Origin: Clavibacter capsici | GTDB lineage: Bacteria > Actinomycetota > Actinomycetes > Actinomycetales > Microbacteriaceae | NCBI RefSeq assembly: GCF_001280205.1 | Contig: NZ_CP012573.1 | Coordinates: 2,976,001-3,040,000 of the forward strand | DNA length: 64,000 bases | Reading direction: 5' to 3' | In this document: piece after piece, positions 1 through 64,000 of the stretch | Numbering within the stretch: position 1 is the first letter of the stretch | Layout: every line of letters begins with the position of its first letter | Made by a program: the position numbers and the translations under genes | The notes under the pieces: generated by a model | Told to the model about the DNA's origin: nothing | Database searches by the model: none | What the model saw: the letters and a program-made list of their open reading frames with translations, nothing else

Positions 1-66
1 GCCGACGACGAGCGCCGCCAGCCACCTCCTCCTGCTGCTGCTGCTGCTGCCTGGGCGTGACGACAT
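1..66 (-). CDS. N-terminus of a membrane or secreted protein (partial, runs off the left edge)
   Basis: Only the first 22 codons lie in the window. They read MSSRPG, five Ser, RRRW, then LAALVVG, which is the basic-then-hydrophobic start of a signal peptide or a first membrane segment. An excellent ribosome binding site (GAAGGAG, six bases before the ATG) supports the start. The five serines are encoded by a perfect AGC run, so the N-terminal length could vary by repeat slippage. Nothing can be said about function because the rest of the gene is outside the window. Confidence 0.55.
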   Translation of the reverse strand, partial: MSSRPGSSSSSRRRWLAALVVG

Positions 67-313
67 GGCCTGCTCCTTCGTGGGACGGAGCCGGGCGACG
101 GTCGTCGACCCGGCGACGTGCGGACGAAGCGCCCCAGGTGGATCGCTGGCTGGTGCGTGGAGGTGGTGCGGAGGGGCGCCCCTGCCGAGGTCGCGACAGG
201 GGAAGCGGACCCGGCGGCTGAGGATGGCATGCGGGCGGGGCGGGGTCGGCGGGTTCTCCACGGGGGGGCGGGCGGGCCGGGATGGAGCCGACCAGCTCGG
301 CGGCGTCGGCGGC

Positions 314-727
314 TCAGCGGATCGCGTGCCCCGGGTGCTCCGCGTCGTAGCGCTCCCGCGACTCCGCGATGCCCGCGCGCTCCGCGAGAGCCCAGTCGGC
401 GAGGGCCTTCACGAGGTGGGTGAGCCGGCTGCCCGAGGGCGTGAGCGCGTACGAGACCTGCGCGGGCACCGTCGGGAAGACCGTGCGGGCGACGAGGCCG
501 TCGCGCTCCAGCCGCCGGAGGGTGAGCGTCAGCATGCGCTGCGAGATCCCCTCGACCGCGCGCTGCAGCTCGCGGAACCGCCGCTCCCCCGACGCCAGCT
601 CGACGACGACGAGCACCGACCAGGTGTCGCCGACGCGGTCGAGCACGTCGCGGATCCCGCAGTCGAGGTGGTCCGCGCGGCCGCAGGGCTCGAGGTCCGC
701 GGTCACCGCGGTGTGCGTGGGTGACAC
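314..727 (-). CDS. HxlR-type winged-helix regulator, likely redox-sensing (QorR-like)
   Basis: A 137-aa HxlR/DUF24 regulator. The GTG start is chosen because AAGGAGG sits seven bases upstream; the frame stays open further upstream but without another good site. The winged helix covers roughly residues 25-110, with a recognition helix around [16 protein letters not shown]. The family's conserved N-terminal Cys is present (C23), with another at C15. It is divergent from a quinone-reductase-like gene. The same arrangement is known for QorR/qor2 of Corynebacterium glutamicum and ytfH/qorB of E. coli, so it probably represses its neighbour until thiol-reactive quinones oxidise the Cys. The function is inferred from family and context. 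Confidence 0.85.
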
Positions 728-805
728 GGGAGTGCCTCCTTGTGAGGGGTCGGGGGTCGCAGCACGCTCGGAGACATCACCGACAGAACCACGAGAGGTG
801 GATCC

Positions 806-1630
806 ATGATCCTCGTCACCGGCGCCACGGGCCAGCTCGGCTCCGCCATCCTCCAGCACCTCCGCGCGACGGGGGCCGACGCGATCGGCAGCAGCCGCTC
901 CGGCGCCGACGGCATGCGTCGGATCGACCTCGACGACCCCGCGACCGTCTCCTTCGCCGGCGTCGACACCCTGGTGCTCGTCTCGGCGGGCGAGGCCGAG
1001 GACGACGTGGTCACCGCTCGGCACGACGCCGCGATCACCGCGGCCGAGCGCGACGGCGTCGGGCACGTGATCTACACGAGCGTCGGGGCGGGCGGGGACC
1101 ACCTCGCCTTCGCGCTCGCGCACCGCTGGACCGAGCGCCGCCTCGCCCGGAGCCGCGTGCCGTCGACCGTGCTGCGGAACGGCCTGTACGCGGAGCTGTT
1201 CGGGGCCCTGCTCACGTGGCGCGGGTCGCGGCTGGAGTCGGCGTTCGGCGACGGGGCCCTCGCGGCCGTCGCGCGCGGGGACCTCGCGGAGGCGGCGGCC
1301 GTCGTCGCCCGCGCGCCGCAGGATCACGCGGGCCGTCGGTACGACCTCGTGGGCAGGCCCATCACGGCGGCCTCGGTGGCGCAGCGGGTGGGTGCGCCGC
1401 TCGACGGTCTCGACCTCGCTGCGCGCCGGGCGTCCTACGAGGGTGCCGGGCTGAAGCCGTTCCAGCCGGCGATGCTCATGTCGATCCACACGGCCGTGCG
1501 GCACGGGTTCCTCGCCGAGACGAGCGGCGACCTGGCGATGCTGCTCGGCCGGGATCCCGTGGATGCCGTGCAGGTGGCGGCCGATGCGGCGTCGGCCGCC
1601 CGCCCTGCGCCGGAACGACCAGCTGACTAG
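806..1630 (+). CDS. NAD(P)-binding NmrA/quinone oxidoreductase-2-like protein
   Basis: A 274-aa atypical short-chain dehydrogenase. The N-terminus [14 protein letters not shown] is a Rossmann GxxGxxG nucleotide-binding loop at residues 2-15, and the rest fits the NmrA/QorB group (length about 280). These enzymes reduce quinones with NAD(P)H or act as redox sensors and are cytoplasmic. AGAGG stands just ahead of the ATG. The gene lies 78 bases from, and divergent to, the HxlR regulator, so the shared spacer very probably carries the operator. The exact substrate cannot be read from the sequence. Confidence 0.82.
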
Positions 1631-1648
1631 CTGACTAGTCGGTGCGGG

Positions 1649-2254
1649 CTACTCCCCCGACTGCCCCGCGTCCGTCACCGTCACGTCGGTGTGCACGAAG
1701 TTGAGGTACGAGCGGGAGGCCGTGGGGCCGCGCTGGCCCTGGTAGCGGGATGCGTACTCGCCGGATCCGTAGGGCTTCTCGGCGGGCGACGACAGGCGGA
1801 AGAAGCAGAGCTGGCCGATCTTCATCCCGGGCCAGAGCTTGATGGGCAGCGTCGCGACGTTCGACAGCTCGAGCGTGACGTGGCCGGAGAACCCGGGGTC
1901 GATGAAGCCGGCGGTGGAGTGCGTGAGGAGGCCGAGGCGGCCGAGAGAGCTCTTGCCCTCGAGGCGCGCGGCGACGTCGTCGGGCAGCGTGACCAGCTCG
2001 TACGTGGATCCGAGGACGAACTCGCCCGGGTGCAGGATGAACGGCTCCCCCGGCTTCGACTCGATGAGGCGCGTGAGCTCGGGCTGGTCCTCGGCGGGGT
2101 CGATGTAGGGGTACTTGTGGTTGTCGAACAGCCGGAAGAAGCGGTCGATGCGCACGTCGATGCTCGCGGGCTGCAGCATCCCGGGGTCGTACGGATCGAG
2201 GGCCACTCGTCCGGCGTCGAGCTCGGCGGTGATGTCACGGTCGGAGAGGAGCAC
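1649..2254 (-). CDS. dcd: dCTP deaminase, probably bifunctional dCTP deaminase/dUTPase
   Basis: A 201-aa protein matching Dcd over its whole length. The conserved core [20 protein letters not shown] (residues about 112-131) carries the family's catalytic Glu and the Thr/Ala-containing loop. It is nearly the same as in the actinobacterial (M. tuberculosis) enzyme, which turns dCTP into dUMP in two steps. It supplies dUMP for thymidylate synthesis and keeps dUTP low. The GTG start is supported by a TAGGCT hexamer six bases upstream, implying a leaderless mRNA. The gene is convergent with the oxidoreductase and divergent from the tRNA. Confidence 0.95.
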
Positions 2255-2260
2255 GGCAGG

Positions 2261-2266
2261 AGCCTA
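2261..2266 (-). promoter_or_regulatory. -10 element of dcd (leaderless)
   Basis: TAGGCT on the minus strand, six bases before the GTG of dcd; there is no Shine-Dalgarno sequence in between. Confidence 0.55.
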
Positions 2267-2335
2267 CCGGCGCGGGGTGGCGCCCGGCCGGACTCTTGCT
2301 AGGCTGTGGTCTCGACCCGGCTCCAGGCCGGTCGC

Positions 2336-2409
2336 GCGAGTGTAGTTCAATGGTAGAACTTCAGCTTCCCAAGCTGATAGCGCGGGTTCGATTCCCGTCA
2401 CTCGCTCCA
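2336..2409 (+). tRNA. tRNA-Gly (anticodon CCC)
   Basis: A complete 74-base cloverleaf. The acceptor stem GCGAGTG pairs with CACTCGC, the D-loop is AGTTCAATGGTAGAA, and the anticodon stem TCAGC/GCTGA encloses the loop TTCCCAA, giving anticodon CCC (reads GGG). The T-arm GCGGG-TTCGATT-CCCGT and an encoded 3' CCA at 2407-2409 complete it. The composition changes abruptly to AT-rich right after the CCA, which suggests this tRNA is or was an integration site. Confidence 0.96.
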
Positions 2410-2536
2410 TTTATTTAGCAAGTCGTGCATATAGTTGCCGCTAAATTTAGCATTTACTTATGCTGGGGCGCTTTGCAATAGATTCTTCGAGCGCGACTAC
2501 GCTAGTGTCGATATTTGAAATATATAATCGCGGCCC

Positions 2537-2821
2537 CTAGTCGTCCGACATTATGGAACCAGTTTCTGTAATCCAAACTCGCTTACCTTCGCTAATGCGA
2601 GTGGCTACGACGGACAGTTCGGGGTCCGAGATAGAAGCCCCATTGCCTACCGCACTAACGGCTTCCAGCAAAGCTCTTCTGACTTCAGCGACAGGCCGTC
2701 CCGCATATTTGGATGAGACCGAAGCCAATGCCGCACCAAGACGCTTGATCTGCTCCGCTAGCTGACGTGGAAAGTCGGGATTCATGTGAAATGTCATAGT
2801 AAGAAGTCTATCCAGTTGCAT
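2537..2821 (-). CDS. small hypothetical protein of the tRNA island
   Basis: About 94 aa from the ATG at 2821 (weak AAGGG three bases before it). The frame is open up to an ATG at 2971, and an internal ATG at 2785 is also possible, so the start is uncertain. The sequence from LAEQIKRLGAALA through VRRALLEAVSAVG looks like two amphipathic helices, followed by a short strand-like end (VWITETGS). I recognise no family. It lies downstream of the 477-aa gene in the same direction and probably shares its transcript, so it may be a partner or antitoxin of that protein. That role is inference only. Confidence 0.5.
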   Translation of the reverse strand: MQLDRLLTMTFHMNPDFPRQLAEQIKRLGAALASVSSKYAGRPVAEVRRALLEAVSAVGNGASISDPELSVVATRISEGKRVWITETGSIMSDD

Positions 2822-2978
2822 GAACCCTTGGCAATCACCTAGATGCAAGAGACTCGTGCCGCTACTACGCCGGCAAGCGGCAGCACGCTTGCGGGCATCT
2901 AGTCTCGACGCTTGGCCATCCGGGTCCCTAGTACGCCAAAAATGGCCCGGACGGAGGTCCATGCACCGCATGGCTAGA

Positions 2979-4412
2979 TCAGATGGCCGCCTCCGCTAGG
3001 CGCTTTACACCGGAATCAAATCGCAATTGATCCGGCGTTCCAGAAAATTGACGAATAGCAGACATGAGGGCGCGATCGGTGTTGCTCGTCAGTTTCGGTT
3101 CAAGCAGATCTAGAAGCAGCGTCCATTGATTTCGGCCTACGTTACTAGTGAGTAGCGACGCTACTGACGGCTCCAAAAAGAGCCGAAGGGCAATCCGCGC
3201 GTCCGATGTTGAGAATCTGGAAATCATTTTCTTATATGCAACGACGGCGGCAACACTGACCCCATAGCCATTACCCAAATAGCAATCAACAATGACGCGA
3301 ACATATCGCTCGCGAACCTGCGCGGGCACGTCCCCTTGTTCACCGGCAAGATCAAGCACTCTCCGCGCAGGCGTGGGCTCATTGTAAAAATTGTCAGAAC
3401 CGTGATGAGCACTACTCAAGAGATCGAGAGCATCACTCATATCTATGGCGCGCACCTCATTGGTCAGGTAAGCAGATCCGTTTACAAGGTCAATCAGCTC
3501 GCGCGCTGCGCTAGCGAAATCCGTTTCAGCACTCGCGCTTGCCCGACCGTGACGTAAGCCGAAGCTTTTTCGCGCCGCGTCTTGGACGAATGGCCACAGA
3601 CGCGGCCAGAGAAGACGAACATTGTCGGCGACTGTGGGCGTTCGATCCGGAGCAGTGTAGAGACCGAACAGCCCATTTGCGAGCGTATCAGCCCGGTCTA
3701 AGGGCAGCTGGTCGAAGAACGCTGCCGCGGAATCCACAGCGGGCTGATCAAGAACGTCTCTCTTTATATTTGCGAGTAGTCGGCCTGTGTGGGCGGTCAC
3801 ATTATCCGTTGGGACATTGATGACTTCGCGAATGCACAGCTGCAAGAAAGTCACGAGCTCAAGGCCCGTAAGTTCGTTTTGGTTCGGATGGGCGGCACTC
3901 GCATGATTGCGCATGAATCGGATATTGTCGAGACGCGCAAATCCTACGTCACTAAGTAGCCCAATGGTCATCGCGGCCCGTAGGAGACGTGCATCATCAA
4001 TAGACGGTAGGTCCTCTTCGGCTTTGAGCGCCTTCCGCAGGTCAGAGTTCGTTCCCGCAGCAATGTCAAAAAAGTATGCGATGTCAAACCCGGTCACACG
4101 GGATCGCAATGCTGAAACCAGTTCATCCCATAGGTAGTTCAACGCAGCATCGAACAACCCCACGGTGGCTGCCGCCACCATCTTTGAGACGTAATGTGCG
4201 CGAGAGCGAATAAGGGGGTCAAGCTCTTCGAGGACGCTTCCGACATTACTTACCATCGCTGCGCGCTCGCCGACAGGCACAAAGAGTCGCTCAGTCGGCA
4301 GGCCAAATTGCTCTAGCATGCCCCTGACGCCCTCTTCGAATCTAACGAGATCGGTAGCAGGCGTTCCAGCGTGGGCTACACGAGCGCTTGCGTCTGGATT
4401 ATTGTCGGTCAT
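2979..4412 (-). CDS. hypothetical protein with a HEPN-like motif (candidate defence or RNase protein)
   Basis: A 477-aa protein, mostly helical, with no signal peptide. Residues 161-195 read as two helices around RNHASAAH (R168, N169, H175), the R-N/x-x4-6-H signature of HEPN ribonucleases found in abortive-infection and toxin proteins. The next helix (LELVTFLQLCIREV) fits that fold. I recognise no domain in the C-terminal half (about 250-477). Codon use is AT-rich and unlike the neighbours, in an island at a tRNA. The ATG is preceded only by a weak GGCGG. Recognition of the protein as a whole failed; the HEPN reading rests on one motif and its helical setting. Confidence 0.6.
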   Translation of the reverse strand: MTDNNPDASARVAHAGTPATDLVRFEEGVRGMLEQFGLPTERLFVPVGERAAMVSNVGSVLEELDPLIRSRAHYVSKMVAAATVGLFDAALNYLWDELVSALRSRVTGFDIAYFFDIAAGTNSDLRKALKAEEDLPSIDDARLLRAAMTIGLLSDVGFARLDNIRFMRNHASAAHPNQNELTGLELVTFLQLCIREVINVPTDNVTAHTGRLLANIKRDVLDQPAVDSAAAFFDQLPLDRADTLANGLFGLYTAPDRTPTVADNVRLLWPRLWPFVQDAARKSFGLRHGRASASAETDFASAARELIDLVNGSAYLTNEVRAIDMSDALDLLSSAHHGSDNFYNEPTPARRVLDLAGEQGDVPAQVRERYVRVIVDCYLGNGYGVSVAAVVAYKKMISRFSTSDARIALRLFLEPSVASLLTSNVGRNQWTLLLDLLEPKLTSNTDRALMSAIRQFSGTPDQLRFDSGVKRLAEAAI

Positions 4413-4746
4413 TCCGCCAAACTACCGGGGTAACAACGGGACTGACTATAGACAACCCTGCTTATTGGGCCTCCTCTTACCCCCAGAGCAGGGCACGCAG
4501 GACGCTCCTCAGGCGTCACGTCGTTGTGGGGCACAAGATTGACCCTCGCAACCGCGGAAGCCAAAATCGTCGTCGGCAGCACATCACGGAAATCCTCGAG
4601 GTACCTCCTTAACGCTACGCCTTCCGCTGTATCTCACACGTGTGTCATCGACGGGGTGAGGTGAGGATCGGATTGAGCGGAAGCTGATGACGCACACGCG
4701 CCGAGTTGGCGGGCACACCAGATCGACGTGCCATACCTCGGAGCAG
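4413..4746. other. 334-base gap without a recognised gene
   Basis: Upstream of the island gene, the minus strand has TATAGT (complement of 4445-4450) as a possible -10 box. The right part contains the short palindrome ACACGTGTGT near 4637-4646. Short open frames here lack ribosome sites and coding character. I see no terminator or RNA gene. Confidence 0.35.
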
Positions 4747-5087
4747 TCAGCGGGTCGCGCTGCTAGCCTCCGCCAGCAACGACGCCATCCCCGCCTCCGC
4801 AGTCGCCGCATCCCCATCCCGGATCGCGAAAGCCACCTGCTCATGGGTGTCGAGCGCATGCGGTCGCGGCGTCCGCGGCATCAGCCCCTGGTGCGTGCGA
4901 CCGCTCAGGACCTCCGTGATCACCTCGCGGAGGGCGCAGAACATGTCGTTGCCGCTGGCCTCGAGGATCAGGTGGTGGAACTCGATGTCGGCGGCGAGGA
5001 AGTCGACGAGGGCGCCGGCCTCGCCGAGGCCGCGGAGATCCACCGCGAGCTCGGCGATGCGCGTGCGCTGAGCAGCAGTCGCGGGAC
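4747..5087 (-). pseudogene. truncated second copy of gntR (FCD domain fragment)
   Basis: The sequence repeats the last third of the intact gntR gene at 6153-6493, with stop codons aligned at an offset of 1406 bases. Translated, it gives the C-terminal part of the FCD ligand-binding domain (VDLRGLGEAGALVDFLAAD onward) with a few changes near the end (FAIRDG for HAIRDG, EASSATR for EVSSAIR). The DNA-binding domain is absent: homology stops abruptly near 5087, where a different small gene ends. Roughly 4865-5075 is almost identical to the intact copy and the 3' part is more diverged, so the copy is either fairly recent or kept similar by gene conversion. No start codon has a ribosome site, so it is probably not a working gene. 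Confidence 0.85.
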
Positions 5088-5291
5088 TCAGTCCTGAGGC
5101 TCGTAGGTGCTCTGACGGGTTCCTCTGTCGTAGCGGAAGCCGATCGGATAGTGCGTGGTCAACGCGCCGTTCGGGAATCGATCGGTCACTTCCTCTGCGA
5201 AGTCGTGCGCCTCTTCGCGAGTGGCGAAGACGCCGAGGACGGTGTTGTCGGGTGACTCATCGTGCTGGACGATCCATACCTCAGAGACCAT
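5088..5291 (-). CDS. small DUF7336-like hypothetical protein
   Basis: A 67-aa cytoplasmic protein beginning MVSEVWIVQHDE. The pattern 'VWIVQHDESPDN..VLGVFATREEAHDFAEEV' followed by a GFRYDR strand resembles the small DUF7336-type domain (a strand-strand-helix module of unknown function); I recall this family but cannot confirm it. There is no clear ribosome site before the ATG. The stop codon abuts the end of the truncated gntR copy. It lies between the two gntR repeats and is divergent from the secreted-protein gene. Confidence 0.6.
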   Translation of the reverse strand: MVSEVWIVQHDESPDNTVLGVFATREEAHDFAEEVTDRFPNGALTTHYPIGFRYDRGTRQSTYEPQD

Positions 5292-5397
5292 GCAGCAACA
5301 GTAGGCCTGTGCACTCCAGCCCCGTGGAGCGGTTGCACTCTGACTGACTGCTCGCGACCCGGTCGGGTCGCCTACAGCAGAAGTCAGGAGAGCAATC

Positions 5398-6015
5398 ATG
5401 ATGAAGACCTTCATGGCCGCGATGACCGCAGCAGCGGTCGCGGGCGCGATGGCTCTAGCAGCACCAGCCGTGGCAGTCGAGAGGCCCCTCCCATCGACGG
5501 CCGTCACCGAGCATGCACCCGCGTACGACCCCCGCATCGCTCCACCTTCGTCGGGAGACCTGACGTGGGCCCAAGTAGAGGAGGTGACCGAGAGCGCCCC
5601 TTCGTACCGGGATCCCGCGACTCAGGCGTCCTCGGATGTCGATGCGGTCTCGTCAGGGGCGGGATGCACCATCAACACCGGCGACGTCTACAAGCGCGCG
5701 TCCGGTCGCGGCTTCCCCTATGGCGCTGTCGGGGGCAAGCCGACGACGACCTGCGGCACGCTCATGGTGCGCATGACGCAGACGACGACTCTCTACAAGA
5801 CAGTGTGGTGGGGTCTGCAGAAGGTGGCCGGCCCGTTCACCAGCTCGAACGTCGGTCAGGGAACGATCACGCAGAGGAATGTCATCCGGAAGTGCGATGA
5901 CCTGCGGGACACGACTTTCCGCATGATCGTGCGGAATACCGGGACCTTCCCGACCGGCTCCACGGGAACGGCATCCGCCTATGAGGAGAGCACCGAGGCC
6001 TGCGGCACCAACTGA
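5398..6015 (+). CDS. hypothetical secreted protein
   Basis: A 205-aa protein with a clear Sec signal peptide: MMKTF, a hydrophobic Ala-rich core, and a likely cleavage after AVA near residue 26. The mature part holds four cysteines (GAGC, TTTC, IRKC, TEAC), which could form two disulfide bonds outside the cell. AGGAG is six bases ahead of the first of two adjacent ATGs. I know no family for it. It is carried between the gntR direct repeats and is followed by a hairpin terminator, so it looks like an independently transcribed accessory gene. Confidence 0.75.
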   Translation: MMKTFMAAMTAAAVAGAMALAAPAVAVERPLPSTAVTEHAPAYDPRIAPPSSGDLTWAQVEEVTESAPSYRDPATQASSDVDAVSSGAGCTINTGDVYKRASGRGFPYGAVGGKPTTTCGTLMVRMTQTTTLYKTVWWGLQKVAGPFTSSNVGQGTITQRNVIRKCDDLRDTTFRMIVRNTGTFPTGSTGTASAYEESTEACGTN

Positions 6016-6036
6016 TCCCCAGCTCCCTCTGCGGCG

Positions 6037-6076
6037 GGGAGCCGGCCCGGCAGCGACACGTCCGGGTCGGCTCCTC
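6037..6076 (+). terminator. hairpin terminator after the secreted-protein gene
   Basis: GAGCCGGCCCGG (6039-6050) pairs with CCGGGTCGGCTC (6062-6073) with one G-T pair. The stem is GC-rich without a clear T-run, as is usual in these genomes. Confidence 0.55.
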
Positions 6077-6152
6077 GCGGGCGCGCATGACCGCATCGTC
6101 AGTGGCGTGCTCGCACCCCACGCATGGAGCGGGATACGCGGACATCGTCGGG

Positions 6153-6881
6153 TCAGCGGATCGCGCTACTGACCTCCGCCAACAACGACGCCATCCCCGC
6201 CTCCGCCGTCGCCGCGTCGCCGTCGCGGATCGCGTGCGCCACCTGCTCGTGCGTGTCCAACGCATGAGGACGCGGCGTCCGCGGCATCAGCCCCTGGTGC
6301 GTGCGACCGCTCAGGACCTCCGTGATCACCTCGCGGAGGGCGCAGAACATGTCGTTGCCACTGGCCTCGAGGATCAGGTGGTGGAACTCGATGTCGGCGG
6401 CGAGGAAGTCGACGAGGGCGCCGGCCTCGCCGAGGCCGCGGAGATCCACCGCGAGCTCGGCGATGCGCGTGCGCTGGGCAGCCGTCGCGTAGCGCGCCGC
6501 GAGTGACGCCGCCACCGGCTCGACCGCGCGGCGCAGCTGGGTGAGGGAGCGGAACTGGTCCGAGCGGCCGGGGCCGGTGAGGCGCCAGCGGATGATGCGC
6601 GGGTCGTAGACGTTCCAGCGATCCGGGCCCTGCACCACGAGGCCCACGCGGCGCTTCGGCACGATCAGCGCCATCGCCTCGAGCACGCGCACGCAGTCGC
6701 GCACCACCGTGCGGGAGACGCCGAAACGCTGCTGGAGGTCCTCGATGGTGAGGCGCGTGCCCTCGGCGAGCGTGCCGTCGACGATGTCGCGGCCGAGCTC
6801 CTCGATGATCCGGGTGGCCAGCACCGTGGCGGCGGGGACCGCGCCGGCGGGAGCCGAGGGTGGGACTGACTGCGTCGTCAT
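6153..6881 (-). CDS. gntR: GntR/FadR-family repressor of the gluconate genes
   Basis: A 242-aa regulator. Residues about 24-95 form the GntR winged helix (TIEDLQQRFGVSRTVVRDCV), and residues about 105-235 form the FCD ligand-binding domain with the metal/ligand residues of the family (DIEFHHLIL, THEQVAHAI). GGAGAGG just before the ATG fixes the start. It is divergent from gluconokinase and gluconate permease, so it very probably represses them and is released by gluconate or 6-phosphogluconate. Its 3' third is duplicated at 4747-5087. Confidence 0.9.
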   Translation of the reverse strand: MTTQSVPPSAPAGAVPAATVLATRIIEELGRDIVDGTLAEGTRLTIEDLQQRFGVSRTVVRDCVRVLEAMALIVPKRRVGLVVQGPDRWNVYDPRIIRWRLTGPGRSDQFRSLTQLRRAVEPVAASLAARYATAAQRTRIAELAVDLRGLGEAGALVDFLAADIEFHHLILEASGNDMFCALREVITEVLSGRTHQGLMPRTPRPHALDTHEQVAHAIRDGDAATAEAGMASLLAEVSSAIR

Positions 6882-6968
6882 CGTCCTCTCCGGGTGCGCG
6901 GCGACCGGCGGGCCGCCTCGATGAGCATAGGTCGCCGCTCCTGGGGTGGTCGTCGGAGCGCTCCGCAA

Positions 6969-6979
6969 TGGTGTTACCT
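6969..6979. promoter_or_regulatory. candidate GntR operator
   Basis: TGGTGTTACCT lies between gntR and gntK. The TGGT-N3-ACC arrangement is the usual half-site pattern of FadR-subfamily regulators. It is the only such site I see in the divergent spacer; occupancy is inferred. Confidence 0.4.
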
Positions 6980-7034
6980 TTGGCCGGACGGCGGCCGACG
7001 AGCGAGCGCCGCCCGCGTCGACGAAGGAGTCAGC

Positions 7035-7553
7035 ATGGCCGCACAGCCCCGCCACGTCGTGGTGATGGGGATCTCCGGATCCGGCAAGACCACGATCGCC
7101 ACCGCCCTCGCCGAACGGCTCGGCTGGACCTTCGCGGAGGCGGACGAGTTCCACCCCGAGGCGAACATCGCCAAGATGTCGGCCGGCACGCCCCTCACCG
7201 ACGACGACCGCTGGACATGGCTCGAGGCCATGCGCGAGTGGATGAGCGGCGAGGCCCGCGCCGGCCGCAGCACCGTCGTCACCTGCTCCGCCCTCAAGCG
7301 CTCCTACCGCGACCTGCTCGACGGCGCTGACGGCGACGTGCGCTTCGTGCACCTCTCCGGCGACACCGAGCTGATCCGCGAGCGCATGAAGACCCGGAGC
7401 GGCCACTTCATGCCGGCCTCGCTGCTGCCCTCTCAGATCAGCACGCTCGAACCGCTCGACGACGGCGAGCGCGGCCTGACGCTCGAGAACACCGGGACGC
7501 CCGACGAGGTCACGACCCGCATCGTCGACGAGCTCGGCCTCGTCGCGAGCTAG
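7035..7553 (+). CDS. gntK: gluconokinase
   Basis: A 172-aa kinase that phosphorylates gluconate to 6-phosphogluconate with ATP, feeding the pentose phosphate pathway. The Walker A loop GISGSGKT is at residues 12-19. The family motifs ADEFHPEANIAKM and TCSALKRSYRD (substrate and lid regions) are intact, and the length matches GntK enzymes. GAAGGAG precedes the ATG. The gene is 60 bases ahead of the permease and in the same direction, so the two form an operon controlled by the divergent GntR. Confidence 0.95.
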   Translation: MAAQPRHVVVMGISGSGKTTIATALAERLGWTFAEADEFHPEANIAKMSAGTPLTDDDRWTWLEAMREWMSGEARAGRSTVVTCSALKRSYRDLLDGADGDVRFVHLSGDTELIRERMKTRSGHFMPASLLPSQISTLEPLDDGERGLTLENTGTPDEVTTRIVDELGLVAS

Positions 7554-7612
7554 CGCCCGCCCGCCCAGCCGCACCCCACCAGCCCCCTGCACGGTTCATC
7601 AACGGAGAGAAC

Positions 7613-9013
7613 ATGACCATCGACAACTGGACGCAGACCCTCACCGTGGGTCCGCTCCTCCTGATCGCCGCGGGCGCCATCGCCGTGCTGCTGTTCCTGA
7701 TCATCACGCTGCGCGTCCACGCGTTCGTCGCCCTGATCCTCGTGAGCCTCGCCACCGCGTTCGCCACCGGGATCCCGACCTCGCAGATCGTCACCGTGCT
7801 CGTGGGCAGCTTCGGCTCCACGCTCGGCACGGTCGCGCTGCTCGTGGGACTCGGCGCGATGCTCGGCCGCCTGGTCGAGACCAGCGGCGGCGCGAAGACG
7901 CTGGCCGACACCCTGATCCGCATATTCGGCGAGAAGCGCGCCCCGTTCGCGCTCGGGGTCGCGTCGCTCATCTTCGGCTTCCCGATCTTCTTCGACGCCG
8001 GGCTCGTCGTGATGCTGCCCATCGTCTTCTCGGTGGCCCGTCGCCTCGGCGGCGGCGTGCTCCGCTACGGCCTCCCCGCGGCCGGCGCCTTCTCGGTCAT
8101 GCACATCTTCGTGCCGCCGCACCCCGGCCCCGTCGCGGCGTCGGAGTTCTTCGGCGCGAACGTCGGCATCGTGATCATCGTCGGCCTCGTCGCCGCGATC
8201 CCCACCTGGTACGTCACCGCGTACCTCTACGGCCTGTGGGTCGGCAAGAAGTACGTGCTGCCGATCCCGTCGCTCATGGGCGAGGCCGACGCGCACGCCG
8301 AGTCGAACCCGCCGAGGTTCGGAACGGTCGTCGCCGTGCTGCTGCTCCCGCTGCTCCTCATCTTCCTGAACACCGGCCTCAACGCGGCGTCCACCGGCGG
8401 GATCCTCCCCGAGGGCACGAGCGACCAGGCCTGGTACCAGATCCTCCGCACCATCGGCGAGACGCCCGTGGCGCTCCTCATCGCGCTGCTGTTCGCGGCG
8501 TTCGTGCTCGGCCGGCGCCGCGGGATCGACAAGTCGGCCCTCGAGAAGACGCTCGAGTCGGCGCTCGGCCCGGTCTGCTCGGTGATCCTCATCACCGGCG
8601 CCGGCGGCATGTTCGGCGGCGTGCTCCGCACCAGCGGCATCGGCGACGCCCTCGCCGACGTGCTGGGCGACCTCGGCATCCCGATCATCCTGGCCGGGTT
8701 CCTCATCGCGGCGATCCTCCGCATCGCGCAGGGATCCGCGACCGTCGCGCTCACCACGGCCGCGGGCCTCGTCTCGCCGGCGATCCTCGCGGGCGACTTC
8801 AACGCGTTCCAGGTCGCGGCGCTCGTCGTGGCGGTGGCCGGCGGATCCGTGGTCGCGAGCCACGTGAACGACTCCGGCTTCTGGCTCGTCGGCCGCTTCT
8901 TCGAGATGGACGTGAAGACGACCCTCAAGACCTGGACCGTGATGGAGACCACCATCGGCGTCATGGGCTTCGCGATCGCGACGGCGGTGTTCGGGGTGGC
9001 GTCGCTGGTCTAG
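7613..9013 (+). CDS. gntP: GntP-family gluconate:H+ symporter
   Basis: A 466-aa integral membrane protein with about 12-14 hydrophobic segments across its length. It fits the GntP family, including the conserved FGFPIFFDAGLVVMLPI segment (about residues 121-137) and the VPPHPGPVAA loop. It imports gluconate or a related sugar acid for GntK. GGAGAG is a few bases before the ATG. It ends in a 4-base tail-to-tail overlap with the convergent pdxH-like gene. Confidence 0.93.
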   Translation: MTIDNWTQTLTVGPLLLIAAGAIAVLLFLIITLRVHAFVALILVSLATAFATGIPTSQIVTVLVGSFGSTLGTVALLVGLGAMLGRLVETSGGAKTLADTLIRIFGEKRAPFALGVASLIFGFPIFFDAGLVVMLPIVFSVARRLGGGVLRYGLPAAGAFSVMHIFVPPHPGPVAASEFFGANVGIVIIVGLVAAIPTWYVTAYLYGLWVGKKYVLPIPSLMGEADAHAESNPPRFGTVVAVLLLPLLLIFLNTGLNAASTGGILPEGTSDQAWYQILRTIGETPVALLIALLFAAFVLGRRRGIDKSALEKTLESALGPVCSVILITGAGGMFGGVLRTSGIGDALADVLGDLGIPIILAGFLIAAILRIAQGSATVALTTAAGLVSPAILAGDFNAFQVAALVVAVAGGSVVASHVNDSGFWLVGRFFEMDVKTTLKTWTVMETTIGVMGFAIATAVFGVASLV

Positions 9014-9585
9014 GCGCGACCCTCGCCGTCGGCTCCGCGGCGCGTCCACGTCTCGCCGACGCGGTCGAACAGGATCCGCGCGTGCCGCCGGTCGGGCGAG
9101 CCCTGCCAGAACTCCACGTGCACGGGGCGGATGCGCCAGAGGACCCAGTCGCCCGGATCCACGTCGGCGCGGGCCGCGGACGAGCGCGCGGCCAGGTCGG
9201 CGGCGCTCTCCTTCGCCGTGGCCTCCTCGACGGATCCGCGCACCCGCACCGCGCGCACGATCGGCTGCCACCAGAACGACAGCGCCGCCGCCGGGGTCGC
9301 GGCGAGCTGCGCGCCCTTCGCCGAGGAGCGCGTACCCGCGAAGGCCCAGCCACGCGGGCCGACGTCCTTGAGGATCAGCGTGCGCGCGTCGGGCAGGCCG
9401 TCCGCGTCGACCGTCGCGAGCGTCGCGGCGTGCGGCTCGGGGACGCCTGCGTCGGCGGCGGCGGTGATCCACGTGCGGAAGAGGGCCTCGGGGTCGGCAG
9501 GCAGCGCGTCGAGGTCGAGCGGCGGCGCGGCTCCGGTGAGCGAGGGCTGCGCGCGGAGCCAGCGGGCGAAGGCGTCCGAGGGCAC
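9010..9585 (-). CDS. pdxH: pyridoxine/pyridoxamine 5'-phosphate oxidase
   Basis: A 191-aa FMN enzyme that makes pyridoxal 5'-phosphate. The flavin-binding split-barrel (ATLATVDADGLPDARTLILKD near residues 54-75; FAGTRSSAKGAQL) and the C-terminal dimerisation motif WRIRPVHVEFWQG...RILFDR near the end are both present. At 191 aa it is a little shorter than E. coli PdxH (218), with a shorter N-terminus. There is no adjacent pathway gene. Confidence in the family is high; strict substrate assignment is slightly less sure. Confidence 0.88.
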   Translation of the reverse strand: MPSDAFARWLRAQPSLTGAAPPLDLDALPADPEALFRTWITAAADAGVPEPHAATLATVDADGLPDARTLILKDVGPRGWAFAGTRSSAKGAQLAATPAAALSFWWQPIVRAVRVRGSVEEATAKESAADLAARSSAARADVDPGDWVLWRIRPVHVEFWQGSPDRRHARILFDRVGETWTRRGADGEGRA

Positions 9586-9640
9586 GGGTCCATCCTCGCG
9601 CGGACGACCTGCTGCCCGGGCGGCGTCCGCCGGGCCTCCG

Positions 9641-9886
9641 TCAGACAGAGCGGCTGTCGCCCGTCGCGGCCGCCTCGGCAGCCGAACGCTCGCGCGCCGC
9701 CCGAGCGGTCCGCAGACCCGTGAGCGTCGTCGCGAGGGCGAACGCGAGCCCGAGGACGAGGACCAGCACGACCGCGACGGGATCGGCGAGCACCTCCTGC
9801 CGGCGGAGTCCGAGGACCACGAGGAGGAGCACGATGCTCGCCACCGCGGTCGCGGACGTGCGCTTGGTCGTGGTCATTCCGATCAT
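9641..9886 (-). CDS. small hypothetical membrane protein
   Basis: Up to 81 aa from the ATG at 9886; an in-frame ATG at 9877 would give 78 aa. Two hydrophobic segments (TAVASIVLLLVVLGL and AVVLVLVLGLAFALA) are separated by a short polar turn, then a charged Ala/Arg-rich tail. No recognised family. It stands alone between pdxH and the secreted-protein pair. Confidence 0.55.
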   Translation of the reverse strand: MIGMTTTKRTSATAVASIVLLLVVLGLRRQEVLADPVAVVLVLVLGLAFALATTLTGLRTARAARERSAAEAAATGDSRSV

Positions 9887-10047
9887 CGCTTCATCCCCTG
9901 ATCCGTCGACGGCCCGGACCATGCTAGCGCCCATTTCCGCGCCTTGACTCCACGACGACGGCCATGGAATGCTGACGCCGGTCCGAGAGGACGGGAATGC
10001 GCGTGGGTGAATCCGAACCCCGGCATTCATCACCATTTGGGGGGACC

Positions 10048-10425
10048 ATGAAGGACAATTCGACGAGCCGCGGCATGCGGTTCTCCACGGGCCTCGCGGC
10101 AGCCGCGCTCGCGCTCACGGGACTCGCCGTCGTGCACACCGCGAACGCCGCTCCGGCGAGCGCGTACGTGTGCGGCTACAGCGTGGAGAACGAGGACTAC
10201 AAGTCGCTCTGGTCGGTCGACCTGCCGTTCGTCGGCACGGTGGATCCCTTCGGCGGCACGCGCCAGGTGGCGCACTACGGCAACTGCACGAAGAGCAAGC
10301 AGCGCATCTCGGTGAAGACCGCGTCAGGCAAAAAGTCCTACTGCGTGAAGCCCGGGGACACGCGCCTCGGCTTCACCCAGAACGGCAGCAAGGTCTCCGG
10401 CGCCACCAAGACCGGGACCTGCTGA
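10048..10425 (+). CDS. secreted four-cysteine protein 1 (DUF6355-like)
   Basis: A 125-aa precursor with a signal peptide (hydrophobic stretch TGLAAAALALTGLAVVHTA, cleavage near ANAAPASA). The mature domain starts at VCGYS and has the spaced pattern C-G-Y ... YGNC ... I.VKT ... YCVKPGDTRLG ... GTC, i.e. four cysteines likely forming two disulfides. The pattern is shared with the next gene and recalls small extracellular DUF6355 proteins of actinobacteria (from memory). GGGGGG precedes the ATG. Function unknown. Confidence 0.75.
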   Translation: MKDNSTSRGMRFSTGLAAAALALTGLAVVHTANAAPASAYVCGYSVENEDYKSLWSVDLPFVGTVDPFGGTRQVAHYGNCTKSKQRISVKTASGKKSYCVKPGDTRLGFTQNGSKVSGATKTGTC

Positions 10426-10439
10426 GCGCCGTGGGCACG

Positions 10440-10751
10440 ATGAGGAAGCTCGCGGCCTCGGCCCTGCTCGCCGGCATGCTGCTCGGCGGATCCCTGGTCG
10501 CGGCGGCCCCCGCGCAGGCGGCGACGCCGTGCGGCTTCTACCCCATCACCACCGGCAGCCTCGGCGGCGGCGAGGACGGCCGATACGAGAAGGCCACCTA
10601 CAACAACTGCAAGTCCAAGCCCGCCAAGATCACCGTCCGGTATTACTACGCGAATCGCACCATGTGCGTCTCGCCCGGCGAGACGGTGCTCTACGCGAAT
10701 CCCGCTCTCGGAGCGCTCGTGGGTGCGTCCTGGACGAAGAAGTACTGCTGA
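10440..10751 (+). CDS. secreted four-cysteine protein 2 (paralogue of the preceding gene)
   Basis: A 103-aa precursor: MRKLAASALLAGMLLGGSL signal peptide with an AQA-A cleavage site, then a mature domain beginning PCGFYP. It repeats the neighbour's layout: CGF, YNNC, KITVRYYY, MCVSPGETVL, KKYC. It starts 14 bases after the first gene's stop (an in-frame GTG at 10431 is an alternative start), so both are co-transcribed. They are followed by a strong terminator. A tandem duplication followed by divergence is the simplest origin. Confidence 0.75.
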   Translation: MRKLAASALLAGMLLGGSLVAAAPAQAATPCGFYPITTGSLGGGEDGRYEKATYNNCKSKPAKITVRYYYANRTMCVSPGETVLYANPALGALVGASWTKKYC

Positions 10752-10789
10752 TCCGAGAATATCGGGACGTTATTTCCATAGTCTGATGA

Positions 10790-10831
10790 AATAGGGCCGC
10801 CGCGGGATGTCGATCCCGCCGCGGCCCTATT
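10790..10831. terminator. bidirectional hairpin terminator
   Basis: AATAGGGCCGCCGCGGGA (10790-10807) and TCCCGCCGCGGCCCTATT (10814-10831) pair over 18 bp with one mismatch and a 6-base loop. A/T ends on both sides let it serve the secreted-protein pair and the convergent nei gene, whose stop codon lies inside the stem. Confidence 0.85.
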
Positions 10832-11657
10832 CTCGTGTGACCCCGGGCGACGCGTCGGGGACGGCCGGCTGGCACCTCGGGCACCACCACGCCCGCCGCC
10901 CGCGCTCGCTCGTGCTCCCGGGATCGTCGACCCCGATCACCGTCGTCCCGCAGCGCAGGCACGGCCGGCCCGCGCGGCCGACCACCCAGTGCGTGCGGCC
11001 GCGGCGGGGATCGCCCGTCGTGATCTGGTACGCCGCGGGCACCGTCGCCGAGTGCCGGAGGGAGCGGGCGGCGAGGTCGACGAGGGGTGGGAGATCCACG
11101 TCGCGGACCCGCGTGGCCGGGTGCACGCCGCGCAGGAAGCCGACCTCGTTGACCCAGAGGTTGCCGAGGCCCGCCATGGGGCGCTGGTCGAGGAGGGCGG
11201 CGCGGATCGTCTCGTCGGGCCGTGCCGCGAGGCGGGACACGGCGAGCGCCGGATCCCAGTCGTCGCGCAGCGGGTCCGGCCCGAGGTGGCCGATGACCGT
11301 GCGCTCGTCGCGGGTCGGGATCAGCTCGACCACCGGCAGGTCGATGCCCCAGAGCGTCCGGCCGTCGTCGAGGCGGAGGCGCACGCGCACCTGGTGCTGG
11401 ATCCTCTCCGGCACGCGCTTGCCGGCTCCCGTGACCGTCCACGAGCCCTGCATGCGCAGGTGCGTGTGGAGGGTGGTCGCGTCGTCGAGCCGCATGAGCA
11501 GGTGCTTGCCGTGGGTGTCGAACCCGGTGATCCGCCTGCCGCCGAGCCGCGCACCCGCCCGCGCGCCGGACCGGAGCTCCCCGTCGGCGACGAGCGCGCC
11601 CCCGACCTGGGCCCGCAGGCGCGCGGCGAGGACGAAGACGGAGTCACCCTCGGGCAT
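10827..11657 (-). CDS. nei: Fpg/Nei-family DNA glycosylase (endonuclease VIII-like)
   Basis: A 276-aa base-excision repair enzyme that removes oxidised bases and nicks the strand. The N-terminus PEGDSV supplies the catalytic Pro2 and Glu3 of the Nei branch (Fpg has PELPEV). GKHLLMR carries the conserved Lys, DQRPMAGLGNLWVNE is the helix-two-turn-helix, and the C-terminus has a CxxC...CxxC zinc finger (CLRC / CPRC). The start is supported by TACCGT six bases upstream. It stands alone and ends within the shared terminator. Confidence 0.93.
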   Translation of the reverse strand: MPEGDSVFVLAARLRAQVGGALVADGELRSGARAGARLGGRRITGFDTHGKHLLMRLDDATTLHTHLRMQGSWTVTGAGKRVPERIQHQVRVRLRLDDGRTLWGIDLPVVELIPTRDERTVIGHLGPDPLRDDWDPALAVSRLAARPDETIRAALLDQRPMAGLGNLWVNEVGFLRGVHPATRVRDVDLPPLVDLAARSLRHSATVPAAYQITTGDPRRGRTHWVVGRAGRPCLRCGTTVIGVDDPGSTSERGRRAWWCPRCQPAVPDASPGVTRE

Positions 11658-11663
11658 GGGTCG

Positions 11664-11669
11664 ACGGTA
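11664..11669 (-). promoter_or_regulatory. -10 element of nei (leaderless)
   Basis: TACCGT on the minus strand, six bases before the ATG. Confidence 0.45.
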
Positions 11670-11690
11670 GCGGGGGCCGCCGACAGTGGG

Positions 11691-12797
11691 TCAGGCGTCG
11701 GACGGCGAGCGCGTCGCCGCACCCTCCTGCCCCTCCACCGGCCCTCCCGACCTGGCGAGCTCCCGGGTCTGCTCGGCGAAGCGCTTCACGGAGCGCTGCT
11801 GCCGGATGATGAGCGGCAGCATCGCCACGAGCACGACCGCCACGGCCACGAGCAGCACGAGCAGGAACGTGTCGAGCCCACCTCGCACGATGGTCGGGAC
11901 GAAGATCCCGACGAAGATCAGCACCGTCTGCGCCATGAGGAAGGGCTGCGAGACGCGCATCACCGCCGCGACCCGGGCGGCACGCCACTCGAGGTCAGGT
12001 GTGAGCGCGTCGGCCTTGCCGGTCACGCGGCGGTTGATGGCCTTGCGATCCGCCATGTCGAGCCCGCGGACGATCGGACTCGCCGCGAGCTGCGCGGGGA
12101 AGGCGACGGCGATGCAGGCGATCGCGGCGGCTGTGAAGGAGAGCTGGACGATGGAGGTCCACGTCTCGGCGGGTCCGTCGTCGCCCGTCAGCGCCAGCAC
12201 GACCGCGAGGATGCTGCTGGCCGCGAGCGCCACGACGAAGGTGACGACGACGACGCGGACCTTGCGGCGGATCACCTCGGGCGTCCAGCCGAGGTCGGGC
12301 GAGTCCGGGAGGCCGGACTCGGCGCGTGCCCGCTCTCGCTCGTCCAGCGTCGCACCCGCTCGGGCGCCGAGGATCCAGCTGGCCGTCGTGACGCCGAGGA
12401 TGCCGAGCAGGGTGCCGGCCACGACGAGGGGCGCGACACCGGCGGCGACCGCGAAGACGACATGCGCCGCCGTGACGAGGGCCGTGATGCCCACGATGAC
12501 CATGAGCCGCACGGGACGACGCCCGGCGGACCCCGTGATCCGGCTCGACGGGCTCTGCACCACGACGAGCCCGATCGACATCGCGAAGCTCAGCGCGACG
12601 ACGCCGGCCACCATCTGCGTGACGAGGAGGTAGATCGGCGGCTCGTCCGGCACGCCGACGAACCGGGTGAACATCCCCGCGAAGAGCAGCACGAATGTGC
12701 CGAGAGCGAGCAGGGCCAACACCGTGATCAGCAGCGCCGTGCCTCCGCGGGGTGCCCTCGCACCGGATGACCCCTGGTCCGTGCCGCGTCCGCTCAT
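11691..12797 (-). CDS. hypothetical multi-pass membrane protein
   Basis: A 368-aa protein with a polar N-terminus and about eight hydrophobic segments in two similar halves (for example GTALLITVLALLALGTFVLL near residue 20 and TVLIFVGIFVPTIV near residue 300). A soluble charged loop (ERERARAESGLPDSPDLGW) lies around residue 165. I recognise no transporter signature. TACGTT lies six bases before the ATG. The gene is divergent from the short-chain dehydrogenase. Confidence 0.7.
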   Translation of the reverse strand: MSGRGTDQGSSGARAPRGGTALLITVLALLALGTFVLLFAGMFTRFVGVPDEPPIYLLVTQMVAGVVALSFAMSIGLVVVQSPSSRITGSAGRRPVRLMVIVGITALVTAAHVVFAVAAGVAPLVVAGTLLGILGVTTASWILGARAGATLDERERARAESGLPDSPDLGWTPEVIRRKVRVVVVTFVVALAASSILAVVLALTGDDGPAETWTSIVQLSFTAAAIACIAVAFPAQLAASPIVRGLDMADRKAINRRVTGKADALTPDLEWRAARVAAVMRVSQPFLMAQTVLIFVGIFVPTIVRGGLDTFLLVLLVAVAVVLVAMLPLIIRQQRSVKRFAEQTRELARSGGPVEGQEGAATRSPSDA

Positions 12798-12803
12798 CCA
12801 CCG

Positions 12804-12809
12804 AACGTA
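12804..12809 (-). promoter_or_regulatory. -10 element of the membrane protein gene (leaderless)
   Basis: TACGTT on the minus strand, six bases before the ATG at 12797. Confidence 0.4.
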
Positions 12810-13005
12810 TCGGCCCGGCGTCGCCCGACCAGCCGACGGATGGCCCCCGTTCGAGCCGTAGACCCCTCCCCACGTGAACGGCTGCTGGATCCTCCCCGCT
12901 CGCCCGCGCGCCCGCCCCCGTCGACCGCCCGGCGGGCCACACTCGATCCACGAACCCGATCCCGATCCCGCCAGCCGCGCGCCCCCGCAGCGAAGGAGCC
13001 CACCC

Positions 13006-13752
13006 ATGAAGATCACCGGCCGCACCGTCCTCATCACCGGCAGCACCTCGGGCATCGGCCGCGGGCTCGCCGAGCGGTTCCACGCCGCGGGCAACCGCGT
13101 CGTCATCGCGGGCCGGCGCCGCGAGCTGCTCGACGAGATCACCGCGGAGCACGACGGCATGGCGTCGGTCGTGCTCGACGTCGCCGACCCCGCGTCCATC
13201 ACCGCCGCGCGCGACGAGCTCGCCGCGAGCCACCCGGATCTCGACGTCGTGATCACGATGGCGGGCATCATGCAGGCCGAGGACCTCATGGATCCCGCGC
13301 ACCAGGCCACCGCCGAGGCCATCGTCACCACGAACCTGCTCGGCACGATCCGCACCATCGACGCGTTCCTGCCCGGCCTCCTCGCGAGCGACGAGGCGAC
13401 GCTGATGACCGTCTCCTCCGGCCTCGCCTTCGTGCCCCTGCCGCTCACGCCCACCTACTCCGCCACCAAGGCCGCGGTGCACTCGTACACGCAGAGCCTC
13501 CGCGTGCAGCTCGCCGACACCTCCGTCGAGGTCGTCGAGCTGGTGCCGCCGAAGGTCCAGACCGCGCTCATGCCCGGGCAGGCCGACGCGGGCGACGCCC
13601 TGCCGCTCGAGGACTTCCTCGACGAGGTGATGGGCATCCTCCAGGCCCGCCCGGAGGACGAGGAGGTCCTCGTGCAGGACGTGCACGGCCTCCGCTTCGC
13701 CGAGCGCGACTGCCGCCACGACGAGATGCTCGCGCTCCTCAGCGGACGCTGA
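13006..13752 (+). CDS. short-chain dehydrogenase (DltE-like)
   Basis: A 248-aa classical SDR. The cofactor loop TGSTSGIGRG is near residues 10-19, the catalytic Ser is in TVSSGLA, and the YSATK active-site pair follows about 13 residues later. The sequence ends with HDEMLALL, as in the DltE/YxjF-type group. The substrate is unknown. AAGGAG precedes the ATG. The next gene has its own promoter, so the two are probably separate transcripts. Confidence 0.88.
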   Translation: MKITGRTVLITGSTSGIGRGLAERFHAAGNRVVIAGRRRELLDEITAEHDGMASVVLDVADPASITAARDELAASHPDLDVVITMAGIMQAEDLMDPAHQATAEAIVTTNLLGTIRTIDAFLPGLLASDEATLMTVSSGLAFVPLPLTPTYSATKAAVHSYTQSLRVQLADTSVEVVELVPPKVQTALMPGQADAGDALPLEDFLDEVMGILQARPEDEEVLVQDVHGLRFAERDCRHDEMLALLSGR

Positions 13753-13806
13753 TCCGCCGGGCGGCCGAACCACCGGCTCGACCGGTCGGGCGCGCGGCCG
13801 CCCGCC

Positions 13807-13812
13807 TAGGCT
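13807..13812 (+). promoter_or_regulatory. -10 element of the Gfo/Idh/MocA gene (leaderless)
   Basis: TAGGCT, six bases before the ATG at 13819; no ribosome site in between. Confidence 0.55.
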
Positions 13813-13818
13813 CGATCC

Positions 13819-14850
13819 ATGTCGACGACGATGCCGCCCGCCCCCGCCCGCACGCCCGACCCTGCGCCGGGAGGCAGCGACGACACCCGCCCCATCCGCT
13901 TCGGCGTCATCGGCGCCGCCGGCATCGCCCGCTCGGTCGTCCCCGACATGCAGCTGGTCCCGGACATCGAGGTCGTCGCCGTCCACTCGCGCACCCGCGC
14001 GAGCGCGGAGGAGCTCGCCGAGGCGTGCGGCATCCCGCGGATCCACGACACCCTCGACGCGCTCCTCGCCGACCCCGAGGTGGACGCCGTCTACGTCGCC
14101 ACCCCGCACACCCTCCACCGGTCGCAGGCCGAGGCCGCCCTCCGCGCCGGCAAGCACGTCGTGTGCGAGAAGCCCGCGACCACCACGGCCGCCGACACCC
14201 GCGCCCTCGTCGACCTCGCCCGATCCGAGGGCCTGCTGTTCCTCGAGGCGCTCTGGATGGCGTTCTCCCCCGGCTACCTCGCCGTCCGCCGGGCGATCGC
14301 GGACGACCGCATCGGGGATCCGCGCGCCATCTCCGTCGCCTTCGGCTTCGTCACCGAGGAGGGGAAGGGCCGCCTCTGGGACCCGGAGGTCGGCGGCGGC
14401 ACGCTCCTCGACATGGGCGTCTACCCGCTCGCGTTCGCGCACGGGCTGTTCGGCACGCCCTCCTCGGTGGCCGCGGTCGGCACGGTCGTCGACGGCGGCG
14501 TCGACACCGAGGTCGCGATCCTGCTCGGCTGGCCCGACGGACGCCACGCCACCCTCGCCTGCTCGCTGGTCGCCGCGCTGCCCACGGGCGCGACCGTCAG
14601 CGGCACGGCCGGCCGCATCGAGGTGGATCCGCTGTTCCTCGCGTCCCGCGCGCTCACGGTCGTGCCCGCCGACGGGGATCCGGAGCGGCAGGAGCACGAG
14701 ATCGAGGGCCGCGGCTACGTGCCCATGTTCCGGGCGGCGCGCGACGCCATCCGCGCCGGCGACGTCGAGTGCGCGGGGATGCCGCACGCGGAGTCCGTCG
14801 CCCTCGCCGAGCTGATGGACGGGATCCTGGAGCGCATCGGCGCGCGCTGA
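13819..14850 (+). CDS. Gfo/Idh/MocA-family oxidoreductase
   Basis: A 343-aa NAD(P)-dependent sugar or polyol dehydrogenase. The Rossmann loop GVIGAAGIARSV follows a Pro-rich 30-residue N-terminus. The family Lys is in CEKPATTTAADTRALV (near residue 118), and the C-terminal alpha/beta domain contains GGGTLLDMGVYPL. No sugar-transport genes are nearby, so the substrate cannot be deduced. Closest family relatives are dimeric dihydrodiol/xylose dehydrogenase-like proteins. Confidence 0.88.
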   Translation: MSTTMPPAPARTPDPAPGGSDDTRPIRFGVIGAAGIARSVVPDMQLVPDIEVVAVHSRTRASAEELAEACGIPRIHDTLDALLADPEVDAVYVATPHTLHRSQAEAALRAGKHVVCEKPATTTAADTRALVDLARSEGLLFLEALWMAFSPGYLAVRRAIADDRIGDPRAISVAFGFVTEEGKGRLWDPEVGGGTLLDMGVYPLAFAHGLFGTPSSVAAVGTVVDGGVDTEVAILLGWPDGRHATLACSLVAALPTGATVSGTAGRIEVDPLFLASRALTVVPADGDPERQEHEIEGRGYVPMFRAARDAIRAGDVECAGMPHAESVALAELMDGILERIGAR

Positions 14851-14978
14851 CCGGTGCCGGGCACCCGGAGGAGACGTCCGAGGACGCCGCATAGGGTCCA
14901 GGGAGAGGCACGCGCCTCCGCCCCCTGCGGCACGTCGACGGAGACGACCCGACCGGAACGACCCCGAAGGAGAACACC

Positions 14979-15527
14979 ATGACGCACGTCCTCGTGCTCG
15001 TCGGGAGCCTGCGCGCAGGCTCCACCAACCAGCAGATCGCCGAGGCGGCGCTGCGCCACGCGCCCGACGGCGTCACGCTCGACATCCACTCCGGCCTCGA
15101 CCGGCTCCCCTTCTACAACGAGGACGTGGACGTCGAGGGATCCGTGCCCGCCGACGCCGTGGCCTTCCGCGACGCGATCGCCGCCGCGGACGCGCTCCTC
15201 GTGATCACGCCCGAGTACAACGGCACGATGCCCGCGGTGCTGAAGAACGCCATCGACTGGGCCTCGCGCCCGTTCGGCGCGTCCGCCCTGGCGGGCAAGC
15301 CGACCGCGGTGATCGGCAGCGCCTTCGGCCAGTACGGCGGCGTGTGGGCGCAGGACGAGGCCCGCAAGGCGCTCGGCATCGCCGGCGCGCGCGTGCTCGA
15401 GGACGTGAAGATGGCCGTCCCGGAGTCGGTCGTCCGATTCGCCGAGCGCCACCCGGCGGACGACGCCGAGGTCGTGGAGCAGCTGCGCGAGGTCCTCGAC
15501 GCCGTGCGCACCTCCACCGCCGCCTGA
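14979..15527 (+). CDS. NADPH-dependent FMN reductase (flavodoxin-like)
   Basis: A 182-aa cytoplasmic flavoprotein. The phosphate loop LVGSLRAGSTNQQIAEA is at residues 6-22, and the TPEYNGTMPAVLKNAIDW signature (about residues 71-88) is the hallmark of FMN_red enzymes such as chromate/azo/quinone reductases. AAGGAG precedes the ATG. A strong terminator follows it. Confidence 0.92.
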   Translation: MTHVLVLVGSLRAGSTNQQIAEAALRHAPDGVTLDIHSGLDRLPFYNEDVDVEGSVPADAVAFRDAIAAADALLVITPEYNGTMPAVLKNAIDWASRPFGASALAGKPTAVIGSAFGQYGGVWAQDEARKALGIAGARVLEDVKMAVPESVVRFAERHPADDAEVVEQLREVLDAVRTSTAA

Positions 15528-15558
15528 TCCGACCCGCCGGCGGGCAGCACGCCCGCGC

Positions 15559-15600
15559 ACGACGACGGCCGCGCCCCCGAGGGGACGCGGCCGTCGTCGT
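15559..15600. terminator. hairpin terminator between FMN reductase and alcohol dehydrogenase
   Basis: ACGACGACGGCCGCG (15559-15573) pairs perfectly with CGCGGCCGTCGTCGT (15586-15600) around a 12-base loop. It serves both convergent genes. Confidence 0.8.
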
Positions 15601-15612
15601 TCGAGCGGGAGG

Positions 15613-16788
15613 CTACGGCTTCAGCACCACCTTGATGCAGCCGTCCTCCTTCTTCTGGAAGATCTCGTACATGTGCGCGGCCTCGCTGAGCGGCACGGTG
15701 TGCGTGACGAGGTCCATGACGCCGAGCGGGTCGGACGGGTCCTCGACGAGGGGCAGCAGGTCCTCGATCCAGTACTGCACGTTGCACTGGCCCATGCGGA
15801 TCGCGATCTGCTTGTCGAAGAGCGACTTCATGGGCAGCGGGTCGGCCTCGCCGCCGTAGACGCCGGAGATGGAGACGGTGCCGCCGCGGCGTACCGCGTC
15901 GAACGCCGTGTGCAGGGCCGCGAGGCGGTCGACGCTCGCGACGTCCATGACCTTCTTCGCGATGCCGTCGGGCAGCAGGCCCGCGGCCTTCTGCGCGAAG
16001 GAGGCGGCGGGGCTGCCGTGCGCCTCCATGCCGACGGCCTCGACCATGGCGTCGGGCCCGCGGCCGTCGACCATCTCGCGCAGCTTGTCGGCCACGTCGT
16101 CGGTGAGGTCGAGGGTCTCGATGCCGTGGCGCTCGGCCATCGCGCGGCGCTCGGGGACGGGATCCACCGCGATGACGCGGTAGCCCAGGTGCTTGCCGAT
16201 GCGGGCCGCGAACTGGCCGACGGGGCCGAGGCCCATGACGCCGAGCGTGCCGCCCTCGGGCACGTTCGCGTACTGCACGCCCTGCCAGGCGGTGGGGAGG
16301 ATGTCGCTGAGGAAGAGGTAGCGCTCGTCCGGCAGCTCGCCGTTCACGACGATCGCGTTCGCGTCGGCGAGCGGCATGCGGAGGCGCTCGGCCTGGCCGC
16401 CGGGGATGGATCCGTACATCTCGCTGAAGCCGTAGAGCGCGGCGCCGCTGCCCTGCGACTTCACCTGCGTGGTCTCGCACTGCGTGAACAGCCCGCGGTC
16501 GCACATGAAGCAGTCGTGGCAGGCGATGACGAACGGGACGACGACGCGGTCGCCGACCTTGAGCTTCGTGACGGCGCTGCCGACCTGCTCGACGACGCCC
16601 ATGTTCTCGTGCCCGAGGACGTCGTCCTTGTCGAGGAACGGGCCGAAGACCTCGTAGAGGTGGAGGTCGGATCCGCAGATGGCGGTCGACGTGATGCGGA
16701 TGACGGCGTCGGTGTCCTGCTCGATGCGGGGATCCTCGACGTCCTTGACCTCCACGTCGTGGATGCCCTGCCAGGTGAGTGCCTTCAT
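15613..16788 (-). CDS. zinc-dependent alcohol/formaldehyde dehydrogenase
   Basis: A 391-aa medium-chain dehydrogenase. Catalytic zinc ligands are visible at C38 (ICGSDLH) and H60-E61 (GHE), and the structural zinc cluster at C90, C93, C96 and C104. The NAD loop is GLGPVGQFAARIG. The length and the 'CGSDLHLY..F' start fit the glutathione-independent formaldehyde-dehydrogenase-like subgroup. GAAGGAGC just before the ATG fixes the start; the open frame beyond it is not coding. Physiological substrate not determined. Confidence 0.92.
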   Translation of the reverse strand: MKALTWQGIHDVEVKDVEDPRIEQDTDAVIRITSTAICGSDLHLYEVFGPFLDKDDVLGHENMGVVEQVGSAVTKLKVGDRVVVPFVIACHDCFMCDRGLFTQCETTQVKSQGSGAALYGFSEMYGSIPGGQAERLRMPLADANAIVVNGELPDERYLFLSDILPTAWQGVQYANVPEGGTLGVMGLGPVGQFAARIGKHLGYRVIAVDPVPERRAMAERHGIETLDLTDDVADKLREMVDGRGPDAMVEAVGMEAHGSPAASFAQKAAGLLPDGIAKKVMDVASVDRLAALHTAFDAVRRGGTVSISGVYGGEADPLPMKSLFDKQIAIRMGQCNVQYWIEDLLPLVEDPSDPLGVMDLVTHTVPLSEAAHMYEIFQKKEDGCIKVVLKP

Positions 16789-17142
16789 GGTGCTCCTTCG
16801 TGCTCGGGGCGCCGGGCCCTCGTGGGGCAGGCGCTCCTCCACACAACGCCCTCCGACGCTGTCCGCCAAGCGAAGGTCAGGCGGCGCCCAGGGAGCGGGG
16901 GCGGCCGGGCGCGGCGGGGGAGCGGTCTCCCAGACGATCCGCCCCGGGTGCCGGTCGTCCACGACACGACCGATCCGGGGCGGATCTGGAGGGCCGGTGA
17001 TGCGGTCCGGACTGCATAGGAGGACTCTCGACAACCCTCAAGCGCCCGAGCCCGCGACGGCCTCGTGCCTGCAGTGTGCTCCCCGGGCGGGGAAATGGAC
17101 AGGGGGTGTCGCTCCGCTCCCGGCGGATCCACGGCGTGGAGG
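16789..17142. other. 354-base gap with a long inverted repeat
   Basis: No gene is supported on either strand. The main structure is the nested inverted repeat at 16936-16986. It could carry control elements for the dehydrogenase on the minus strand. Confidence 0.5.
16936..16986. repeat. nested inverted repeat (hairpin)
   Basis: GATCCGCCCCGG (16936-16947) pairs perfectly with CCGGGGCGGATC (16975-16986). Inside, CGGTCGT pairs with ACGACCG around the loop CCACGAC, giving a long two-part stem. It sits about 150 bases upstream of the alcohol dehydrogenase. Confidence 0.7.
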
Positions 17143-17469
17143 TCAGACGTCCCAGCCGTGGGCGCGCTGCACGACGCGCAGCGCCTCGGCGGCCTCGTGC
17201 TCGCCGAAGGGCAGGCGGTCCCAGTGGATGCCGTCGGCGGAGATCCAGCCGAGCTCGGCGAGCGCCTCGGCGAGGTCCTCGATGTAGAGCGCGACGGCGT
17301 CGTCGGAGCCCTGGATGGCGTCACCCGTGATGGACCAGCCGAAGTAGCCGGCCACGAAGCGGGCCTGCTCGGTGGCGCTGCGGCCGGGACCCTGGCGCCG
17401 GGCGGGGAGCGATTCGCTCGCGGACGACTGGACGAGGTCGCCCACGTCGTCGGCGCCGGTGTCGTGCAT
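17143..17469 (-). CDS. hypothetical protein
   Basis: A 108-aa soluble protein. The ATG is chosen because GAAGGGA precedes it. The C-terminal half (ARFVAGYFGWSITGDAIQG, then ALYIEDLAEALAELGW, then HEAAEALRVVQRAHGWDV) looks like a small helical domain rich in Trp and acidic residues. I recognise no family. It is followed by a lone gene in the same direction but is not close to it. Confidence 0.6.
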   Translation of the reverse strand: MHDTGADDVGDLVQSSASESLPARRQGPGRSATEQARFVAGYFGWSITGDAIQGSDDAVALYIEDLAEALAELGWISADGIHWDRLPFGEHEAAEALRVVQRAHGWDV

Positions 17470-17614
17470 GGCGTCCCTTCCCCGGGCGACGCGCGCGCGT
17501 GACCCGGGGACCACGATGCCAGCACCGGCGTCCCCGCCCCAATGGAGGAGGAGGGGTTGACCCGGGTGGCCGCGAGGGCCTAAGGGGTCGGGTGGTGCGG
17601 GGAGGCGCCGGGGA

Positions 17615-17938
17615 TCAGCGCGCGTCGTCGCGCGCGTCGTCCTCGGGGGGTTCGCGCATGATGAGGAGGCCCCCGGGGCTGTTGGCCGTGATCATGAGCG
17701 CGTCCACCCACTTGCGGTTGATGGGCGGCACCCGGCTGCCGTGGTACTTGAACACCAGCGGGAGCGAGTTGTGCATCCAGATGGTGGTGCGTCCGTCGCC
17801 GACCTCGACGTCGTCGCGCCAGGAGAAGTAGAACGCCTCACCGCGTCGCAGCTTCGCGCCGATGACGAGCTGCAGGTGCGCCAGCAGGCGGTCGTCGAAC
17901 TCCGCCGTCAGCGTCGAGTCGTACTTGAACGTGCCCAT
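17615..17938 (-). CDS. small conserved hypothetical protein (DUF7882-like)
   Basis: A 107-aa protein starting MGTFKYDSTLTAEFDDRLLAH. Predicted strands and helices (LQLVIGAKLRRGEAFYFSW, TIWMHNSLPLVFKYHG, INRKWVDALMITANSPGG) match a small family common in Microbacteriaceae, which is sometimes labelled ATP-dependent DNA ligase without good reason (from memory). It lacks any ligase motif (no KxDG). Role unknown. Confidence 0.7.
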   Translation of the reverse strand: MGTFKYDSTLTAEFDDRLLAHLQLVIGAKLRRGEAFYFSWRDDVEVGDGRTTIWMHNSLPLVFKYHGSRVPPINRKWVDALMITANSPGGLLIMREPPEDDARDDAR

Positions 17939-18237
17939 GATCGATGTGTCCCCCTCGTGGCCTCTCGCGCCCCGCGCTGACGGTGGAGGGGCAGGAGTGC
18001 GGCGCTGAGCTTCGGCCGTGCCCATCCACTATGCCAGCGTTGCCGCCGAGAATCGGCGTGCGCGGGAGTCGCGTGCGCTTGTGGTAGAGGAACGGGCTGG
18101 GGAGGGGACGGTCCGACGCGCCCGAGGTCACATGGGGAGGTCTGTCAAGGGGGTAGGCGGTGCCCCGGCACCCGGCGAACGCTCGACGGAGTCGCGGACG
18201 GTCCGGCCCGCGACGCCGAAGACGACGAGAGGCCCCC

Positions 18238-19122
18238 ATGTTCTTCCACAAGCAGGAGCTGCAGCACAGCGCCACCCCCGACAAGCCCGACCCCATCTAC
18301 GCCCGCCACCTCCAGGAGGTGCTCGGCGGCCAGTACGGCGAGATCTCCGTCGCCATGCAGTACGGCTTCCAGTCCTGGAACTCGAAGCTCCCCGGCAAGT
18401 ACCGCGACATGCTCTACGGCATCGGCGCGGAGGAGTTCGGCCATGTCGAGATGCTCGCGATCATGATCGCCAAGCTGCTCGAGACCGCCCCCGTCGAGGC
18501 GACCGAGGACGCGATGAAGGACCCGACCCTCGCGGCGGTCATCGGCGGCGGCGACATCCAGCACGCCATCGTCGCGGGCGCCGGCGCCCGCCCGGTGGAC
18601 GCCAACGGGAACCCGTGGCAGGGATCCTTCATCACCGCGAGCGGCAACCTGCTCGCCGACTTCCATGCCAACGCGAACGCCGAGATGCAGGGCCGTCTCC
18701 AGGTGGCGCGGCTCTACCACATGACCGACGACCACGGCGTGAAGGACCTCCTGTCCTTCCTGCTCGCGCGCGACACCATGCACCAGAACCAGTGGGTCGC
18801 CGCCATCGCCGAGCTGCAGGCCGAGGGCACCGAGAACCTGCCCGTGCCGAGCGACTTCCCGATCGAGCTCGAGGACCGGGACGTCTCGTACCAGTACCTC
18901 AACTTCTCCGACGGACCCGCCGCGGCCGAGGGCACGTGGGCGTCCGGCCCGACGCCCGACGGCAAGGGCACCTTCACGTACCACGACGGCCCCACCTCCG
19001 CGGTGCCGATGCCGGCCCCGCCCCTCGGGAACCCGCTCCTCCACGGCACCATCCCGCCGAAGGACCCGGGCATCCTGAAGAAGGCGGCGTCCGCCGTGAA
19101 GGACGCCGTCACCCCCGAGTGA
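18238..19122 (+). CDS. manganese catalase
   Basis: A 294-aa non-haem catalase that breaks down hydrogen peroxide at a di-manganese centre. All five metal ligands known from the Lactobacillus enzyme are in place: E35 (GQYGEIS), E66 and H69 (AEEFGHVE), E149 (NAEMQG) and H182 (TMHQNQW). The C-terminal 100 residues, Pro/Gly-rich, wrap the subunit in this family. GAGAGG lies just before the chosen ATG; a longer open frame upstream is Arg-rich and not coding. Single gene. Confidence 0.95.
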   Translation: MFFHKQELQHSATPDKPDPIYARHLQEVLGGQYGEISVAMQYGFQSWNSKLPGKYRDMLYGIGAEEFGHVEMLAIMIAKLLETAPVEATEDAMKDPTLAAVIGGGDIQHAIVAGAGARPVDANGNPWQGSFITASGNLLADFHANANAEMQGRLQVARLYHMTDDHGVKDLLSFLLARDTMHQNQWVAAIAELQAEGTENLPVPSDFPIELEDRDVSYQYLNFSDGPAAAEGTWASGPTPDGKGTFTYHDGPTSAVPMPAPPLGNPLLHGTIPPKDPGILKKAASAVKDAVTPE

Positions 19123-19213
19123 CCCGCGTCGCATGATCCGGCGGCCGGCCCCTGACGGGGTCGGCCGCCGGTCCGCGTCCGCACCGACCGGACCCACCCC
19201 GCGAGAGGACCGC

Positions 19214-19993
19214 ATGATCCGCACCGGCACCCCACCCCACCCCGCGTCCCCCGTGCTCACGCGCGACGTCGCCCCGGGCGTCCACCTCCTGGCGCACGCC
19301 TACGTGAACCTGCACCTCGTCGAGGGCGACGACGGGATCACGCTCGTCGACACCGCGTTCCCGGCCACCTGGCCGCACCTGCTGCGCGCCCTCCGTGCCA
19401 TCGGCCGCACCCCCGACGACGTGCGCGCGATCGTGCTGACGCACGGGCACTGGGACCACGTCGGATCCGCCGCCCGTGCCGCGCGCGAGCTCGGCGTGCC
19501 GGTGCACGTGCACCCGGGCGACGCGCACCTCGCGCGCCACCCCTACTCGTACCGCCGCGAGCGCACGCCCTTCGTCTACCCGCTCCGCTACGGCCGGGCG
19601 ATCCCCGTGGTCGCCGCCATGGCCGCCGCCGGCGCGCTCCGCGTCGAGGGCGTCGGCGCCGTGACCGACCTCGTCGCCGGGCCGCTCGACGTGCCGGGGC
19701 GCCCCGTCGTGATCCCCACGCCCGGCCACACCGACGGCCACGTCGCGCTCCACCTGCCCGACCGCGACGCGCTCATCACGGGCGACGCGCTCGTGACGCT
19801 CGACCCGTACACGGGACGCACCGGCTGCCGCATCGTCGCGGGCGCCGCCACCGCGGACAGCGGACGGGCGCTCCGGTCGCTCGCCGCCCTCGAGGAGACG
19901 GACGCGCGCATCGTCCTGCCGGGGCACGGCGCGCCCTGGACGAACGGGATCCGGGCCGCCGTCGCCGCCGCCCGCGCGGTGGGCCCGTCATGA
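19214..19993 (+). CDS. MBL-fold metallo-hydrolase
   Basis: A 259-aa metallo-beta-lactamase-fold enzyme. The metal site THGHWDHVG (H77, H79, D81, H82) and the later ligands in PTPGHTDGHVAL, ITGDAL and LPGHG are complete, so it should be an active hydrolase, glyoxalase II-like in layout. GAGAGGAC precedes the ATG. The stop overlaps the start of the phosphatase by four bases (ATGA), so translation is coupled. The substrate is unknown. Confidence 0.88.
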   Translation: MIRTGTPPHPASPVLTRDVAPGVHLLAHAYVNLHLVEGDDGITLVDTAFPATWPHLLRALRAIGRTPDDVRAIVLTHGHWDHVGSAARAARELGVPVHVHPGDAHLARHPYSYRRERTPFVYPLRYGRAIPVVAAMAAAGALRVEGVGAVTDLVAGPLDVPGRPVVIPTPGHTDGHVALHLPDRDALITGDALVTLDPYTGRTGCRIVAGAATADSGRALRSLAALEETDARIVLPGHGAPWTNGIRAAVAAARAVGPS

Positions 19994-20727
19994 CCGGCCT
20001 CACCGAGCTGTGGCTCGTCCGGCACGGCGAGAGCACCGCGAACGTCGCCGCGAGCCGGGCCGACCGCGAGGGAGCGGAGGTCATCGACATCGACCACCGG
20101 GACGCGGACGTGCCGCTGTCCGCGACCGGCGAGGCGCAGGCCCGCGCGCTCGGCCGCTGGCTCGCGAGCCGCTCCGACGTGCCCACGACCGTGTTCTCGT
20201 CGCACTACCTGCGTGCCCGGAGCACGGCGGCGCTCGCCCTCGAGGAGGCGGGCATCGACGTCGCGGTCCGGCAGGACGAGCGCCTGCGCGACCGCGAGCT
20301 CGGGATCCTCGACCTCCTCACCTCCCGCGGCGTCGACGCCCGCCACCCCGACGAGGCCGCGCGCCGCCGCTTCCTCGGCAAGCTCTCCTACCGGCCGCCG
20401 GGCGGGGAGTCGTGGGCCGACGTGACGCTGCGGATCCGGTCGTTCCTGCAGGACCCCGAGGTCGAGGCCGCGGACGGCCGCGCCCTCGTCACGACCCACG
20501 ACGCCGTCGTGATGCTCTTCCTCCACGTGGGCCTCGGCCTCACCGAGGCGGAGCTCCTCGACTTCCAGTCGACGCACACCGTGGCGAACGCGTCCGTCAC
20601 GATCCTCGAGCGGTCCGCCCCGCGCGGCCCGTGGACCCTCCGGACCTTCTCGGCCACGGAGCACCTCGACGGGCAGGGCGCGCCCGTCACCGAGCACGGA
20701 GGAGAACCCGATGAGCGACGACGATGA
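19990..20727 (+). CDS. histidine phosphatase family protein (phosphoglycerate-mutase-like)
   Basis: A 245-aa branch-2-like histidine phosphatase. The catalytic RHGES is at residues 11-15, the second arginine region is SSHYLRARSTA, an acid/base Glu is in RDRELGIL, and the second His is in VTTHDAVV. It removes phosphate from a small molecule or protein; the substrate is not readable. The ATG overlaps the MBL gene by four bases and the 3' end overlaps nnrD by 17, so these three form one coupled operon. Confidence 0.87.
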   Translation: MTGLTELWLVRHGESTANVAASRADREGAEVIDIDHRDADVPLSATGEAQARALGRWLASRSDVPTTVFSSHYLRARSTAALALEEAGIDVAVRQDERLRDRELGILDLLTSRGVDARHPDEAARRRFLGKLSYRPPGGESWADVTLRIRSFLQDPEVEAADGRALVTTHDAVVMLFLHVGLGLTEAELLDFQSTHTVANASVTILERSAPRGPWTLRTFSATEHLDGQGAPVTEHGGEPDERRR

Positions 20728-21604
20728 CGCCGTGTCGGACGGCCCCGCGGAGGTCGTGACCCCGGCCGGCCTGCGGGACTGGGCGCTGCCCGCGGCGACC
20801 GGATCCAAGTACGGCCGCGGCCAGGTCGTGGTCGTCGGCGGCGCCCTCCGCTCCCCCGGCGCGGCCATGATCTCCGGCCTCGCGGCGCTGCGGGTCGGCG
20901 CCGGCCGGCTCACGCTCGCGGTGGGTGCGTCCGTGGCGTCCACGGTGGCCGTCGCCGTGCCCGAGTCCGGCGTCGTGCCGCTGCCCGAGACCGCGGACGG
21001 GCACGTGCGCGGCGACGGGATCCGCGACGCCGCGGACGACATCGCCTCCGCCGACGCCGTGCTCGTCGGCCCGGGCCTCGACGACGCCGACGAGGCCGAG
21101 CGCATGGTGGCGCTCCTGCCGACGATCGTGGGCGACGACGCCGTCGTGGTGCTCGACGCCTTCGCCCTCGGGGTCCTGCCGTCGTGCCGGGAGGCGGCGG
21201 CGCGCCTGGCCGGGCGGCTCGTGCTCACGCCCAACTCCTCGGAGGCCGCGCGGCTGCTCGACCGCGAGGCGGGCGACGACGCCGTGGCCGACGCCCGCGA
21301 GATCGCCCGCGGGTACGCGGCCGTCGTCTCGATGAGCGGTGTGGTCGCCGCCCCCGACGGACGCGCCTGGACGATCGGCGCGGGCGGCAGCGGACTCGGG
21401 ACCTCCGGATCCGGCGACGTGCTCGGCGGGGCGATCACCGGCCTCTGCGCCCGGGGCGCGGATCCGGCGCAGGCGGCGGTGTGGGCGACCCACGCGCATG
21501 CGGCCGCGGGCGACCGGCTCGCCGTGCAGGTCGGGCCGCTCGGCTACCTCGCGAGCGAGCTGCTCCTCGAGCTGCCGCGCGTGCTCGTCGAGCTCGAGGC
21601 GTGA
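20711..21604 (+). CDS. nnrD: ADP-dependent NAD(P)H-hydrate dehydratase
   Basis: A 297-aa YjeF C-terminal-domain enzyme that repairs damaged (hydrated) NADH and NADPH using ADP. Typical motifs are GRGQVVVVGGALRSPGA (residues about 37-53), the phosphate/metal site NSSEAARLL, and GTSGSGDVLGGAITG with the catalytic Asp. The epimerase (NnrE) domain is not fused here, unlike many bacterial homologues, so nnrE must be elsewhere. It is the last gene of the coupled operon. Confidence 0.92.
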   Translation: MSDDDDAVSDGPAEVVTPAGLRDWALPAATGSKYGRGQVVVVGGALRSPGAAMISGLAALRVGAGRLTLAVGASVASTVAVAVPESGVVPLPETADGHVRGDGIRDAADDIASADAVLVGPGLDDADEAERMVALLPTIVGDDAVVVLDAFALGVLPSCREAAARLAGRLVLTPNSSEAARLLDREAGDDAVADAREIARGYAAVVSMSGVVAAPDGRAWTIGAGGSGLGTSGSGDVLGGAITGLCARGADPAQAAVWATHAHAAAGDRLAVQVGPLGYLASELLLELPRVLVELEA

Positions 21605-21684
21605 GCCGGTCCCTCCCCAGGGCCCGGCGCTCGGGCATCCGCTGGGGATCCCGGTCGGGCCCGGTCGCCGCGTCCTGACGGTCG

Positions 21685-21690
21685 TAGGGT
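21685..21690 (+). promoter_or_regulatory. -10 element of the 67-aa gene (leaderless)
   Basis: TAGGGT, six bases before the ATG at 21697. Confidence 0.5.
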
Positions 21691-21696
21691 CGGACC

Positions 21697-21900
21697 ATGA
21701 CTGATTCCACGTACACCGCACAGCTGGTCGGCCCCGACGGCACGGAGGAGACCGAGGTCGAGTTCCTCAACGGCGAGCCCGTCAAGAGCTTCGTCCGCGC
21801 CACCTCGCTCAGCGAGGAGGAGGTCGTCTGGGAGATCGACCCCGACGCCGACGGCTACGTCTACCGTCCCGCGGGCATCCCGGGGGCCGACTACTCCTGA
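21697..21900 (+). CDS. small acidic hypothetical protein
   Basis: 67 aa, strongly acidic: TAQLVGPDGTEETEVEFL, then VVWEIDPDADGYVYRPAG. It is probably a small beta-rich domain without membrane segments. TAGGGT six bases upstream of the ATG supports the start as leaderless. No family recognised. Confidence 0.65.
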   Translation: MTDSTYTAQLVGPDGTEETEVEFLNGEPVKSFVRATSLSEEEVVWEIDPDADGYVYRPAGIPGADYS

Positions 21901-22037
21901 TCCGCGGCGCCGCGCACGCGAGCGGCCGGAGTGTCCACCCCCGACCATCCGCCCACGAAGGGGGAGGGGGCGCGTAGCGTCCGAGGCACACGCCGACAGG
22001 GATCCCCGTCCGGCGGAGACGCACGGAAGGAACCTTC

Positions 22038-22730
22038 ATGAGCACCCCGGACACCCCGCGCGACAGCGCGTCCGACGACGGTCGCGACCGCGTCGGTCGC
22101 GACGACCGGCGTCACGACGTGGATCACGACCGCACCGCCGTCGCCGCCGGCGACCACGACACGCTCCGCCAGGACGTGCTCGCCCGCGAGAAGGACCGCT
22201 TCGGCGGCATCAAGTTCGGCTCGGCCTTCTTCGGCTGGCTCACCGCGACCGGCACGGCCGTGATCCTCACCGCGCTCGTCGCGGCGACGGGCGCCGCCGT
22301 GGGCCTCGGCCAGAACGGCGGGGACACCGGCGAGGCGGCCGACGCCGCCGCCCGGAACGCCGACACCGTCGGCTGGGCCGGCGCGATCGCCCTCGCCGTC
22401 GTGATCCTCATCGCCTACTACTGCGGCGGCTACGTCGCCGGCCGCATGGCCCGCTTCGACGGCGCCAAGCAGGGCCTCGCCGTGTGGCTGTGGGCCGTGA
22501 TCATCGCGATCGTCGTGGCCGTGGTCACCGCGGTCGCCGGGTCGCAGCTCGACGTGCTCGGCAGCGTCAACGCGTTCCCGCGCATCCCGATCGGCGAGGG
22601 AGACCTCACGCTCGTCGGCATCGTCACCGCGGTCGCCGTCGCGCTCATCAGCCTCCTGGGCGCCGTGCTCGGCGGCCTCGCCGGCATGCGCTTCCACCGC
22701 AAGGTCGACCGCGTGGGCCTCGGCCGCTGA
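22038..22730 (+). CDS. hypothetical membrane protein with charged N-terminus
   Basis: A 230-aa protein. The first 60 residues are highly charged (Asp/Arg/His-rich), then four hydrophobic segments follow (FFGWLTATGTAVILTALVAAT; WAGAIALAVVILIAYYCGGYVAG; LWAVIIAIVVAVVTAVAG; IVTAVAVALISLLGAVLGGLAG). The GGYVAGRMARF loop is typical of small TIGR04086-like membrane proteins. GAAGGAA is ahead of the ATG. A strong terminator follows. Role unknown. Confidence 0.75.
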   Translation: MSTPDTPRDSASDDGRDRVGRDDRRHDVDHDRTAVAAGDHDTLRQDVLAREKDRFGGIKFGSAFFGWLTATGTAVILTALVAATGAAVGLGQNGGDTGEAADAAARNADTVGWAGAIALAVVILIAYYCGGYVAGRMARFDGAKQGLAVWLWAVIIAIVVAVVTAVAGSQLDVLGSVNAFPRIPIGEGDLTLVGIVTAVAVALISLLGAVLGGLAGMRFHRKVDRVGLGR

Positions 22731-22750
22731 CGCCGGCCTCCGCCTGCACG

Positions 22751-22789
22751 CCGACGCGGCCCGTCCTCCCCGAGGACGGGCCGCGTCGG
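22751..22789. terminator. strong bidirectional hairpin terminator
   Basis: CCGACGCGGCCCGTCCTC (22751-22768) pairs perfectly with GAGGACGGGCCGCGTCGG (22772-22789) around a 3-base loop: 18 bp of stem between convergent genes. Confidence 0.88.
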
Positions 22790-22792
22790 CGT

Positions 22793-23008
22793 TCATGCCG
22801 AGAGGAAGGCGACGCAGCAGAGGATGCTGATCGCGATCCAGCCGAGCGAGGCGAGCGTCCATGGGAGGACGGGCCGGGCGAAGAGCTTCGCCCGCCCCCA
22901 GCCGTGCTCGCGGACACCCTTCCACGCGCCGACGCACTGCAGCGCCATCCCCACGAAGAGCGCCCCGAGGGCCACGTACAGGAGAGCGCTGGTCGTGTCG
23001 ACGGACAT
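22793..23008 (-). CDS. small hypothetical membrane protein
   Basis: 71 aa with two membrane segments (SALLYVALGALFVGMALQCVG and VLPWTLASLGWIAISILCCVAF) and a basic loop between them. No ribosome site is seen before the ATG. It is divergent from deoC and ends at the shared terminator. No known family. Confidence 0.6.
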   Translation of the reverse strand: MSVDTTSALLYVALGALFVGMALQCVGAWKGVREHGWGRAKLFARPVLPWTLASLGWIAISILCCVAFLSA

Positions 23009-23119
23009 CACGTGTCGCACGCTGTACGCCCGGTGTCGCGACGACAGCCCCCCGCCCGGCCGGGCCGATCCGCGCCCCGGCCGTAGGATCGAGGTCCCGC
23101 ACGACGTGAGGAAACCCGC

Positions 23120-23842
23120 ATGAGCACCAGCCCGTCCACGCCCCCGGCCGACACCGCCGCGATCGCCCGCATCATCGACCACACGCTCCTCAAGCCCGAG
23201 GCCACGCGCGACGAGGTCGCCGCGCTCGTCGCCGAGGCCGTCGAGCTCGGCACCTACTCGGTGTGCGTGTCGCCGTCGATGCTGCCGCTGGAGCTGCCCG
23301 CGGGATCCGACCTCAAGGTCGCCGTGGTCTGCGGCTTCCCCAGCGGCAAGCACCACAGCGACATCAAGGCCGCCGAGGCCGCGCTCTCCATCCGCCAGGG
23401 CGCCGACGAGGTCGACATGGTCATCGACGTGGGCGCCGCCCGCGAGGGCCGCTTCGCCGACGTCGAGGCCGACATCCGCGCCGTGCGCGAGGCCGTGCCC
23501 GCGCCCGCCGTGCTCAAGGTGATCATCGAGTCGGCCGCCCTCGACGACGACCAGATCGTCGCCGTCTGCCAGGCGTCCGTCGCCGCCGGGGCCGACTTCG
23601 TGAAGACCTCCACGGGGTTCCACCCCACCGGCGGCGCGACCGTGCACGCGGTCGAGCTGATGAGCCGCACCGTCGACGGGAAGGCCGGCGTGAAGGCGTC
23701 CGGCGGGATCCGCACATACGAGACCGCCGTGCAGATGATCGAGGCCGGCGCCACGCGCCTCGGCGTCTCCGGCAGCGCGGTCGTGCTCGCGGGCCCGGTG
23801 CAGACACCCGAGAACGGCGCGCTCGGATCGAGCGGCTACTGA
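23120..23842 (+). CDS. deoC: deoxyribose-phosphate aldolase
   Basis: A 240-aa class I aldolase that splits 2-deoxyribose 5-phosphate to glyceraldehyde 3-phosphate and acetaldehyde in deoxynucleoside breakdown. The Schiff-base Lys lies in FVKTSTGF, the second active-site Lys in GVKASGGIR, and the acid pair in the [10 protein letters not shown] region. GTGAGG precedes the ATG. Its TGA shares a base with the ATG of the aminopeptidase (TGATG), so the two are translationally coupled. Confidence 0.96.
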
Positions 23843-25137
23843 TGCCGGCGGACCGCCGCGCGCACCTCGCCGACCTCGGCCTGTTCATCCAGGCCTCCCC
23901 CTCCTCGTTCCACGCCGCCGACGAGGGCGCCCGCCGCCTCGAGGCCGCGGGCTTCGCGCGCCTCGACGAGCGCGACGCCTGGCCCGTCGGCGCTGGCCGC
24001 CGGTTCATCGTCCGCGACGGCGCGCTCCTCGCGTGGATCCAGCCCGCCGGCGCGCACGCCACCACGCCCTTCCGCGTGCTCGGCGCCCACACCGACTCCC
24101 CCGGCTTCAAGCTGAAGCCGAAGCCCACCGTCGGATCCGACGGCTGGGTGCAGGCCGGCGTCGAGGTGTACGGCGGCCCGCTCCTCAACTCCTGGCTCGA
24201 CCGCGACCTCGAGCTCGCCGGCCGGCTCGTCACGCGCGACGGCCGCCGCCACCTCGTCCGCACGGGCCCGCTCCTGCGCTTCCCGCAGCTCGCCGTGCAC
24301 CTCGACCGCGGCGTCAACACCGACGGCCTGCGGCTGGATCCGCAGCGCCACATGTCCCCGATCCTCGGCACCGGCTCCCCCGCGGACGCCGACGTGCTCG
24401 GCCACCTGGCCGGGCTCGCGGGGCTCGCCGCGGACGACGTGCTCGGCTACGACGTGGGCGTCGCCGACACGCAGGCGCCCGGATCCCTCGGCCTCGACGG
24501 CGAGCTGTTCGCCGCCGGCCGCATGGACAACCTCAGCTCCGTGCACGCCGGCCTCGCCGCGCTCCTCGAGCTCGCGGCCACCGCGGACGACGACCCGGAC
24601 GCGCCCATCGCGGTGCTCGCCGCCTTCGACCACGAGGAGGTCGGATCCGCGACCCCGTCGGGCGCCGCCGGCCCGATCCTCGAGGACGTGCTCGGCCGCA
24701 TCTCCGCCGGCCTCGGCGCCGGGTCCGAGGAGCGCCGTCGCGCGTTCGCGTCGTCCTGGTGCCTCTCCGCCGACGCCGGCCACGCGGTGCACCCGAACTA
24801 CCCGGACCGTCACGACCCCGCCAACCGGCCGGTGCCGAACGGCGGCCCGCTGCTGAAGATCAACGCGAACCAGCGGTACGCGACGGACGGCGTCGGCGCG
24901 CGCGAGTGGGCGCTGGCCTGCGAGCGCGCGGGCGTCCCCACCCAGGAGTTCGTCTCCAGCAACGCCGTGCCGTGCGGCTCGACCATCGGGCCCATCACGG
25001 CGACGCGGCTCGGGATCCGCACGGTCGACGTCGGCATCCCGCTGCTCTCGATGCACTCGTCCCGCGAGCTGTGCGGCGCCGACGACCCGGGGCACCTCGC
25101 CGCCGCGGCCGCCGCGTTCCTCCGCCCGGCCGCCTGA
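23842..25137 (+). CDS. M18-family aminopeptidase
   Basis: A 431-aa zinc aminopeptidase (aspartyl-aminopeptidase type). All metal-site motifs are present: AHTDSPGFKLKPKP (His, Asp), GRMDNLSS (bridging Asp), DHEEVGS (catalytic and metal Glu), and SMHSSREL (C-terminal His). It trims N-terminal residues from peptides in the cytoplasm. The chosen ATG overlaps the deoC stop by one base; the much longer open frame upstream is a shadow of deoC. Confidence 0.93.
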   Translation: MPADRRAHLADLGLFIQASPSSFHAADEGARRLEAAGFARLDERDAWPVGAGRRFIVRDGALLAWIQPAGAHATTPFRVLGAHTDSPGFKLKPKPTVGSDGWVQAGVEVYGGPLLNSWLDRDLELAGRLVTRDGRRHLVRTGPLLRFPQLAVHLDRGVNTDGLRLDPQRHMSPILGTGSPADADVLGHLAGLAGLAADDVLGYDVGVADTQAPGSLGLDGELFAAGRMDNLSSVHAGLAALLELAATADDDPDAPIAVLAAFDHEEVGSATPSGAAGPILEDVLGRISAGLGAGSEERRRAFASSWCLSADAGHAVHPNYPDRHDPANRPVPNGGPLLKINANQRYATDGVGAREWALACERAGVPTQEFVSSNAVPCGSTIGPITATRLGIRTVDVGIPLLSMHSSRELCGADDPGHLAAAAAAFLRPAA

Positions 25138-25205
25138 TCCCGGCCGCCTGAGGCCGACCGCCGTCCGCACGCACGCTCACGCCTCCGGGGACCCGGCCGC
25201 GCACG

Positions 25206-25240
25206 ACGAGGGCCCGACGCGATCCGCGCCGGGCCCTCGT
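25206..25240. terminator. hairpin terminator
   Basis: ACGAGGGCCCG (25206-25216) pairs perfectly with CGGGCCCTCGT (25230-25240), between the aminopeptidase and the convergent lipoprotein gene. Confidence 0.75.
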
Positions 25241-25262
25241 CACGCGGATCGCGACGCGCGGA

Positions 25263-25976
25263 TCAGCCCTCGTACGACGCCAGCAGCGCGCGCATCTTCG
25301 TCAGCTGCTCCTCCTGGGCCGCGGACATGGCGCCCGCGAGCTCGAGCGCCTCGGTCGAGGTGCCGAGCTGCGCCTCCCCGTCGGCCAGCTCGATCGCCAC
25401 CTCGTGCCGGGCGATCATCCCCTGCAGGAAGAGCCGGCCGGCGTCCGCGCCGGTCGCGGCCTGGAGGGCCCGGACCTCGGCGTCGAATGCCGCGTCGCTC
25501 ATCTCCTCCGTGTCGGTCTGCGATCCGGAGCCCGCCGCGGCGCCGTCCTCGGATCCGGTGCCCGCCTCGGATCCACCGGCCACGCCGCCCGCCTCCTCGC
25601 GGTCCTCGGTGCCCTGGGCGCCGGACGCGCCCTCCTCCTCGCCCCACCCCTCGGCCAGCTGCGCGAGCGTGCGCGCCTGCGGGCCCTGCTCATCGCGGAT
25701 CTGCACGGCCAGCTCCTCCGCCCCCGGCGGCAGGTCGCGCACCTGGAGCGCGGCCACGGCGAGCTCGACGGATCCGGCGGCGTGGTCGCCCATCTCCTCC
25801 GCGAAGGAGAGGTCGGCGCGGTTCCAGCCCTCGGACTCCGTCTCGATGGGCGCGGCCGCGTCGGCGCTCGGGCTGGCGGCGTCCTCGGGCGTGCGCGGGG
25901 GCGTCGAGCAGCCGGCGAGCCCGGCGGCGAGGACGATGGCGGTCGTGGCGGCGGCGAGTCGGTAGCGGTATCCCAT
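25263..25976 (-). CDS. DUF305-like lipoprotein with degenerate His motif
   Basis: A 237-aa lipoprotein: signal sequence with lipobox LAGC (C23), so it is anchored outside the membrane. Two DUF305-like helical repeats are separated by an acidic Gly/Ser/Glu linker (about residues 105-155). The usual DUF305 signature is MIxHHxxAxxMA; here the second repeat reads MIARHEVAIELA and the first MGDHAAGSVELA, so each has lost a His of the pair. GGAGGA precedes the ATG. It may no longer bind metal in the usual way. The neighbour is an unrelated divergent hydrolase-like gene. Confidence 0.78.
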   Translation of the reverse strand: MGYRYRLAAATTAIVLAAGLAGCSTPPRTPEDAASPSADAAAPIETESEGWNRADLSFAEEMGDHAAGSVELAVAALQVRDLPPGAEELAVQIRDEQGPQARTLAQLAEGWGEEEGASGAQGTEDREEAGGVAGGSEAGTGSEDGAAAGSGSQTDTEEMSDAAFDAEVRALQAATGADAGRLFLQGMIARHEVAIELADGEAQLGTSTEALELAGAMSAAQEEQLTKMRALLASYEG

Positions 25977-26019
25977 GGGACGATCCTCCTCCACGGCGCG
26001 GCGCGTGACGGCCCGACGA

Positions 26020-26025
26020 TAGGTT
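26020..26025 (+). promoter_or_regulatory. -10 element of the DLH-like gene (leaderless)
   Basis: TAGGTT, six bases before the ATG at 26032. Confidence 0.5.
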
Positions 26026-26031
26026 CTCCCC

Positions 26032-26682
26032 ATGCCCGAGATCGTCGACCTGCCGCATCCGGGCGTCACGCTCGAGTTCGGGGAGCCCGGGAAGCCCGTC
26101 GTCGTGCTCGTCCACGACGACCACGGACGCCTCCCCTGGCTCGACCAGTACGCCCTCGCGCTGGCCCGCGCCGGCTTCCACGTGCTCGTCCCCGACCTCT
26201 ACGACGGTCGCGCCACCCTCGACGACGGCCTCGCGGCGAGCCTGGCCGCGCAGCTCGACGTGGGGTACGCCCTCGGCACGATCCGCGACGGCATCGACTC
26301 CGCGCGGGCCCGCGGATCCGAGCGCGTCGGCCTCGTCGGCTTCGCGCCCGGCGGCTGGCTCGCGCTCCTCGAGGCGCAGGACGGCGGCGCGGACGCCGTG
26401 GTCGCGTACTGCGCGAGCCTCGGGCCCGAGGAGCACGGCGTCATCCCGTGCGCGGTGCTCCTCCACCTGGCCGAGCACGACGAGTGGATGGACGACCAGC
26501 GGCCCGAGGCGTTCATCGGCCGCCTGCGCGAGCACGGCACCCCGGTCACCTCGCACACCTACCCCGGCACGCTCCCCGTCTTCCCCAACGCGAGCCTCCG
26601 CGACCGGCTCGACCCCGACGCCGCGGCCCTCGCCTACCGCCGGACGGAGGCGTTCCTCGCCGACCATCTCGGAAACCCGTGA
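26032..26682 (+). CDS. dienelactone-hydrolase-like protein lacking catalytic residues
   Basis: A 216-aa alpha/beta hydrolase of the DLH family by overall layout: VVLVHDDHG oxyanion strand, VLVPDLYDGRAT, nucleophile elbow region, and AEHDEWM acid region. The elbow reads GFAPGG where the family has G-x-C/S-x-G, so the nucleophile is Ala. The C-terminal YPGTLPVFPN has Pro where the catalytic His normally stands (GAGHAF/FN). Two of three triad residues are therefore missing while the fold looks intact. It is either a binding protein or a pseudoenzyme, not a decayed gene. Confidence 0.82.
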   Translation: MPEIVDLPHPGVTLEFGEPGKPVVVLVHDDHGRLPWLDQYALALARAGFHVLVPDLYDGRATLDDGLAASLAAQLDVGYALGTIRDGIDSARARGSERVGLVGFAPGGWLALLEAQDGGADAVVAYCASLGPEEHGVIPCAVLLHLAEHDEWMDDQRPEAFIGRLREHGTPVTSHTYPGTLPVFPNASLRDRLDPDAAALAYRRTEAFLADHLGNP

Positions 26683-26782
26683 CCGATCAGTGTCGCATCG
26701 GCACCAATCCACGCGCGTAAGCGGTACGAATGTAGGGAGCCTGGGAGAACCCCGGCTCTTCCCTACCAGTGGAGGCACCATC

Positions 26783-27202
26783 ATGAGCTCGTCCCCGAAC
26801 CGCCTGCTCGGCACCGTCTTCGGCGCCGTCTACGTCCTCGTCGGCCTTCTCGGCTTCCTGTTCCCCCCGCAGAGCGGCGGGTTCTTCTCCTCCGACGGCG
26901 GTCTGCTGCTCGGGATCTTCATGGTGAACCCGTTCCACAACGTGGCCCACCTGCTGATCGGCGCGGCCCTCCTCATCGGCGGCCTCTCCAGCGTCGCGTC
27001 GGCCAAGGCCGTGAACTCGACCATCGGGTTCGCGTACCTCGCGCTCGGCATCGTCGGCTTCTTCCTCGTGAACACCGACTTCAACATCCTCGCGCTGAAC
27101 ACCGCGGACCACTTCCTGCACCTCGGCAGCGCCGTCGTGCTGCTGATCGTGGGCCTCGGCGCCGAGAAGGGCGTCCGCAACCGCGCCGCCCGCGCCGCCT
27201 AG
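26783..27202 (+). CDS. DUF4383 membrane protein
   Basis: A 139-aa protein with four membrane segments, beginning NRLLGTVFGAVYVLVGLLGF and containing VNPFHNVAHLLIGAAL and ALNTADHFLHLGSA, the His-containing signature of the DUF4383 family. GGAGG lies before the ATG. These proteins are often general-stress induced in actinobacteria, but no regulatory site is identified here. Function unknown. Confidence 0.85.
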   Translation: MSSSPNRLLGTVFGAVYVLVGLLGFLFPPQSGGFFSSDGGLLLGIFMVNPFHNVAHLLIGAALLIGGLSSVASAKAVNSTIGFAYLALGIVGFFLVNTDFNILALNTADHFLHLGSAVVLLIVGLGAEKGVRNRAARAA

Positions 27203-27317
27203 GCAGCACCGCCGCCGCGCCGCTGCACCGGGCGCGTCACGCATCACCGCACGTCAGCACCACCAGCACGCAGCACCGCACCACCCGCGGCGCCCGGGAC
27301 GACGAAGGGACCAGCAC

Positions 27318-28010
27318 GTGTCACTGCTCATCCGCCACTGGCTGGCCCTCGCCGCCCTGGGCGCCGCGCTCATCCACCTGGCCGTCGGCGCGGGATCCCC
27401 GCCCGCGGCCATGGTGGCCCTCCTCCTCATCGGCGTCGCCGAGGGCGCGTGGGCCGTCGCGGTCCTCCGCTCCGACCGCCTGCCGGTGCCCGCCTGGGCC
27501 GTCGTCGGCGCGCTCGTGCCGGTCGCCGGCTGGGCGCTCCTCGTCACCGCCGCGGTCGTCATGTCCGCCCCGGGCATCACGAGCGACCTGCCCGCGATCC
27601 CCATGCTCGCCGCCACCCTGCTCGACCTCGTGGTCGCCGCGGTCGTCGGCCGCCACCTCCGCGCCCGCGCCGAGACCGACGCCCGGGCCGTCTGCACGGC
27701 CGTCGAGGCGGGGTTCCCGGCCGAGGCGGCGCTCGTCGGATCCGGCGCCGCGCTCTCGTCCGCGTCGCCCGCCTCGCCCGCGGCCGCAGCGCCGACCCGC
27801 GCTCCCGCAGCCTCTCCCGCGCCCGCGCCCGCCGAGTCGGAGCCCACGGGCGGCCGCTACCTCGCGGGCGTCCTCGTCGGGGCGTTCGTCGTCGCCGGCC
27901 TCGTCACGCCCGCGCTCTCGCTCACGCGCGCCGGCGAGTTCGCCGTGCCGCACGGCCAGCACAGCACCCTCGACCTCGACGGCATCCAGGGCGAGCACTC
28001 CGGCCACTGA
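27318..28010 (+). CDS. hypothetical membrane protein
   Basis: 230 aa from a GTG with GAAGGGA ahead of it. Four N-terminal membrane segments (LIRHWLALAALGAALIHLAVG onward, to residue about 115), an Ala/Pro-rich flexible linker around residues 140-180, then a fifth segment (YLAGVLVGAFVVAGLVTPAL) and a short His-containing tail. It follows the DUF4383 gene in the same direction after 115 bases. No known family. Confidence 0.68.
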   Translation: MSLLIRHWLALAALGAALIHLAVGAGSPPAAMVALLLIGVAEGAWAVAVLRSDRLPVPAWAVVGALVPVAGWALLVTAAVVMSAPGITSDLPAIPMLAATLLDLVVAAVVGRHLRARAETDARAVCTAVEAGFPAEAALVGSGAALSSASPASPAAAAPTRAPAASPAPAPAESEPTGGRYLAGVLVGAFVVAGLVTPALSLTRAGEFAVPHGQHSTLDLDGIQGEHSGH

Positions 28011-28037
28011 GCCGGAGCACGGGCGGCCGCCGCGGGA

Positions 28038-29339
28038 TCAGCTCGCGGGCGTGACCGCCGGCGTCACGCGGATCCGCGTCGCCTCGCTCATGAACCGCCG
28101 CACGTTCTCGTCGACGATGATGTCGCCCGGGCGCAGCGGCCGCGTGAGGTACAGGCCGCCGATGTCGGTGATCCGGCTGAGCGCCACGTACGTCTGCCCC
28201 GGGCTGAACACGCGCGCCCCCAGGTCGACGACGGCCCGGTCGTAGGTCTTGCCCTGCGACTTGTGGATGGTGACCGCCCACGCCAGCCGCAGCGGGAACT
28301 GGGTGAAGTCGGCCACGACGTCGCGCCGCAGCTGCTTGGTGGTGGGCGAGTACGAGTACTTGTGCTTCTCCCACGTGACCGGCTCGACCTCGTGCACGAC
28401 GCCGTCGAGCTCGACGTACACGTTCGTGTCGATGCGCGTGACGACGCCCACGGATCCGTTCACCCAGCGCTGGTCGACGTCGTTGCGGAGGAACATCACC
28501 TGCGCGCCGATCTTGAGGTCGAGCTTCTCGTCGGCCGGGTAGGTGCGGCCGCCGAAGTCGCCCGTGACGTCGGCGGTGGCGGTGAGCGAGCGGCCGGGCA
28601 GGCGCTTGAGGGCCTCGGCGTTGATCCGGTTCACGGTGTCGTTGCGGGTGGCCAGCGTGATGGCGCCGTCGGTGGGCGCGGGCCTGGCGCCTGCCGCGTT
28701 GAGGACGCCCGCGATCTCCGCCGTGACGCGCCCGTGGCGCACGGCGTTCAGCATCTCCTTGAACGCCTCCTCGTGCTGCCGGTGGATCTCGGTGAGCTCG
28801 TAGATCCGCAGCTGCGCCTCCTCCCACACCTTCGCGTCGAAGAACCACATGGAGCGGTAGCGGTCGGCGAAGTAGGCGCGCTCGTCGCCGTCGCCCGGCA
28901 CGGGGGCCAGCTGGTACGGATCCCCGAAGAGCACGACCTGCACGCCGCCGAACGGCACGTCCTTCTTGTGGCGCGCCTGGCGGAGGCTGCGGTCGATGGC
29001 GTCGACGAGGTCGGCGTTGACCATGGAGACCTCGTCGATGACGAGCGTGTCGATGGTGTTGAGGAGCTTCCGCAGCTCGCCCGTCTGCTCGATCTCCTCG
29101 TCGGCGATGACCCCGATGGGCAGCTTGAACAGCGAGTGGATGGTCTGCCCGCCGACGTTGAGCGCCGCGACGCCCGTGGGCGCGCAGATCACGATCTGCT
29201 TCTCGGTGTTCCACGACAGGTGCGTGAGGAGCGTCGACTTGCCGGTGCCGGCGCGGCCCGTGACGAAGATGTGGTCGCGCGTGCCCTCGATGGCCTGGAA
29301 GACGGCGGCCTGCTCCGGGGAGAGGGGGACCGTGCTCAC
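28038..29339 (-). CDS. PIF1/RecD-type ATP-dependent DNA helicase
   Basis: A 433-aa superfamily-1B helicase. Walker A GRAGTGKST (about residues 27-35), Walker B with TLVIDEVSM, motif III GDPYQLAPV, and the C-terminal TIHKSQGKTYDRAVVDLG and YVALSR motifs are all intact, so it should be an active 5'-3' helicase. Start: GTG with AGGAG six bases away. It stands alone between unrelated membrane proteins; no nuclease partner is nearby, so a general repair or replication role fits better than a defence role. Confidence 0.9.
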   Translation of the reverse strand: MSTVPLSPEQAAVFQAIEGTRDHIFVTGRAGTGKSTLLTHLSWNTEKQIVICAPTGVAALNVGGQTIHSLFKLPIGVIADEEIEQTGELRKLLNTIDTLVIDEVSMVNADLVDAIDRSLRQARHKKDVPFGGVQVVLFGDPYQLAPVPGDGDERAYFADRYRSMWFFDAKVWEEAQLRIYELTEIHRQHEEAFKEMLNAVRHGRVTAEIAGVLNAAGARPAPTDGAITLATRNDTVNRINAEALKRLPGRSLTATADVTGDFGGRTYPADEKLDLKIGAQVMFLRNDVDQRWVNGSVGVVTRIDTNVYVELDGVVHEVEPVTWEKHKYSYSPTTKQLRRDVVADFTQFPLRLAWAVTIHKSQGKTYDRAVVDLGARVFSPGQTYVALSRITDIGGLYLTRPLRPGDIIVDENVRRFMSEATRIRVTPAVTPAS

Positions 29340-29435
29340 GCGGGGCTCCTGGCGGGTCGGGGACGGGAGGGTGCGCGGATGCGCACTCGAATCTACCCCG
29401 GCGCCCGCCGCCGGGAGGCCCCAATGCCCCGCCCG

Positions 29436-29441
29436 TAGGAT
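29436..29441 (+). promoter_or_regulatory. -10 element of the 339-aa gene (leaderless)
   Basis: TAGGAT, seven bases before the ATG at 29449. It also overlaps an in-frame ATG at 29440, which argues for the later start. Confidence 0.5.
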
Positions 29442-29448
29442 GATCCGC

Positions 29449-30468
29449 ATGCCGAGCCCCGCCGTCGCCGCGCGCGGCGAGCTGCGTCGGGCCGCCGTCG
29501 TGTGGTCCCTGCTCGCGGTGCTCCTCGTCGGCGCCTTCCTCGGCACGGTCGCCTCGCTCAACCGGGGCACCTTCAGCGCGCACGGGTTCGTGCGCTCCTA
29601 CCTCGACGCGCTCGCCCGCGAGGACAGCCGCGACGCGCTCGCCACCCCCGGCGTCGTGCTGCCCGACGAGGGCAGCCGCGCGCTCCTCGACGCCCGCGCG
29701 CTCCCCGGCCTCGCCGACGTCGAGCTCGTGTCCGACGAGCCCGCGGGCGACGGCGAGCGCGCGGTCACGTACTCCTACACGCTGCCGTCGGGGCCCGGAT
29801 CCACGGAGTTCCGCGTGCGCGAGCTGCCCGCGGCGCTCGGCCTGTTCGCGCGGTGGGAGTTCGCGACGAGCCCGGTCGCGGCGATCGACCTCGAGCTGCG
29901 GCACGCGGCCACGTTCACGGCCAACGGGCTGGCGGTCTCCGCGACGGCGGGCGGCGACGCGGCGGCGGGCGCCGGATCCACGTACCTGGTGCTCGCGCCC
30001 GGCGCGCTCGCGCTCGACCACGCGTCCGAGTACCTCCAGGCGCAGGAGGCCGAGGTCGCCGTCACCGAGCCGGGGAGCGTCGTGCCCGCCCGCGTGGACG
30101 CCGAGCCGACGGACGACCTCGTCGCGTCGGTGCAGTCGGAGGTCGAGGCGTACCTCACCGAGTGCACCACGCAGTCCGTCCTGTACCCGTCGGGCTGCCC
30201 GTTCGGGAAGACGATCCGCGACCGGATCACGGCGCCGCCCGTGTGGAGCATGACCGCCATGCCGCAGATCACCCTGCAGCCCGCGAGCGACGACCCGGCC
30301 GACCTCGACTGGGTCGTGCCGTCGACGGTCGGCACCGCGCACATCAGGGTCCCCGTCCGCTCGCTCTACGACGGCAGCGTGAAGGACCTCGACGAGGACG
30401 TGCCGTTCAGCGTCAGCTGGCGCGTGAGCGTGGACGAGGCCTCGGGCGTGCGGATCCAGGGCCGCTAG
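29449..30468 (+). CDS. membrane-anchored hypothetical protein
   Basis: 339 aa with one N-terminal membrane segment (AAVVWSLLAVLLVGAFLGTVASL) and a large extracytoplasmic part. The stretch FVRSYLDALAREDSRDALAT resembles the start of NTF2/Mce-associated type domains, but similarity is weak. Two cysteines (TECTTQSV and PSGCPFG) could form a disulfide. Start chosen by the TAGGAT box seven bases upstream. Function unknown. Confidence 0.72.
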   Translation: MPSPAVAARGELRRAAVVWSLLAVLLVGAFLGTVASLNRGTFSAHGFVRSYLDALAREDSRDALATPGVVLPDEGSRALLDARALPGLADVELVSDEPAGDGERAVTYSYTLPSGPGSTEFRVRELPAALGLFARWEFATSPVAAIDLELRHAATFTANGLAVSATAGGDAAAGAGSTYLVLAPGALALDHASEYLQAQEAEVAVTEPGSVVPARVDAEPTDDLVASVQSEVEAYLTECTTQSVLYPSGCPFGKTIRDRITAPPVWSMTAMPQITLQPASDDPADLDWVVPSTVGTAHIRVPVRSLYDGSVKDLDEDVPFSVSWRVSVDEASGVRIQGR

Positions 30469-30580
30469 CCGCCGGCACCCTGCCCGCGCGTGACGGTGCG
30501 CACCGGCGACGACCGGGCCAGGATCGGGACGCAACAGGGTCGCCGCGACCGCGGGGATCCGCCAGCCGAGGAGCGCCCCC

Positions 30581-31003
30581 ATGTCCGCGATCATGACCCC
30601 CTACCTGTCCTTCCGCGACCAGGCCGCCGAGGCGCTCGGCTTCTACCGGGGGATCTTCGGCGGCGAGGTCGAGACCACGACGTTCGGCGAGGGCGGCCTG
30701 GTCCAGGACCCGGCCGAGGCCGACAAGGTCATGCACGGCCGGCTGACCTCGGACGCGGGCTTCGTGCTCATGGCGTCGGACACGCCGGCGTCCATGGGCG
30801 TGCCGAGCGGATCCGCCATCACGCTCTCGCTCTCCGGCGACGACGAGGGGGTGCTCGGCGGCTGGTGGGACGCGCTGACGGCCGACGGCACGATCGTCCT
30901 GCCGCTCGAGGTGGCGCCGTGGGGCGACCGGTTCGGCATGTGCACGGACCGGTACGGGATCGACTGGATGGTGTCGATCAGCCCGGCGCCGACCGCCGCC
31001 TGA
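30581..31003 (+). CDS. VOC-superfamily protein (PhnB/glyoxalase-like)
   Basis: A 140-aa PhnB-type domain with the typical paired strands: PYLSFRDQAAEALGFYRGIFGGEVETTTFGE at the N-terminus and PLEVAPWGDRFGMCTDRYGIDWMV at the C-terminus. Such proteins are single-domain, metal-optional and mostly of unknown function. It ends eight bases from the convergent siderophore ATPase. Confidence 0.88.
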   Translation: MSAIMTPYLSFRDQAAEALGFYRGIFGGEVETTTFGEGGLVQDPAEADKVMHGRLTSDAGFVLMASDTPASMGVPSGSAITLSLSGDDEGVLGGWWDALTADGTIVLPLEVAPWGDRFGMCTDRYGIDWMVSISPAPTAA

Positions 31004-31011
31004 GACGCGCC

Positions 31012-31878
31012 TCAGGCCCAGCGGCCTCCGCGCGGGATCACGAGGGGCGTGCGCGAGACGGGGTCCTCGATCACGAGGCACGGCAGGCCGAAGACCTCCT
31101 CGACGAGCTCCGACGTGACGACGTCGCCCGGGGCGCCCGCGGCGACCACGCGGCCGTCGCGCATCACGATGAGGTGGTCGGCGTAGCGCGCGGCGTGGTT
31201 GAGGTCGTGCAGCACGGCGACGATCGTGCTGCCGTCGCGGTGCAGGTCGGCGAGGAGGTCGAGCAGCTCGATCTGGTGGGCGATGTCGAGGAACGTCGTC
31301 GGCTCGTCGAGGAGCAGCACGGGCGTCTGCTGCGCGAGCGCCATCGCGACCCACACGCGCTGGCGCTGGCCGCCGGAGAGCTCGTCGACGTGGCGGTCGG
31401 CGAGGTCGGCGACGCCCGTCGCGGCCATCGCCTGCTGCACGGCCTCCTCGTCGGTCGGCGTCCACTGGCGGATGAGGTTCTGGTGCGGGAACCGGCCGCG
31501 CGCGACGAGGTCGGCCACCGTGATCCCGTCGGGCGCGATGGCGCTCTGCGGGAGGAGGCCGACGATCCGCGCCGCCTCCTTCGCCCGGTACGACGCGAGC
31601 GGGCGGTCGTCGAGGAGCACGGCGCCCGCGGTCGGCGCGAGGAGGCGCGACAGGGCGCGGAGCAGGGTCGACTTGCCGCAGGCGTTGGGGCCCACGATCA
31701 CGGTGAACGAGCGGTCGGGCACGGACACGTCGAGCCCGGAGGAGATCACGCGCCGGTCGTAGGAGAGCGTGACGCCCTCGGCGCGGAGGCGCGGGGCGGC
31801 GGGACCGGTCGGCCGGGCGGCTGCGGTGTCGTCCACGGGTGGGTCTCCCATCGGGTCGGGGGCGTCGGCGTCAGGCAC
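31012..31878 (-). CDS. iron-siderophore ABC transporter ATP-binding protein
   Basis: A 288-aa FecE/FepC-type ATPase. Walker A is GPNACGKST, the Q-loop LLPQSA, signature LSGGQRQRVWVAMAL, and Walker B VLLLDEPTTFLD. The N-terminus has about 30 extra Pro/Ala-rich residues; a later start is possible. It overlaps the permease gene by eight bases and is the last gene of the minus-strand uptake operon. Confidence 0.94.
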   Translation of the reverse strand: MPDADAPDPMGDPPVDDTAAARPTGPAAPRLRAEGVTLSYDRRVISSGLDVSVPDRSFTVIVGPNACGKSTLLRALSRLLAPTAGAVLLDDRPLASYRAKEAARIVGLLPQSAIAPDGITVADLVARGRFPHQNLIRQWTPTDEEAVQQAMAATGVADLADRHVDELSGGQRQRVWVAMALAQQTPVLLLDEPTTFLDIAHQIELLDLLADLHRDGSTIVAVLHDLNHAARYADHLIVMRDGRVVAAGAPGDVVTSELVEEVFGLPCLVIEDPVSRTPLVIPRGGRWA

Positions 31879-32935
31879 GGCGGGACGCCTCGCGGATCAG
31901 CAGCGCGATCAGGTAGAGCCCGCCGACGACGACCGTGACGATCCCCACGGGCACCGTCCCCGGCAGCGCGTGCTGTGCGGCGGAGTCGGCCGCGAGCAGC
32001 AGCAGGCCGCCCGTGAGCGCGGCCGGCACGAGCGGGAGGCCGGCGCTGCGGGTGAGGCGGCGGGCGATCTGCGGGGCCGCGAGCGCGACGAACGCGATCG
32101 GCCCCGACGCCGCCGTCACGATCGCGGTGAGGGCGACCCCGAGGACCAGGAGCGCGAGCCGCGTCGGCTCGGCCCGCACGCCGTGGGCGCGCGCGGCGTC
32201 GTCGCCGAGCTCGAGCTGCCGCAGCGGCGCCGAGAGCAGCAGGATCGCGGGCGCCAGCACGAGGAGGGCGACGAACGCGGGCAGCGCGCGGTCCCAGCCG
32301 ACGAGCGCGAGGGATCCGGCGCCCCAGATCGAGGCGGCCATGGCCACCTCCGTGCCCGCCTTCAGCAGCAGGAAGGTGTTGACGCCGTGCAGCACGGCCG
32401 TGACCGCGATGCCCGTGATGATCAGCCGGAACCCCTGCACCCCGCCGCGGTACGCGAGCAGGTAGACGACGAGCGCCGTGCCGAGCCCGCCCGCGAGCGC
32501 GCCGACCGCGGTGGGCAGGAAGGACGCGCCGGCCAGCGTGGTGACGACGAGGGCGCCCGTGTACGAGCCCGTCGAGAAGCCGATGACGTCGGGCGACCCG
32601 AGCGGGTTGCGCGTCAGCGACTGGAAGACCGCGCCCGCCACCCCGAGCGCGGCGCCGAACGCGACGGCGGCGAGCACGCGCGGCAGGCGCCACTCGAGCA
32701 CGATGGTCGACGCGAACGAGCCGTCGGGGAGCAGCATCGCGCGGATCACCTCGGGCACCGTGAGCGGGAAGTCGCCGGTGCCGAGCGCCACGAGCGCGAG
32801 GGCCGCGGTCGCCACGGCGAGCGCCGCGCCCACGAGCACCTCGCGGCGGCGCAGACGCGTTCCGACCACGGGAAGGCGGACGGTGCCGGGGAGGCGCGCG
32901 ACGGGTCGGCGGCCGGCGCGGGCGGGCGCGCTCAC
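31871..32935 (-). CDS. iron-siderophore ABC transporter permease 2
   Basis: A 354-aa FecCD-family permease with about ten membrane segments. The signature LTRNPLGSPDVIGFSTGSYTGA (split here around residues 117-138) and the cytoplasmic coupling region GPIAFVALAAPQIARRL are conserved. The GTG start is set by its 4-base overlap (GTGA) with the stop of the preceding permease. Confidence 0.92.
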   Translation of the reverse strand: MSAPARAGRRPVARLPGTVRLPVVGTRLRRREVLVGAALAVATAALALVALGTGDFPLTVPEVIRAMLLPDGSFASTIVLEWRLPRVLAAVAFGAALGVAGAVFQSLTRNPLGSPDVIGFSTGSYTGALVVTTLAGASFLPTAVGALAGGLGTALVVYLLAYRGGVQGFRLIITGIAVTAVLHGVNTFLLLKAGTEVAMAASIWGAGSLALVGWDRALPAFVALLVLAPAILLLSAPLRQLELGDDAARAHGVRAEPTRLALLVLGVALTAIVTAASGPIAFVALAAPQIARRLTRSAGLPLVPAALTGGLLLLAADSAAQHALPGTVPVGIVTVVVGGLYLIALLIREASRRA

Positions 32936-33990
32936 AGCGCCGACGCCCTCTGCCGGCGCACGAGCAGGATCAGCACGGGCGCGCCCAGCACGGCCGTCAC
33001 GATCCCCGCGGGCAGCTCGGCCGGCCGCAGCACGACCCGGCCCACGATGTCGGCGGCGAGCAGGAGCACGGGCGCCAGCACGATCGTGTACGCGAGGATC
33101 CAGCGCTGGTCGGGCCCGACGATCCAGCGCGCGACGTGCGGGATCATCAGCCCGACGAACGCGATCGGCCCGGCCATCGCGGTCGCCCCGCCCGCGAGCA
33201 GCGTCACGGCGACGACCGCCACCGCGCGCACCACGACCACGTTCGCGCCGAGGGAGCGCGCGAGGTCGTCGCCGAGCGCGACCGCGTCGAGGCTCCGGGC
33301 GATGAGCGCGGCCAGCAGCACGCCCACCGCGAGGAACGGCGCGACGGGCACGAGGGCGTCCCAGCCCCGGTCCTGGAGCGAGCCCGACTCCCATGCGCGC
33401 ATCGCGCTGAAGCCCTGCGGGTCGGCGAGCAGCATCCCCGAGGTGATCCCCGCGAGCACCGCGCCGAGGGCGACGCCCGCGAGCGTGAGCCGCACCGGAT
33501 CCCCGCCGCCGCGCCCCGCGGATCCCACGACGTAGACCACCACGGCCGCCACGAGCGCCCCGCCGAAGGCGAACCAGAGGTAACCGCTCACGGCGGTCAC
33601 ACCGAGGACACCGGTGGCGATGGCCACCGCGAAGGCCGAGCCCGCCGTGACGCCGAGGATCCCGGGATCCGCCAGCGGGTTCCGCGTGACAGCCTGGATG
33701 AGCGCGCCCGCGACCCCGAGCGCGAGGCCCGCGGCGAGGCCGACGAGGGTGCGCGGCACGCGGAGGTCGGTGATCACGACGAGCTCGGCCGGGTCGCGCG
33801 GCCGCCCCGCGAGCGCGTCGACCACGGCGCCGAGCGGGATGTCGCGCGACCCCACGGCGATGCTCGCCAGGCACGCCAGCACGAGCACCCCGAGCGCGAG
33901 CGCGAGGCCCGCCGAGCGCGAGAGGCCGCTCCGTGCCCGGCCCGCGGGGGCGTCGGGGGCGGAGGCGCGCGCGAGGACCCGGAGCGACAT
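32932..33990 (-). CDS. iron-siderophore ABC transporter permease 1
   Basis: A 352-aa FecCD permease, partner of the next gene in a heterodimer. It has VTRNPLADPGILGVTAGSAFA near residues 104-124 and GPIAFVGLMIPHVARW at the ATPase contact. It is the first gene of the minus-strand operon, just behind the divergent iron-box promoter. TAGGCT nine bases ahead of the ATG is a probable -10 with a very short leader. Confidence 0.93.
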   Translation of the reverse strand: MSLRVLARASAPDAPAGRARSGLSRSAGLALALGVLVLACLASIAVGSRDIPLGAVVDALAGRPRDPAELVVITDLRVPRTLVGLAAGLALGVAGALIQAVTRNPLADPGILGVTAGSAFAVAIATGVLGVTAVSGYLWFAFGGALVAAVVVYVVGSAGRGGGDPVRLTLAGVALGAVLAGITSGMLLADPQGFSAMRAWESGSLQDRGWDALVPVAPFLAVGVLLAALIARSLDAVALGDDLARSLGANVVVVRAVAVVAVTLLAGGATAMAGPIAFVGLMIPHVARWIVGPDQRWILAYTIVLAPVLLLAADIVGRVVLRPAELPAGIVTAVLGAPVLILLVRRQRASAL

Positions 33991-34013
33991 GGCCCGGTCA
34001 GCCTACCGTGCTC

Positions 34014-34032
34014 TTAGGTTAGGCTGCCCTTG
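34014..34032. promoter_or_regulatory. DtxR/IdeR-type iron box
   Basis: TTAGGTTAGGCTGCCCTTG matches the 19-bp DtxR consensus at 15 positions, with the first 12 identical. It lies in the 93-base spacer between the permease genes and the binding-protein gene, so iron-loaded DtxR would shut off both directions. Confidence 0.85.
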
Positions 34033-34083
34033 CCTGACGGGATCCGCACCGGCCCGTCATCTGTACCCGAGAGGCCCCGCACA

Positions 34084-35088
34084 ATGAGGTTCCCCACCAC
34101 CGGCTCCGCGCTCGTCGCGCTCACCGTCGCGACGCTCGCCCTCACCGGATGCAGCGCCGCCTCCGACCCGGCGGCCTCCGCCCCGCCGGCGTCCGGCTCC
34201 GCCACCGGCACCTTCCCCGCCACCGTCGACACGAAGTTCGGCGAGGTCACCGTGCCGAGCGAGCCGAAGCGCGTCGTCGCCCTCGGCTGGGGCGACGCGG
34301 AGACCGCGCTCGCGCTCGGCGTGCAGCCCGTGGGCGCGTCCGACTGGCTCGGCTTCGGCGCGGACGCGGACGGCGTCGGCCCGTGGGCGCAGGGGCTCTA
34401 CACCGAGGAGCCGCAGCTGATCGAGACGCTCGAGCCCTCCTACGAGGCGATCGCGGCGCTGAAGCCCGACCTCATCCTCGACACCAAGGGCTCGGGCGAC
34501 CAGGCCCGCTACGACCGCCTGTCGCAGATCGCGCCCACCATCGGCGTGCCCGAGGGCGCCGACAGCTACCTCACCGACATGGAGGACCAGGTCGACATGG
34601 TGGCCGAGGCGCTCGGCCGCGAGGACCAGGGCGACGCCCTCCTCGACGCGGTCGACGAGCGGTTCGACGCGGTCGAGGCGGCGCACCCCGGCTGGAAGGG
34701 CAAGACCGTCACGGCGGCCACCAGGACCAGCGAGGGCTGGGGTGCGTACGTCGAGGGCAGCGAGCGCGTGGCGTTCCTGGAGAAGCTGGGCTTCGAGCAG
34801 AGCCCGACCATCGCCGGGATCCCCGCGAACGCCGGCGGCTTCTCGGTCGACGTGTCCTCCGAGCAGCTCGACCTGCTCGACGCCGACGTGATCGTCGCGT
34901 TCCCGATCTTCATCGACAAGGCCGTGATCACCGACGACCCGCTGTGGCAGGCGATCCCCGCGGTCGCGGCCGGCCACTCCATCGTCCTCGACGGCGACGT
35001 GTCCTCCGCCTACTCGATCGGCACCACGCTCTCCACGGGCTACGCGCTCGACCGGCTCGTGCCGCTGCTGGAGACCGCGACGTCCTGA
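34084..35088 (+). CDS. iron-siderophore ABC transporter substrate-binding lipoprotein
   Basis: A 334-aa FepB/FhuD-type binding protein. Lipobox LTGC (C23) anchors it to the membrane; the mature domain starts TKFGEVTVPSEPKRVVALGWGDAE, the usual first strand of this class III binding fold. GAGAGG precedes the ATG. It delivers ferric siderophore to the divergent permease/ATPase operon under the shared iron box. The siderophore is probably external, since no biosynthesis genes are present. Confidence 0.94.
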   Translation: MRFPTTGSALVALTVATLALTGCSAASDPAASAPPASGSATGTFPATVDTKFGEVTVPSEPKRVVALGWGDAETALALGVQPVGASDWLGFGADADGVGPWAQGLYTEEPQLIETLEPSYEAIAALKPDLILDTKGSGDQARYDRLSQIAPTIGVPEGADSYLTDMEDQVDMVAEALGREDQGDALLDAVDERFDAVEAAHPGWKGKTVTAATRTSEGWGAYVEGSERVAFLEKLGFEQSPTIAGIPANAGGFSVDVSSEQLDLLDADVIVAFPIFIDKAVITDDPLWQAIPAVAAGHSIVLDGDVSSAYSIGTTLSTGYALDRLVPLLETATS

Positions 35089-35104
35089 TCCGGATCCGCA
35101 GCCT

Positions 35105-35141
35105 CGAGGGCCCGTCGCGCACACGGCGCGGCGGGCCCTCG
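35105..35141 (+). terminator. hairpin terminator after the binding protein
   Basis: CGAGGGCCCGTCGCGC (35105-35120) pairs with GCGCGGCGGGCCCTCG (35126-35141) with one G-T pair and a 5-base loop. Confidence 0.8.
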
Positions 35142-35224
35142 TCGTCGCATGGACGCCGTCCCCTCGGGCGTCCGCCATCATCGAGGGGTCGCGTCCCATC
35201 CAGGCGCCTCCCCGAAGGAGACCG

Positions 35225-35887
35225 ATGAGCACCCGCACCGCCCCCGTCCCCGCCGCCGCCGGCATCGCCTGGGTCGCCGCCGCGGTCGTCTACGTCGGCA
35301 CCGAGGCCATCGCCGCTTCCGCCTTCCCCGGTTACAGCTACTCCGCCAACTACATCAGCGACCTCGGCGTCCCCGAGGTCGCCGAGTTCCAGGGCCGCAC
35401 CATCGACTCGCCGCTCTCCGCCGTGATGAACGCGGGCTTCGTCCTGCAGGGCGTCCTCTACCTGGTGGCCGCCGTCATCGCGACCCGCGCCCTCCGCGCC
35501 GGTCCGCGCCACGCGTTCCTCGCCCTCGCCGTCGTGCACGCCGTCGGGATCACGGTGGTCGGCCTGGTCCACGGCAGCGCCTCGAGCGCGGCCAGCGGCA
35601 TCGGCTGGATGCACGTGGTGGGCGCCGGCATGGCGATCATCGCGGGCAACGTCGCCTCGATCGTCGCGGGAGCGGGTGGCCGGCACGCGTCCGCGCCCCG
35701 CGGCTTCCGCGTCGCGAGCGTCGCGCTCGGCGTCGTGGGCCTGGTCGCGCTCGTCGTGCTGCAGTCGCTCGGCGGATCCGACGTCGACGGGATCTGGGAG
35801 CGCGGCTCCGTCTACACCGTCACCGCGTGGGAGCTCATTGCCGGCATCGCCGCGCTCGTGGCCGCCCGCCGCGTCCGCGCCGCCTGA
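35225..35887 (+). CDS. DUF998 membrane protein
   Basis: A 220-aa protein with six membrane segments. The signature YSYSANYISDLGVPEVAEF (about residues 38-56) and the later SPLSAVMNAGFVLQG are those of DUF998. GAAGGAG precedes the ATG. Function is unknown for the family. Confidence 0.87.
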   Translation: MSTRTAPVPAAAGIAWVAAAVVYVGTEAIAASAFPGYSYSANYISDLGVPEVAEFQGRTIDSPLSAVMNAGFVLQGVLYLVAAVIATRALRAGPRHAFLALAVVHAVGITVVGLVHGSASSAASGIGWMHVVGAGMAIIAGNVASIVAGAGGRHASAPRGFRVASVALGVVGLVALVVLQSLGGSDVDGIWERGSVYTVTAWELIAGIAALVAARRVRAA

Positions 35888-35894
35888 CGCCCCC

Positions 35895-35917
35895 TCGGGC
35901 GCGCCCGCAGCGCCCGA
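35895..35917. terminator. hairpin between convergent genes
   Basis: TCGGGCGC (35895-35902) and GCGCCCGA (35910-35917), 8 bp with a 7-base loop. Confidence 0.55.
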
Positions 35918-35920
35918 CGA

Positions 35921-37900
35921 TCAGCGCCGCTCGGTCGCCCGCAGCGCCTCGAGGTTCCGGTTGTAGGCCTCGAGCTCGGCATCGCCGTCGCGGTCGGCCT
36001 TGCGGTCGTACCGCACGGAGTCGCGCGTGTCGCTCCGGCTCCACATGATCGCCGTGACGATCGCGAGGACCACCGTGGGGATCTCGCCGATGCTCCACGC
36101 GATGCCGCCGCCGGCCTGCTGGTCGGCCAGCGCCGACTCGCCCCACGGCCGGCCCATCGCGCCGAACCAGTCGGCGAGCAGCAGCCCGGTGCCGGTCATG
36201 AGCGAGAGGCCGAAGAACGCGTGGAACGCCATGGTCGCGAGCAGGAGCAGCAGCCGCATCGGGTACGCGAGGCGCACCTTCATCGGGTCGACGCCGATGA
36301 GGTTCTGCGTGAAGAGGTACCCGACGATGAGGAAGTGCACGATCATCCACTGGTGCCCGATGTGGTCGGTCGTGGCCCAGCTGAACAGCGGCGAGTAGTA
36401 GAAGACGATGAGCGACCCGGCGAAGAGCACGGCCGCGATGACCGGGTGGCCCACGAAGGACGCGAACCGCGAGTGCACCGCCAGGAGGATCCACTCGCGT
36501 CCGCCGCGGCTGCCGTCCTGCCGCTTGCGGATGGCGCGCATGGCGAGCGTCACGGGCGCGCCCGGCACGAGCAGCAGCGGGATCACCATGGCGAGCACCA
36601 TGTGCGCCAGCATGTGCGAGCTGAAGAGGTACTTCTGGTAGACGTTCACGCCGCCGTTGGTGATGTAGAAGAGCCCCACCATGCCGGCGACCCACAGGAT
36701 CGTGCGGTGCACGGGCCACGCGTCGCCGCGCTTCCGCAGGCGGTGCACGCCGGCCAGGTAGAAGAAGATCCCGAACGCGCACAGCAGGATCCAGAGCAGG
36801 TCGAGGTTCCACTCCGTGAGGTAGCGCAGGGGCGTCAGCTCGGGCGGCAGGGGCTCGCCAGTGAGGATCTGCGCGGGCGTGGGATCCGGCAGCTGCGTCG
36901 CGACGACCTGGCTCACGGGCGGGGCCGTGCGGGCGAGGGCCGCGGCGACGCCGGACGCGACGCCCATGAACGCGAGCTCGGCGGTGACCAGCCACCAGAA
37001 CGGGCCGCGCGCCGCGGATCCGCGCTCCTCGAGCCGCCCGATGAGCACCCGGCGGTACGCGGCGCCGAACAGGCCGAGCGCGAGCAGGGCCGCGACCTTG
37101 ATGAGGACCAGCAGCCCGTAGGCGGTCAGCAGCCGGTCGAGCGACCCGACCCGGATCTCCGCGCTCACGTACCCGGACGCCGCGACGACCACGAAGCACA
37201 CGAGCGCCACGGCCGAGTAGCGCCGGAGCACCGGCACGAGCCGGTCGCCGTCGAGCTTCGACCGCAGCAGCACCATCGTGAGCAGGCCCCCCAGCCACAC
37301 GGCGGCGAAGACGAGGTGGAGGCCGAGCGCGTTGACCGCGGCGTCGTGCCCCTCGGTGCCGCCCGCGTGGCCCTGCTGCGCCATGGGCACGAGGCCGCCG
37401 ACCGCGATGACGAGCACGAACGCGATGGCCGTGTGGTTGCGCACCGCGAAGCACAGCACCGTGACGGTGGCGGCGATCAGCGTGGTGGCGAGCCAGGCCT
37501 GGCCCACGGAGATCTGCGTGAGCACGAGCCCGAGGCTCGTCCCGAACTCCGCGCTGAAGGAGAAGGGCGTGCCCGAGACGCTGAGGAAGGTGAAGAACGC
37601 GGTGATCGCGGAGGCGACCGTCCAGAGGGCGGCGCCGGCTGCCGCGATGTCGAGGGCCCGGCCGTACTCCGGGCGCTGCCGGGAGAGCGCGAAGGCCGCG
37701 AGCAGCAGCGCGCCGATGGCCGTGGCCGCCGAGATGTTGACCATCATCTTCGCGGCGGGCAGCCCGTAGCGGACCACGGGACCCGCGTCCTCGAGGAGCT
37801 GGGGAGCGGCTCCTCCGCCGATGGCGAGCGCGGCCAGCAGGGAGAGGAACGCGACGATGAGGAGGGCGGATGGCCCCGCGACGCGGAGGAGTCTGGGCAT
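35921..37900 (-). CDS. fused CopD/CtaG protein (copper handling and cytochrome oxidase assembly)
   Basis: A 659-aa membrane protein with about 14-16 segments. The N-terminal half (to about residue 310) is a CopD-type copper domain with NALGLHLVFAAVWLGGLL. The C-terminal half (about 340-630) is a caa3 CtaG domain with SSHMLAHMVLAMVIPLLL. This fusion is typical of actinobacteria and helps deliver copper to cytochrome c oxidase. TAGGCT lies nine bases before the ATG. Confidence 0.92.
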   Translation of the reverse strand: MPRLLRVAGPSALLIVAFLSLLAALAIGGGAAPQLLEDAGPVVRYGLPAAKMMVNISAATAIGALLLAAFALSRQRPEYGRALDIAAAGAALWTVASAITAFFTFLSVSGTPFSFSAEFGTSLGLVLTQISVGQAWLATTLIAATVTVLCFAVRNHTAIAFVLVIAVGGLVPMAQQGHAGGTEGHDAAVNALGLHLVFAAVWLGGLLTMVLLRSKLDGDRLVPVLRRYSAVALVCFVVVAASGYVSAEIRVGSLDRLLTAYGLLVLIKVAALLALGLFGAAYRRVLIGRLEERGSAARGPFWWLVTAELAFMGVASGVAAALARTAPPVSQVVATQLPDPTPAQILTGEPLPPELTPLRYLTEWNLDLLWILLCAFGIFFYLAGVHRLRKRGDAWPVHRTILWVAGMVGLFYITNGGVNVYQKYLFSSHMLAHMVLAMVIPLLLVPGAPVTLAMRAIRKRQDGSRGGREWILLAVHSRFASFVGHPVIAAVLFAGSLIVFYYSPLFSWATTDHIGHQWMIVHFLIVGYLFTQNLIGVDPMKVRLAYPMRLLLLLATMAFHAFFGLSLMTGTGLLLADWFGAMGRPWGESALADQQAGGGIAWSIGEIPTVVLAIVTAIMWSRSDTRDSVRYDRKADRDGDAELEAYNRNLEALRATERR

Positions 37901-37978
37901 GAGGGGATCAGCCTAGCTCGCCCGTCCTGACGGGCGGCTGGCGGCCGCGGGGCCGTCCGCGACCGGCCCGGGACGCGA

Positions 37979-38014
37979 CAGCGGGGGCGCCGACCGGAGT
38001 CGGCGCCCCCGCTG
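37979..38014. terminator. strong hairpin terminator of the HU gene
   Basis: CAGCGGGGGCGCCGAC (37979-37994) pairs perfectly with GTCGGCGCCCCCGCTG (37999-38014), loop CGGA; 16 bp. Confidence 0.88.
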
Positions 38015-38032
38015 GGCGTGAGGTGAGGAGGA

Positions 38033-38320
38033 CTACTTGACGGCGGCCTTGAGCTTGCTGCCGGCGGAGACCTTGACGCCCTTGGACGCCTTGATCTCGA
38101 GGGGCTCGCCCGTCTGCGGGTTGCGGCCCGTGCGCGCGGCGCGAGCCGTCTGCTCGAACGCGACCCAGCCCGGGATGGTGACCTTGACGCCGTCGGCGAC
38201 GTTGGTCGCGACGGTGGAGAAGAGCGCGTCCAGCACGCCGTTGACGGCGGCCTGGCTCTGGCCCGACTCCGCGGCGACGGCGGCAACGAGCTCGGTGCGG
38301 TTGAGTGACTTGTCAGCCAT
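38033..38320 (-). CDS. HU-family nucleoid protein
   Basis: A 95-aa histone-like protein without the long Lys/Ala tail of mycobacterial HupB. The dimer helices are at residues 7-45, and the beta-arm GRNPQTGEPLEIKAS carries the Pro that intercalates in DNA. AGGAGG lies before the ATG. It is monocistronic with its own terminator. Confidence 0.95.
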   Translation of the reverse strand: MADKSLNRTELVAAVAAESGQSQAAVNGVLDALFSTVATNVADGVKVTIPGWVAFEQTARAARTGRNPQTGEPLEIKASKGVKVSAGSKLKAAVK

Positions 38321-38451
38321 GGGTGTCCTCCTCGGACCTGGTGCCGTTCATCTCGAGCGGCCGTGTGGTGGATGGTGTCTGTCTACGTCAGCGGACCGTT
38401 CGACCCGACGGGGCCATCGGCGGTCCGTTCGGCCGTACGGCCGCTTGGAAC

Positions 38452-38757
38452 CTACCAGCTGGACTTCGTGATGCCCGGAAGCTCGCCGCGGTGGGCCATG
38501 TCACGGAAGCGCACGCGGGAGATGCCGAACTTCGACAGGTTGCCGCGGGGGCGACCGTCGATGCCGTCGCGCTGGCGGACGCGGACGGGCGAGGCGTCGC
38601 GCGGGAGGCGCTGGATGCCGGCGCGGGCCGCCTCGCGGCTCTCGTCGGTGCCGTTCGGGTCCACGAGGGCCTTCTTCAGCTCGAGGCGCTTCGCGGCGTA
38701 CCGCTCGACGATGACCTTGCGCTGCTCGTTGCGGGCGATCTTGCTCTTCTTGGCCAT
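38452..38757 (-). CDS. rpsN: 30S ribosomal protein S14 (zinc-independent form)
   Basis: 101 aa, long C-minus S14: [14 protein letters not shown] start and the C-terminal [30 protein letters not shown]. The two CxxC pairs of the zinc form are absent; there is no Cys at all. It follows L33 by two bases in the operon rpmB-rpmG-rpsN. In actinobacteria such C-minus sets are commonly under Zur control and replace zinc-binding paralogues in zinc shortage. Confidence 0.96.
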
Positions 38758-38759
38758 GG

Positions 38760-38927
38760 TTAGCGCTCCTCGCGGAAGTCGACGTGCTTGCGGACGACCG
38801 GGTCGTACTTCTTCAGCACGAGGCGGTCGGGGTTGTTGCGGCGGTTCTTGCGGGTCACGTACGTGTACCCGGTGCCAGCCGTCGAGCGGAGCTTGATGAT
38901 CGGACGGACGTCCTGCTGCTTGGCCAT
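38760..38927 (-). CDS. rpmG: 50S ribosomal protein L33 (zinc-independent form)
   Basis: 55 aa: [20 protein letters not shown], then [14 protein letters not shown]. The CxxC pairs of zinc-binding L33 are missing. The ATG shares its A with the rpmB stop codon (TAATG), so the two are translationally coupled. Confidence 0.96.
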
Positions 38928-39163
38928 TAGATCTTCACCCCACGACCGAGGAGGTCCTTGACGACGGACTCGATGCCGCGGGCGTCGATGACCTTGATGC
39001 CCTTCGCGGAGAGCGTGAGCTTGACGTTGCGACGCAGCGAGGGGACGTAGTACGTCTTCTTCTGCACGTTCGGGTCGAAGCGGCGCTTGGTGCGCCGGTG
39101 CGAGTGCGAGATGTTGTGTCCGAAGCCGGGGACGGCGCCGGTCACCTGGCAGGTTGCTGCCAT
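38927..39163 (-). CDS. rpmB: 50S ribosomal protein L28
   Basis: 78 aa: [20 protein letters not shown], with [17 protein letters not shown] at the C-terminus. It has one Cys (C5), as in the zinc-free L28 form. AGGAAACC precedes the ATG. First gene of the three-gene operon. Upstream (39183-39202) there is a hairpin, GTAGGGCG/CGCCCTAC, but I see no clear Zur box. Confidence 0.95.
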
Positions 39164-39182
39164 GGTTTCCTCCGTAGGTACC

Positions 39183-39202
39183 GTAGGGCGAGACCGCCCT
39201 AC
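39183..39202. other. small inverted repeat ahead of rpmB
   Basis: GTAGGGCG-AGAC-CGCCCTAC: an 8-bp perfect stem about 20 bases before the rpmB start. It may be in the leader and affect its translation, or mark the end of the zur operon. The role is open. Confidence 0.5.
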
Positions 39203-39340
39203 CCAAGATTTCTTGTCGGCACGCCGGGACCCCGGATCTCGATGAGGAGGGGGATCGGCGCACATGCGAGCGGATGAGCCGCTCGGCCAAGGATCGAGGC
39301 TACGCGACGACACGCCCGGACGCAAGCCGGAGGCCCGGGA

Positions 39341-39787
39341 TCATGCGGATGCGGGCGTCCCCGCCTGGCGCGCGGAGGCGTCGGCGGAGGCCGCGTCGGC
39401 AGCGCGGCGCGTGCACTCGGCGCAGAGGCCGAAGACGTCGACCACGTGGCTCGGCGCCGTGAAGCCGTTGCGGGCCGCGACGTCGTGCGCCCACGACTCG
39501 ACCTCGTCGGCCGCGATCTCGACCGTCTTGCCGCAGACCCGGCAGATGAGGTGGTGGTGGTGGCCGCCCGTGGCGCACGTGCGGTAGAGCGCCTCGCCGT
39601 CGGGCGACTGCAGGGAGTCCGCGTCGCCCTCGGCAGCGAGGTCGCCGAGCGCCCGGTAGACCGTGGCGAGGCCGATGGGGGATCCGGCGTCGTGCAGGCG
39701 CGCGTGCAGCCGCTGCGCGCTCACGAAGTCCGAGGACGCGTCCAGCGCCTGCCGCACGGCCTCCCGCTGCCACGTGTTCCGCTTCAT
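39341..39787 (-). CDS. zur: Fur-family zinc regulator (Zur)
   Basis: A 148-aa Fur-family repressor. The winged helix with SAQRLHARL and GLATVYRALGDL is at residues 20-52; structural zinc ligands are C82/C85 and C122/C125, with sensing His residues in GGHHHHLIC. Its ATG overlaps the znuB stop (ATGA). Being the last gene of the zinc-uptake operon makes Zur the natural reading and implies autoregulation through the palindrome at 42571-42595. Confidence 0.93.
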   Translation of the reverse strand: MKRNTWQREAVRQALDASSDFVSAQRLHARLHDAGSPIGLATVYRALGDLAAEGDADSLQSPDGEALYRTCATGGHHHHLICRVCGKTVEIAADEVESWAHDVAARNGFTAPSHVVDVFGLCAECTRRAADAASADASARQAGTPASA

Positions 39788-40710
39788 GCCCGTGCCCTCC
39801 CGGCGGGCGATCCTCCCCGCCCTGCCAGGGTACGCGTCCCGCCCGACGTCCCGGTGCGCGCGCGGATCGCCTCGATGATCCGGCAGACCAGGTAGATGGT
39901 GAACGAGATCGTGGTGACGTACGGGCTGATCGGGATGCTGCTGCCGAGCGCCAGCATGATGCCGCCGACGATGCTCGTGAGCGCGAACAGCACGCTGAGC
40001 GACACGACGACCCGCGGCGTCGAGGAGACGCGCATGGCGGCGGCGGCCGGCGTGACCAGCAGCGAGAGCACGAGCAGCGCGCCGACGATCTGGATGGAGA
40101 CCGCCGTGCCGAGCCCGAGCAGCACCATGAACACGATGGAGAGCAGGCGCACGGGGATGCCCCGCGCGGCCGCCACGTCCGGGTCGACGCTCGCGAACAT
40201 CAGCGGCCGCCAGACCACGGCGAGCCCCAGGATGACGACCGCGCCGATGGCCACGAGGTAGCCGAGCTGGGGGTTGTCGACCGAGACGATCTGGCCCGTG
40301 AGCAGGCCGAACTTGTTGCTCGCGCGGCCGTCGTACAGGGCGAGGAACAGGATCCCGAGGCCCAGGCCGAACGGCATGAGGACGGCGATGATCGAGTTGC
40401 GGTCCTTCGCGCGCGTGCCGAGCACGCCGATGGCGATCGCGGCGATGAGCGAGCCCACGAGGGATCCGCCGACCACGTTCACGCCGAGCAGCAGGGCCGC
40501 CGCCGCGCCCGCGAACGAGAGCTCGCTCACGCCGTGGACCGCGAAGGCGAGGTCGCGCGTCATCACGAACACGCCGATGAGGCCGCCCACGACGCCGAGC
40601 ACGGCGCCCGCGATGATGCTGTTCCGCAGCAGCGCGACGAGCGCGCCGTAGTCGGAGAAGTCGAACAGGCGCGACCAGACGTCGCCCGCGTCCGCGAGCA
40701 GGTGGATCAC
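39784..40710 (-). CDS. znuB: zinc ABC transporter permease
   Basis: A 308-aa ABC-3 family permease with about eight membrane segments, beginning at a region rich in hydrophobic residues from residue 24. It contains VHGVSELSFAGAAAALLLG, a typical motif of the family. The C-terminal tail is basic and Gly-rich. It overlaps both znuC and zur by four bases. Confidence 0.94.
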   Translation of the reverse strand: MIHLLADAGDVWSRLFDFSDYGALVALLRNSIIAGAVLGVVGGLIGVFVMTRDLAFAVHGVSELSFAGAAAALLLGVNVVGGSLVGSLIAAIAIGVLGTRAKDRNSIIAVLMPFGLGLGILFLALYDGRASNKFGLLTGQIVSVDNPQLGYLVAIGAVVILGLAVVWRPLMFASVDPDVAAARGIPVRLLSIVFMVLLGLGTAVSIQIVGALLVLSLLVTPAAAAMRVSSTPRVVVSLSVLFALTSIVGGIMLALGSSIPISPYVTTISFTIYLVCRIIEAIRARTGTSGGTRTLAGRGGSPAGRARA

Positions 40711-41606
40711 GCGGCCCTCCCGTCGGCCGAGCCCGAGCCGGTGTCGGCGTCGGCGTCGGCGCCGTGGAGGCCGTGCGGCCCGTGGTCGCCGTGCTCGTCG
40801 TGCTCCTCGTCGTCGTGCGAGTGGTGCCCGTGCGGGTCGTCGGTGGCGCCCACCACGACGATGCGGCCGCGCACGCGCACGACGTCGACGGGCGTCCCGT
40901 AGAGCGAGCTCAGCACCTCCGAGTCGAGCACCTCGTCTGGCGCTCCGATGCGGAAGCGCCCGCCCACGAGGTAGAGGACCCGGTCGACCATGTCGAGCAC
41001 GGGGTTGATGTCGTGCGTGACGAACACCACGGCGGCGTCCGTCTCGCGGCGGTGCCGGTCGATCAGCTCGCTGACCACGCGCTGGTGCGCGAGGTCGAGG
41101 CTGAGGAGCGGCTCGTCGCAGAGGAGGAGCCGCGGATCCGACGCGAGCGCCTGGGCCACGCGCAGGCGCTGCTGCTCGCCGCCGGAGAGGGTCGCGACCG
41201 GCGCGTCGGCGTACGCCGTGGCACCGACCGCGTCGAGCAGCTCGTCGATCCGAGCGCGCTCGGCCCGCCGGCTGATCGGCAGACCCCAGCGGTGGCCGGT
41301 GACGCCGAAGCCGACGAGGTCGCGCGCGCGCACGGGCGTGGACGCGGTGATGAGCTTCTGCTGCGGGACGTAGCCGATGCGGCGCGCACCGCGCCGCACC
41401 GGCTCGTCGAGGAAGCGCATCTCCCCCGACGTGAGGCGCTGTGCCCCGAGGACGGACTTCAGGAAGCTGGTCTTGCCGGATCCGTTCGGGCCGAGCACCG
41501 CGACGAACTCGCCGGGCGCCACGTCGAGGTCGAGTCCGCTCCAGAGGGTGCGCGCGCCGAACGCCAGCGTCGCGTCCCGGAGGCTGAGGACGGGTGAGCC
41601 GGTCAC
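40707..41606 (-). CDS. znuC: zinc ABC transporter ATP-binding protein with His-rich tail
   Basis: 299 aa from the GTG that overlaps the znuA stop (GTGA). The first part is a standard ATPase: GPNGSGKTS, LSGGEQQRLRVAQAL, LLLCDEPLLSLD. The last 45 residues (HGHHSHDDEEHDEHGDHG and on) are a His/Asp/Glu-rich tail that probably binds zinc in the cytoplasm and may regulate or buffer import. A longer frame to 41654 overlaps znuA and is less likely. Confidence 0.93.
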   Translation of the reverse strand: MTGSPVLSLRDATLAFGARTLWSGLDLDVAPGEFVAVLGPNGSGKTSFLKSVLGAQRLTSGEMRFLDEPVRRGARRIGYVPQQKLITASTPVRARDLVGFGVTGHRWGLPISRRAERARIDELLDAVGATAYADAPVATLSGGEQQRLRVAQALASDPRLLLCDEPLLSLDLAHQRVVSELIDRHRRETDAAVVFVTHDINPVLDMVDRVLYLVGGRFRIGAPDEVLDSEVLSSLYGTPVDVVRVRGRIVVVGATDDPHGHHSHDDEEHDEHGDHGPHGLHGADADADTGSGSADGRAA

Positions 41607-42556
41607 GATCCCCGGATCGCGGAGGCCACGGCGTCGACGTTCTGGGTCATCCACTCAACGTACCCGCTGCCCGCGGGCAGGTCGGCGGGGAGCGTCTCGG
41701 TGACCGGGACGACGGGGACGCCCGCGGCCTTGGCGGCGGCGACGACCTGGTCGGTCGTGGCGCCCGTGGTCTGCGCGTTGTAGACGAGCGCGGCGACCTT
41801 CTTCTCCGAGAAGAGCGCGAGCGTCTCCTTCAGCACGTCGGCGGGGACGTCGGTTCCCTCCTCGATCGCCTCGCTGAACTCGTCCGGCGTGCGGTTCTCG
41901 AGGCCCATGGCGCTCGTCATGTACAGGGGCACGGGCTCGGTGATGGCGACGCCCTTGCCGGTGCCCGCCGCCTTCGCGTCGGCCTCCGCGGAGGCGATGC
42001 CGTCGAGCTTCGCGGTGAACGCCTGCTCGTTGGCCTCGAAGGTGGAGGCTCCGGCCGAGTCCGCCTTCGAGAACGCCTGCTCGATCTCCTCGGCCAGCTT
42101 CTTCATCGTGGGCACGTCGTACCAGACGTGCTCGTTGAACTCCCCCTCGGCCGGCTCCTGGTCGTAGCCGGAGATGTCGGCGGCGTTGAGGAGGACGGGG
42201 CTCTTGCCGCCCGGGAGGGCCTGGATCATCGTGTCGACGAAGTCGTCGTAGCCGCCGCCGTTCTGGATCACGACGTCGGCCGTGGAGAGGGCCAGCTGGT
42301 CGCGCGACGTGGCCTGGTACTCGTGCGGGTCCTTGTCCGGGCTGTCGATGATGGAGGTGACCTTCACGTCGTCTCCGCCGATCTGCTTCGCGATGTCGCC
42401 GTAGACGTCGGTCGAGGCGACGACCTCGAGGGTCCCGTCGGCGGACGCCGAGGCGGTGGCGTCTCCCGAGGGGGAGCCGGATCCGGAGGCGCAGCCCGCG
42501 AGGGGGACGGCGAGGAGCGAGGCGGCGAGCAGGGCGGTGAGGGGGCGACGGTTCAT
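41603..42556 (-). CDS. znuA: zinc ABC transporter substrate-binding lipoprotein
   Basis: A 317-aa ZnuA-like binding protein of cluster A-I. Lipobox LAGC with C22. The mature domain has STDVYGDIAKQIGGDDVKV at the start, and metal-site His residues in DPHEYQ and EHVWYD. The His-rich loop found in some ZnuA proteins is absent; the His-rich segment has instead moved to ZnuC. It is the first gene behind the Zur palindrome. Confidence 0.95.
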   Translation of the reverse strand: MNRRPLTALLAASLLAVPLAGCASGSGSPSGDATASASADGTLEVVASTDVYGDIAKQIGGDDVKVTSIIDSPDKDPHEYQATSRDQLALSTADVVIQNGGGYDDFVDTMIQALPGGKSPVLLNAADISGYDQEPAEGEFNEHVWYDVPTMKKLAEEIEQAFSKADSAGASTFEANEQAFTAKLDGIASAEADAKAAGTGKGVAITEPVPLYMTSAMGLENRTPDEFSEAIEEGTDVPADVLKETLALFSEKKVAALVYNAQTTGATTDQVVAAAKAAGVPVVPVTETLPADLPAGSGYVEWMTQNVDAVASAIRGS

Positions 42557-42570
42557 GGATCCGACGATAC

Positions 42571-42595
42571 GGTACTGATAACGGTTGTCAGTACC
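42571..42595. promoter_or_regulatory. Zur box upstream of znuA
   Basis: A near-perfect 25-base palindrome whose core is TGATAACGGTTGTCA; GGTACTGA and TCAGTACC are its outer arms. It sits 15-39 bases before the znuA ATG. The TGATAA...TTNTCA pattern is that of actinobacterial Zur sites. Zinc-bound Zur would block the znuA-znuC-znuB-zur operon. Confidence 0.85.
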
Positions 42596-42628
42596 AACGG
42601 GGCACCGCTGTGGACTCCGCGTCCGGGG

Positions 42629-44031
42629 TCACTCCAGCAGCAGCGCCGGCTCCTCGATGATGCTCGCCACGTCGGCCAGGAACCGGCTCGCGACGTCGCC
42701 GTCGACCACGCGGTGGTCGAAGCTCGCCCCGATGGTCGTGACGAAGCGCGAGCGCACCTCGCCGTCCACCACCCACGGCTTCTGCTTGATCGTGCCGAGC
42801 GCGACGATGGCGACCTCGCCCGGGTTGAGGATCGGCGTGCCCGTGTCCATCCCGAAGACGCCGATGTTGGTGAGCGTGATGGTGCCCTGGCTCATGTCCG
42901 CAGGGCTCGTCTTGCCGTCGCGGGCCGTGAGGGTCAGCTGCTCGAGCGCGCGGGCGAGCTCCAGCAGCGACATGGCCTGCGCCTCCTTGACGTTCGGCAC
43001 CACGAGCCCGCGCGGGGTCGCGGCGGCGACGCCGAGGTTCACGTAGTGGCGGACGATGATCTCCTGGTCGGTCCAGGAGGAGTTGACCGTGGGGTTCCGG
43101 CGGACGGCCCAGATCATGGCCTTGGCCATGATGAGCAGCGGCGAGACCTTGACGCCCGCGAAGTCGGTGGACGCCTTGAGCCGCTTGACGAACTCCATCG
43201 TGCGGGTCGCGTCGACGTCGACGAACAGGCTCACGTGCGGCGCCTGGAACGCGCTCTGCACCATGGCCGCCGCGATGACCTTGCGGACGCCCTTGACGGG
43301 GATCCGGTCCTCGCGGGCATCCGGCCACTCGGGCGTCTCGATGTTCTTGAACACGCTCGCCTGCTGCGCGGTGCGGATCACGTCCTCGCGGGTGATCTCG
43401 CCGACCAGCCCGGTGGCCTCCACCTCGGCCAGGTCGACCTCGAGGTCCTTGGCGAGCTTGCGGATGGGGGGCTTCGCGATGATCGGCACGGCGGAGGCGG
43501 CCGGCACCGAGGCGGGACGCGGGGCGCGCGCCGCGGGGCGCCGGCCTCGGCGCCCGGACGGGATGCGGGCCGGGCGGGTGCGGTCGCGCCCTGCTCGGGG
43601 CGGCGGCGCCGGCTCGCGACCTTGCCGACCGTGCCGTAGCCCACGAGCACGGCGCCCGAGGTGTCCTCGGCGGCGGGCGCGGGCGGGGCGACGGGCTCGC
43701 GGTCCTCGATGGCCGTGTCGTCCTCGATCACCGCCTCGCCCGGGAGCGCCATCTGCGCGGGCGTCTCGGCCGGGCCGGACAGGCCCGGCGAGCCCTGCGC
43801 GATCGCGATGATGGGCGTGCCCACCTCGACGGTCTGGCCCTCCTGCACGAGGAGCCCCGAGACCGTGCCCTCGTACGGGCTCGGCAGCTCCACGAGCGAC
43901 TTCGCGGTCTCGATCTCGACGATCACCTGGTTCAGTGCCACCTGGTCGCCCGGCTGCACGCGCCACGAGACGATCTCGGCGTCGATGAGGCCCTCGCCCA
44001 CGTCGGGCAGGGTGAACTCGGAATCAGCCAT
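42629..44031 (-). pseudogene. E2 component of a 2-oxoacid dehydrogenase complex, frameshifted in the linker
   Basis: The N-terminal part (44031 to about 43545) encodes a lipoyl domain with the lipoylated Lys in [10 protein letters not shown] (K44). The C-terminal part (about 43545-42629) encodes, in another frame, the E1/E3-binding domain ([21 protein letters not shown]) and the acyltransferase domain with [11 protein letters not shown]. The two are joined by an Ala/Pro linker in which the frame changes, probably within the GC-run around 43519-43545. One missing base restores a full protein of about 467 aa. Both parts look fully conserved, so a sequencing error or a recent mutation is more likely than old decay. 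Confidence 0.85.
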
Positions 44032-44072
44032 CGTGCGGTCCTCTTCTCCGTGCCGCGGGGGCGGCGGGCGTC

Positions 44073-45131
44073 TTAGTAGGCGAGCGAGCGGTCGACGGCC
44101 TCCAGGATGCGGTCGGCATCCGGGAGGTACAGCGTCTCGAGCTTCGCGGGCGGGAACGGGGCGTCGAAGCCGGAGACGCGGATCACCGGCGCCTCGAGCG
44201 AGTAGAACGCGCGCTCGGTGACCGTGGCCGCGATCTCGGAGCCGACGGACACGTGGCCCGGCGCCTCCTGCGCGACGACGAGGCGGCCCGTGCGCTGCAC
44301 CGACTCCAGGATGGGGCCGTAGTCGACGGGCGACAGCGAGCGCAGGTCGACGACCTCGACGCTCGTGCCCTCCTCGGCCGCGAGCTCGGCGGCCTGCAGC
44401 AGCATCGACACCATGGCGCCGTGGCCGACGAGCGTGACGTCGGTGCCGGAGCGGACGACGCGGCTCTCGTGCAGGCCGATGCCGGGGGCGGAGAAGTCGA
44501 CCTCGCCCTTCGGCCGGTAGCGGGCCTTCGGCTCGAAGAACATGACCGGGTCGTCCGACTTGATGGCCTCCTGGATCATCCAGTAGGCGTCGTGCGGCGT
44601 GCTCGGGCTCACGACGCGGAGGCCGGGGGTGTGCGCGAAGTACGCCTCCGGGCTCTCCTGGTGGTGCTCGATGGCGCCGATGTGGCCGCCGTAGGGCACG
44701 CGGATCACGACGGGCATGCGCATGGCGCCCTCGTGCCGGTTGGTGATCTTGGCGAGCTGGCTCGTGATCTGGTCGAAGGCCGGGTAGATGAAGCCGTCGA
44801 ACTGGATCTCGCAGATGGGCCGGTAGCCGCGCATCGCGAGGCCGATGGCCGTGCCGACGATGCCGGACTCGGCGAGCGGGGTGTCGATGACGCGGCGGGC
44901 GCCGAAGTCGCGCTGCAGGTGCTCGGTGATGCGGAAGACGCCGCCGAGCGGACCGATGTCCTCGCCCATGAGCAGGACCTTGTCGTCGTCCTCGAGCGCG
45001 CGGCGGAGGCCGGCGTTGAGCGCCTTCGCCATGGGCATGCTCTCGATGCCGGCGGGCGCTCCCGCGGTGCCCGCCGCTCCGGCGGCGGCGGCCGCCCCGG
45101 CGGCCTCGGCGCGGTCGATGGTGTCGGTCAT
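44073..45131 (-). CDS. 2-oxoacid dehydrogenase E1 component, beta subunit
   Basis: A 352-aa transketolase-like subunit. Motifs: [45 protein letters not shown], and [22 protein letters not shown] 30-residue Ala-rich N-terminus precedes the domain. It pairs with E1 alpha to bind thiamine diphosphate and decarboxylate the 2-oxoacid. The start overlaps the alpha stop by four bases (ATGA). Confidence 0.94.
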
Positions 45132-46240
45132 CGGGTCCCTCCCAGCGAGGCCTCGTAGCGCTCGAGCCACTCGCGCTGCTCGGCGGTGACGGTGTGCGGA
45201 TCCGAGTAGACGTGGTCGAAGATGCCCGACAGCGGCGGGCCGGTCAGCTCGATGGTGCGGCGGCGGACGTCGGCGGCGAGGTCCTTGGCCTCCTCGTCGA
45301 TGCCGTCGAACAGCGACTGCGGCGCGCCCTGGTTGCGCAGGTACGCCTCGAGCCGGGCGATGGGGTCCTTCGCGACCCAGCCCTGCAGCTCCTCGTCGGT
45401 GCGGTACTTCGTGGGGTCGTCGCTCGACGTGTGGGCGCCGACACGGTACGTGAGCGCCTCGATGAAGGACGGGCCGCGGCCGTTCCGCGCGTCGTCGAGG
45501 TGCTTGGCCGTGACGGCGTAGCTCGCGAAGACGTCGTTGCCGTCGACCTGCGTGCTCGGCACGCCGAAGCCGCGCGAGCGGAGGTAGAGGGGCGTGCGCG
45601 ACTGCGTGGTGACGGGCACGGAGATCGCCCAGTGGTTGTTCTGGAGGAAGAAGACCTGCGGGGTCTGGAAGCTCGCGGCGAAGACGAACGCCTCGCTCAC
45701 GTCGCCCTGGCTCGTGGCACCGTCGCCGTAGTAGGCGATGACCGCGGTGTCGCGGTCGGGGTCGCCGGTCGCGACGTCGCCGTCGAACGCGACGCCCATC
45801 GCGTAGCCCGTGGCGTGCAGCGCCTGCGAGCCGATGACCAGCGTGTAGAGGTGGAAGTTGCCGACCGCCGGATCCCAGCCGCCGTGCGTGACGCCGCGCA
45901 TGAGGCGCACGATGTCGACGGGGTCGATGCCGCGGATCAGGGCGACGCCGTGCTCCCGGTAGGCGGGGAACACATGGTCCTGCGGACGCGTGGCCCGACC
46001 GGATCCGACCTGCGCCGCCTCCTGGCCCGTGCTCGGCGCCCAGAGGCCCAGGTGGCCCTGGCGCTGGAGGTTGGTGGCCTCGAGGTCGAACGCCCGCGTG
46101 AGGCGCATGTCGCGGAGGAAGCCGCGATGGTCGTCCTCCGTGAGTCGCTCGAAGTACGGGAGGAACTCCTCGGCGGAGTCGCTCGGTGCGAGCTCGCCCG
46201 CGGGGGTCAGGAGCTGGACCGTCACATCGCTTTCCGGCAT
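45128..46240 (-). CDS. 2-oxoacid dehydrogenase E1 component, alpha subunit
   Basis: A 370-aa thiamine-diphosphate subunit. The cofactor motif GDGATSQGD...QNNHW (about residues 173-203) and the phosphorylation-loop-like [16 protein letters not shown] are those of branched-chain E1 alpha. The complex makes branched acyl-CoA starters for iso/anteiso fatty acids, which dominate membranes in this group. TAGGTT six bases before the ATG indicates a leaderless promoter inside the preceding aminotransferase gene's end. Confidence 0.93.
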
Positions 46241-46246
46241 CGTCCC

Positions 46247-46252
46247 AACCTA
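46247..46252 (-). promoter_or_regulatory. -10 element of E1 alpha (leaderless)
   Basis: TAGGTT on the minus strand, six bases before the ATG; it overlaps the last codons of hisC. Confidence 0.5.
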
Positions 46253-47365
46253 CCGGCGCGCCGGGTGGCCCTCCGGCAGCCCCCGGACAATTCCCGCCGA
46301 CGCGTTCAGTAGCTTCCGGACAGAGGCGGTTTCGCCGATGGTGACGCGGATCCCCTCGGATCCGAACGCGCGCACCACGAGGCCCGCGGCGGCCAGCTGC
46401 GCCTCGACCTCCGCGGTCTCGGCGCCCGTGGCGAGCCAGACGAAGTTGCCGTGGGGGCGGGGGACGTCCCAGCCCTGCTCGGTGAGCGCGCGCCAGGCCT
46501 CGTCGCGATCCCGCGCGAGCACGGCGACGCGCTCCAGGAGCTCGTCCTCGTGCTCGAGCGACGCGAGCGCCGCGTGCTGCGCGTGGCCGGTGACGGAGAG
46601 CGGGATCGCGGCCGAGCGGGCGGCGTCGAGGATCCTCGGGTGCCCGACCGCGTAGCCGATGCGGAGGCCCGCGAGCCCGTAGGCCTTGGAGAAGGTGCGG
46701 AGGACGACGAGGTTCGGGTGGTCCGCGAGGAGGCGCATGCCGTCGAGGGCATGCTCCGGGGCGACGAACTCGCCGTACGCCTCGTCGAGCAGCACGAGCA
46801 CGTCGCGGGGGACGGCCGCGAGCAGGCGCTCGAGGTCCTCCTGCGTCACCAGCGTGCCGGTGGGGTTGTTCGGCGTGCAGACGATGACGACGCGCGTCTG
46901 GTCGGTGACGGCCGCGATCATGCCGTCGACGTCGTGCGAGTGGTCGGGCAGGTTCGGGACGGGGACGCCCGTGGCCCCCGCCACCGTGATGAGCGTGGGG
47001 TAGGCCTCGAAGGAGCGCCAGGCGTGGACGACCTCGTCGCCCGGGCCCGCGGCCGCGGTGATGAGCTGGGACAGGATCGCGACCGACCCCGCGCCCGCGT
47101 GCACGTGGTCGACCGTGACGCCGAAGCGCTCCGCGAGCGCCGTGCGCAGCAGGGTCGCGCCGGCGTCCGGGTAGCGGTTCACGTCGCGCACCTGGTCGAT
47201 GCGCGCGAGGACCGACGGCAGGGGATCGAAGGGGTTCTCGTTGCTGGAGAGCTTGAAGTCGTCCTCGCCGGCGGGCTTGCCCTGGCGGTACGCGACCATG
47301 GCCGCGATCGCGGGGCGGAGCCGCACGGGAGCTGCGGCGTCGAGCGGGGCGTGTTCGGGGGTCAC
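46250..47365 (-). CDS. hisC: histidinol-phosphate/aromatic aminotransferase
   Basis: A 371-aa class I/II PLP aminotransferase of the HisC/Pat branch. Cofactor Lys is in [17 protein letters not shown], with [11 protein letters not shown] near residue 41 and NPTGT in the middle. The GTG start has TAGAAT six bases upstream. It lies nine bases from the oxoacid dehydrogenase operon, so it may serve as a transaminase (Pat) making 2-oxoacids rather than being the main HisC. The assignment between the two is open. Confidence 0.82.
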
Positions 47366-47371
47366 CGGGCG

Positions 47372-47377
47372 ATTCTA
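47372..47377 (-). promoter_or_regulatory. -10 element of hisC (leaderless)
   Basis: TAGAAT on the minus strand, six bases before the GTG. Confidence 0.55.
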
Positions 47378-47435
47378 GGGGCGGGGCCCCGACGCGCCCA
47401 TGGTCGCACCGGGTGCGGTCTGGGAGGATCGCAGC

Positions 47436-47831
47436 ATGTCCCGCTTCCTCGTCCGCGTCGTCATCAACGCCGTCGCGCTCTGGCTCACCACGCTCATCGT
47501 CTCCGGCACGGTCGTGACCGCCTACGAACCGGGCGACACCACGGCCACCGTGCTCACGTACCTGCTGCTGGGCGCGATCTTCGGCGTCGTGAACGGCGTG
47601 ATCGGCACGGCCATCCGCATCGTCGCGTTCCCCCTCTACATCCTGACCCTCGGCCTGATCGCGCTCGTCGTGAACGGCCTGCTCTTCCTCCTGGTGGGCG
47701 CGATCTCCGACGCGCTCGGCTTCGGCCTCACGGTCGAGGGCTTCTGGTGGGGCGTGCTCGGCGCCCTCCTCATGGCGCTCTTCAGCTGGCTGGTGGGGCT
47801 CGTGCTGCGCCCGGTGACCTCCCGGGTCTGA
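47436..47831 (+). CDS. phage-holin-family (Phage_holin_4_2) membrane protein
   Basis: 131 aa with four membrane segments and the family pattern: VVINAVALWLTTLIVSG, then AIFGVVNGVIG, FPLYILTLGLIALVVNGLLFLL, and GFWWGVLGALLMALFSW. Despite the name, these chromosomal proteins are not phage holins; function is unknown. GGGAGG lies ahead of the ATG. Next to it are no phage genes. Confidence 0.85.
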   Translation: MSRFLVRVVINAVALWLTTLIVSGTVVTAYEPGDTTATVLTYLLLGAIFGVVNGVIGTAIRIVAFPLYILTLGLIALVVNGLLFLLVGAISDALGFGLTVEGFWWGVLGALLMALFSWLVGLVLRPVTSRV

Positions 47832-47838
47832 CCCCGGA

Positions 47839-49221
47839 TCACATCCCGCCCCGCCGCGCGTGCGTCGGGGCGTGGGGCACGCGCTCCGCTCGGTAGAGGT
47901 GGGAGGCGACCGGGGTCGCGCCGTCGAGGAACCCGTGGAGCTCGGCGCGCACCCGCACCAGCAGCGGCGAGCGCGACGCGTCCATGTCGGCCGCCGTCGC
48001 CCGGTACGTGTCCAGGTCGTGGGCGTCCAGCGGGCCGGCCGGTGCGGTCGGGCCGAAGGCCGGGGCGCGCACCACGACGTCGTCGCCCGCGTCGCCGGCT
48101 GACGGGCGCGCGCCCCCGAGGCCGGGGACGGGATCGTCCGTGTGCTCCACCGCGACCCCGTCGATCCCCTGCCGCAGCGGCAGCTCGCCGACCGGCGACC
48201 CGAACGTGAGCTCGTGGGTGACGCGGAAGCCCGGGTCGTCGCCCGCCGAACGGGCGAGGATCCCGCCCATCGAGTAGCCGACGACGTACACCTCGTCGTC
48301 CGCGGTGGCACCCGCGTCGTGGAGCGCCGTCTCGGCCGCCCGCACGGCCGACCCGCCCTCGGTCGCGAGCGCCGTGGCCGCCGACGCGGGCCCGAAGTCC
48401 TCGCGCCCGGTGCGCGGATCGAGCGTCACCATGCCGCCGAGGTACGCGACGAAGCGCCGACCCCCGTCGGGTGCCCGGTACTCCTCCACGCGCATCTGCG
48501 GTGCGCCGGGGACGGGATCGGGGATGCGGGCGGCGAGGTCGGCGAGGCTCGCCGGCGCCGGCCGCAGCGCGTCGGGCCGCACGTGCACCGCCGCGGACCC
48601 GTCGCGCAGGAGGCCGATGCCGCCGAGCAGGGCCAGGAGGCCCGCGGTCGTCGACCGCACCGCGTCGTCGCGGTCCGCGGCATCCGGCGAGGCGTGCGCG
48701 GCCGCGTCGGCCACGTCCGAGACGACGGCTCGGACGGCCCCCGGGACCATCAGCCGACCCGGGCCGTCCGGCCGCAGGGCGATCAAGCCGCCGAGCCCCA
48801 GGGCCCCCAGGGCGTCCACCGGCAGCCGGACGAGGTCGTCGAGGAGGCCGCCGGGATCCGCCGCTGTGCTCGCCCCTCCCCCGTCCCCGGACGCGGACCG
48901 CACGCAGCGGTCGACGTCGCGCTCCCCGTCCGCGTACTCGGCGGCCGCACGACGCAGGTCGACGGCGAGCGCCCGCGCGTCGTGCGCGGCCGACGCCAGG
49001 AGACCGCGAGGGACGTCGAGGCCCGCGTCGTGCTCGCCCGTGACCCGGGAGACGAGGGGAGGGAGGGCGAGCGCCCGGGCGTGCTCGTCGAGGCGCTCGC
49101 CCGCGTCGTCGAGGTCGACGGCGAGGCGCGCGAGGTCGTCCGTGACGACGGACGTGGTGCCAGCCGTGGTGACGACGAGGCCCGGCGCGTCGACGCCCGT
49201 CACGGGTGGGAACCCGGGCAT
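47839..49221 (-). CDS. alpha/beta-hydrolase-domain protein paired with a WXG-like protein
   Basis: 460 aa. The N-terminal 150 residues are helical and acidic (LARLAVDLDDAGERLDEHARAL), resembling the helical lead-in of type VII secretion partners. The C-terminal part holds a lipase-type nucleophile elbow VVGYSMGGILA, then LTFGSPVGELPL and HTDDPVPGLGG as possible acid and base regions. There is no Sec signal. The ATG overlaps the upstream small gene by 22 bases, so the two are coupled. The DUF1023-like layout suggests an exported or cell-surface hydrolase, but this is inference. Confidence 0.68.
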   Translation of the reverse strand: MPGFPPVTGVDAPGLVVTTAGTTSVVTDDLARLAVDLDDAGERLDEHARALALPPLVSRVTGEHDAGLDVPRGLLASAAHDARALAVDLRRAAAEYADGERDVDRCVRSASGDGGGASTAADPGGLLDDLVRLPVDALGALGLGGLIALRPDGPGRLMVPGAVRAVVSDVADAAAHASPDAADRDDAVRSTTAGLLALLGGIGLLRDGSAAVHVRPDALRPAPASLADLAARIPDPVPGAPQMRVEEYRAPDGGRRFVAYLGGMVTLDPRTGREDFGPASAATALATEGGSAVRAAETALHDAGATADDEVYVVGYSMGGILARSAGDDPGFRVTHELTFGSPVGELPLRQGIDGVAVEHTDDPVPGLGGARPSAGDAGDDVVVRAPAFGPTAPAGPLDAHDLDTYRATAADMDASRSPLLVRVRAELHGFLDGATPVASHLYRAERVPHAPTHARRGGM

Positions 49222-49520
49222 CCGGCCGCGGATCCCGCGCCCGGGCGCGCGTCGTGGAGGAGGGTCGCGGCGAGCGCCACCCGGCCCGCGAGGTCGTCGA
49301 GCGAGCGCGTGAAGGCGTCGTGCGCGCGGCCGGACCAGGACGGATCGTCCCGGCACGACGCGATGCGGCGCCGGGTCTCCCCCACCGCATCCGCCAGCGT
49401 CGCCAGCGCGTGCGCCCGGGTCTGCTCCTCCACGAGCACCAGCCCCGGCGTGCCGCCCTCCCCCGGCGGGACCCCGCCTCCGAGCGGATCCCCGCCGACC
49501 CCGTGCGCCTGCTCCTGCAC
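49200..49520 (-). CDS. small WXG100-like protein
   Basis: A 106-aa protein. Two helices flank W62-S-G64 in DPSWSGRAHDAFTRSLDDL, which is the W-x-G turn and helix-turn-helix pattern of WXG100 proteins; the first helix is EQTRAHALATLADAV. A Gly/Pro-rich 30-residue N-terminus precedes it. Start GTG with GAAGGGGA upstream. It overlaps the hydrolase gene, with which it probably forms an exported pair or complex. No secretion machinery is in the window. Confidence 0.6.
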   Translation of the reverse strand: MQEQAHGVGGDPLGGGVPPGEGGTPGLVLVEEQTRAHALATLADAVGETRRRIASCRDDPSWSGRAHDAFTRSLDDLAGRVALAATLLHDARPGAGSAAGCPGSHP

Positions 49521-49642
49521 CGCGTCCCCTTCCCCTGTCCGACGACCCGCATGCTGCCGGAGGGACGGCCGGGCGCCCGGCCTCGGCGGCGCATCGGGGG
49601 ACGAGCTCGGGTCCGGGGGATGTGGGGAGGGACGGCAGCCGA

Positions 49643-49648
49643 CAGAAT
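49643..49648 (+). promoter_or_regulatory. weak -10-like element of the phosphatase gene
   Basis: CAGAAT, six bases before the ATG at 49655; it lacks the first T of TANNNT. Confidence 0.35.
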
Positions 49649-49654
49649 GAGCGC

Positions 49655-50182
49655 ATGGGAGCCCCCGAGTCCCCGGTCACGACGGCGCCACCCGTCTTCC
49701 GGATCGCCTTCGTCTGCACCGGCAACATCTGCCGATCGCCCATGGCGGAGGTCGTGTTCCGGGACCTGGTGCGGCGCGCCGGCCACGCCGACCGCGTCTG
49801 GGTCACGAGCGCCGGCACGGGCGACTGGCACGTGGGCGAGCAGGCGGACGCGCGCACGCTCGCCGCGCTCGAGAGGGTCGGGCTGTCGGGATCCGCGCAC
49901 CGCGCCAAGCAGTTCGACCCGGACACCCTGCCGGACCTCGACCTGGTCGTCGTCTTCGACCGCGGCCAGGAGCGGACGCTGCGCCAGTGGGCGCGGACCG
50001 AGGCGGACCGGGCGAAGATCCACCTGCTGCTGTCGTTCGATCCTCCACAGGCGCACCTGCGGGACGTGCCCGACCCGTACTACACCGACGCGGCGATGTT
50101 CGACCGGGTTCTTGGGATGATAGATCGAGCCGCCCGGGCCCTCCTCACGCAGGTGGAGCCCGGCATCCGTCCCCCCAGCTAG
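49655..50182 (+). CDS. low-molecular-weight protein-tyrosine phosphatase
   Basis: 175 aa. The P-loop CTGNICRS (C21, R27, S28) and the general-acid loop DVPDPYYTD are intact, so it should be active. It removes phosphate from tyrosines of target proteins. The start at 49655 is preferred over an earlier in-frame one because the extension is not conserved in character. It is 13 bases ahead of purB, and probably co-transcribed with it. Confidence 0.93.
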   Translation: MGAPESPVTTAPPVFRIAFVCTGNICRSPMAEVVFRDLVRRAGHADRVWVTSAGTGDWHVGEQADARTLAALERVGLSGSAHRAKQFDPDTLPDLDLVVVFDRGQERTLRQWARTEADRAKIHLLLSFDPPQAHLRDVPDPYYTDAAMFDRVLGMIDRAARALLTQVEPGIRPPS

Positions 50183-50195
50183 GAGATCACCCCGC

Positions 50196-51578
50196 ATGAG
50201 CCCGTTGCCCCCGCAGGTGCTGAGCCCCCTCGACGGTCGCTACGCCCCCGTCGTCACCGAGCTCGGCGAGCACCTCTCGGAGGCGGGCCTCAACCGGGCG
50301 CGCATCCACGTCGAGGTCGAGTGGCTCATCCACCTCACCGACCGGTCGCTCCTCTCCTCCTCTCCCTTCACGGAGGAGCAGAAGGCGGCGCTGCGGCGCG
50401 TCGTCGCGGAGTTCGGGCAGGAGCAGATCGACGCGCTCGCCCGGGTCGAGGCCGTCACCCGGCACGACGTGAAGGCCGTCGAGTACTTCGTGCGGGACCG
50501 CCTCGCGGAGCTGGGCCTCGGGCACGTCGCGGAGCTCACGCACTTCGCCTGCACGAGCGAGGACATCAACAACCTCTCCTACGCGCTCGTCATCGACCGC
50601 GCCGTGCGGGAGGTGTGGCTGCCGAAGCTGGTGTCCGTCATCGGCGCGCTCCGCGAGCGGGCCCTCCTGTTCCGCGACGACGCGATGCTGTCGCGCACGC
50701 ACGGGCAGCCGGCCACCCCCACCACGCTCGGCAAGGAGCTCGCGGTGTTCGTGCACCGGCTCGAGCGCCTGCGCGCGGACGTGGAGGACGTCGAGGTGCT
50801 CGGCAAGTTCAGCGGCGCCACGGGCACGTTCGCCGCGCACCTCGCGGCCGACGCCGACGTCGACTGGCCCGCCGAGTCGCGCGCGTTCGTCACGGGCCTC
50901 GGCCTCGTGTGGAACCCGCTCACCACGCAGATCGAGTCGCACGACTGGCAGGCCGAGCTCTACACGCGCATCGCGCACGTCAACCGGGTGCTGCACAACC
51001 TCTGCACCGACGTGTGGACCTACATCTCCATGGGCTACTTCCGGCAGATCCCGCAGGCGGGCGCCACCGGGTCGTCCACCATGCCGCACAAGATCAACCC
51101 CATCCGGTTCGAGAACGCCGAGGCGAACCTCGAGCTGTCGAACGCGTTCCTCGACTCGCTCTCCTCGACCCTCGTCACCTCGCGCCTGCAGCGCGACCTC
51201 ACCGACTCCACGACGCAGCGGAACGTCGGCGTCGCCCTCGGCCACTCGCTGCTCGCGCTCGACAACATCGGGCGCGGGCTCCTCGAGATCGACGTCGACC
51301 GGGCGCTGCTGGCGTCCGACCTCGACGCGAACTGGGAGGTGCTCGGCGAGGCCATCCAGACGGTCATCCGCGCGGAGATCGTCGCGGGACGCAGCTCCAT
51401 CAGCGACCCCTACGCGGTGCTGAAGGAGCTCACGCGCGGCAAGCGGGTCGGTCGCGACGACATGCGCGCGTTCGTGTCCGGGCTCGACATCGGGGACGCG
51501 GCGAAGGCGCGGCTGCTCGAGCTGACGCCCGCCGGGTACGCGGGGCTGGCATCGCAGCTGGTCGACCGCATCCTCTGA
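50196..51578 (+). CDS. purB: adenylosuccinate lyase
   Basis: A 460-aa fumarase-superfamily enzyme that acts twice in purine synthesis. It begins SPLDGRYAPVV, and contains the catalytic THGQPATPTTLGKE region and the signature GSSTMPHKINPI. AGGAG is eight bases before the ATG. It is of the longer E. coli PurB type rather than the 430-aa Bacillus type. Confidence 0.96.
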   Translation: MSPLPPQVLSPLDGRYAPVVTELGEHLSEAGLNRARIHVEVEWLIHLTDRSLLSSSPFTEEQKAALRRVVAEFGQEQIDALARVEAVTRHDVKAVEYFVRDRLAELGLGHVAELTHFACTSEDINNLSYALVIDRAVREVWLPKLVSVIGALRERALLFRDDAMLSRTHGQPATPTTLGKELAVFVHRLERLRADVEDVEVLGKFSGATGTFAAHLAADADVDWPAESRAFVTGLGLVWNPLTTQIESHDWQAELYTRIAHVNRVLHNLCTDVWTYISMGYFRQIPQAGATGSSTMPHKINPIRFENAEANLELSNAFLDSLSSTLVTSRLQRDLTDSTTQRNVGVALGHSLLALDNIGRGLLEIDVDRALLASDLDANWEVLGEAIQTVIRAEIVAGRSSISDPYAVLKELTRGKRVGRDDMRAFVSGLDIGDAAKARLLELTPAGYAGLASQLVDRIL

Positions 51579-51586
51579 GCCGGGAG

Positions 51587-51617
51587 GCCGGGACCCTCGT
51601 CGAGGCGGGATCCCGGC
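51587..51617. terminator. possible hairpin after purB
   Basis: GCCGGGA (51587-51593) and TCCCGGC (51611-51617), 7 bp around a 17-base loop that itself can fold (CTCGTCGAG). Confidence 0.45.
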
Positions 51618-51660
51618 ACCCGTCCGCGGGACGGATCGAGCCGGCGCCGAGCCGGGCGGC

Positions 51661-51930
51661 TCAGTGCCGGGTCGGCCGATCCGGGTGGTCCTGCTCGTCC
51701 ATGTCCTGGAGCTCGTCGCGGTTCGGCTTGAACGACAGAGCGAGCATGGCGAGCATCACGAGCGCGCCGATGAACGCGACGCCCGTGAAGACGACCACGA
51801 CCGTCCACGACTGCGCGTCGCCCGGTCGCGTGCTCAGCGCCACGATGAGGCCCACGAACGCGGCGAGCGCCGCCGCGATGCCGAGCAGCTCGGCGGGGCG
51901 CATGCGGTCCTTGCGGATGTCAGAAGTCAC
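51661..51930 (-). CDS. small membrane protein
   Basis: 89 aa from the GTG two bases after the preceding gene's stop. Two hydrophobic segments (LLGIAAALAAFVGLIVALS and TVVVVFTGVAFIGALVMLAMLAL) are followed by an acidic tail. It is coupled to the upstream membrane protein gene. No known function. Confidence 0.65.
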   Translation of the reverse strand: MTSDIRKDRMRPAELLGIAAALAAFVGLIVALSTRPGDAQSWTVVVVFTGVAFIGALVMLAMLALSFKPNRDELQDMDEQDHPDRPTRH

Positions 51931-51932
51931 GG

Positions 51933-52607
51933 TCAGCTCGCGCTCTCGGTCGTTCGGGGGGCGTCCGCCGCGGAGGTCGCGGTGGGCGTGGAGGTGCCCC
52001 ACTTCATGCTCAGGGCGGCGATGACCAGGAAGACCCCGACGATCGCCGCGTAGGCGCCCAGCAGGCCGACGGCCACGACGGGCGCGGTGAGCTGGCCCTC
52101 GCGCTGCTCGACGCCGCCGTACTGGACGAGGAGGTCCGGCGGGACCAGGAGGAAGGCGACGGCGAGGACGACGGTGAGCGCGCCGGCGGTGATCGCGTCG
52201 GTCGCGCCCGGCACGCGGCCGCGCGAACGCAGGCCGGAGACGAGCTCGAGGAAGCCGGTGATCGCGGCCCAGACGCTGACGACGTAGAGGAGCACCAGGA
52301 CGCCGCCGTCGCGGGCGAGCAGCGCGGCGACGCCGGCCACCACGGTGAGCGCGCCCTGGACGATGGCGCTCGTGCGGATCCGCGCGGCCGGTCCGCGGAG
52401 CGCCCGGGCGCCGAGGCCCGCGGTGATCAGGCCGGAGACGATCGCGAAGGCGCCGAACGCCACGAGGCCGAGGGCCGGCGAGTGGTCGCTGGAGAAGGTG
52501 ATGAACGCGGCGAGCGCGAGGGCGGGCAGTGCGCGCAGGAGGAGCACGGGCCAGTACGCCGCCCGGAACGTCAGCTCGTCCTCGGACACGGCAGCCTCTC
52601 TCTCCAT
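51933..52607 (-). CDS. membrane protein (DUF308/HdeD-like)
   Basis: 224 aa with six hydrophobic segments in an HdeD-like arrangement: WPVLLLRALPALALAAFITF, ALGLVAFGAFAIVSGLITAG, and VLVLLYVVSVWAAITGFLELVSG in the middle. The start at 52607 has TAGGCT seven bases upstream. It is divergent from the 38-aa gene and shares its transcript with the small membrane protein. Confidence 0.72.
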   Translation of the reverse strand: MEREAAVSEDELTFRAAYWPVLLLRALPALALAAFITFSSDHSPALGLVAFGAFAIVSGLITAGLGARALRGPAARIRTSAIVQGALTVVAGVAALLARDGGVLVLLYVVSVWAAITGFLELVSGLRSRGRVPGATDAITAGALTVVLAVAFLLVPPDLLVQYGGVEQREGQLTAPVVAVGLLGAYAAIVGVFLVIAALSMKWGTSTPTATSAADAPRTTESAS

Positions 52608-52614
52608 CCGGGCC

Positions 52615-52620
52615 AGCCTA
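52615..52620 (-). promoter_or_regulatory. -10 element of the HdeD-like gene (leaderless)
   Basis: TAGGCT on the minus strand, seven bases before the ATG. Confidence 0.5.
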
Positions 52621-52682
52621 CTCGGTGGGTTCCTGGGCGGACGCTCGGCCGGACGCGCGCTGACGGCTCCTCGGGGCTGGCC

Positions 52683-52688
52683 TAGGCT
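52683..52688 (+). promoter_or_regulatory. -10 element of the 38-aa gene (leaderless)
   Basis: TAGGCT, six bases before the GTG at 52695. Confidence 0.5.
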
Positions 52689-52694
52689 CGGAGA

Positions 52695-52811
52695 GTGACG
52701 AGTCCCCTCCCCCGTCTGGTCGCCGCGGCGACCGGTGCGGTCGTCGGGCTCGCGGTCGTCTGCGCCGTGGGCGTGGCCTGCGGGATCGTCTACGCGCACC
52801 GGGCGTTCTGA
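52695..52811 (+). CDS. 38-aa single-pass membrane peptide
   Basis: GTG-started frame of 39 codons: VTSPLPRLVAAATGAVVGLA, then a second hydrophobic part ending GIVYAHRAF. One membrane segment with short polar ends. The TAGGCT box placed exactly six bases before the GTG, as in larger genes nearby, is the main support. It is too short to be judged by length, and the function is unknown. Confidence 0.5.
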   Translation: MTSPLPRLVAAATGAVVGLAVVCAVGVACGIVYAHRAF

Positions 52812-52970
52812 GCCCCGGCGGCCGAGGGGTCGCCTGCTCGGGAGGCGCGGGCCGGGTCCGCCCGTCCCGCCGGTCCGTCCGCGCGCGATCCACCGCAGCA
52901 CCCGCGCACGCCGCACCAGCACCAGCACCGCGCGGCTGCCGCACCCCGTCCGCTACCGAGAGGCCCCGCC

Positions 52971-53855
52971 GTGCCCCAGCCCGAGACCGCGCCGCGACCC
53001 GCCTCCGACGGCGGCCGGGCGACCGCCGGGTTCATCCCCGTCGACCGCGCCGTCGTCGCCGCGCCCGAGGGCGCCGAGGCGGCCCTGGCCCACAGAGACC
53101 GCCTGGCGCTCGGCATCGACATCGGCGGCACGACCCTCAAGGCGGGCATCGTCGACGTGACCACGGGGATCCGACTCACCGAGCGCATGACGGTCGGCAA
53201 GCCGGTCGGCGGCGAGCCCGAGGACATCGCCGACGTCATCGCCGAGATCGTGCTGGAGCTCACGCCGGACGAGGACCTGCCCGTGGGCGTCGGCGTCCCG
53301 GGCATCGTGCGCGACGGGATCGTGCGCTCCTCCGCCCACATCTCCGACCGCTGGCTCGGCATGGACGCGCGCACCGCGATCCGCGAGCGCAGCGGGATCG
53401 ACGTGCTCACCGTGAACGACGCCGACGCCGCCGGGGTGGCCGAGCTCGAGTACGGCGTGCTGCAGGGCCGCGGCGGCCTCGTGATCCTCACCACGCTCGG
53501 CACGGGCATCGGCACGGCGCTGCTGCACGACGGGACGCTCATCCCGAACAGCGAGCTCGGCCACGTCCACATCGACGGCGGCGACTACGAGATGCAGGCC
53601 GCGTTCTCCGCGGTGCGGCGCGAGGGGCTGACGTTCGAGGTCTGGGCGGCGCGGCTCGAGCGGTACTACCGGCACCTCGAGTCGATCATGTCGCCCGACC
53701 TCATCGTCGTGGGCGGCGCGGCGGCGCACGAGTTCGCCCGCTTCTCGGGGTTCCTGCACCTCGACACGGAGATCATCGCCGCGAGCCGGGGCAACGACGC
53801 CGGGCTCGTGGGCGCCGCGCTGCTGGCGCATCGCACGGGCGTCGCCCCGGACTGA
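52971..53855 (+). CDS. ppgK: polyphosphate glucokinase
   Basis: A 294-aa ROK-family kinase. Residues about 44-58 (LALGIDIGGTTLKAGIVD) form the phosphate loop. VNDADAAGVAELEYG carries the catalytic Asp, and TTLGTGIGTALLHDG with LIPNSELGHV is the PpgK-type signature. It uses polyphosphate (and usually ATP) to phosphorylate glucose; this is typical of actinobacteria. GTG start with GAGAGG upstream. A 35-residue extra N-terminus precedes the domain. Confidence 0.93.
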   Translation: MPQPETAPRPASDGGRATAGFIPVDRAVVAAPEGAEAALAHRDRLALGIDIGGTTLKAGIVDVTTGIRLTERMTVGKPVGGEPEDIADVIAEIVLELTPDEDLPVGVGVPGIVRDGIVRSSAHISDRWLGMDARTAIRERSGIDVLTVNDADAAGVAELEYGVLQGRGGLVILTTLGTGIGTALLHDGTLIPNSELGHVHIDGGDYEMQAAFSAVRREGLTFEVWAARLERYYRHLESIMSPDLIVVGGAAAHEFARFSGFLHLDTEIIAASRGNDAGLVGAALLAHRTGVAPD

Positions 53856-53892
53856 GCCGGGCCGGCGCCCGGCCGCGGGGCGCGCTCCGCGG

Positions 53893-53898
53893 CAGACT
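53893..53898 (+). promoter_or_regulatory. weak -10-like element of the glycerate kinase gene
   Basis: CAGACT, six bases before the ATG at 53905. Confidence 0.3.
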
Positions 53899-53904
53899 GG
53901 CGGC

Positions 53905-55026
53905 ATGAGCACCGCCGCTCCCCGCCCGCTGCGCGTCGTCATGGCGCCCGACTCGCTCACCGGATCCGCCACCGCCGTCGAGGCCGCCCGGGCGCTCCGC
54001 CGCGGCTGGCTCCGTGCGCGCCCCGCCGACGACGTGGTGATCGCGCCCATGGCCGACGGCGGGCAGGGCACCCTCGACGTGCTCGCCGCGGCGGTCCCCG
54101 GTGCGCGGCGCGTGCCCGTCCGCGTCACCGGCCCCGACGACCGTCCGGTGGACGCGCACTGGCTCCTGCTGCCCGACGGCACCGGCGCGGTGGAGGTGGC
54201 GTCGACGAGCGGGATCACGCTGCTCGATCCGCTGCGTCCCCTCACCGCGCACACCCGCGGATTCGGCCAGGCGATCCGGGCGGCCCTCGACGCCGGCGTG
54301 CCGCGCCTCCTGCTCGCGCTCGGCGGCAGCTCGTCCACCGACGGCGGCGTGGGCGCGCTGCGCGAGCTCGGCGCTCGGGTCGTCCGCGCGGACGGGTCCC
54401 CGGCGGGCGACGGCGGCGGCGCGCTGGCGGGGATCGCCGTGCTGGACCTCGCGGGTCTCCACGCGCTCCCGGCCGGCGGCGCGCGGATCCTCGGCGACGT
54501 CGACGCGCCGCTCACCGGCCCCGCGGGCGCCGCCGCCGTGTACGGGCCGCAGAAGGGCGCGACGCCGGCCCACGTCCGCGCGCTCGATGCCGGCCTCGCG
54601 CACCTCGCGGCGCTCCTCGACATCGACCCGGCCACGCCCGGATCCGGTGCCGCCGGCGGCACCGCCGCGGGGCTGGCCGCCTGGGGCGCCCTCCCGACGT
54701 CGGGCTCCGCGGGCGTCGCCGAGGCGATCGGGCTCGCCGGCCTCGTCGCGGGCGCGGACGTCGTGGTCACGGGCGAGGGCCGGTTCGACGCGCAGTCGCG
54801 GACCGGCAAGGTGGCCTCGCGCGTCCTCGACCTGGCCCGCGAGCACGGCGCCCGCGCGATCCTCGTGGCCGGCGCGATCGCCGTGCCGACCGACGGCTTC
54901 GCGGCCGCGCGCTCGCTCACCGAGCTGGCGGGATCCGCCGACGCCGCGCGCGCCGACGCGGCCGCGTGGCTCGAGCGGGCGGCGGAGGACGTCGCGCGCG
55001 ACCACCTGGCGACGCGCGCGAGCTGA
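53905..55026 (+). CDS. glycerate kinase (GlxK/GarK type)
   Basis: A 373-aa class-II-type glycerate kinase. The motifs MAPDSLTGSATAVEAARALRRG at the N-terminus, PMADGGQGTL, LALGGSSSTDGGVGAL, and VTGEGRFDAQSRTGKVAS near the end are all present. It phosphorylates glycerate to 2- or 3-phosphoglycerate. Spaced only 49 bases from ppgK but with its own short upstream element. Confidence 0.93.
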   Translation: MSTAAPRPLRVVMAPDSLTGSATAVEAARALRRGWLRARPADDVVIAPMADGGQGTLDVLAAAVPGARRVPVRVTGPDDRPVDAHWLLLPDGTGAVEVASTSGITLLDPLRPLTAHTRGFGQAIRAALDAGVPRLLLALGGSSSTDGGVGALRELGARVVRADGSPAGDGGGALAGIAVLDLAGLHALPAGGARILGDVDAPLTGPAGAAAVYGPQKGATPAHVRALDAGLAHLAALLDIDPATPGSGAAGGTAAGLAAWGALPTSGSAGVAEAIGLAGLVAGADVVVTGEGRFDAQSRTGKVASRVLDLAREHGARAILVAGAIAVPTDGFAAARSLTELAGSADAARADAAAWLERAAEDVARDHLATRAS

Positions 55027-55080
55027 GCTGCGGGCGACGGGACGGCGGGCGCGACGCAGCCCCGCGGATCCCCCGCGCTG

Positions 55081-56265
55081 CTACCGGTCCGCCCGCTCCC
55101 GCAGCAGCCGGTACTCCTCGGCGACGTCCGCCGCCGCGACGTCCCAGGTGCGCCCGGCGGCGTGCTCCCGCGCCGACGCCGACAGCCGGGCGAGTGCGGG
55201 CCCGTCGGCGAGCAGGTCGCGGATCGCCCGGGCCCAGTCGGCGGGATCCCGCGTGGCCACGAACACCCCGCTCACGCCCTCGCGCACGCTGTCGACGAGC
55301 CCCTCCGTGCGCGACGCGACCACGGGCGTCCCGCACGCCGCCGCCTCCAGCGCGACCAGCCCGTACGTCTCCGCGGCCGACGGCATGAGCGCCAGGTGCG
55401 CGCCGGCGAGCGTGCGGGCGGTCGCCGCACGGTCGAGCGCGCCGACGAAGACGACGTCGTCCTCCAGCCCGAGCGACCGCACCAGCGCGTGCAGGCCGGC
55501 GGCGTAGGCGTCGCGGCCGGGCGAGACGCCGCCGGCGATCACGAGCAGCGGGCGGGTGGCGGGATCCAGCAGGGCGAGGGCCCGGAGCGCCACGTCCTGT
55601 CCCTTGAGCGGCTGGATCCGGCCGAGCAGCACGACGCGCACGCGACCGCCGCCGCCGCGCCCCGACGGCTCCCGCAGGAACGCCTCCTCCACGCCCGGCG
55701 CCACGACGTGCACGGTCGCCGGATCCGCGTCGTACGCCTCCACGAGCAGCCGCCGCTCCGACTCCGCGGACGCCACGACGAGGTCCGAGGCGCGCACGAG
55801 CCGCGCCTCGTCCGCGAGCCGCTCCTCCGGCTCCGGGGTGTCGCCCGGCACGAGCCGGCGGTTCTTGCCGGCGGACACCGAGTGCAGCGTCAGCACGTGC
55901 GGCACGCCCCACGCCCGCGCGACGGGCAGGGCGGCCACGGCCGACAGCCAGTAGTGGCTGTGCACGACGTCGGCGGGCGGCAGCGCGGCGAGCGCGGCGG
56001 CGAACGCGTCCGTGATCCCCGGCAGCTCCTCCTTCGGCACCGGCCCGACCGGCCCCGCGCGCAGCGCCAGCAGCTCGACGCCGGGCGCGACGCGCATGGT
56101 CGGCGGGTCCGCGGGATCCGTCGCGCGCGTGATCAGCCGCACCTCGTGCCCCTGCCGGCCGAGGCTCCGCGCGAGCTCCAGCAGGTAGACGTTCAGCCCG
56201 CCGGCGTCGCCGGTGCTGGGCTCCTGGATCGGCGACGTGTGCAGCGAGACGAACGCGATCCTCAT
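55081..56265 (-). CDS. GT4 glycosyltransferase, MshA-like
   Basis: A 394-aa GT-B enzyme. The N-terminus MRIAFVSLHTSPIQEPSTGD followed by AGGLNVYLLELAR closely resembles MshA, which adds GlcNAc to inositol-3-phosphate in the first step of mycothiol synthesis. The donor site is in the C-terminal half with GRIQPLKGQDVALRAL and the E-x7-E element (SAAETYGLVALEAAACGTPVV). Slightly shorter than typical MshA (about 420-480), so another sucrose-synthase-like GT4 is possible. TAGGAT is seven bases ahead of the ATG. Confidence 0.85.
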   Translation of the reverse strand: MRIAFVSLHTSPIQEPSTGDAGGLNVYLLELARSLGRQGHEVRLITRATDPADPPTMRVAPGVELLALRAGPVGPVPKEELPGITDAFAAALAALPPADVVHSHYWLSAVAALPVARAWGVPHVLTLHSVSAGKNRRLVPGDTPEPEERLADEARLVRASDLVVASAESERRLLVEAYDADPATVHVVAPGVEEAFLREPSGRGGGGRVRVVLLGRIQPLKGQDVALRALALLDPATRPLLVIAGGVSPGRDAYAAGLHALVRSLGLEDDVVFVGALDRAATARTLAGAHLALMPSAAETYGLVALEAAACGTPVVASRTEGLVDSVREGVSGVFVATRDPADWARAIRDLLADGPALARLSASAREHAAGRTWDVAAADVAEEYRLLRERADR

Positions 56266-56272
56266 GCGCCCG

Positions 56273-56278
56273 ATCCTA
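56273..56278 (-). promoter_or_regulatory. -10 element of the glycosyltransferase gene (leaderless)
   Basis: TAGGAT on the minus strand, seven bases before the ATG. Confidence 0.5.
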
Positions 56279-56292
56279 CGAGCGGCCCGCGA

Positions 56293-57849
56293 TCAGCCCT
56301 CGCCGCCCAGCCGCCCCGCCAGCCGGCCGTGCATGCGGAGGCTGGCGTCGTTCATGCCGTGGATCTCGACCGCGGTCCCGCGGCGCGCGTACTTGGTCGT
56401 GATGGCGTCGAGCGCGGCCACCGTCGAGGCGTCCCACACGTGGGATCCGCTCATGTCGATCCGCACGCGCGTGGGATCCTCCGCGTACCGGAACTGCGTC
56501 GTGAGGTCGTTGCTCGACGCGAAGAACAGCTCGCCGACGACGCGGTACTCGGCGGTCGCCTCGCCGTCTGCGTGAGTGACGACCGCGCGCTCCACCGTCG
56601 CGAACCGCGCCACCCGCCGCGCGAACACGACCATCGCGGCGATCACGCCGACGACGACGCCGATCGCGAGGTTGTGCGTCGCGACGACCACGGCGACCGT
56701 CAGCACCATCACGAGGGTCTCGCCGAGCGGCATGCGCTTCAGCGTCGATGGCCGGATGCTGTGCCAGTCGAACGTGCCCACCGACACCATCACCATCACG
56801 GCCACGAGCGCGGCCATCGGGATCACGGCCACGACGTCGCCGAGCACCACCACGAGCACCAGCAGGAACACGCCCGCGAGGAACGTCGAGATGCGGGTGC
56901 GCGCGCCCGAGACCTTCACGTTGATCATCGTCTGGCCGATCATCGCGCAGCCGCCCATGCCGCCGAACAGGCCCGAGAGCACGTTCGCGGCGCCCTGGCC
57001 CCACGTCTCGCGCGTCTTGTGCGAGGGCGTGTCGGTGATGTCGTCCACGAGCTTCGCGGTCATCAGCGACTCGAGGATGCCGACGAGCGCCATCGCGAGC
57101 GCGTACGGCCCGATGATCCCCAGCGTCTCGAGCGTGAGCGGCACCTGCGGCAGGAACAGCTCGGGCAGGCTCCGCGGCAGCTCGCCCTGGTCGCCGACCG
57201 TGGGCACGGCGAGCGCGCCCAGCACGGTCGCGGCCGTGAGCAGCGCGATGGCGACGAGCGGCGCCGGCACCACGCGCGTGACGCGCGGCAGCAGCACGAG
57301 GATCGCGATACCCACCGCCACGAGCGGGTACACGAGCCACGGCACGTCCACCAGGTTCGGGATCTGCGCCGTGAAGATGAGGATCGCGAGCGCGTTGACG
57401 AAGCCGACCATCACCGACCGCGGGATGAAGCGCATCAGCCGCGCGACGCCGAGCACCGCGAGCACCACCTGCAGGAGCCCCGCGAGGATCACGGTGGCGA
57501 GGAAGTGGTCCATCCCGTGCTCGCGCGCGACGGGCGCGATGACGAGCGCGACGGCGCCCGTGGCCGCCGAGATCATGGCCGGTCGGCCGCCGAGGAACGC
57601 GATGGTCACCGCCATGACGAACGACGAGAAGAGGCCGACGCGCGGATCCACGCCCGCGATGATCGAGAACGAGATCGCCTCGGGGATGAGCGCGAGCGCC
57701 ACCACCAGCCCGGCGAGCGCCTCTCGCGTGAGGATGCGCGGCGTGCGGAGCGCCTCGAGCACGGTGGGCGAGGGCGACGGCGCGGCGCTGCCGGCGGATC
57801 CGGGGCCCGACGGGGTGGGCTCGGCGGCGGCGGGGGGCATGGCGGTCAC
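56293..57849 (-). CDS. SulP-family inorganic anion transporter
   Basis: A 518-aa membrane protein with about 11-12 segments in the first 400 residues, then a cytoplasmic STAS domain (about residues 410-515; VRIDMSGSHVWDASTVAALDAI). The N-terminal SulP signature is ILTREALAGLVVALALIPEAI. Substrates in this family are sulfate, bicarbonate, or dicarboxylates; they cannot be told apart here. It is divergent from a MerR regulator, which may control it. Confidence 0.92.
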   Translation of the reverse strand: MTAMPPAAAEPTPSGPGSAGSAAPSPSPTVLEALRTPRILTREALAGLVVALALIPEAISFSIIAGVDPRVGLFSSFVMAVTIAFLGGRPAMISAATGAVALVIAPVAREHGMDHFLATVILAGLLQVVLAVLGVARLMRFIPRSVMVGFVNALAILIFTAQIPNLVDVPWLVYPLVAVGIAILVLLPRVTRVVPAPLVAIALLTAATVLGALAVPTVGDQGELPRSLPELFLPQVPLTLETLGIIGPYALAMALVGILESLMTAKLVDDITDTPSHKTRETWGQGAANVLSGLFGGMGGCAMIGQTMINVKVSGARTRISTFLAGVFLLVLVVVLGDVVAVIPMAALVAVMVMVSVGTFDWHSIRPSTLKRMPLGETLVMVLTVAVVVATHNLAIGVVVGVIAAMVVFARRVARFATVERAVVTHADGEATAEYRVVGELFFASSNDLTTQFRYAEDPTRVRIDMSGSHVWDASTVAALDAITTKYARRGTAVEIHGMNDASLRMHGRLAGRLGGEG

Positions 57850-58046
57850 GGGGCTCCGATCGGATGGCGGCCAGGGGCGGGTGGGCGGATGGTGGGCTCC
57901 GCGATGGGCTCACGCCGGCGGCGCCGCTCGCGCGGCACGCACCGGAGCGCCGGATTCCGCACCCCCGTTCGGGGACAGACGGCGACGGCCCGGCCATCGG
58001 GGAGAATGGGCGGGAGCGGTCGCCCGGCCGCGCCCATCATACCCTT

Positions 58047-58060
58047 CCCTCACGTGAGGG
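58047..58060. promoter_or_regulatory. MerR-type operator palindrome
   Basis: CCCTCACGTGAGGG, a perfect 14-base palindrome 22 bases before the merR-like gene, in the spacer to sulP. Such Ccctcacgtgaggg sites are typical for MerR regulators that bend DNA between widely spaced -35 and -10 boxes. Confidence 0.7.
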
Positions 58061-58082
58061 GAGAGTCCCCCTGGAGGCCCGC

Positions 58083-58472
58083 ATGACGCGACCTGCCGGC
58101 CCCGCGACCATGCAGATCGGCGAGCTCGCCGAGCGCACCGGCCTCTCGCACCGCACGCTCCGCCACTACGACGAGACCGGCCTGCTCCGCCCGTCCGGTC
58201 GCTCCGAGGGCGGCTTCCGCCTCTACACCGACGAGGACCTCGAGCGCCTCCTCCTCATCCGGCGGATGAAGCCGCTCGGGTTCTCGCTGGAGGAGATGAT
58301 GCGCCTGCTCGAGGTCACCGACGCCCTCGACGCCGCCGGTCCCGACGACGACGTGGCCGCGCTCCGCGCCGCCCTCGCCGCGTTCATCGCCGACGCGGAG
58401 GAGCGCCGTCGACGCCTGGCCGAGCACCTCGGCATGGCCGACGAGTTCCTCGACCGCCTCCGCGCGCGCTGA
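58083..58472 (+). CDS. MerR-family transcriptional regulator
   Basis: 129 aa. The N-terminal winged helix QIGELAERTGLSHRTLRHYDETGLL is followed by GFRLYTDEDLERLLLIRRMKPLGFSLEEM, then a coiled-coil dimer helix (DVAALRAALAAFIADAEERRRRLAEH). No metal-binding Cys is present, so it senses something other than a metal. GGAGG is before the ATG. The upstream palindrome suggests autoregulation and control of the divergent SulP transporter. Confidence 0.9.
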   Translation: MTRPAGPATMQIGELAERTGLSHRTLRHYDETGLLRPSGRSEGGFRLYTDEDLERLLLIRRMKPLGFSLEEMMRLLEVTDALDAAGPDDDVAALRAALAAFIADAEERRRRLAEHLGMADEFLDRLRAR

Positions 58473-58545
58473 TCCCGCGGGTCGCCCGCACCCGCGGACC
58501 CCGTCCGCCCCGGCTCCGCGGCGGAACCCTCCCGTGACGGCCTCG

Positions 58546-58551
58546 TACCAT
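58546..58551 (+). promoter_or_regulatory. -10 element of prfC (leaderless)
   Basis: TACCAT, six bases before the GTG at 58558. Confidence 0.45.
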
Positions 58552-58557
58552 GGGGAG

Positions 58558-60183
58558 GTGTCGACCATCACCCCTCCCCGCGCGCCCGCCTCGGCCTCCG
58601 CCTCCCCCGTGCTGCGCGAGGCGTCCCGCCGTCGCACCTTCGCCGTCATCTCCCACCCCGACGCGGGCAAGTCCACGCTCACCGAGGCGCTGCTGCTGCA
58701 CGCGCACGCCATCGGATCCGCGGGCGCCGTGCACGGCAAGCAGGGTCGCAAGTCCACGGTCTCCGACTGGATGGACATGGAGAAGGAGCGCGGCATCTCC
58801 GTCAGCTCCGCGGCGATCCAGTTCACCCACCGCGACACCGTCATGAACGTCGTCGACACCCCCGGCCACGCCGACTTCTCCGAGGACACCTACCGCGTGC
58901 TCTCCGCGGTGGACGCCGCGATCATGCTCGTCGACGCCTCCCGCGGCCTCGAGACCCAGACCATGAAGCTGTTCGAGGTGTGCCGCCAGCGCCGCATCCC
59001 GATCATCACCGTCATCAACAAGTGGGACCGCCCGGGCCGCGAGCCGCTCGACCTCATGGACGAGATCAAGGAGCGCACGGGCCTCCTCCCCACCCCGCTC
59101 ACCTGGCCGGTCGGCGAGTCCGGCGCGTTCTTCGGGGTCGTCGACCGTTCCACGGGCGAGTGCGTGCACTTCACCCGCACGGCCGGCGGCGCGAGCATCG
59201 CCCCCGAGACGCGCATGTCGCCCGACGAGGCCCTGGCCGCCGCCGGATCCGCCTGGACCGACGCCGTCGAGGAGAGCGAGCTCCTGCACGAGGAGGGGCA
59301 GGACCACGACGAGGAGTCGTTCCTCGCCCGCCGCACCACGCCCGTGCTGTTCGCGGCCGCCGTCCTGAACTTCGGCGTGACCCACATCCTCGACGCGCTC
59401 GACGCCATCGCCCCGGCCGCGCAGCCCCGGCCCGACGAGCAGGACCGCACGCGTCCCGTCGAGGACGACTTCTCCGGCTTCGTGTTCAAGGTCCAGTCCG
59501 GCATGAACACCGCGCACCGCGACCGTCTCGCGTTCATGCGGATCTGCTCGGGCGTCTTCCACCGCGGCATGACGGTCACGCACGCCCAGACCGGCCGCCC
59601 CTTCGTCACCAAGTACGCGCAGCAGCTCTTCGGCCGCGAGCGCTCCACCGTCGACGACGCCTACCCGGGCGACGTGGTCGGCCTCGTCAACGCCTCCAAC
59701 ATCCGCGTCGGCGACACCCTCTTCGACGGATCCCCCGTCACCTTCCCGCGCCTCCCCCAGTTCGCGCCCGAGCTCTTCCGCGTCGTGCGCTCGAAGGACA
59801 CGAGCACGCACAAGCAGTTCCGCAAGGGCATCGAGCAGCTCGACCACGAGGGCGTCATCCAGGTGATGCGCTCCGACCTCCGAGGCGACCAGGCGCCCGT
59901 CCTCGGCGCCGTCGGCCCCATGCAGTTCGAGGTCGTCGTCGAGCGCATGACGAACGAGTTCCGCGCGCCGCTGCGCATGGAGCCGCTCGAGTACCAGGTG
60001 GCCCGGATCACCGACGCGGCCTCCGCGCCGGCCCTCGCCAAGACGATCGGCGTCGAGGTGCTCGTGCGCTCGGACGGCACGCACATCGCCCTCATCACAA
60101 CCCCCTGGCGCCTCAAGGCCATCGAGCGCGACAGCCCCGAGCTCACCCTCGTCGACGCTGCCACGGCCCTGCCGGACGCGTGA
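58558..60183 (+). CDS. prfC: peptide chain release factor 3
   Basis: 541 aa from the GTG at 58558 (an earlier GTG at 58534 lies upstream of the -10 box). GTPase motifs SHPDAGKST (G1), DTPGHADFS (G3), NKWD (G4) are intact, followed by the RF3-specific domains (SGFVFKVQ, MTVTHAQTGR, MGP-type VGPMQFEVV). RF3 recycles RF1/RF2 after termination. It stands alone, ahead of a CHY zinc-finger gene. Confidence 0.95.
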   Translation: MSTITPPRAPASASASPVLREASRRRTFAVISHPDAGKSTLTEALLLHAHAIGSAGAVHGKQGRKSTVSDWMDMEKERGISVSSAAIQFTHRDTVMNVVDTPGHADFSEDTYRVLSAVDAAIMLVDASRGLETQTMKLFEVCRQRRIPIITVINKWDRPGREPLDLMDEIKERTGLLPTPLTWPVGESGAFFGVVDRSTGECVHFTRTAGGASIAPETRMSPDEALAAAGSAWTDAVEESELLHEEGQDHDEESFLARRTTPVLFAAAVLNFGVTHILDALDAIAPAAQPRPDEQDRTRPVEDDFSGFVFKVQSGMNTAHRDRLAFMRICSGVFHRGMTVTHAQTGRPFVTKYAQQLFGRERSTVDDAYPGDVVGLVNASNIRVGDTLFDGSPVTFPRLPQFAPELFRVVRSKDTSTHKQFRKGIEQLDHEGVIQVMRSDLRGDQAPVLGAVGPMQFEVVVERMTNEFRAPLRMEPLEYQVARITDAASAPALAKTIGVEVLVRSDGTHIALITTPWRLKAIERDSPELTLVDAATALPDA

Positions 60184-60187
60184 CGCG

Positions 60188-60264
60188 CGCGTGACCACCT
60201 CAGCCGGTCACAGGTCCGTCCCCGTGCACAGCGGAATGCACGCGTGACCGCCTCAGCCGGTCAC
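60188..60264. repeat. two near-identical 24-base units, each an inverted repeat
   Basis: Unit 1 at 60188-60211 and unit 2 at 60241-60264 differ at one base (CGCGTGACC-A/G-CC...CCGGTCAC). Each contains GTGACC and GGTCAC nine bases apart, so each can form a hairpin or bind a dimeric protein. Unit 2 covers the start codon of the CHY gene. Confidence 0.75.
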
Positions 60265-60594
60265 GCCGGAGCGGACGAGCGGATCGTCGTCTTCGGTCCG
60301 GCGATCGACGACGAGACGCGCTGCGTCCACTACGGATCCGCCCTCGACGTCGTCGCCCTCCGCGCCCCCTGCTGCGACGCCTGGTACCCGTGCCACCTCT
60401 GCCACGCGGCCGTCGCAGACCATCCCCTCGAGGTGATCCCCCGCGCCCAGCAGCACCTGCCGGCCGCCCTCTGCGGCGTCTGCCGCGCGACGATGAGCGT
60501 GTCCGACTACCTCGCGGCGGACTCCTGCCCAGGCTGCGGCGCCGCCTTCAACCCCGGCTGCGCGGCCCACGCGCACCTCTACTTCGCGCCCTGA
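60244..60594 (+). CDS. CHY-type zinc-finger protein
   Basis: A 116-aa protein with the CHY signature at residues 27-30 (RCVHYGS), followed by CC, YPCHLCH, LCGVCRATM and SCPGCGAAFNPGC, which supply about twelve Cys/His zinc ligands for a bacterial CHY domain. Start GTG within the second repeat unit. Bacterial CHY proteins are linked to redox or zinc use, but the precise role is unknown. Confidence 0.85.
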   Translation: MTASAGHAGADERIVVFGPAIDDETRCVHYGSALDVVALRAPCCDAWYPCHLCHAAVADHPLEVIPRAQQHLPAALCGVCRATMSVSDYLAADSCPGCGAAFNPGCAAHAHLYFAP

Positions 60595-60716
60595 CGCGGG
60601 TCGGTGCCGCGAGCTACGGACACATTCCGCGCAATGGCGACGCGTGACGGGCCCGGGTGCACGACCCGGATCACCGAGCTCGACGAGCGTGGGCCCGCTC
60701 CGGCGAGCGGGGTCGA

Positions 60717-62096
60717 CTAGCCGCCCGCGGGCATGTCCGCGAAGCGCGAGAAGTGCCCGTGGAAGCCGACCGTGATGGTGCCGGTCGGGCCGTTGCGGTG
60801 CTTGGCGACGATGAAGTCGGCCTCGCCCGCGCGCGGGTTGTCCTTCTCGTAGGCGCTCTCGCGGTGCAGCAGGATGACCATGTCGGCGTCCTGCTCGAGC
60901 GAGCCGGACTCGCGGAGGTCGGAGATGGCCGGCATCTTGTCGGCGCGCTGCTCCGGGCCACGGTTCAGCTGCGACAGCGCGATGACGGGCACCTGCAGCT
61001 CCTTCGCCATGAGCTTGAGCGCACGCGAGAACTCGGAGACCTCCTGCTGGCGCGACTCGACCTTCTTGCCGCTCGTCATGAGCTGCAGGTAGTCGATGAC
61101 GACGAGCTTCAGGCCGACCTTCTGCTTGAGCCGGCGGCACTTGGCGCGGATCTCGACGAGCGTCATGTTCGGGCTGTCGTCGATGTAGAGCGGGGCGTCG
61201 TTGATGCGCCCTCGCGTCTGCGCGATGGTCGTCCAGTCGCGCGCGTCCACGGTGCCCTTGCGCATGCTCTGCAGCGGCACGGACGCCTCGGCGGAGAGGA
61301 GGCGCATCGCGATCTCGCTGCGCCCCATCTCGAGGCTGAAGAAGATGGAGGGCATGTCGTACTTGATGCTGGCGGCGCGCGCGAAGTCGAGCGCCAGCGT
61401 GGACTTGCCCAGCGCGGGGCGCGCGGCGACGATGATGAGCTGACCCGGGTGCAGGCCGTTGGTGAGCGCGTCGAGGTCGGCGAAGCCCGTGGGCACGCCG
61501 GTCATCTGGCCGTCCTTGCCCTTCGCGGCCTCGATCTCGTCGATGGCGACCGTGACCGCGTCCGTCAGCGGCACGTAGTCCTCCGCCTCGACGCCGCCCG
61601 TGACGCCGTAGATCTCCGCCTGCGCGTTGTTCACGAGGTCGACGACCTCGCCCTCGCTGGCGTAGCCCATCTGGACGATGCGCGTGCCCGCCTCGACGAG
61701 ACGACGCAGCACCGCCTTCTCGGCGACGATCGACGCGTAGAAGCCCGCGTTGGCGGCCGTCGGCACGACGCTGGTGAGCGTGTGCAGGTAGTCGGCGCCG
61801 CCGGCCCGCGTGAGCTCGCCGAGCTTCGTGAGCTCGTCCGTGACCGCGATGACGTCCGTGGGCTCGCCGTGCGAGTACAGCGACAGGATCGCGTCGAAGA
61901 TGATCTCGTGCTTGGGGATGTAGAAGTCGATCGCACGCACCTGCTCGACCGCGTCGGCCACGGCGTCCTTGCTGAGGAGCATGCCGCCGATGGCGCTCTG
62001 CTCGGCGAGGAGGTCGTGCGGCGGCGTGCGCTCGTGACCGGCGCGCTTGTCGCGCTCGTCACGTTCGCCGGCGAGACCCAGGTGGGCGATGGACAC
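60717..62096 (-). CDS. dnaB: replicative DNA helicase
   Basis: A 459-aa hexameric helicase. The N-terminal primase-binding domain begins at DLLAEQSAIGGMLLSKDAV. The RecA core has Walker A AARPALGKSTLAL, Walker B LKLVVIDYLQLM, and the arginine-finger region GSLEQDADMVILLHR. No intein interrupts it, in contrast to mycobacteria. GTG start with GAGGGG upstream. It lies downstream of rplI, after a 450-base gap rich in DnaA-box-like words. Confidence 0.96.
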   Translation of the reverse strand: MSIAHLGLAGERDERDKRAGHERTPPHDLLAEQSAIGGMLLSKDAVADAVEQVRAIDFYIPKHEIIFDAILSLYSHGEPTDVIAVTDELTKLGELTRAGGADYLHTLTSVVPTAANAGFYASIVAEKAVLRRLVEAGTRIVQMGYASEGEVVDLVNNAQAEIYGVTGGVEAEDYVPLTDAVTVAIDEIEAAKGKDGQMTGVPTGFADLDALTNGLHPGQLIIVAARPALGKSTLALDFARAASIKYDMPSIFFSLEMGRSEIAMRLLSAEASVPLQSMRKGTVDARDWTTIAQTRGRINDAPLYIDDSPNMTLVEIRAKCRRLKQKVGLKLVVIDYLQLMTSGKKVESRQQEVSEFSRALKLMAKELQVPVIALSQLNRGPEQRADKMPAISDLRESGSLEQDADMVILLHRESAYEKDNPRAGEADFIVAKHRNGPTGTITVGFHGHFSRFADMPAGG

Positions 62097-62549
62097 GTGC
62101 GGCTCCCCTCGGTCGGCTGGGCGGATGCGCCCGCACGACCGTTCTAGCTCGGACCACCGACACCGCTCGAGGGGCGTCGGCCGGACCGCTCACGGGTCCT
62201 TCGCGACCCGTTCGACGGGCGCTGCCCCACGATATGGATCGACCCCTCCCGCCACCAAATGCACCTGTGGACGGGGGTGTGGACAAAGTGGGCGAAACGC
62301 CGGGGATCGTGTGGACTACCTGGGGAGAAGCCTGTGCAGTACTGACGGATTCGATCGGGGAATCCGGCTCTGACCAGGTACTCGTAGTTCCACACCCGAT
62401 GTGGGAAAACTAGTCTGCACCAGGGCTTGAGAGTTCTTCTGCTAGGGCCGCACCTGTGGATGGGCCTGGGGAACGAGGGCCCTCTGACCGCCTCGTTAAC
62501 GACCGGTGGCGGTGGGCATCACGCCCACCGCCACCGTCTTCGTGCAGCG
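62097..62549. other. intergenic region with DnaA-box-like cluster
   Basis: No gene is supported. On the plus strand there are TGTGGACGG (62266-62274), TGTGGACAA (62278-62286, an exact reverse complement of the actinobacterial DnaA box TTGTCCACA), TGTGGACTA (62310-62318), TGTGGGAAA (62400-62408) and TGTGGATGG (62456-62464), plus TTCCACA in the opposite sense near 62388. The spacing is irregular. dnaA and dnaN are not adjacent, so this is not a standard origin; it could titrate DnaA or control dnaB. Confidence 0.65.
62504..62536 (-). terminator. hairpin terminator after rplI
   Basis: CGGTGGCGGTGGGC (62504-62517) and GCCCACCGCCACCG (62523-62536) pair perfectly with a 5-base loop, 14 bases past the rplI stop. 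Confidence 0.8.
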
Positions 62550-63002
62550 TTACTTCGCGGCGACGACCTGCAGGCTGATCGTGGCGACGATGTCGTCACG
62601 GAGCCGGATCGTGGCCTCGTGGTTCCCCGTGGCCTTGATGGCGTTGGGGATCTCGATCTTGCGCTTGTCGACCTGGCCGATGCCGGACTCCTCGACCGCC
62701 TTGGCGATGTCGGACGTCTTGACGGAGCCGAAGAGGCGCCCGCCCTGGCCGGCCTTGACGGTCAGCTTGACGATCTTGGCCTCGAGGCGGCTCTTGAGGT
62801 CCTGCGCCTCCTCGATGGTCGCGTGCTCGCGAGCGGCACGCGCGGCCTTGATCTGCTCGATCTGCTTCTCGCCGCCGCGGCTCCAGATGACCGCGAAGCC
62901 CTGGGGCACGAGGTAGTTGCGGGAGAACCCGTTCTTGACCTCGACGACGTCTCCGGGGGAACCGAGGCCGGAGACCTCGGTCGTCAGGATTACTTTCGAC
63001 AT
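62550..63002 (-). CDS. rplI: 50S ribosomal protein L9
   Basis: 150 aa: [20 protein letters not shown] start, [14 protein letters not shown] signature, then the long linking helix ([20 protein letters not shown]) and C-terminal rRNA-binding domain. Last gene of the rpsF-ssb-rpsR-rplI operon. Confidence 0.97.
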
Positions 63003-63013
63003 TCCATTACCCC

Positions 63014-63277
63014 TTAACGGCCGGAGCCGGCGTAGGGGAGAAGTGCCATCTCACGCGCGTTCTTGACTGCGCGCGCGATGAGGCGCTGCTCCTGCACCGA
63101 GACACCGGTGATGCGACGAGCGCGGATCTTTCCCCGCTCGGAGATGAACTTGCGGAGGGTGGCGACATCCTTGTAGTCGATGACGCCGACGCGGATGGAC
63201 TTCGCCGGGGCGGCGTTCTTGCCGCCCTTGGCTCCGCGGAGAGGCTTGCGGCGGTCGCCGCTGCTCTTTCCAGCCAT
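63014..63277 (-). CDS. rpsR: 30S ribosomal protein S18
   Basis: 87 aa with the family core [18 protein letters not shown] and [23 protein letters not shown]. There is no zinc-binding Cys, so this too is a C-minus form. A 25-residue Lys/Gly-rich N-terminus precedes it. AGGAAG is ahead of the ATG. Between ssb and rplI, 11 bases from rplI. Confidence 0.97.
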
Positions 63278-63313
63278 GATTCTTCCTGTCTTTCTTGCGT
63301 AGTTCGACGAGCC

Positions 63314-63859
63314 CTAGAAGGGCGTCTCGTCGTTGAAGTTGCCGGGGTTGGACCAGCCGCCGTCGCCGCCCGAGCCGCCACCGGAGTTGCTCGCGGGGGT
63401 GCCCCACGGCTCCTCGGCCACCTGCTGCTGGGGCTGCCCGCCGCCGAACTGGCCGCGGTTGCCACCGCCGGAGTTGCCTCCGCCGTTGCCGCCGCCCGAG
63501 GCGCGGGTGACCTGCGCCGTGGCGTACCGGAGCGAGGGGCCGATCTCGTCGACCTCGAGCTCGATGGAGGTGCGCTTCTCGCCCTCCTTCGTCTCGTACG
63601 ACCGCTGCTTGAGGCGGCCGGTCGCGACGACACGCGAGCCCTTGGTGAGCGAGGACGCCACGTGCTCGGCGAACTCGCGCCACACGCTCGCACGGAGGAA
63701 GAGGGCGTCGCCGTCCTTCCAGTCGTTGCTCGCGCGGTCGAAGGACCTCGGCGTGGAGGCGATGGTGAAGTTGGCTACCGCCAGCCCGTTCTGCGTGTAC
63801 CGCAGCTCCGGATCACTGGTGAGGTTGCCCACGACCGTGATGATGGTTTCGCCGGCCAT
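63314..63859 (-). CDS. ssb: single-stranded DNA-binding protein
   Basis: 181 aa. The OB fold fills residues 1-115 ([40 protein letters not shown]). A Gly/Asn/Gln-rich flexible region (about 120-170) leads to an acidic tip ending NDETPF, the site that binds partner proteins. It coats ssDNA at forks. It is three bases from the end of rpsF and co-transcribed. Confidence 0.96.
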
Positions 63860-63862
63860 CGA

Positions 63863-64000
63863 CTACTCCCCGGTCTTCTCGCTGGAAGCGGCCTGCGCCG
63901 CCGGCTTGCCGGGCGTCGCCGGGGCGGCGTCCGTGGCGGGAGCCTGGGGCGCGGCGTCTGCGGCCTTGGACGTGGCGGCGGCCTTGCGGGCGGCCTTCTC
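63863..64000 (-). CDS. rpsF: 30S ribosomal protein S6, C-terminal end (partial)
   Basis: The last 45 codons and stop are in the window. They read an Ala/Pro/Lys-rich tail (EKAARKAAATSKAADAAPQA ... SSEKTGE), typical of the extended C-terminus of S6 in Microbacteriaceae. The folded part lies beyond the right edge. Identity rests on the operon position before ssb and on this tail. Confidence 0.85.
   Translation of the reverse strand, partial: EKAARKAAATSKAADAAPQAPATDAAPATPGKPAAQAASSEKTGE

What the first reader, a model, noticed from the sequence alone, without database searches (positions are those of the whole stretch)
2979..4412. HEPN-like 477-aa protein in a tRNA-linked AT-rich island: candidate new defence system
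Seen: RNHASAAH (R168 to H175) between predicted helices, in an island with foreign base composition directly behind tRNA-Gly, with a co-directional small gene (2537-2821). Known: HEPN domains with R-x4-6-H are metal-independent RNases in abortive infection, RnlA/LsoA and toxin systems. Inference: the large protein may be an RNase effector, and the small gene its antitoxin or partner. The C-terminal half (residues about 250-477) resembles nothing I recognise.
Basis: partly seen in the sequence, partly recalled or inferred. Interest (0 to 1): 0.72.

Follow-up and report, generated by a model that had tools for sequence, protein, structure and literature searches.

The report
Uncatalogued single-gene HEPN defence candidate
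A bacterial gene beside a tRNA belongs to a widespread, so far unnamed family of proteins that look like RNA-cutting enzymes, and it sits at a spot where related bacteria keep other virus-defence genes, so it is probably a one-gene antivirus system, though this is untested.

Summary
The 477-aa ORF (2979-4412, minus strand) is a real gene of a family without a Pfam, NCBIfam or PADLOC name; only PHROG 27609, function unknown, matches. Relatives occur on plasmids, in viral contigs and in genomes labelled with 14 phyla. The HEPN reading holds: R168 and H175 occur together in 92 of 94 non-redundant members; R168 ends a helix and H175 lies in the next loop of a confident model; the isolated domain's 18 best structural rows are all HEPN-superfamily. 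The C-terminal half is an all-helical, ARM/HEAT-like solenoid. The antitoxin idea fails: the small gene is present in 2 of 18 congeners, in no other family locus held, and no neighbour is conserved. The island is a cargo hotspot between tRNA-Gly and a gntR gene: 18 of 18 congeners carry AT-rich cargo there, and the cargo of all 13 other genomes scanned holds a PADLOC match (17 of 20 proteins; control 2 of 10). Best reading: a self-contained abortive-infection-type RNase, HEPN effector plus solenoid sensor. RNase activity and defence are inferred.

The parts
2336..2409 (+). tRNA-Gly(CCC); left border of the cargo hotspot
   Evidence: ARAGORN, Rfam tRNA 73 bits; conserved in 18 of 18 congeners, whose similarity to the window ends at about 2408-2415 except in G166
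2410..4745 (.). AT-rich variable cargo segment, shared only with G166 among 18 congeners
   Evidence: GC drop; 2171 bases of it 96.5% identical in G166 and no match in the other 16
2979..4412 (-). HEPN-solenoid protein, 477 aa, main subject
   Evidence: family alignments A1, A2; 31 synonymous against 9 non-synonymous codon changes to G166
3804..4289 (-). HEPN domain, residues 42-203
3888..3911 (-). R168-N169-x5-H175 motif, predicted RNase active site
   Evidence: R and H together in 92 of 94 members; N169 in 93 of 94
2988..3803 (-). C-terminal all-helical solenoid, residues 204-475; predicted sensor or regulator
2537..2821 (-). small ORF, 94 aa (up to 144 aa from 2971); probably a gene, no evidence of partnership
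   Evidence: 4 synonymous and 2 non-synonymous changes to G166; present in 2 of 18 congeners; weak DUF6374 match E 0.0026, below its cut-off
4746..5045 (-). partial copy of the 3' end of gntR; right border of this cargo
   Evidence: 93% identical to 6152-6451; FCD domain E 7.9e-14
6153..6881 (-). intact gntR/FCD regulator whose 3' end is the right border of the hotspot in the genus
   Evidence: similarity starts at window 6148-6163 in 14 of 18 genomes, at 6198 and 6201 in two, no match within 12 kb in two; start codon chosen by eye from the ORF

Best explanation
The gene encodes a self-contained antiphage protein of the abortive-infection type. Its N-terminal part (residues 42-203) is a HEPN domain that, probably as a dimer, cuts RNA without metal using R168, N169 and H175. 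Its C-terminal helical solenoid (204-475) keeps the enzyme off and senses infection, through a phage product or an infection-linked change in the cell; on sensing, RNA is cut and phage growth stops together with the cell. No antitoxin is needed. The gene travels as cargo on plasmids and prophages and in chromosomal hotspots. Shown here: the family, the motif and its conservation, the HEPN-like fold of the model, the solenoid model, the lack of a conserved partner, and the defence-rich hotspot. Inferred: RNase activity, dimer, sensing by the solenoid, defence.
Confidence: 0.6

Rival explanations
1. A HEPN toxin of a two-gene toxin-antitoxin pair, the small downstream ORF being its antitoxin.
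For: Co-directional, with a longest form starting 8 bases after the large gene's stop; both genes are carried together in the window and in G166.
Against: The small gene has no homologue in the other family loci held and occurs in 2 of 18 congeners, the two with this cargo; its two plasmid matches are in Dietzia and one Streptomyces plasmid that are not among the listed family hits (40 of 76 family records were listed). No neighbour is shared by more than 7 of 94 loci. Not an MNT by Pfam.
Confidence: 0.06
2. A plasmid or prophage maintenance (addiction) factor or a superinfection/competition factor of mobile elements rather than host defence; it would still cut RNA.
For: Strong association with plasmids (76 records, 48 of them typed conjugative), viral contigs and E. 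coli mobile cargo.
Against: A chromosomal solo copy in a hotspot filled with defence-type genes in congeners; no antitoxin found, which addiction would need. Competition between mobile elements and defence are hard to tell apart.
Confidence: 0.2
3. A HEPN-fold protein without RNase activity, an RNA-binding or regulatory protein like MtlR.
Against: In PMC3710099 (passages) the inactive groups lose the motif wholly or partly; here it is kept in 92 of 94.
Confidence: 0.12

Closest known systems
Tha (tail-activated HEPN antiphage protein, S. aureus prophages; PMC11087260, passages seen)
   Same: One protein, HEPN RNase plus a separate part thought to sense, carried by mobile elements; R-x4-H motif essential
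   Different: Tha is 301 aa with the HEPN domain at the C-terminus (184-296) and R-x4-H; here HEPN is N-terminal, R-x6-H, followed by a helical solenoid; 477 aa; activator unknown
HEPN/MNT toxin-antitoxin (HepT/MntA; structures 7bxo, 6m6w, 5yep)
   Different: No MNT antitoxin next to it; extra 270-residue solenoid
DUF4145 and related HEPN domains (PMC3710099 Table 1, sections read)
   Same: Profile and motif similarity through shorter relatives; DUF4145 E 0.0015 for L020 and 0.004 at best for 2 of 93 members
   Different: The L020 match is below the curated cut-off; the window protein itself has no Pfam match; different C-terminal half
DS-11 and the other HEPN systems of DefensePredictor (PMC13092281; passages and section 5)
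   Same: One-protein system with HEPN (DS-11); found in E. coli, where this family also occurs
   Different: DS-11 has a CBS domain. Whether one of the four HEPN systems validated there is this family could not be told: the protein tables are in supplements that I could not read
PHROG 27609 (function unknown)
   Same: Same family, E 2.4e-50 over residues 72-443
   Different: No function is recorded there

Membership tests
HEPN superfamily | Rx4-6H motif, strictly or partly conserved in the family | tested here: met
   R168-x6-H175 in 92 of 94 members; a 6-residue spacer is on record (PMC3710099, passages)
HEPN superfamily | Polar residue (mostly N, D or H) directly after R | tested here: met
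   N169 in 93 of 94
HEPN superfamily | Four-helix HEPN fold | tested here: met
[quoted passage not shown]
   R168 in helix 155-171, H175 in the loop before helix 183-198
HEPN superfamily | Second conserved acidic residue, typically Ex3[KR], in helix 2 (many families, not all) | tested here: inconclusive
   E97 in 88 of 94 and R103 in 94 of 94, in helix 87-108, but with spacing E-x5-R
HEPN superfamily | Metal-independent RNase activity | not testable with these tools
   needs protein
HEPN/MNT toxin-antitoxin | Adjacent or fused MNT antitoxin | tested here: not met
   The adjacent small gene is no MNT by Pfam and no conserved neighbour exists
Tha | About 300 aa with a C-terminal HEPN domain | tested here: not met
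   477 aa, HEPN at residues 42-203
Tha | Activation by phage minor tail proteins | not testable with these tools
   needs infection experiments
Systems modelled in PADLOC-DB 2.0.0 (2023) | Match to a system model | tested here: not met
   0 families for the window protein at E 10; in 93 members, 13 families each matched by a single member, best E 0.0019
DUF4145 (Pfam PF13643) | Score above Pfam's gathering cut-off | tested here: not met
   No match for the window protein; 2 of 93 members at E 0.1 or better, best 0.004

The most novel reading that the evidence does not exclude
An uncatalogued, near pan-prokaryotic one-protein immune system: an N-terminal HEPN RNase held in check by an ARM/HEAT-like solenoid that acts as the built-in infection sensor, carried from phylum to phylum by plasmids, prophages and defence hotspots, with no antitoxin.
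Probability: 0.5. Interest if true: 0.75.

Novelty: new variant of a known kind. Interest (0 to 1): 0.55.

Why it matters
If true, a common defence family is missed by the PADLOC release used here although it occurs in E. coli (50 of 5426 genomes) and in genomes labelled with 14 phyla. It would give a one-protein case in which to ask how a helical solenoid switches a HEPN RNase on, and its strongly conserved C-terminal residues (N341, E345, P363) give direct mutants. The tRNA-Gly/gntR hotspot is a ready source of further candidates in this genus.

Tried and rejected
Rejected: (1) antitoxin partner. (2) Chance motif: the raw motif is chance-level, its conservation is not. (3) Membership in a PADLOC, Pfam or NCBIfam family. 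In the Pfam scan of 93 members the most frequent and the best scoring families were noise-like (SPG48 in 4 members, Transgly in 3 with E 0.00034), ahead of DUF4145 in 2. (4) Solved relatives by sequence: one chance match at E 1.3, none by profile.

Led nowhere: single-protein pattern scans of genome and viral contigs found nothing, after which alignment A1 was used. tblastn in phage records: no match. Whole-model Foldseek against PDB and BFVD: no match at E 0.001. Promoter and terminator scan not above shuffles in a useful way. Short repeats: no direct repeat of the tRNA end was seen in 2330-6920. The whole-model structure list was filled by the C-terminal solenoid, so the HEPN domain was folded and searched apart. 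Families not in those lists are not excluded.

Literature: searches for HEPN with defence, solenoid, HEAT, ARM and DUF4145 terms, the E. coli accession and the PHROG number gave no paper that I could link to this family. The four HEPN systems of PMC13092281 could not be checked. For the hotspot, (20 of 84 papers listed; 12 of 376 listed) gave one paper on Clavibacter defence, whose text has no 'hotspot', 'tRNA' or 'HEPN' (passages).

Dropped rows: L129 (partial) was left out before the 108-row alignment; 94 of 108 rows remained below 90% identity. L031 was left out of A2 by oversight (93 rows) and is in A3 (94 rows). The 281 genome loci were capped at the best 80. For H175, one search counts 94 of 94, but in L127 and L128 the aligned H is a chance alignment; I use 92 of 94. 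An earlier count said the cargo differs in each genome; one search shows that some genomes share types, and the report follows.

Full report
What is there. The 477-aa minus-strand ORF at 2979-4412 is a gene. It lies in an AT-rich segment between tRNA-Gly(CCC) and a gntR-type regulator. The closest copy, in congener G166, is 98% identical in protein, with 31 synonymous and 9 non-synonymous codon changes, so it is under purifying selection.

The family. Pfam, NCBIfam and PADLOC give nothing for the window protein. PHROG 27609, of unknown function, matches over residues 72-443 with E 2.4e-50. Relatives: 76 plasmid records; 281 loci in genome contigs, of which the best 80 were kept; 28 viral contigs; 50 of 5426 E. 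coli genomes, 30 on chromosomes and 20 on plasmids. In the family of the window 4 of 299 genomes match, three full length; in the phylum 8 of 396 match the PHROG, most only in the HEPN part, and 0 of 14 control genomes. Seventy-six kept genome rows carry labels of 14 phyla, one archaeal, which rests on one 6.5-kb metagenome contig. Actinomycetota rows are mostly together in the tree (2 changes needed), while Bacillota and Cyanobacteriota are split; this is compatible with some transfer and proves none. There was no match in two searches of phage records.

Neighbours. In 94 non-redundant loci with up to 6 kb of flank, the most widespread neighbour cluster is in 7 loci (by my reading of its sequence a serine recombinase), the next in 5. 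Annotated plasmid neighbourhoods differ. In E. coli the gene travels with a BCCT transporter, a DUF2254 protein and a small site-specific recombinase, on plasmids and in chromosomes, once in a prophage with recE, racC and kilR. The small ORF of the window occurs in 2 of 18 congeners and in no other locus held. A toxin-antitoxin pair is therefore unlikely.

The hotspot. In 18 of 18 congeneric genomes the tRNA-Gly is followed by a segment with 52-61% GC, against about 68-79% in most of the flanking DNA. By shared ORFs the 18 segments fall into 14 groups. Its right edge is the 3' end of gntR: similarity starts at window 6148-6163 in 14 of 18 genomes, later in two; two show no gntR match within 12 kb, and I set their edge by hand from GC. 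The window and L159 carry an extra partial copy of the gntR end. I scanned 20 of 41 cargo ORFs of 150 aa or more, from 13 of the 16 genomes with other cargo: 17 of 20 match a PADLOC model at E 0.001 or better, at least one in each of the 13 (Septu PtuA/PtuB, PD-Lambda-2 parts, OLD/Gabija-like, Tmn-like, PDC-S06, PDC-S46, restriction methylases, AbiU-like). The other three share cargo proteins with scanned ones (52-85% identity). Of 10 ordinary ORFs of the window, 2 match (a RecD-like one at E 3.6e-20 and a weak one). Many AAA models match one another's proteins, so the exact rate should not be pressed; the trend is clear.

Mechanism. I take it to be a one-protein abortive-infection system: HEPN RNase effector, solenoid as switch and sensor. 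The closest tested analogue is Tha, one protein, HEPN at the other end, RNase triggered by phage tail proteins (PMC11087260, passages). DefensePredictor (PMC13092281, passages and section 5) validated four HEPN systems in E. coli beside DS-11's CBS-HEPN protein being described; whether one is this family could not be checked, and that would change the novelty.

Confidence. HEPN domain: about 0.9. Active RNase: about 0.8. Defence or competition between mobile elements as the role: about 0.75. The whole mechanism as stated: 0.6.

Noticed in passing
window 2410-6153; L146-L162: Cargo hotspot between tRNA-Gly(CCC) and gntR in all 18 congeneric genomes, with defence-type cargo in the 13 other genomes scanned.
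   Followed up: partly
L149:1453-4436, L150:1455-4435: Hotspot cargo with a thymidylate-synthase-like protein, an alpha-glutamyl/putrescinyl thymine pyrophosphorylase (clade 3) and an IrrE-type peptidase with a PD-Lambda-2_B match (only L149 was scanned): a DNA-hypermodification-like module used as cargo.
   Followed up: no
window 4746-5045 and 6152-6451; L159 5131-5519 and 9079 onward: Second, partial copies of the gntR 3' end inside the hotspot, as if cargo had been added in steps at that end.
   Followed up: partly
L004, L017, L018, L019, L020: Shorter or differently built proteins with an RN..AHP/GHP or RH..AHP-type motif and profile similarity to this HEPN domain; some stand alone at 246-260 aa.
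   Followed up: partly
L127, L128 (viral contigs): Distant family members that keep the GLF/YD helix and the fold pattern but lack the R-N-x5-H motif; they sit near an HTH protein.
   Followed up: no
L154:810-2408: Hotspot protein matching HEC-07 next to a PDC-S06 gene.
   Followed up: no
window 5398-6015: Lower-GC ORF for a probably secreted 205-aa protein between the two gntR copies; only a weak DUF4148 match.
   Followed up: no
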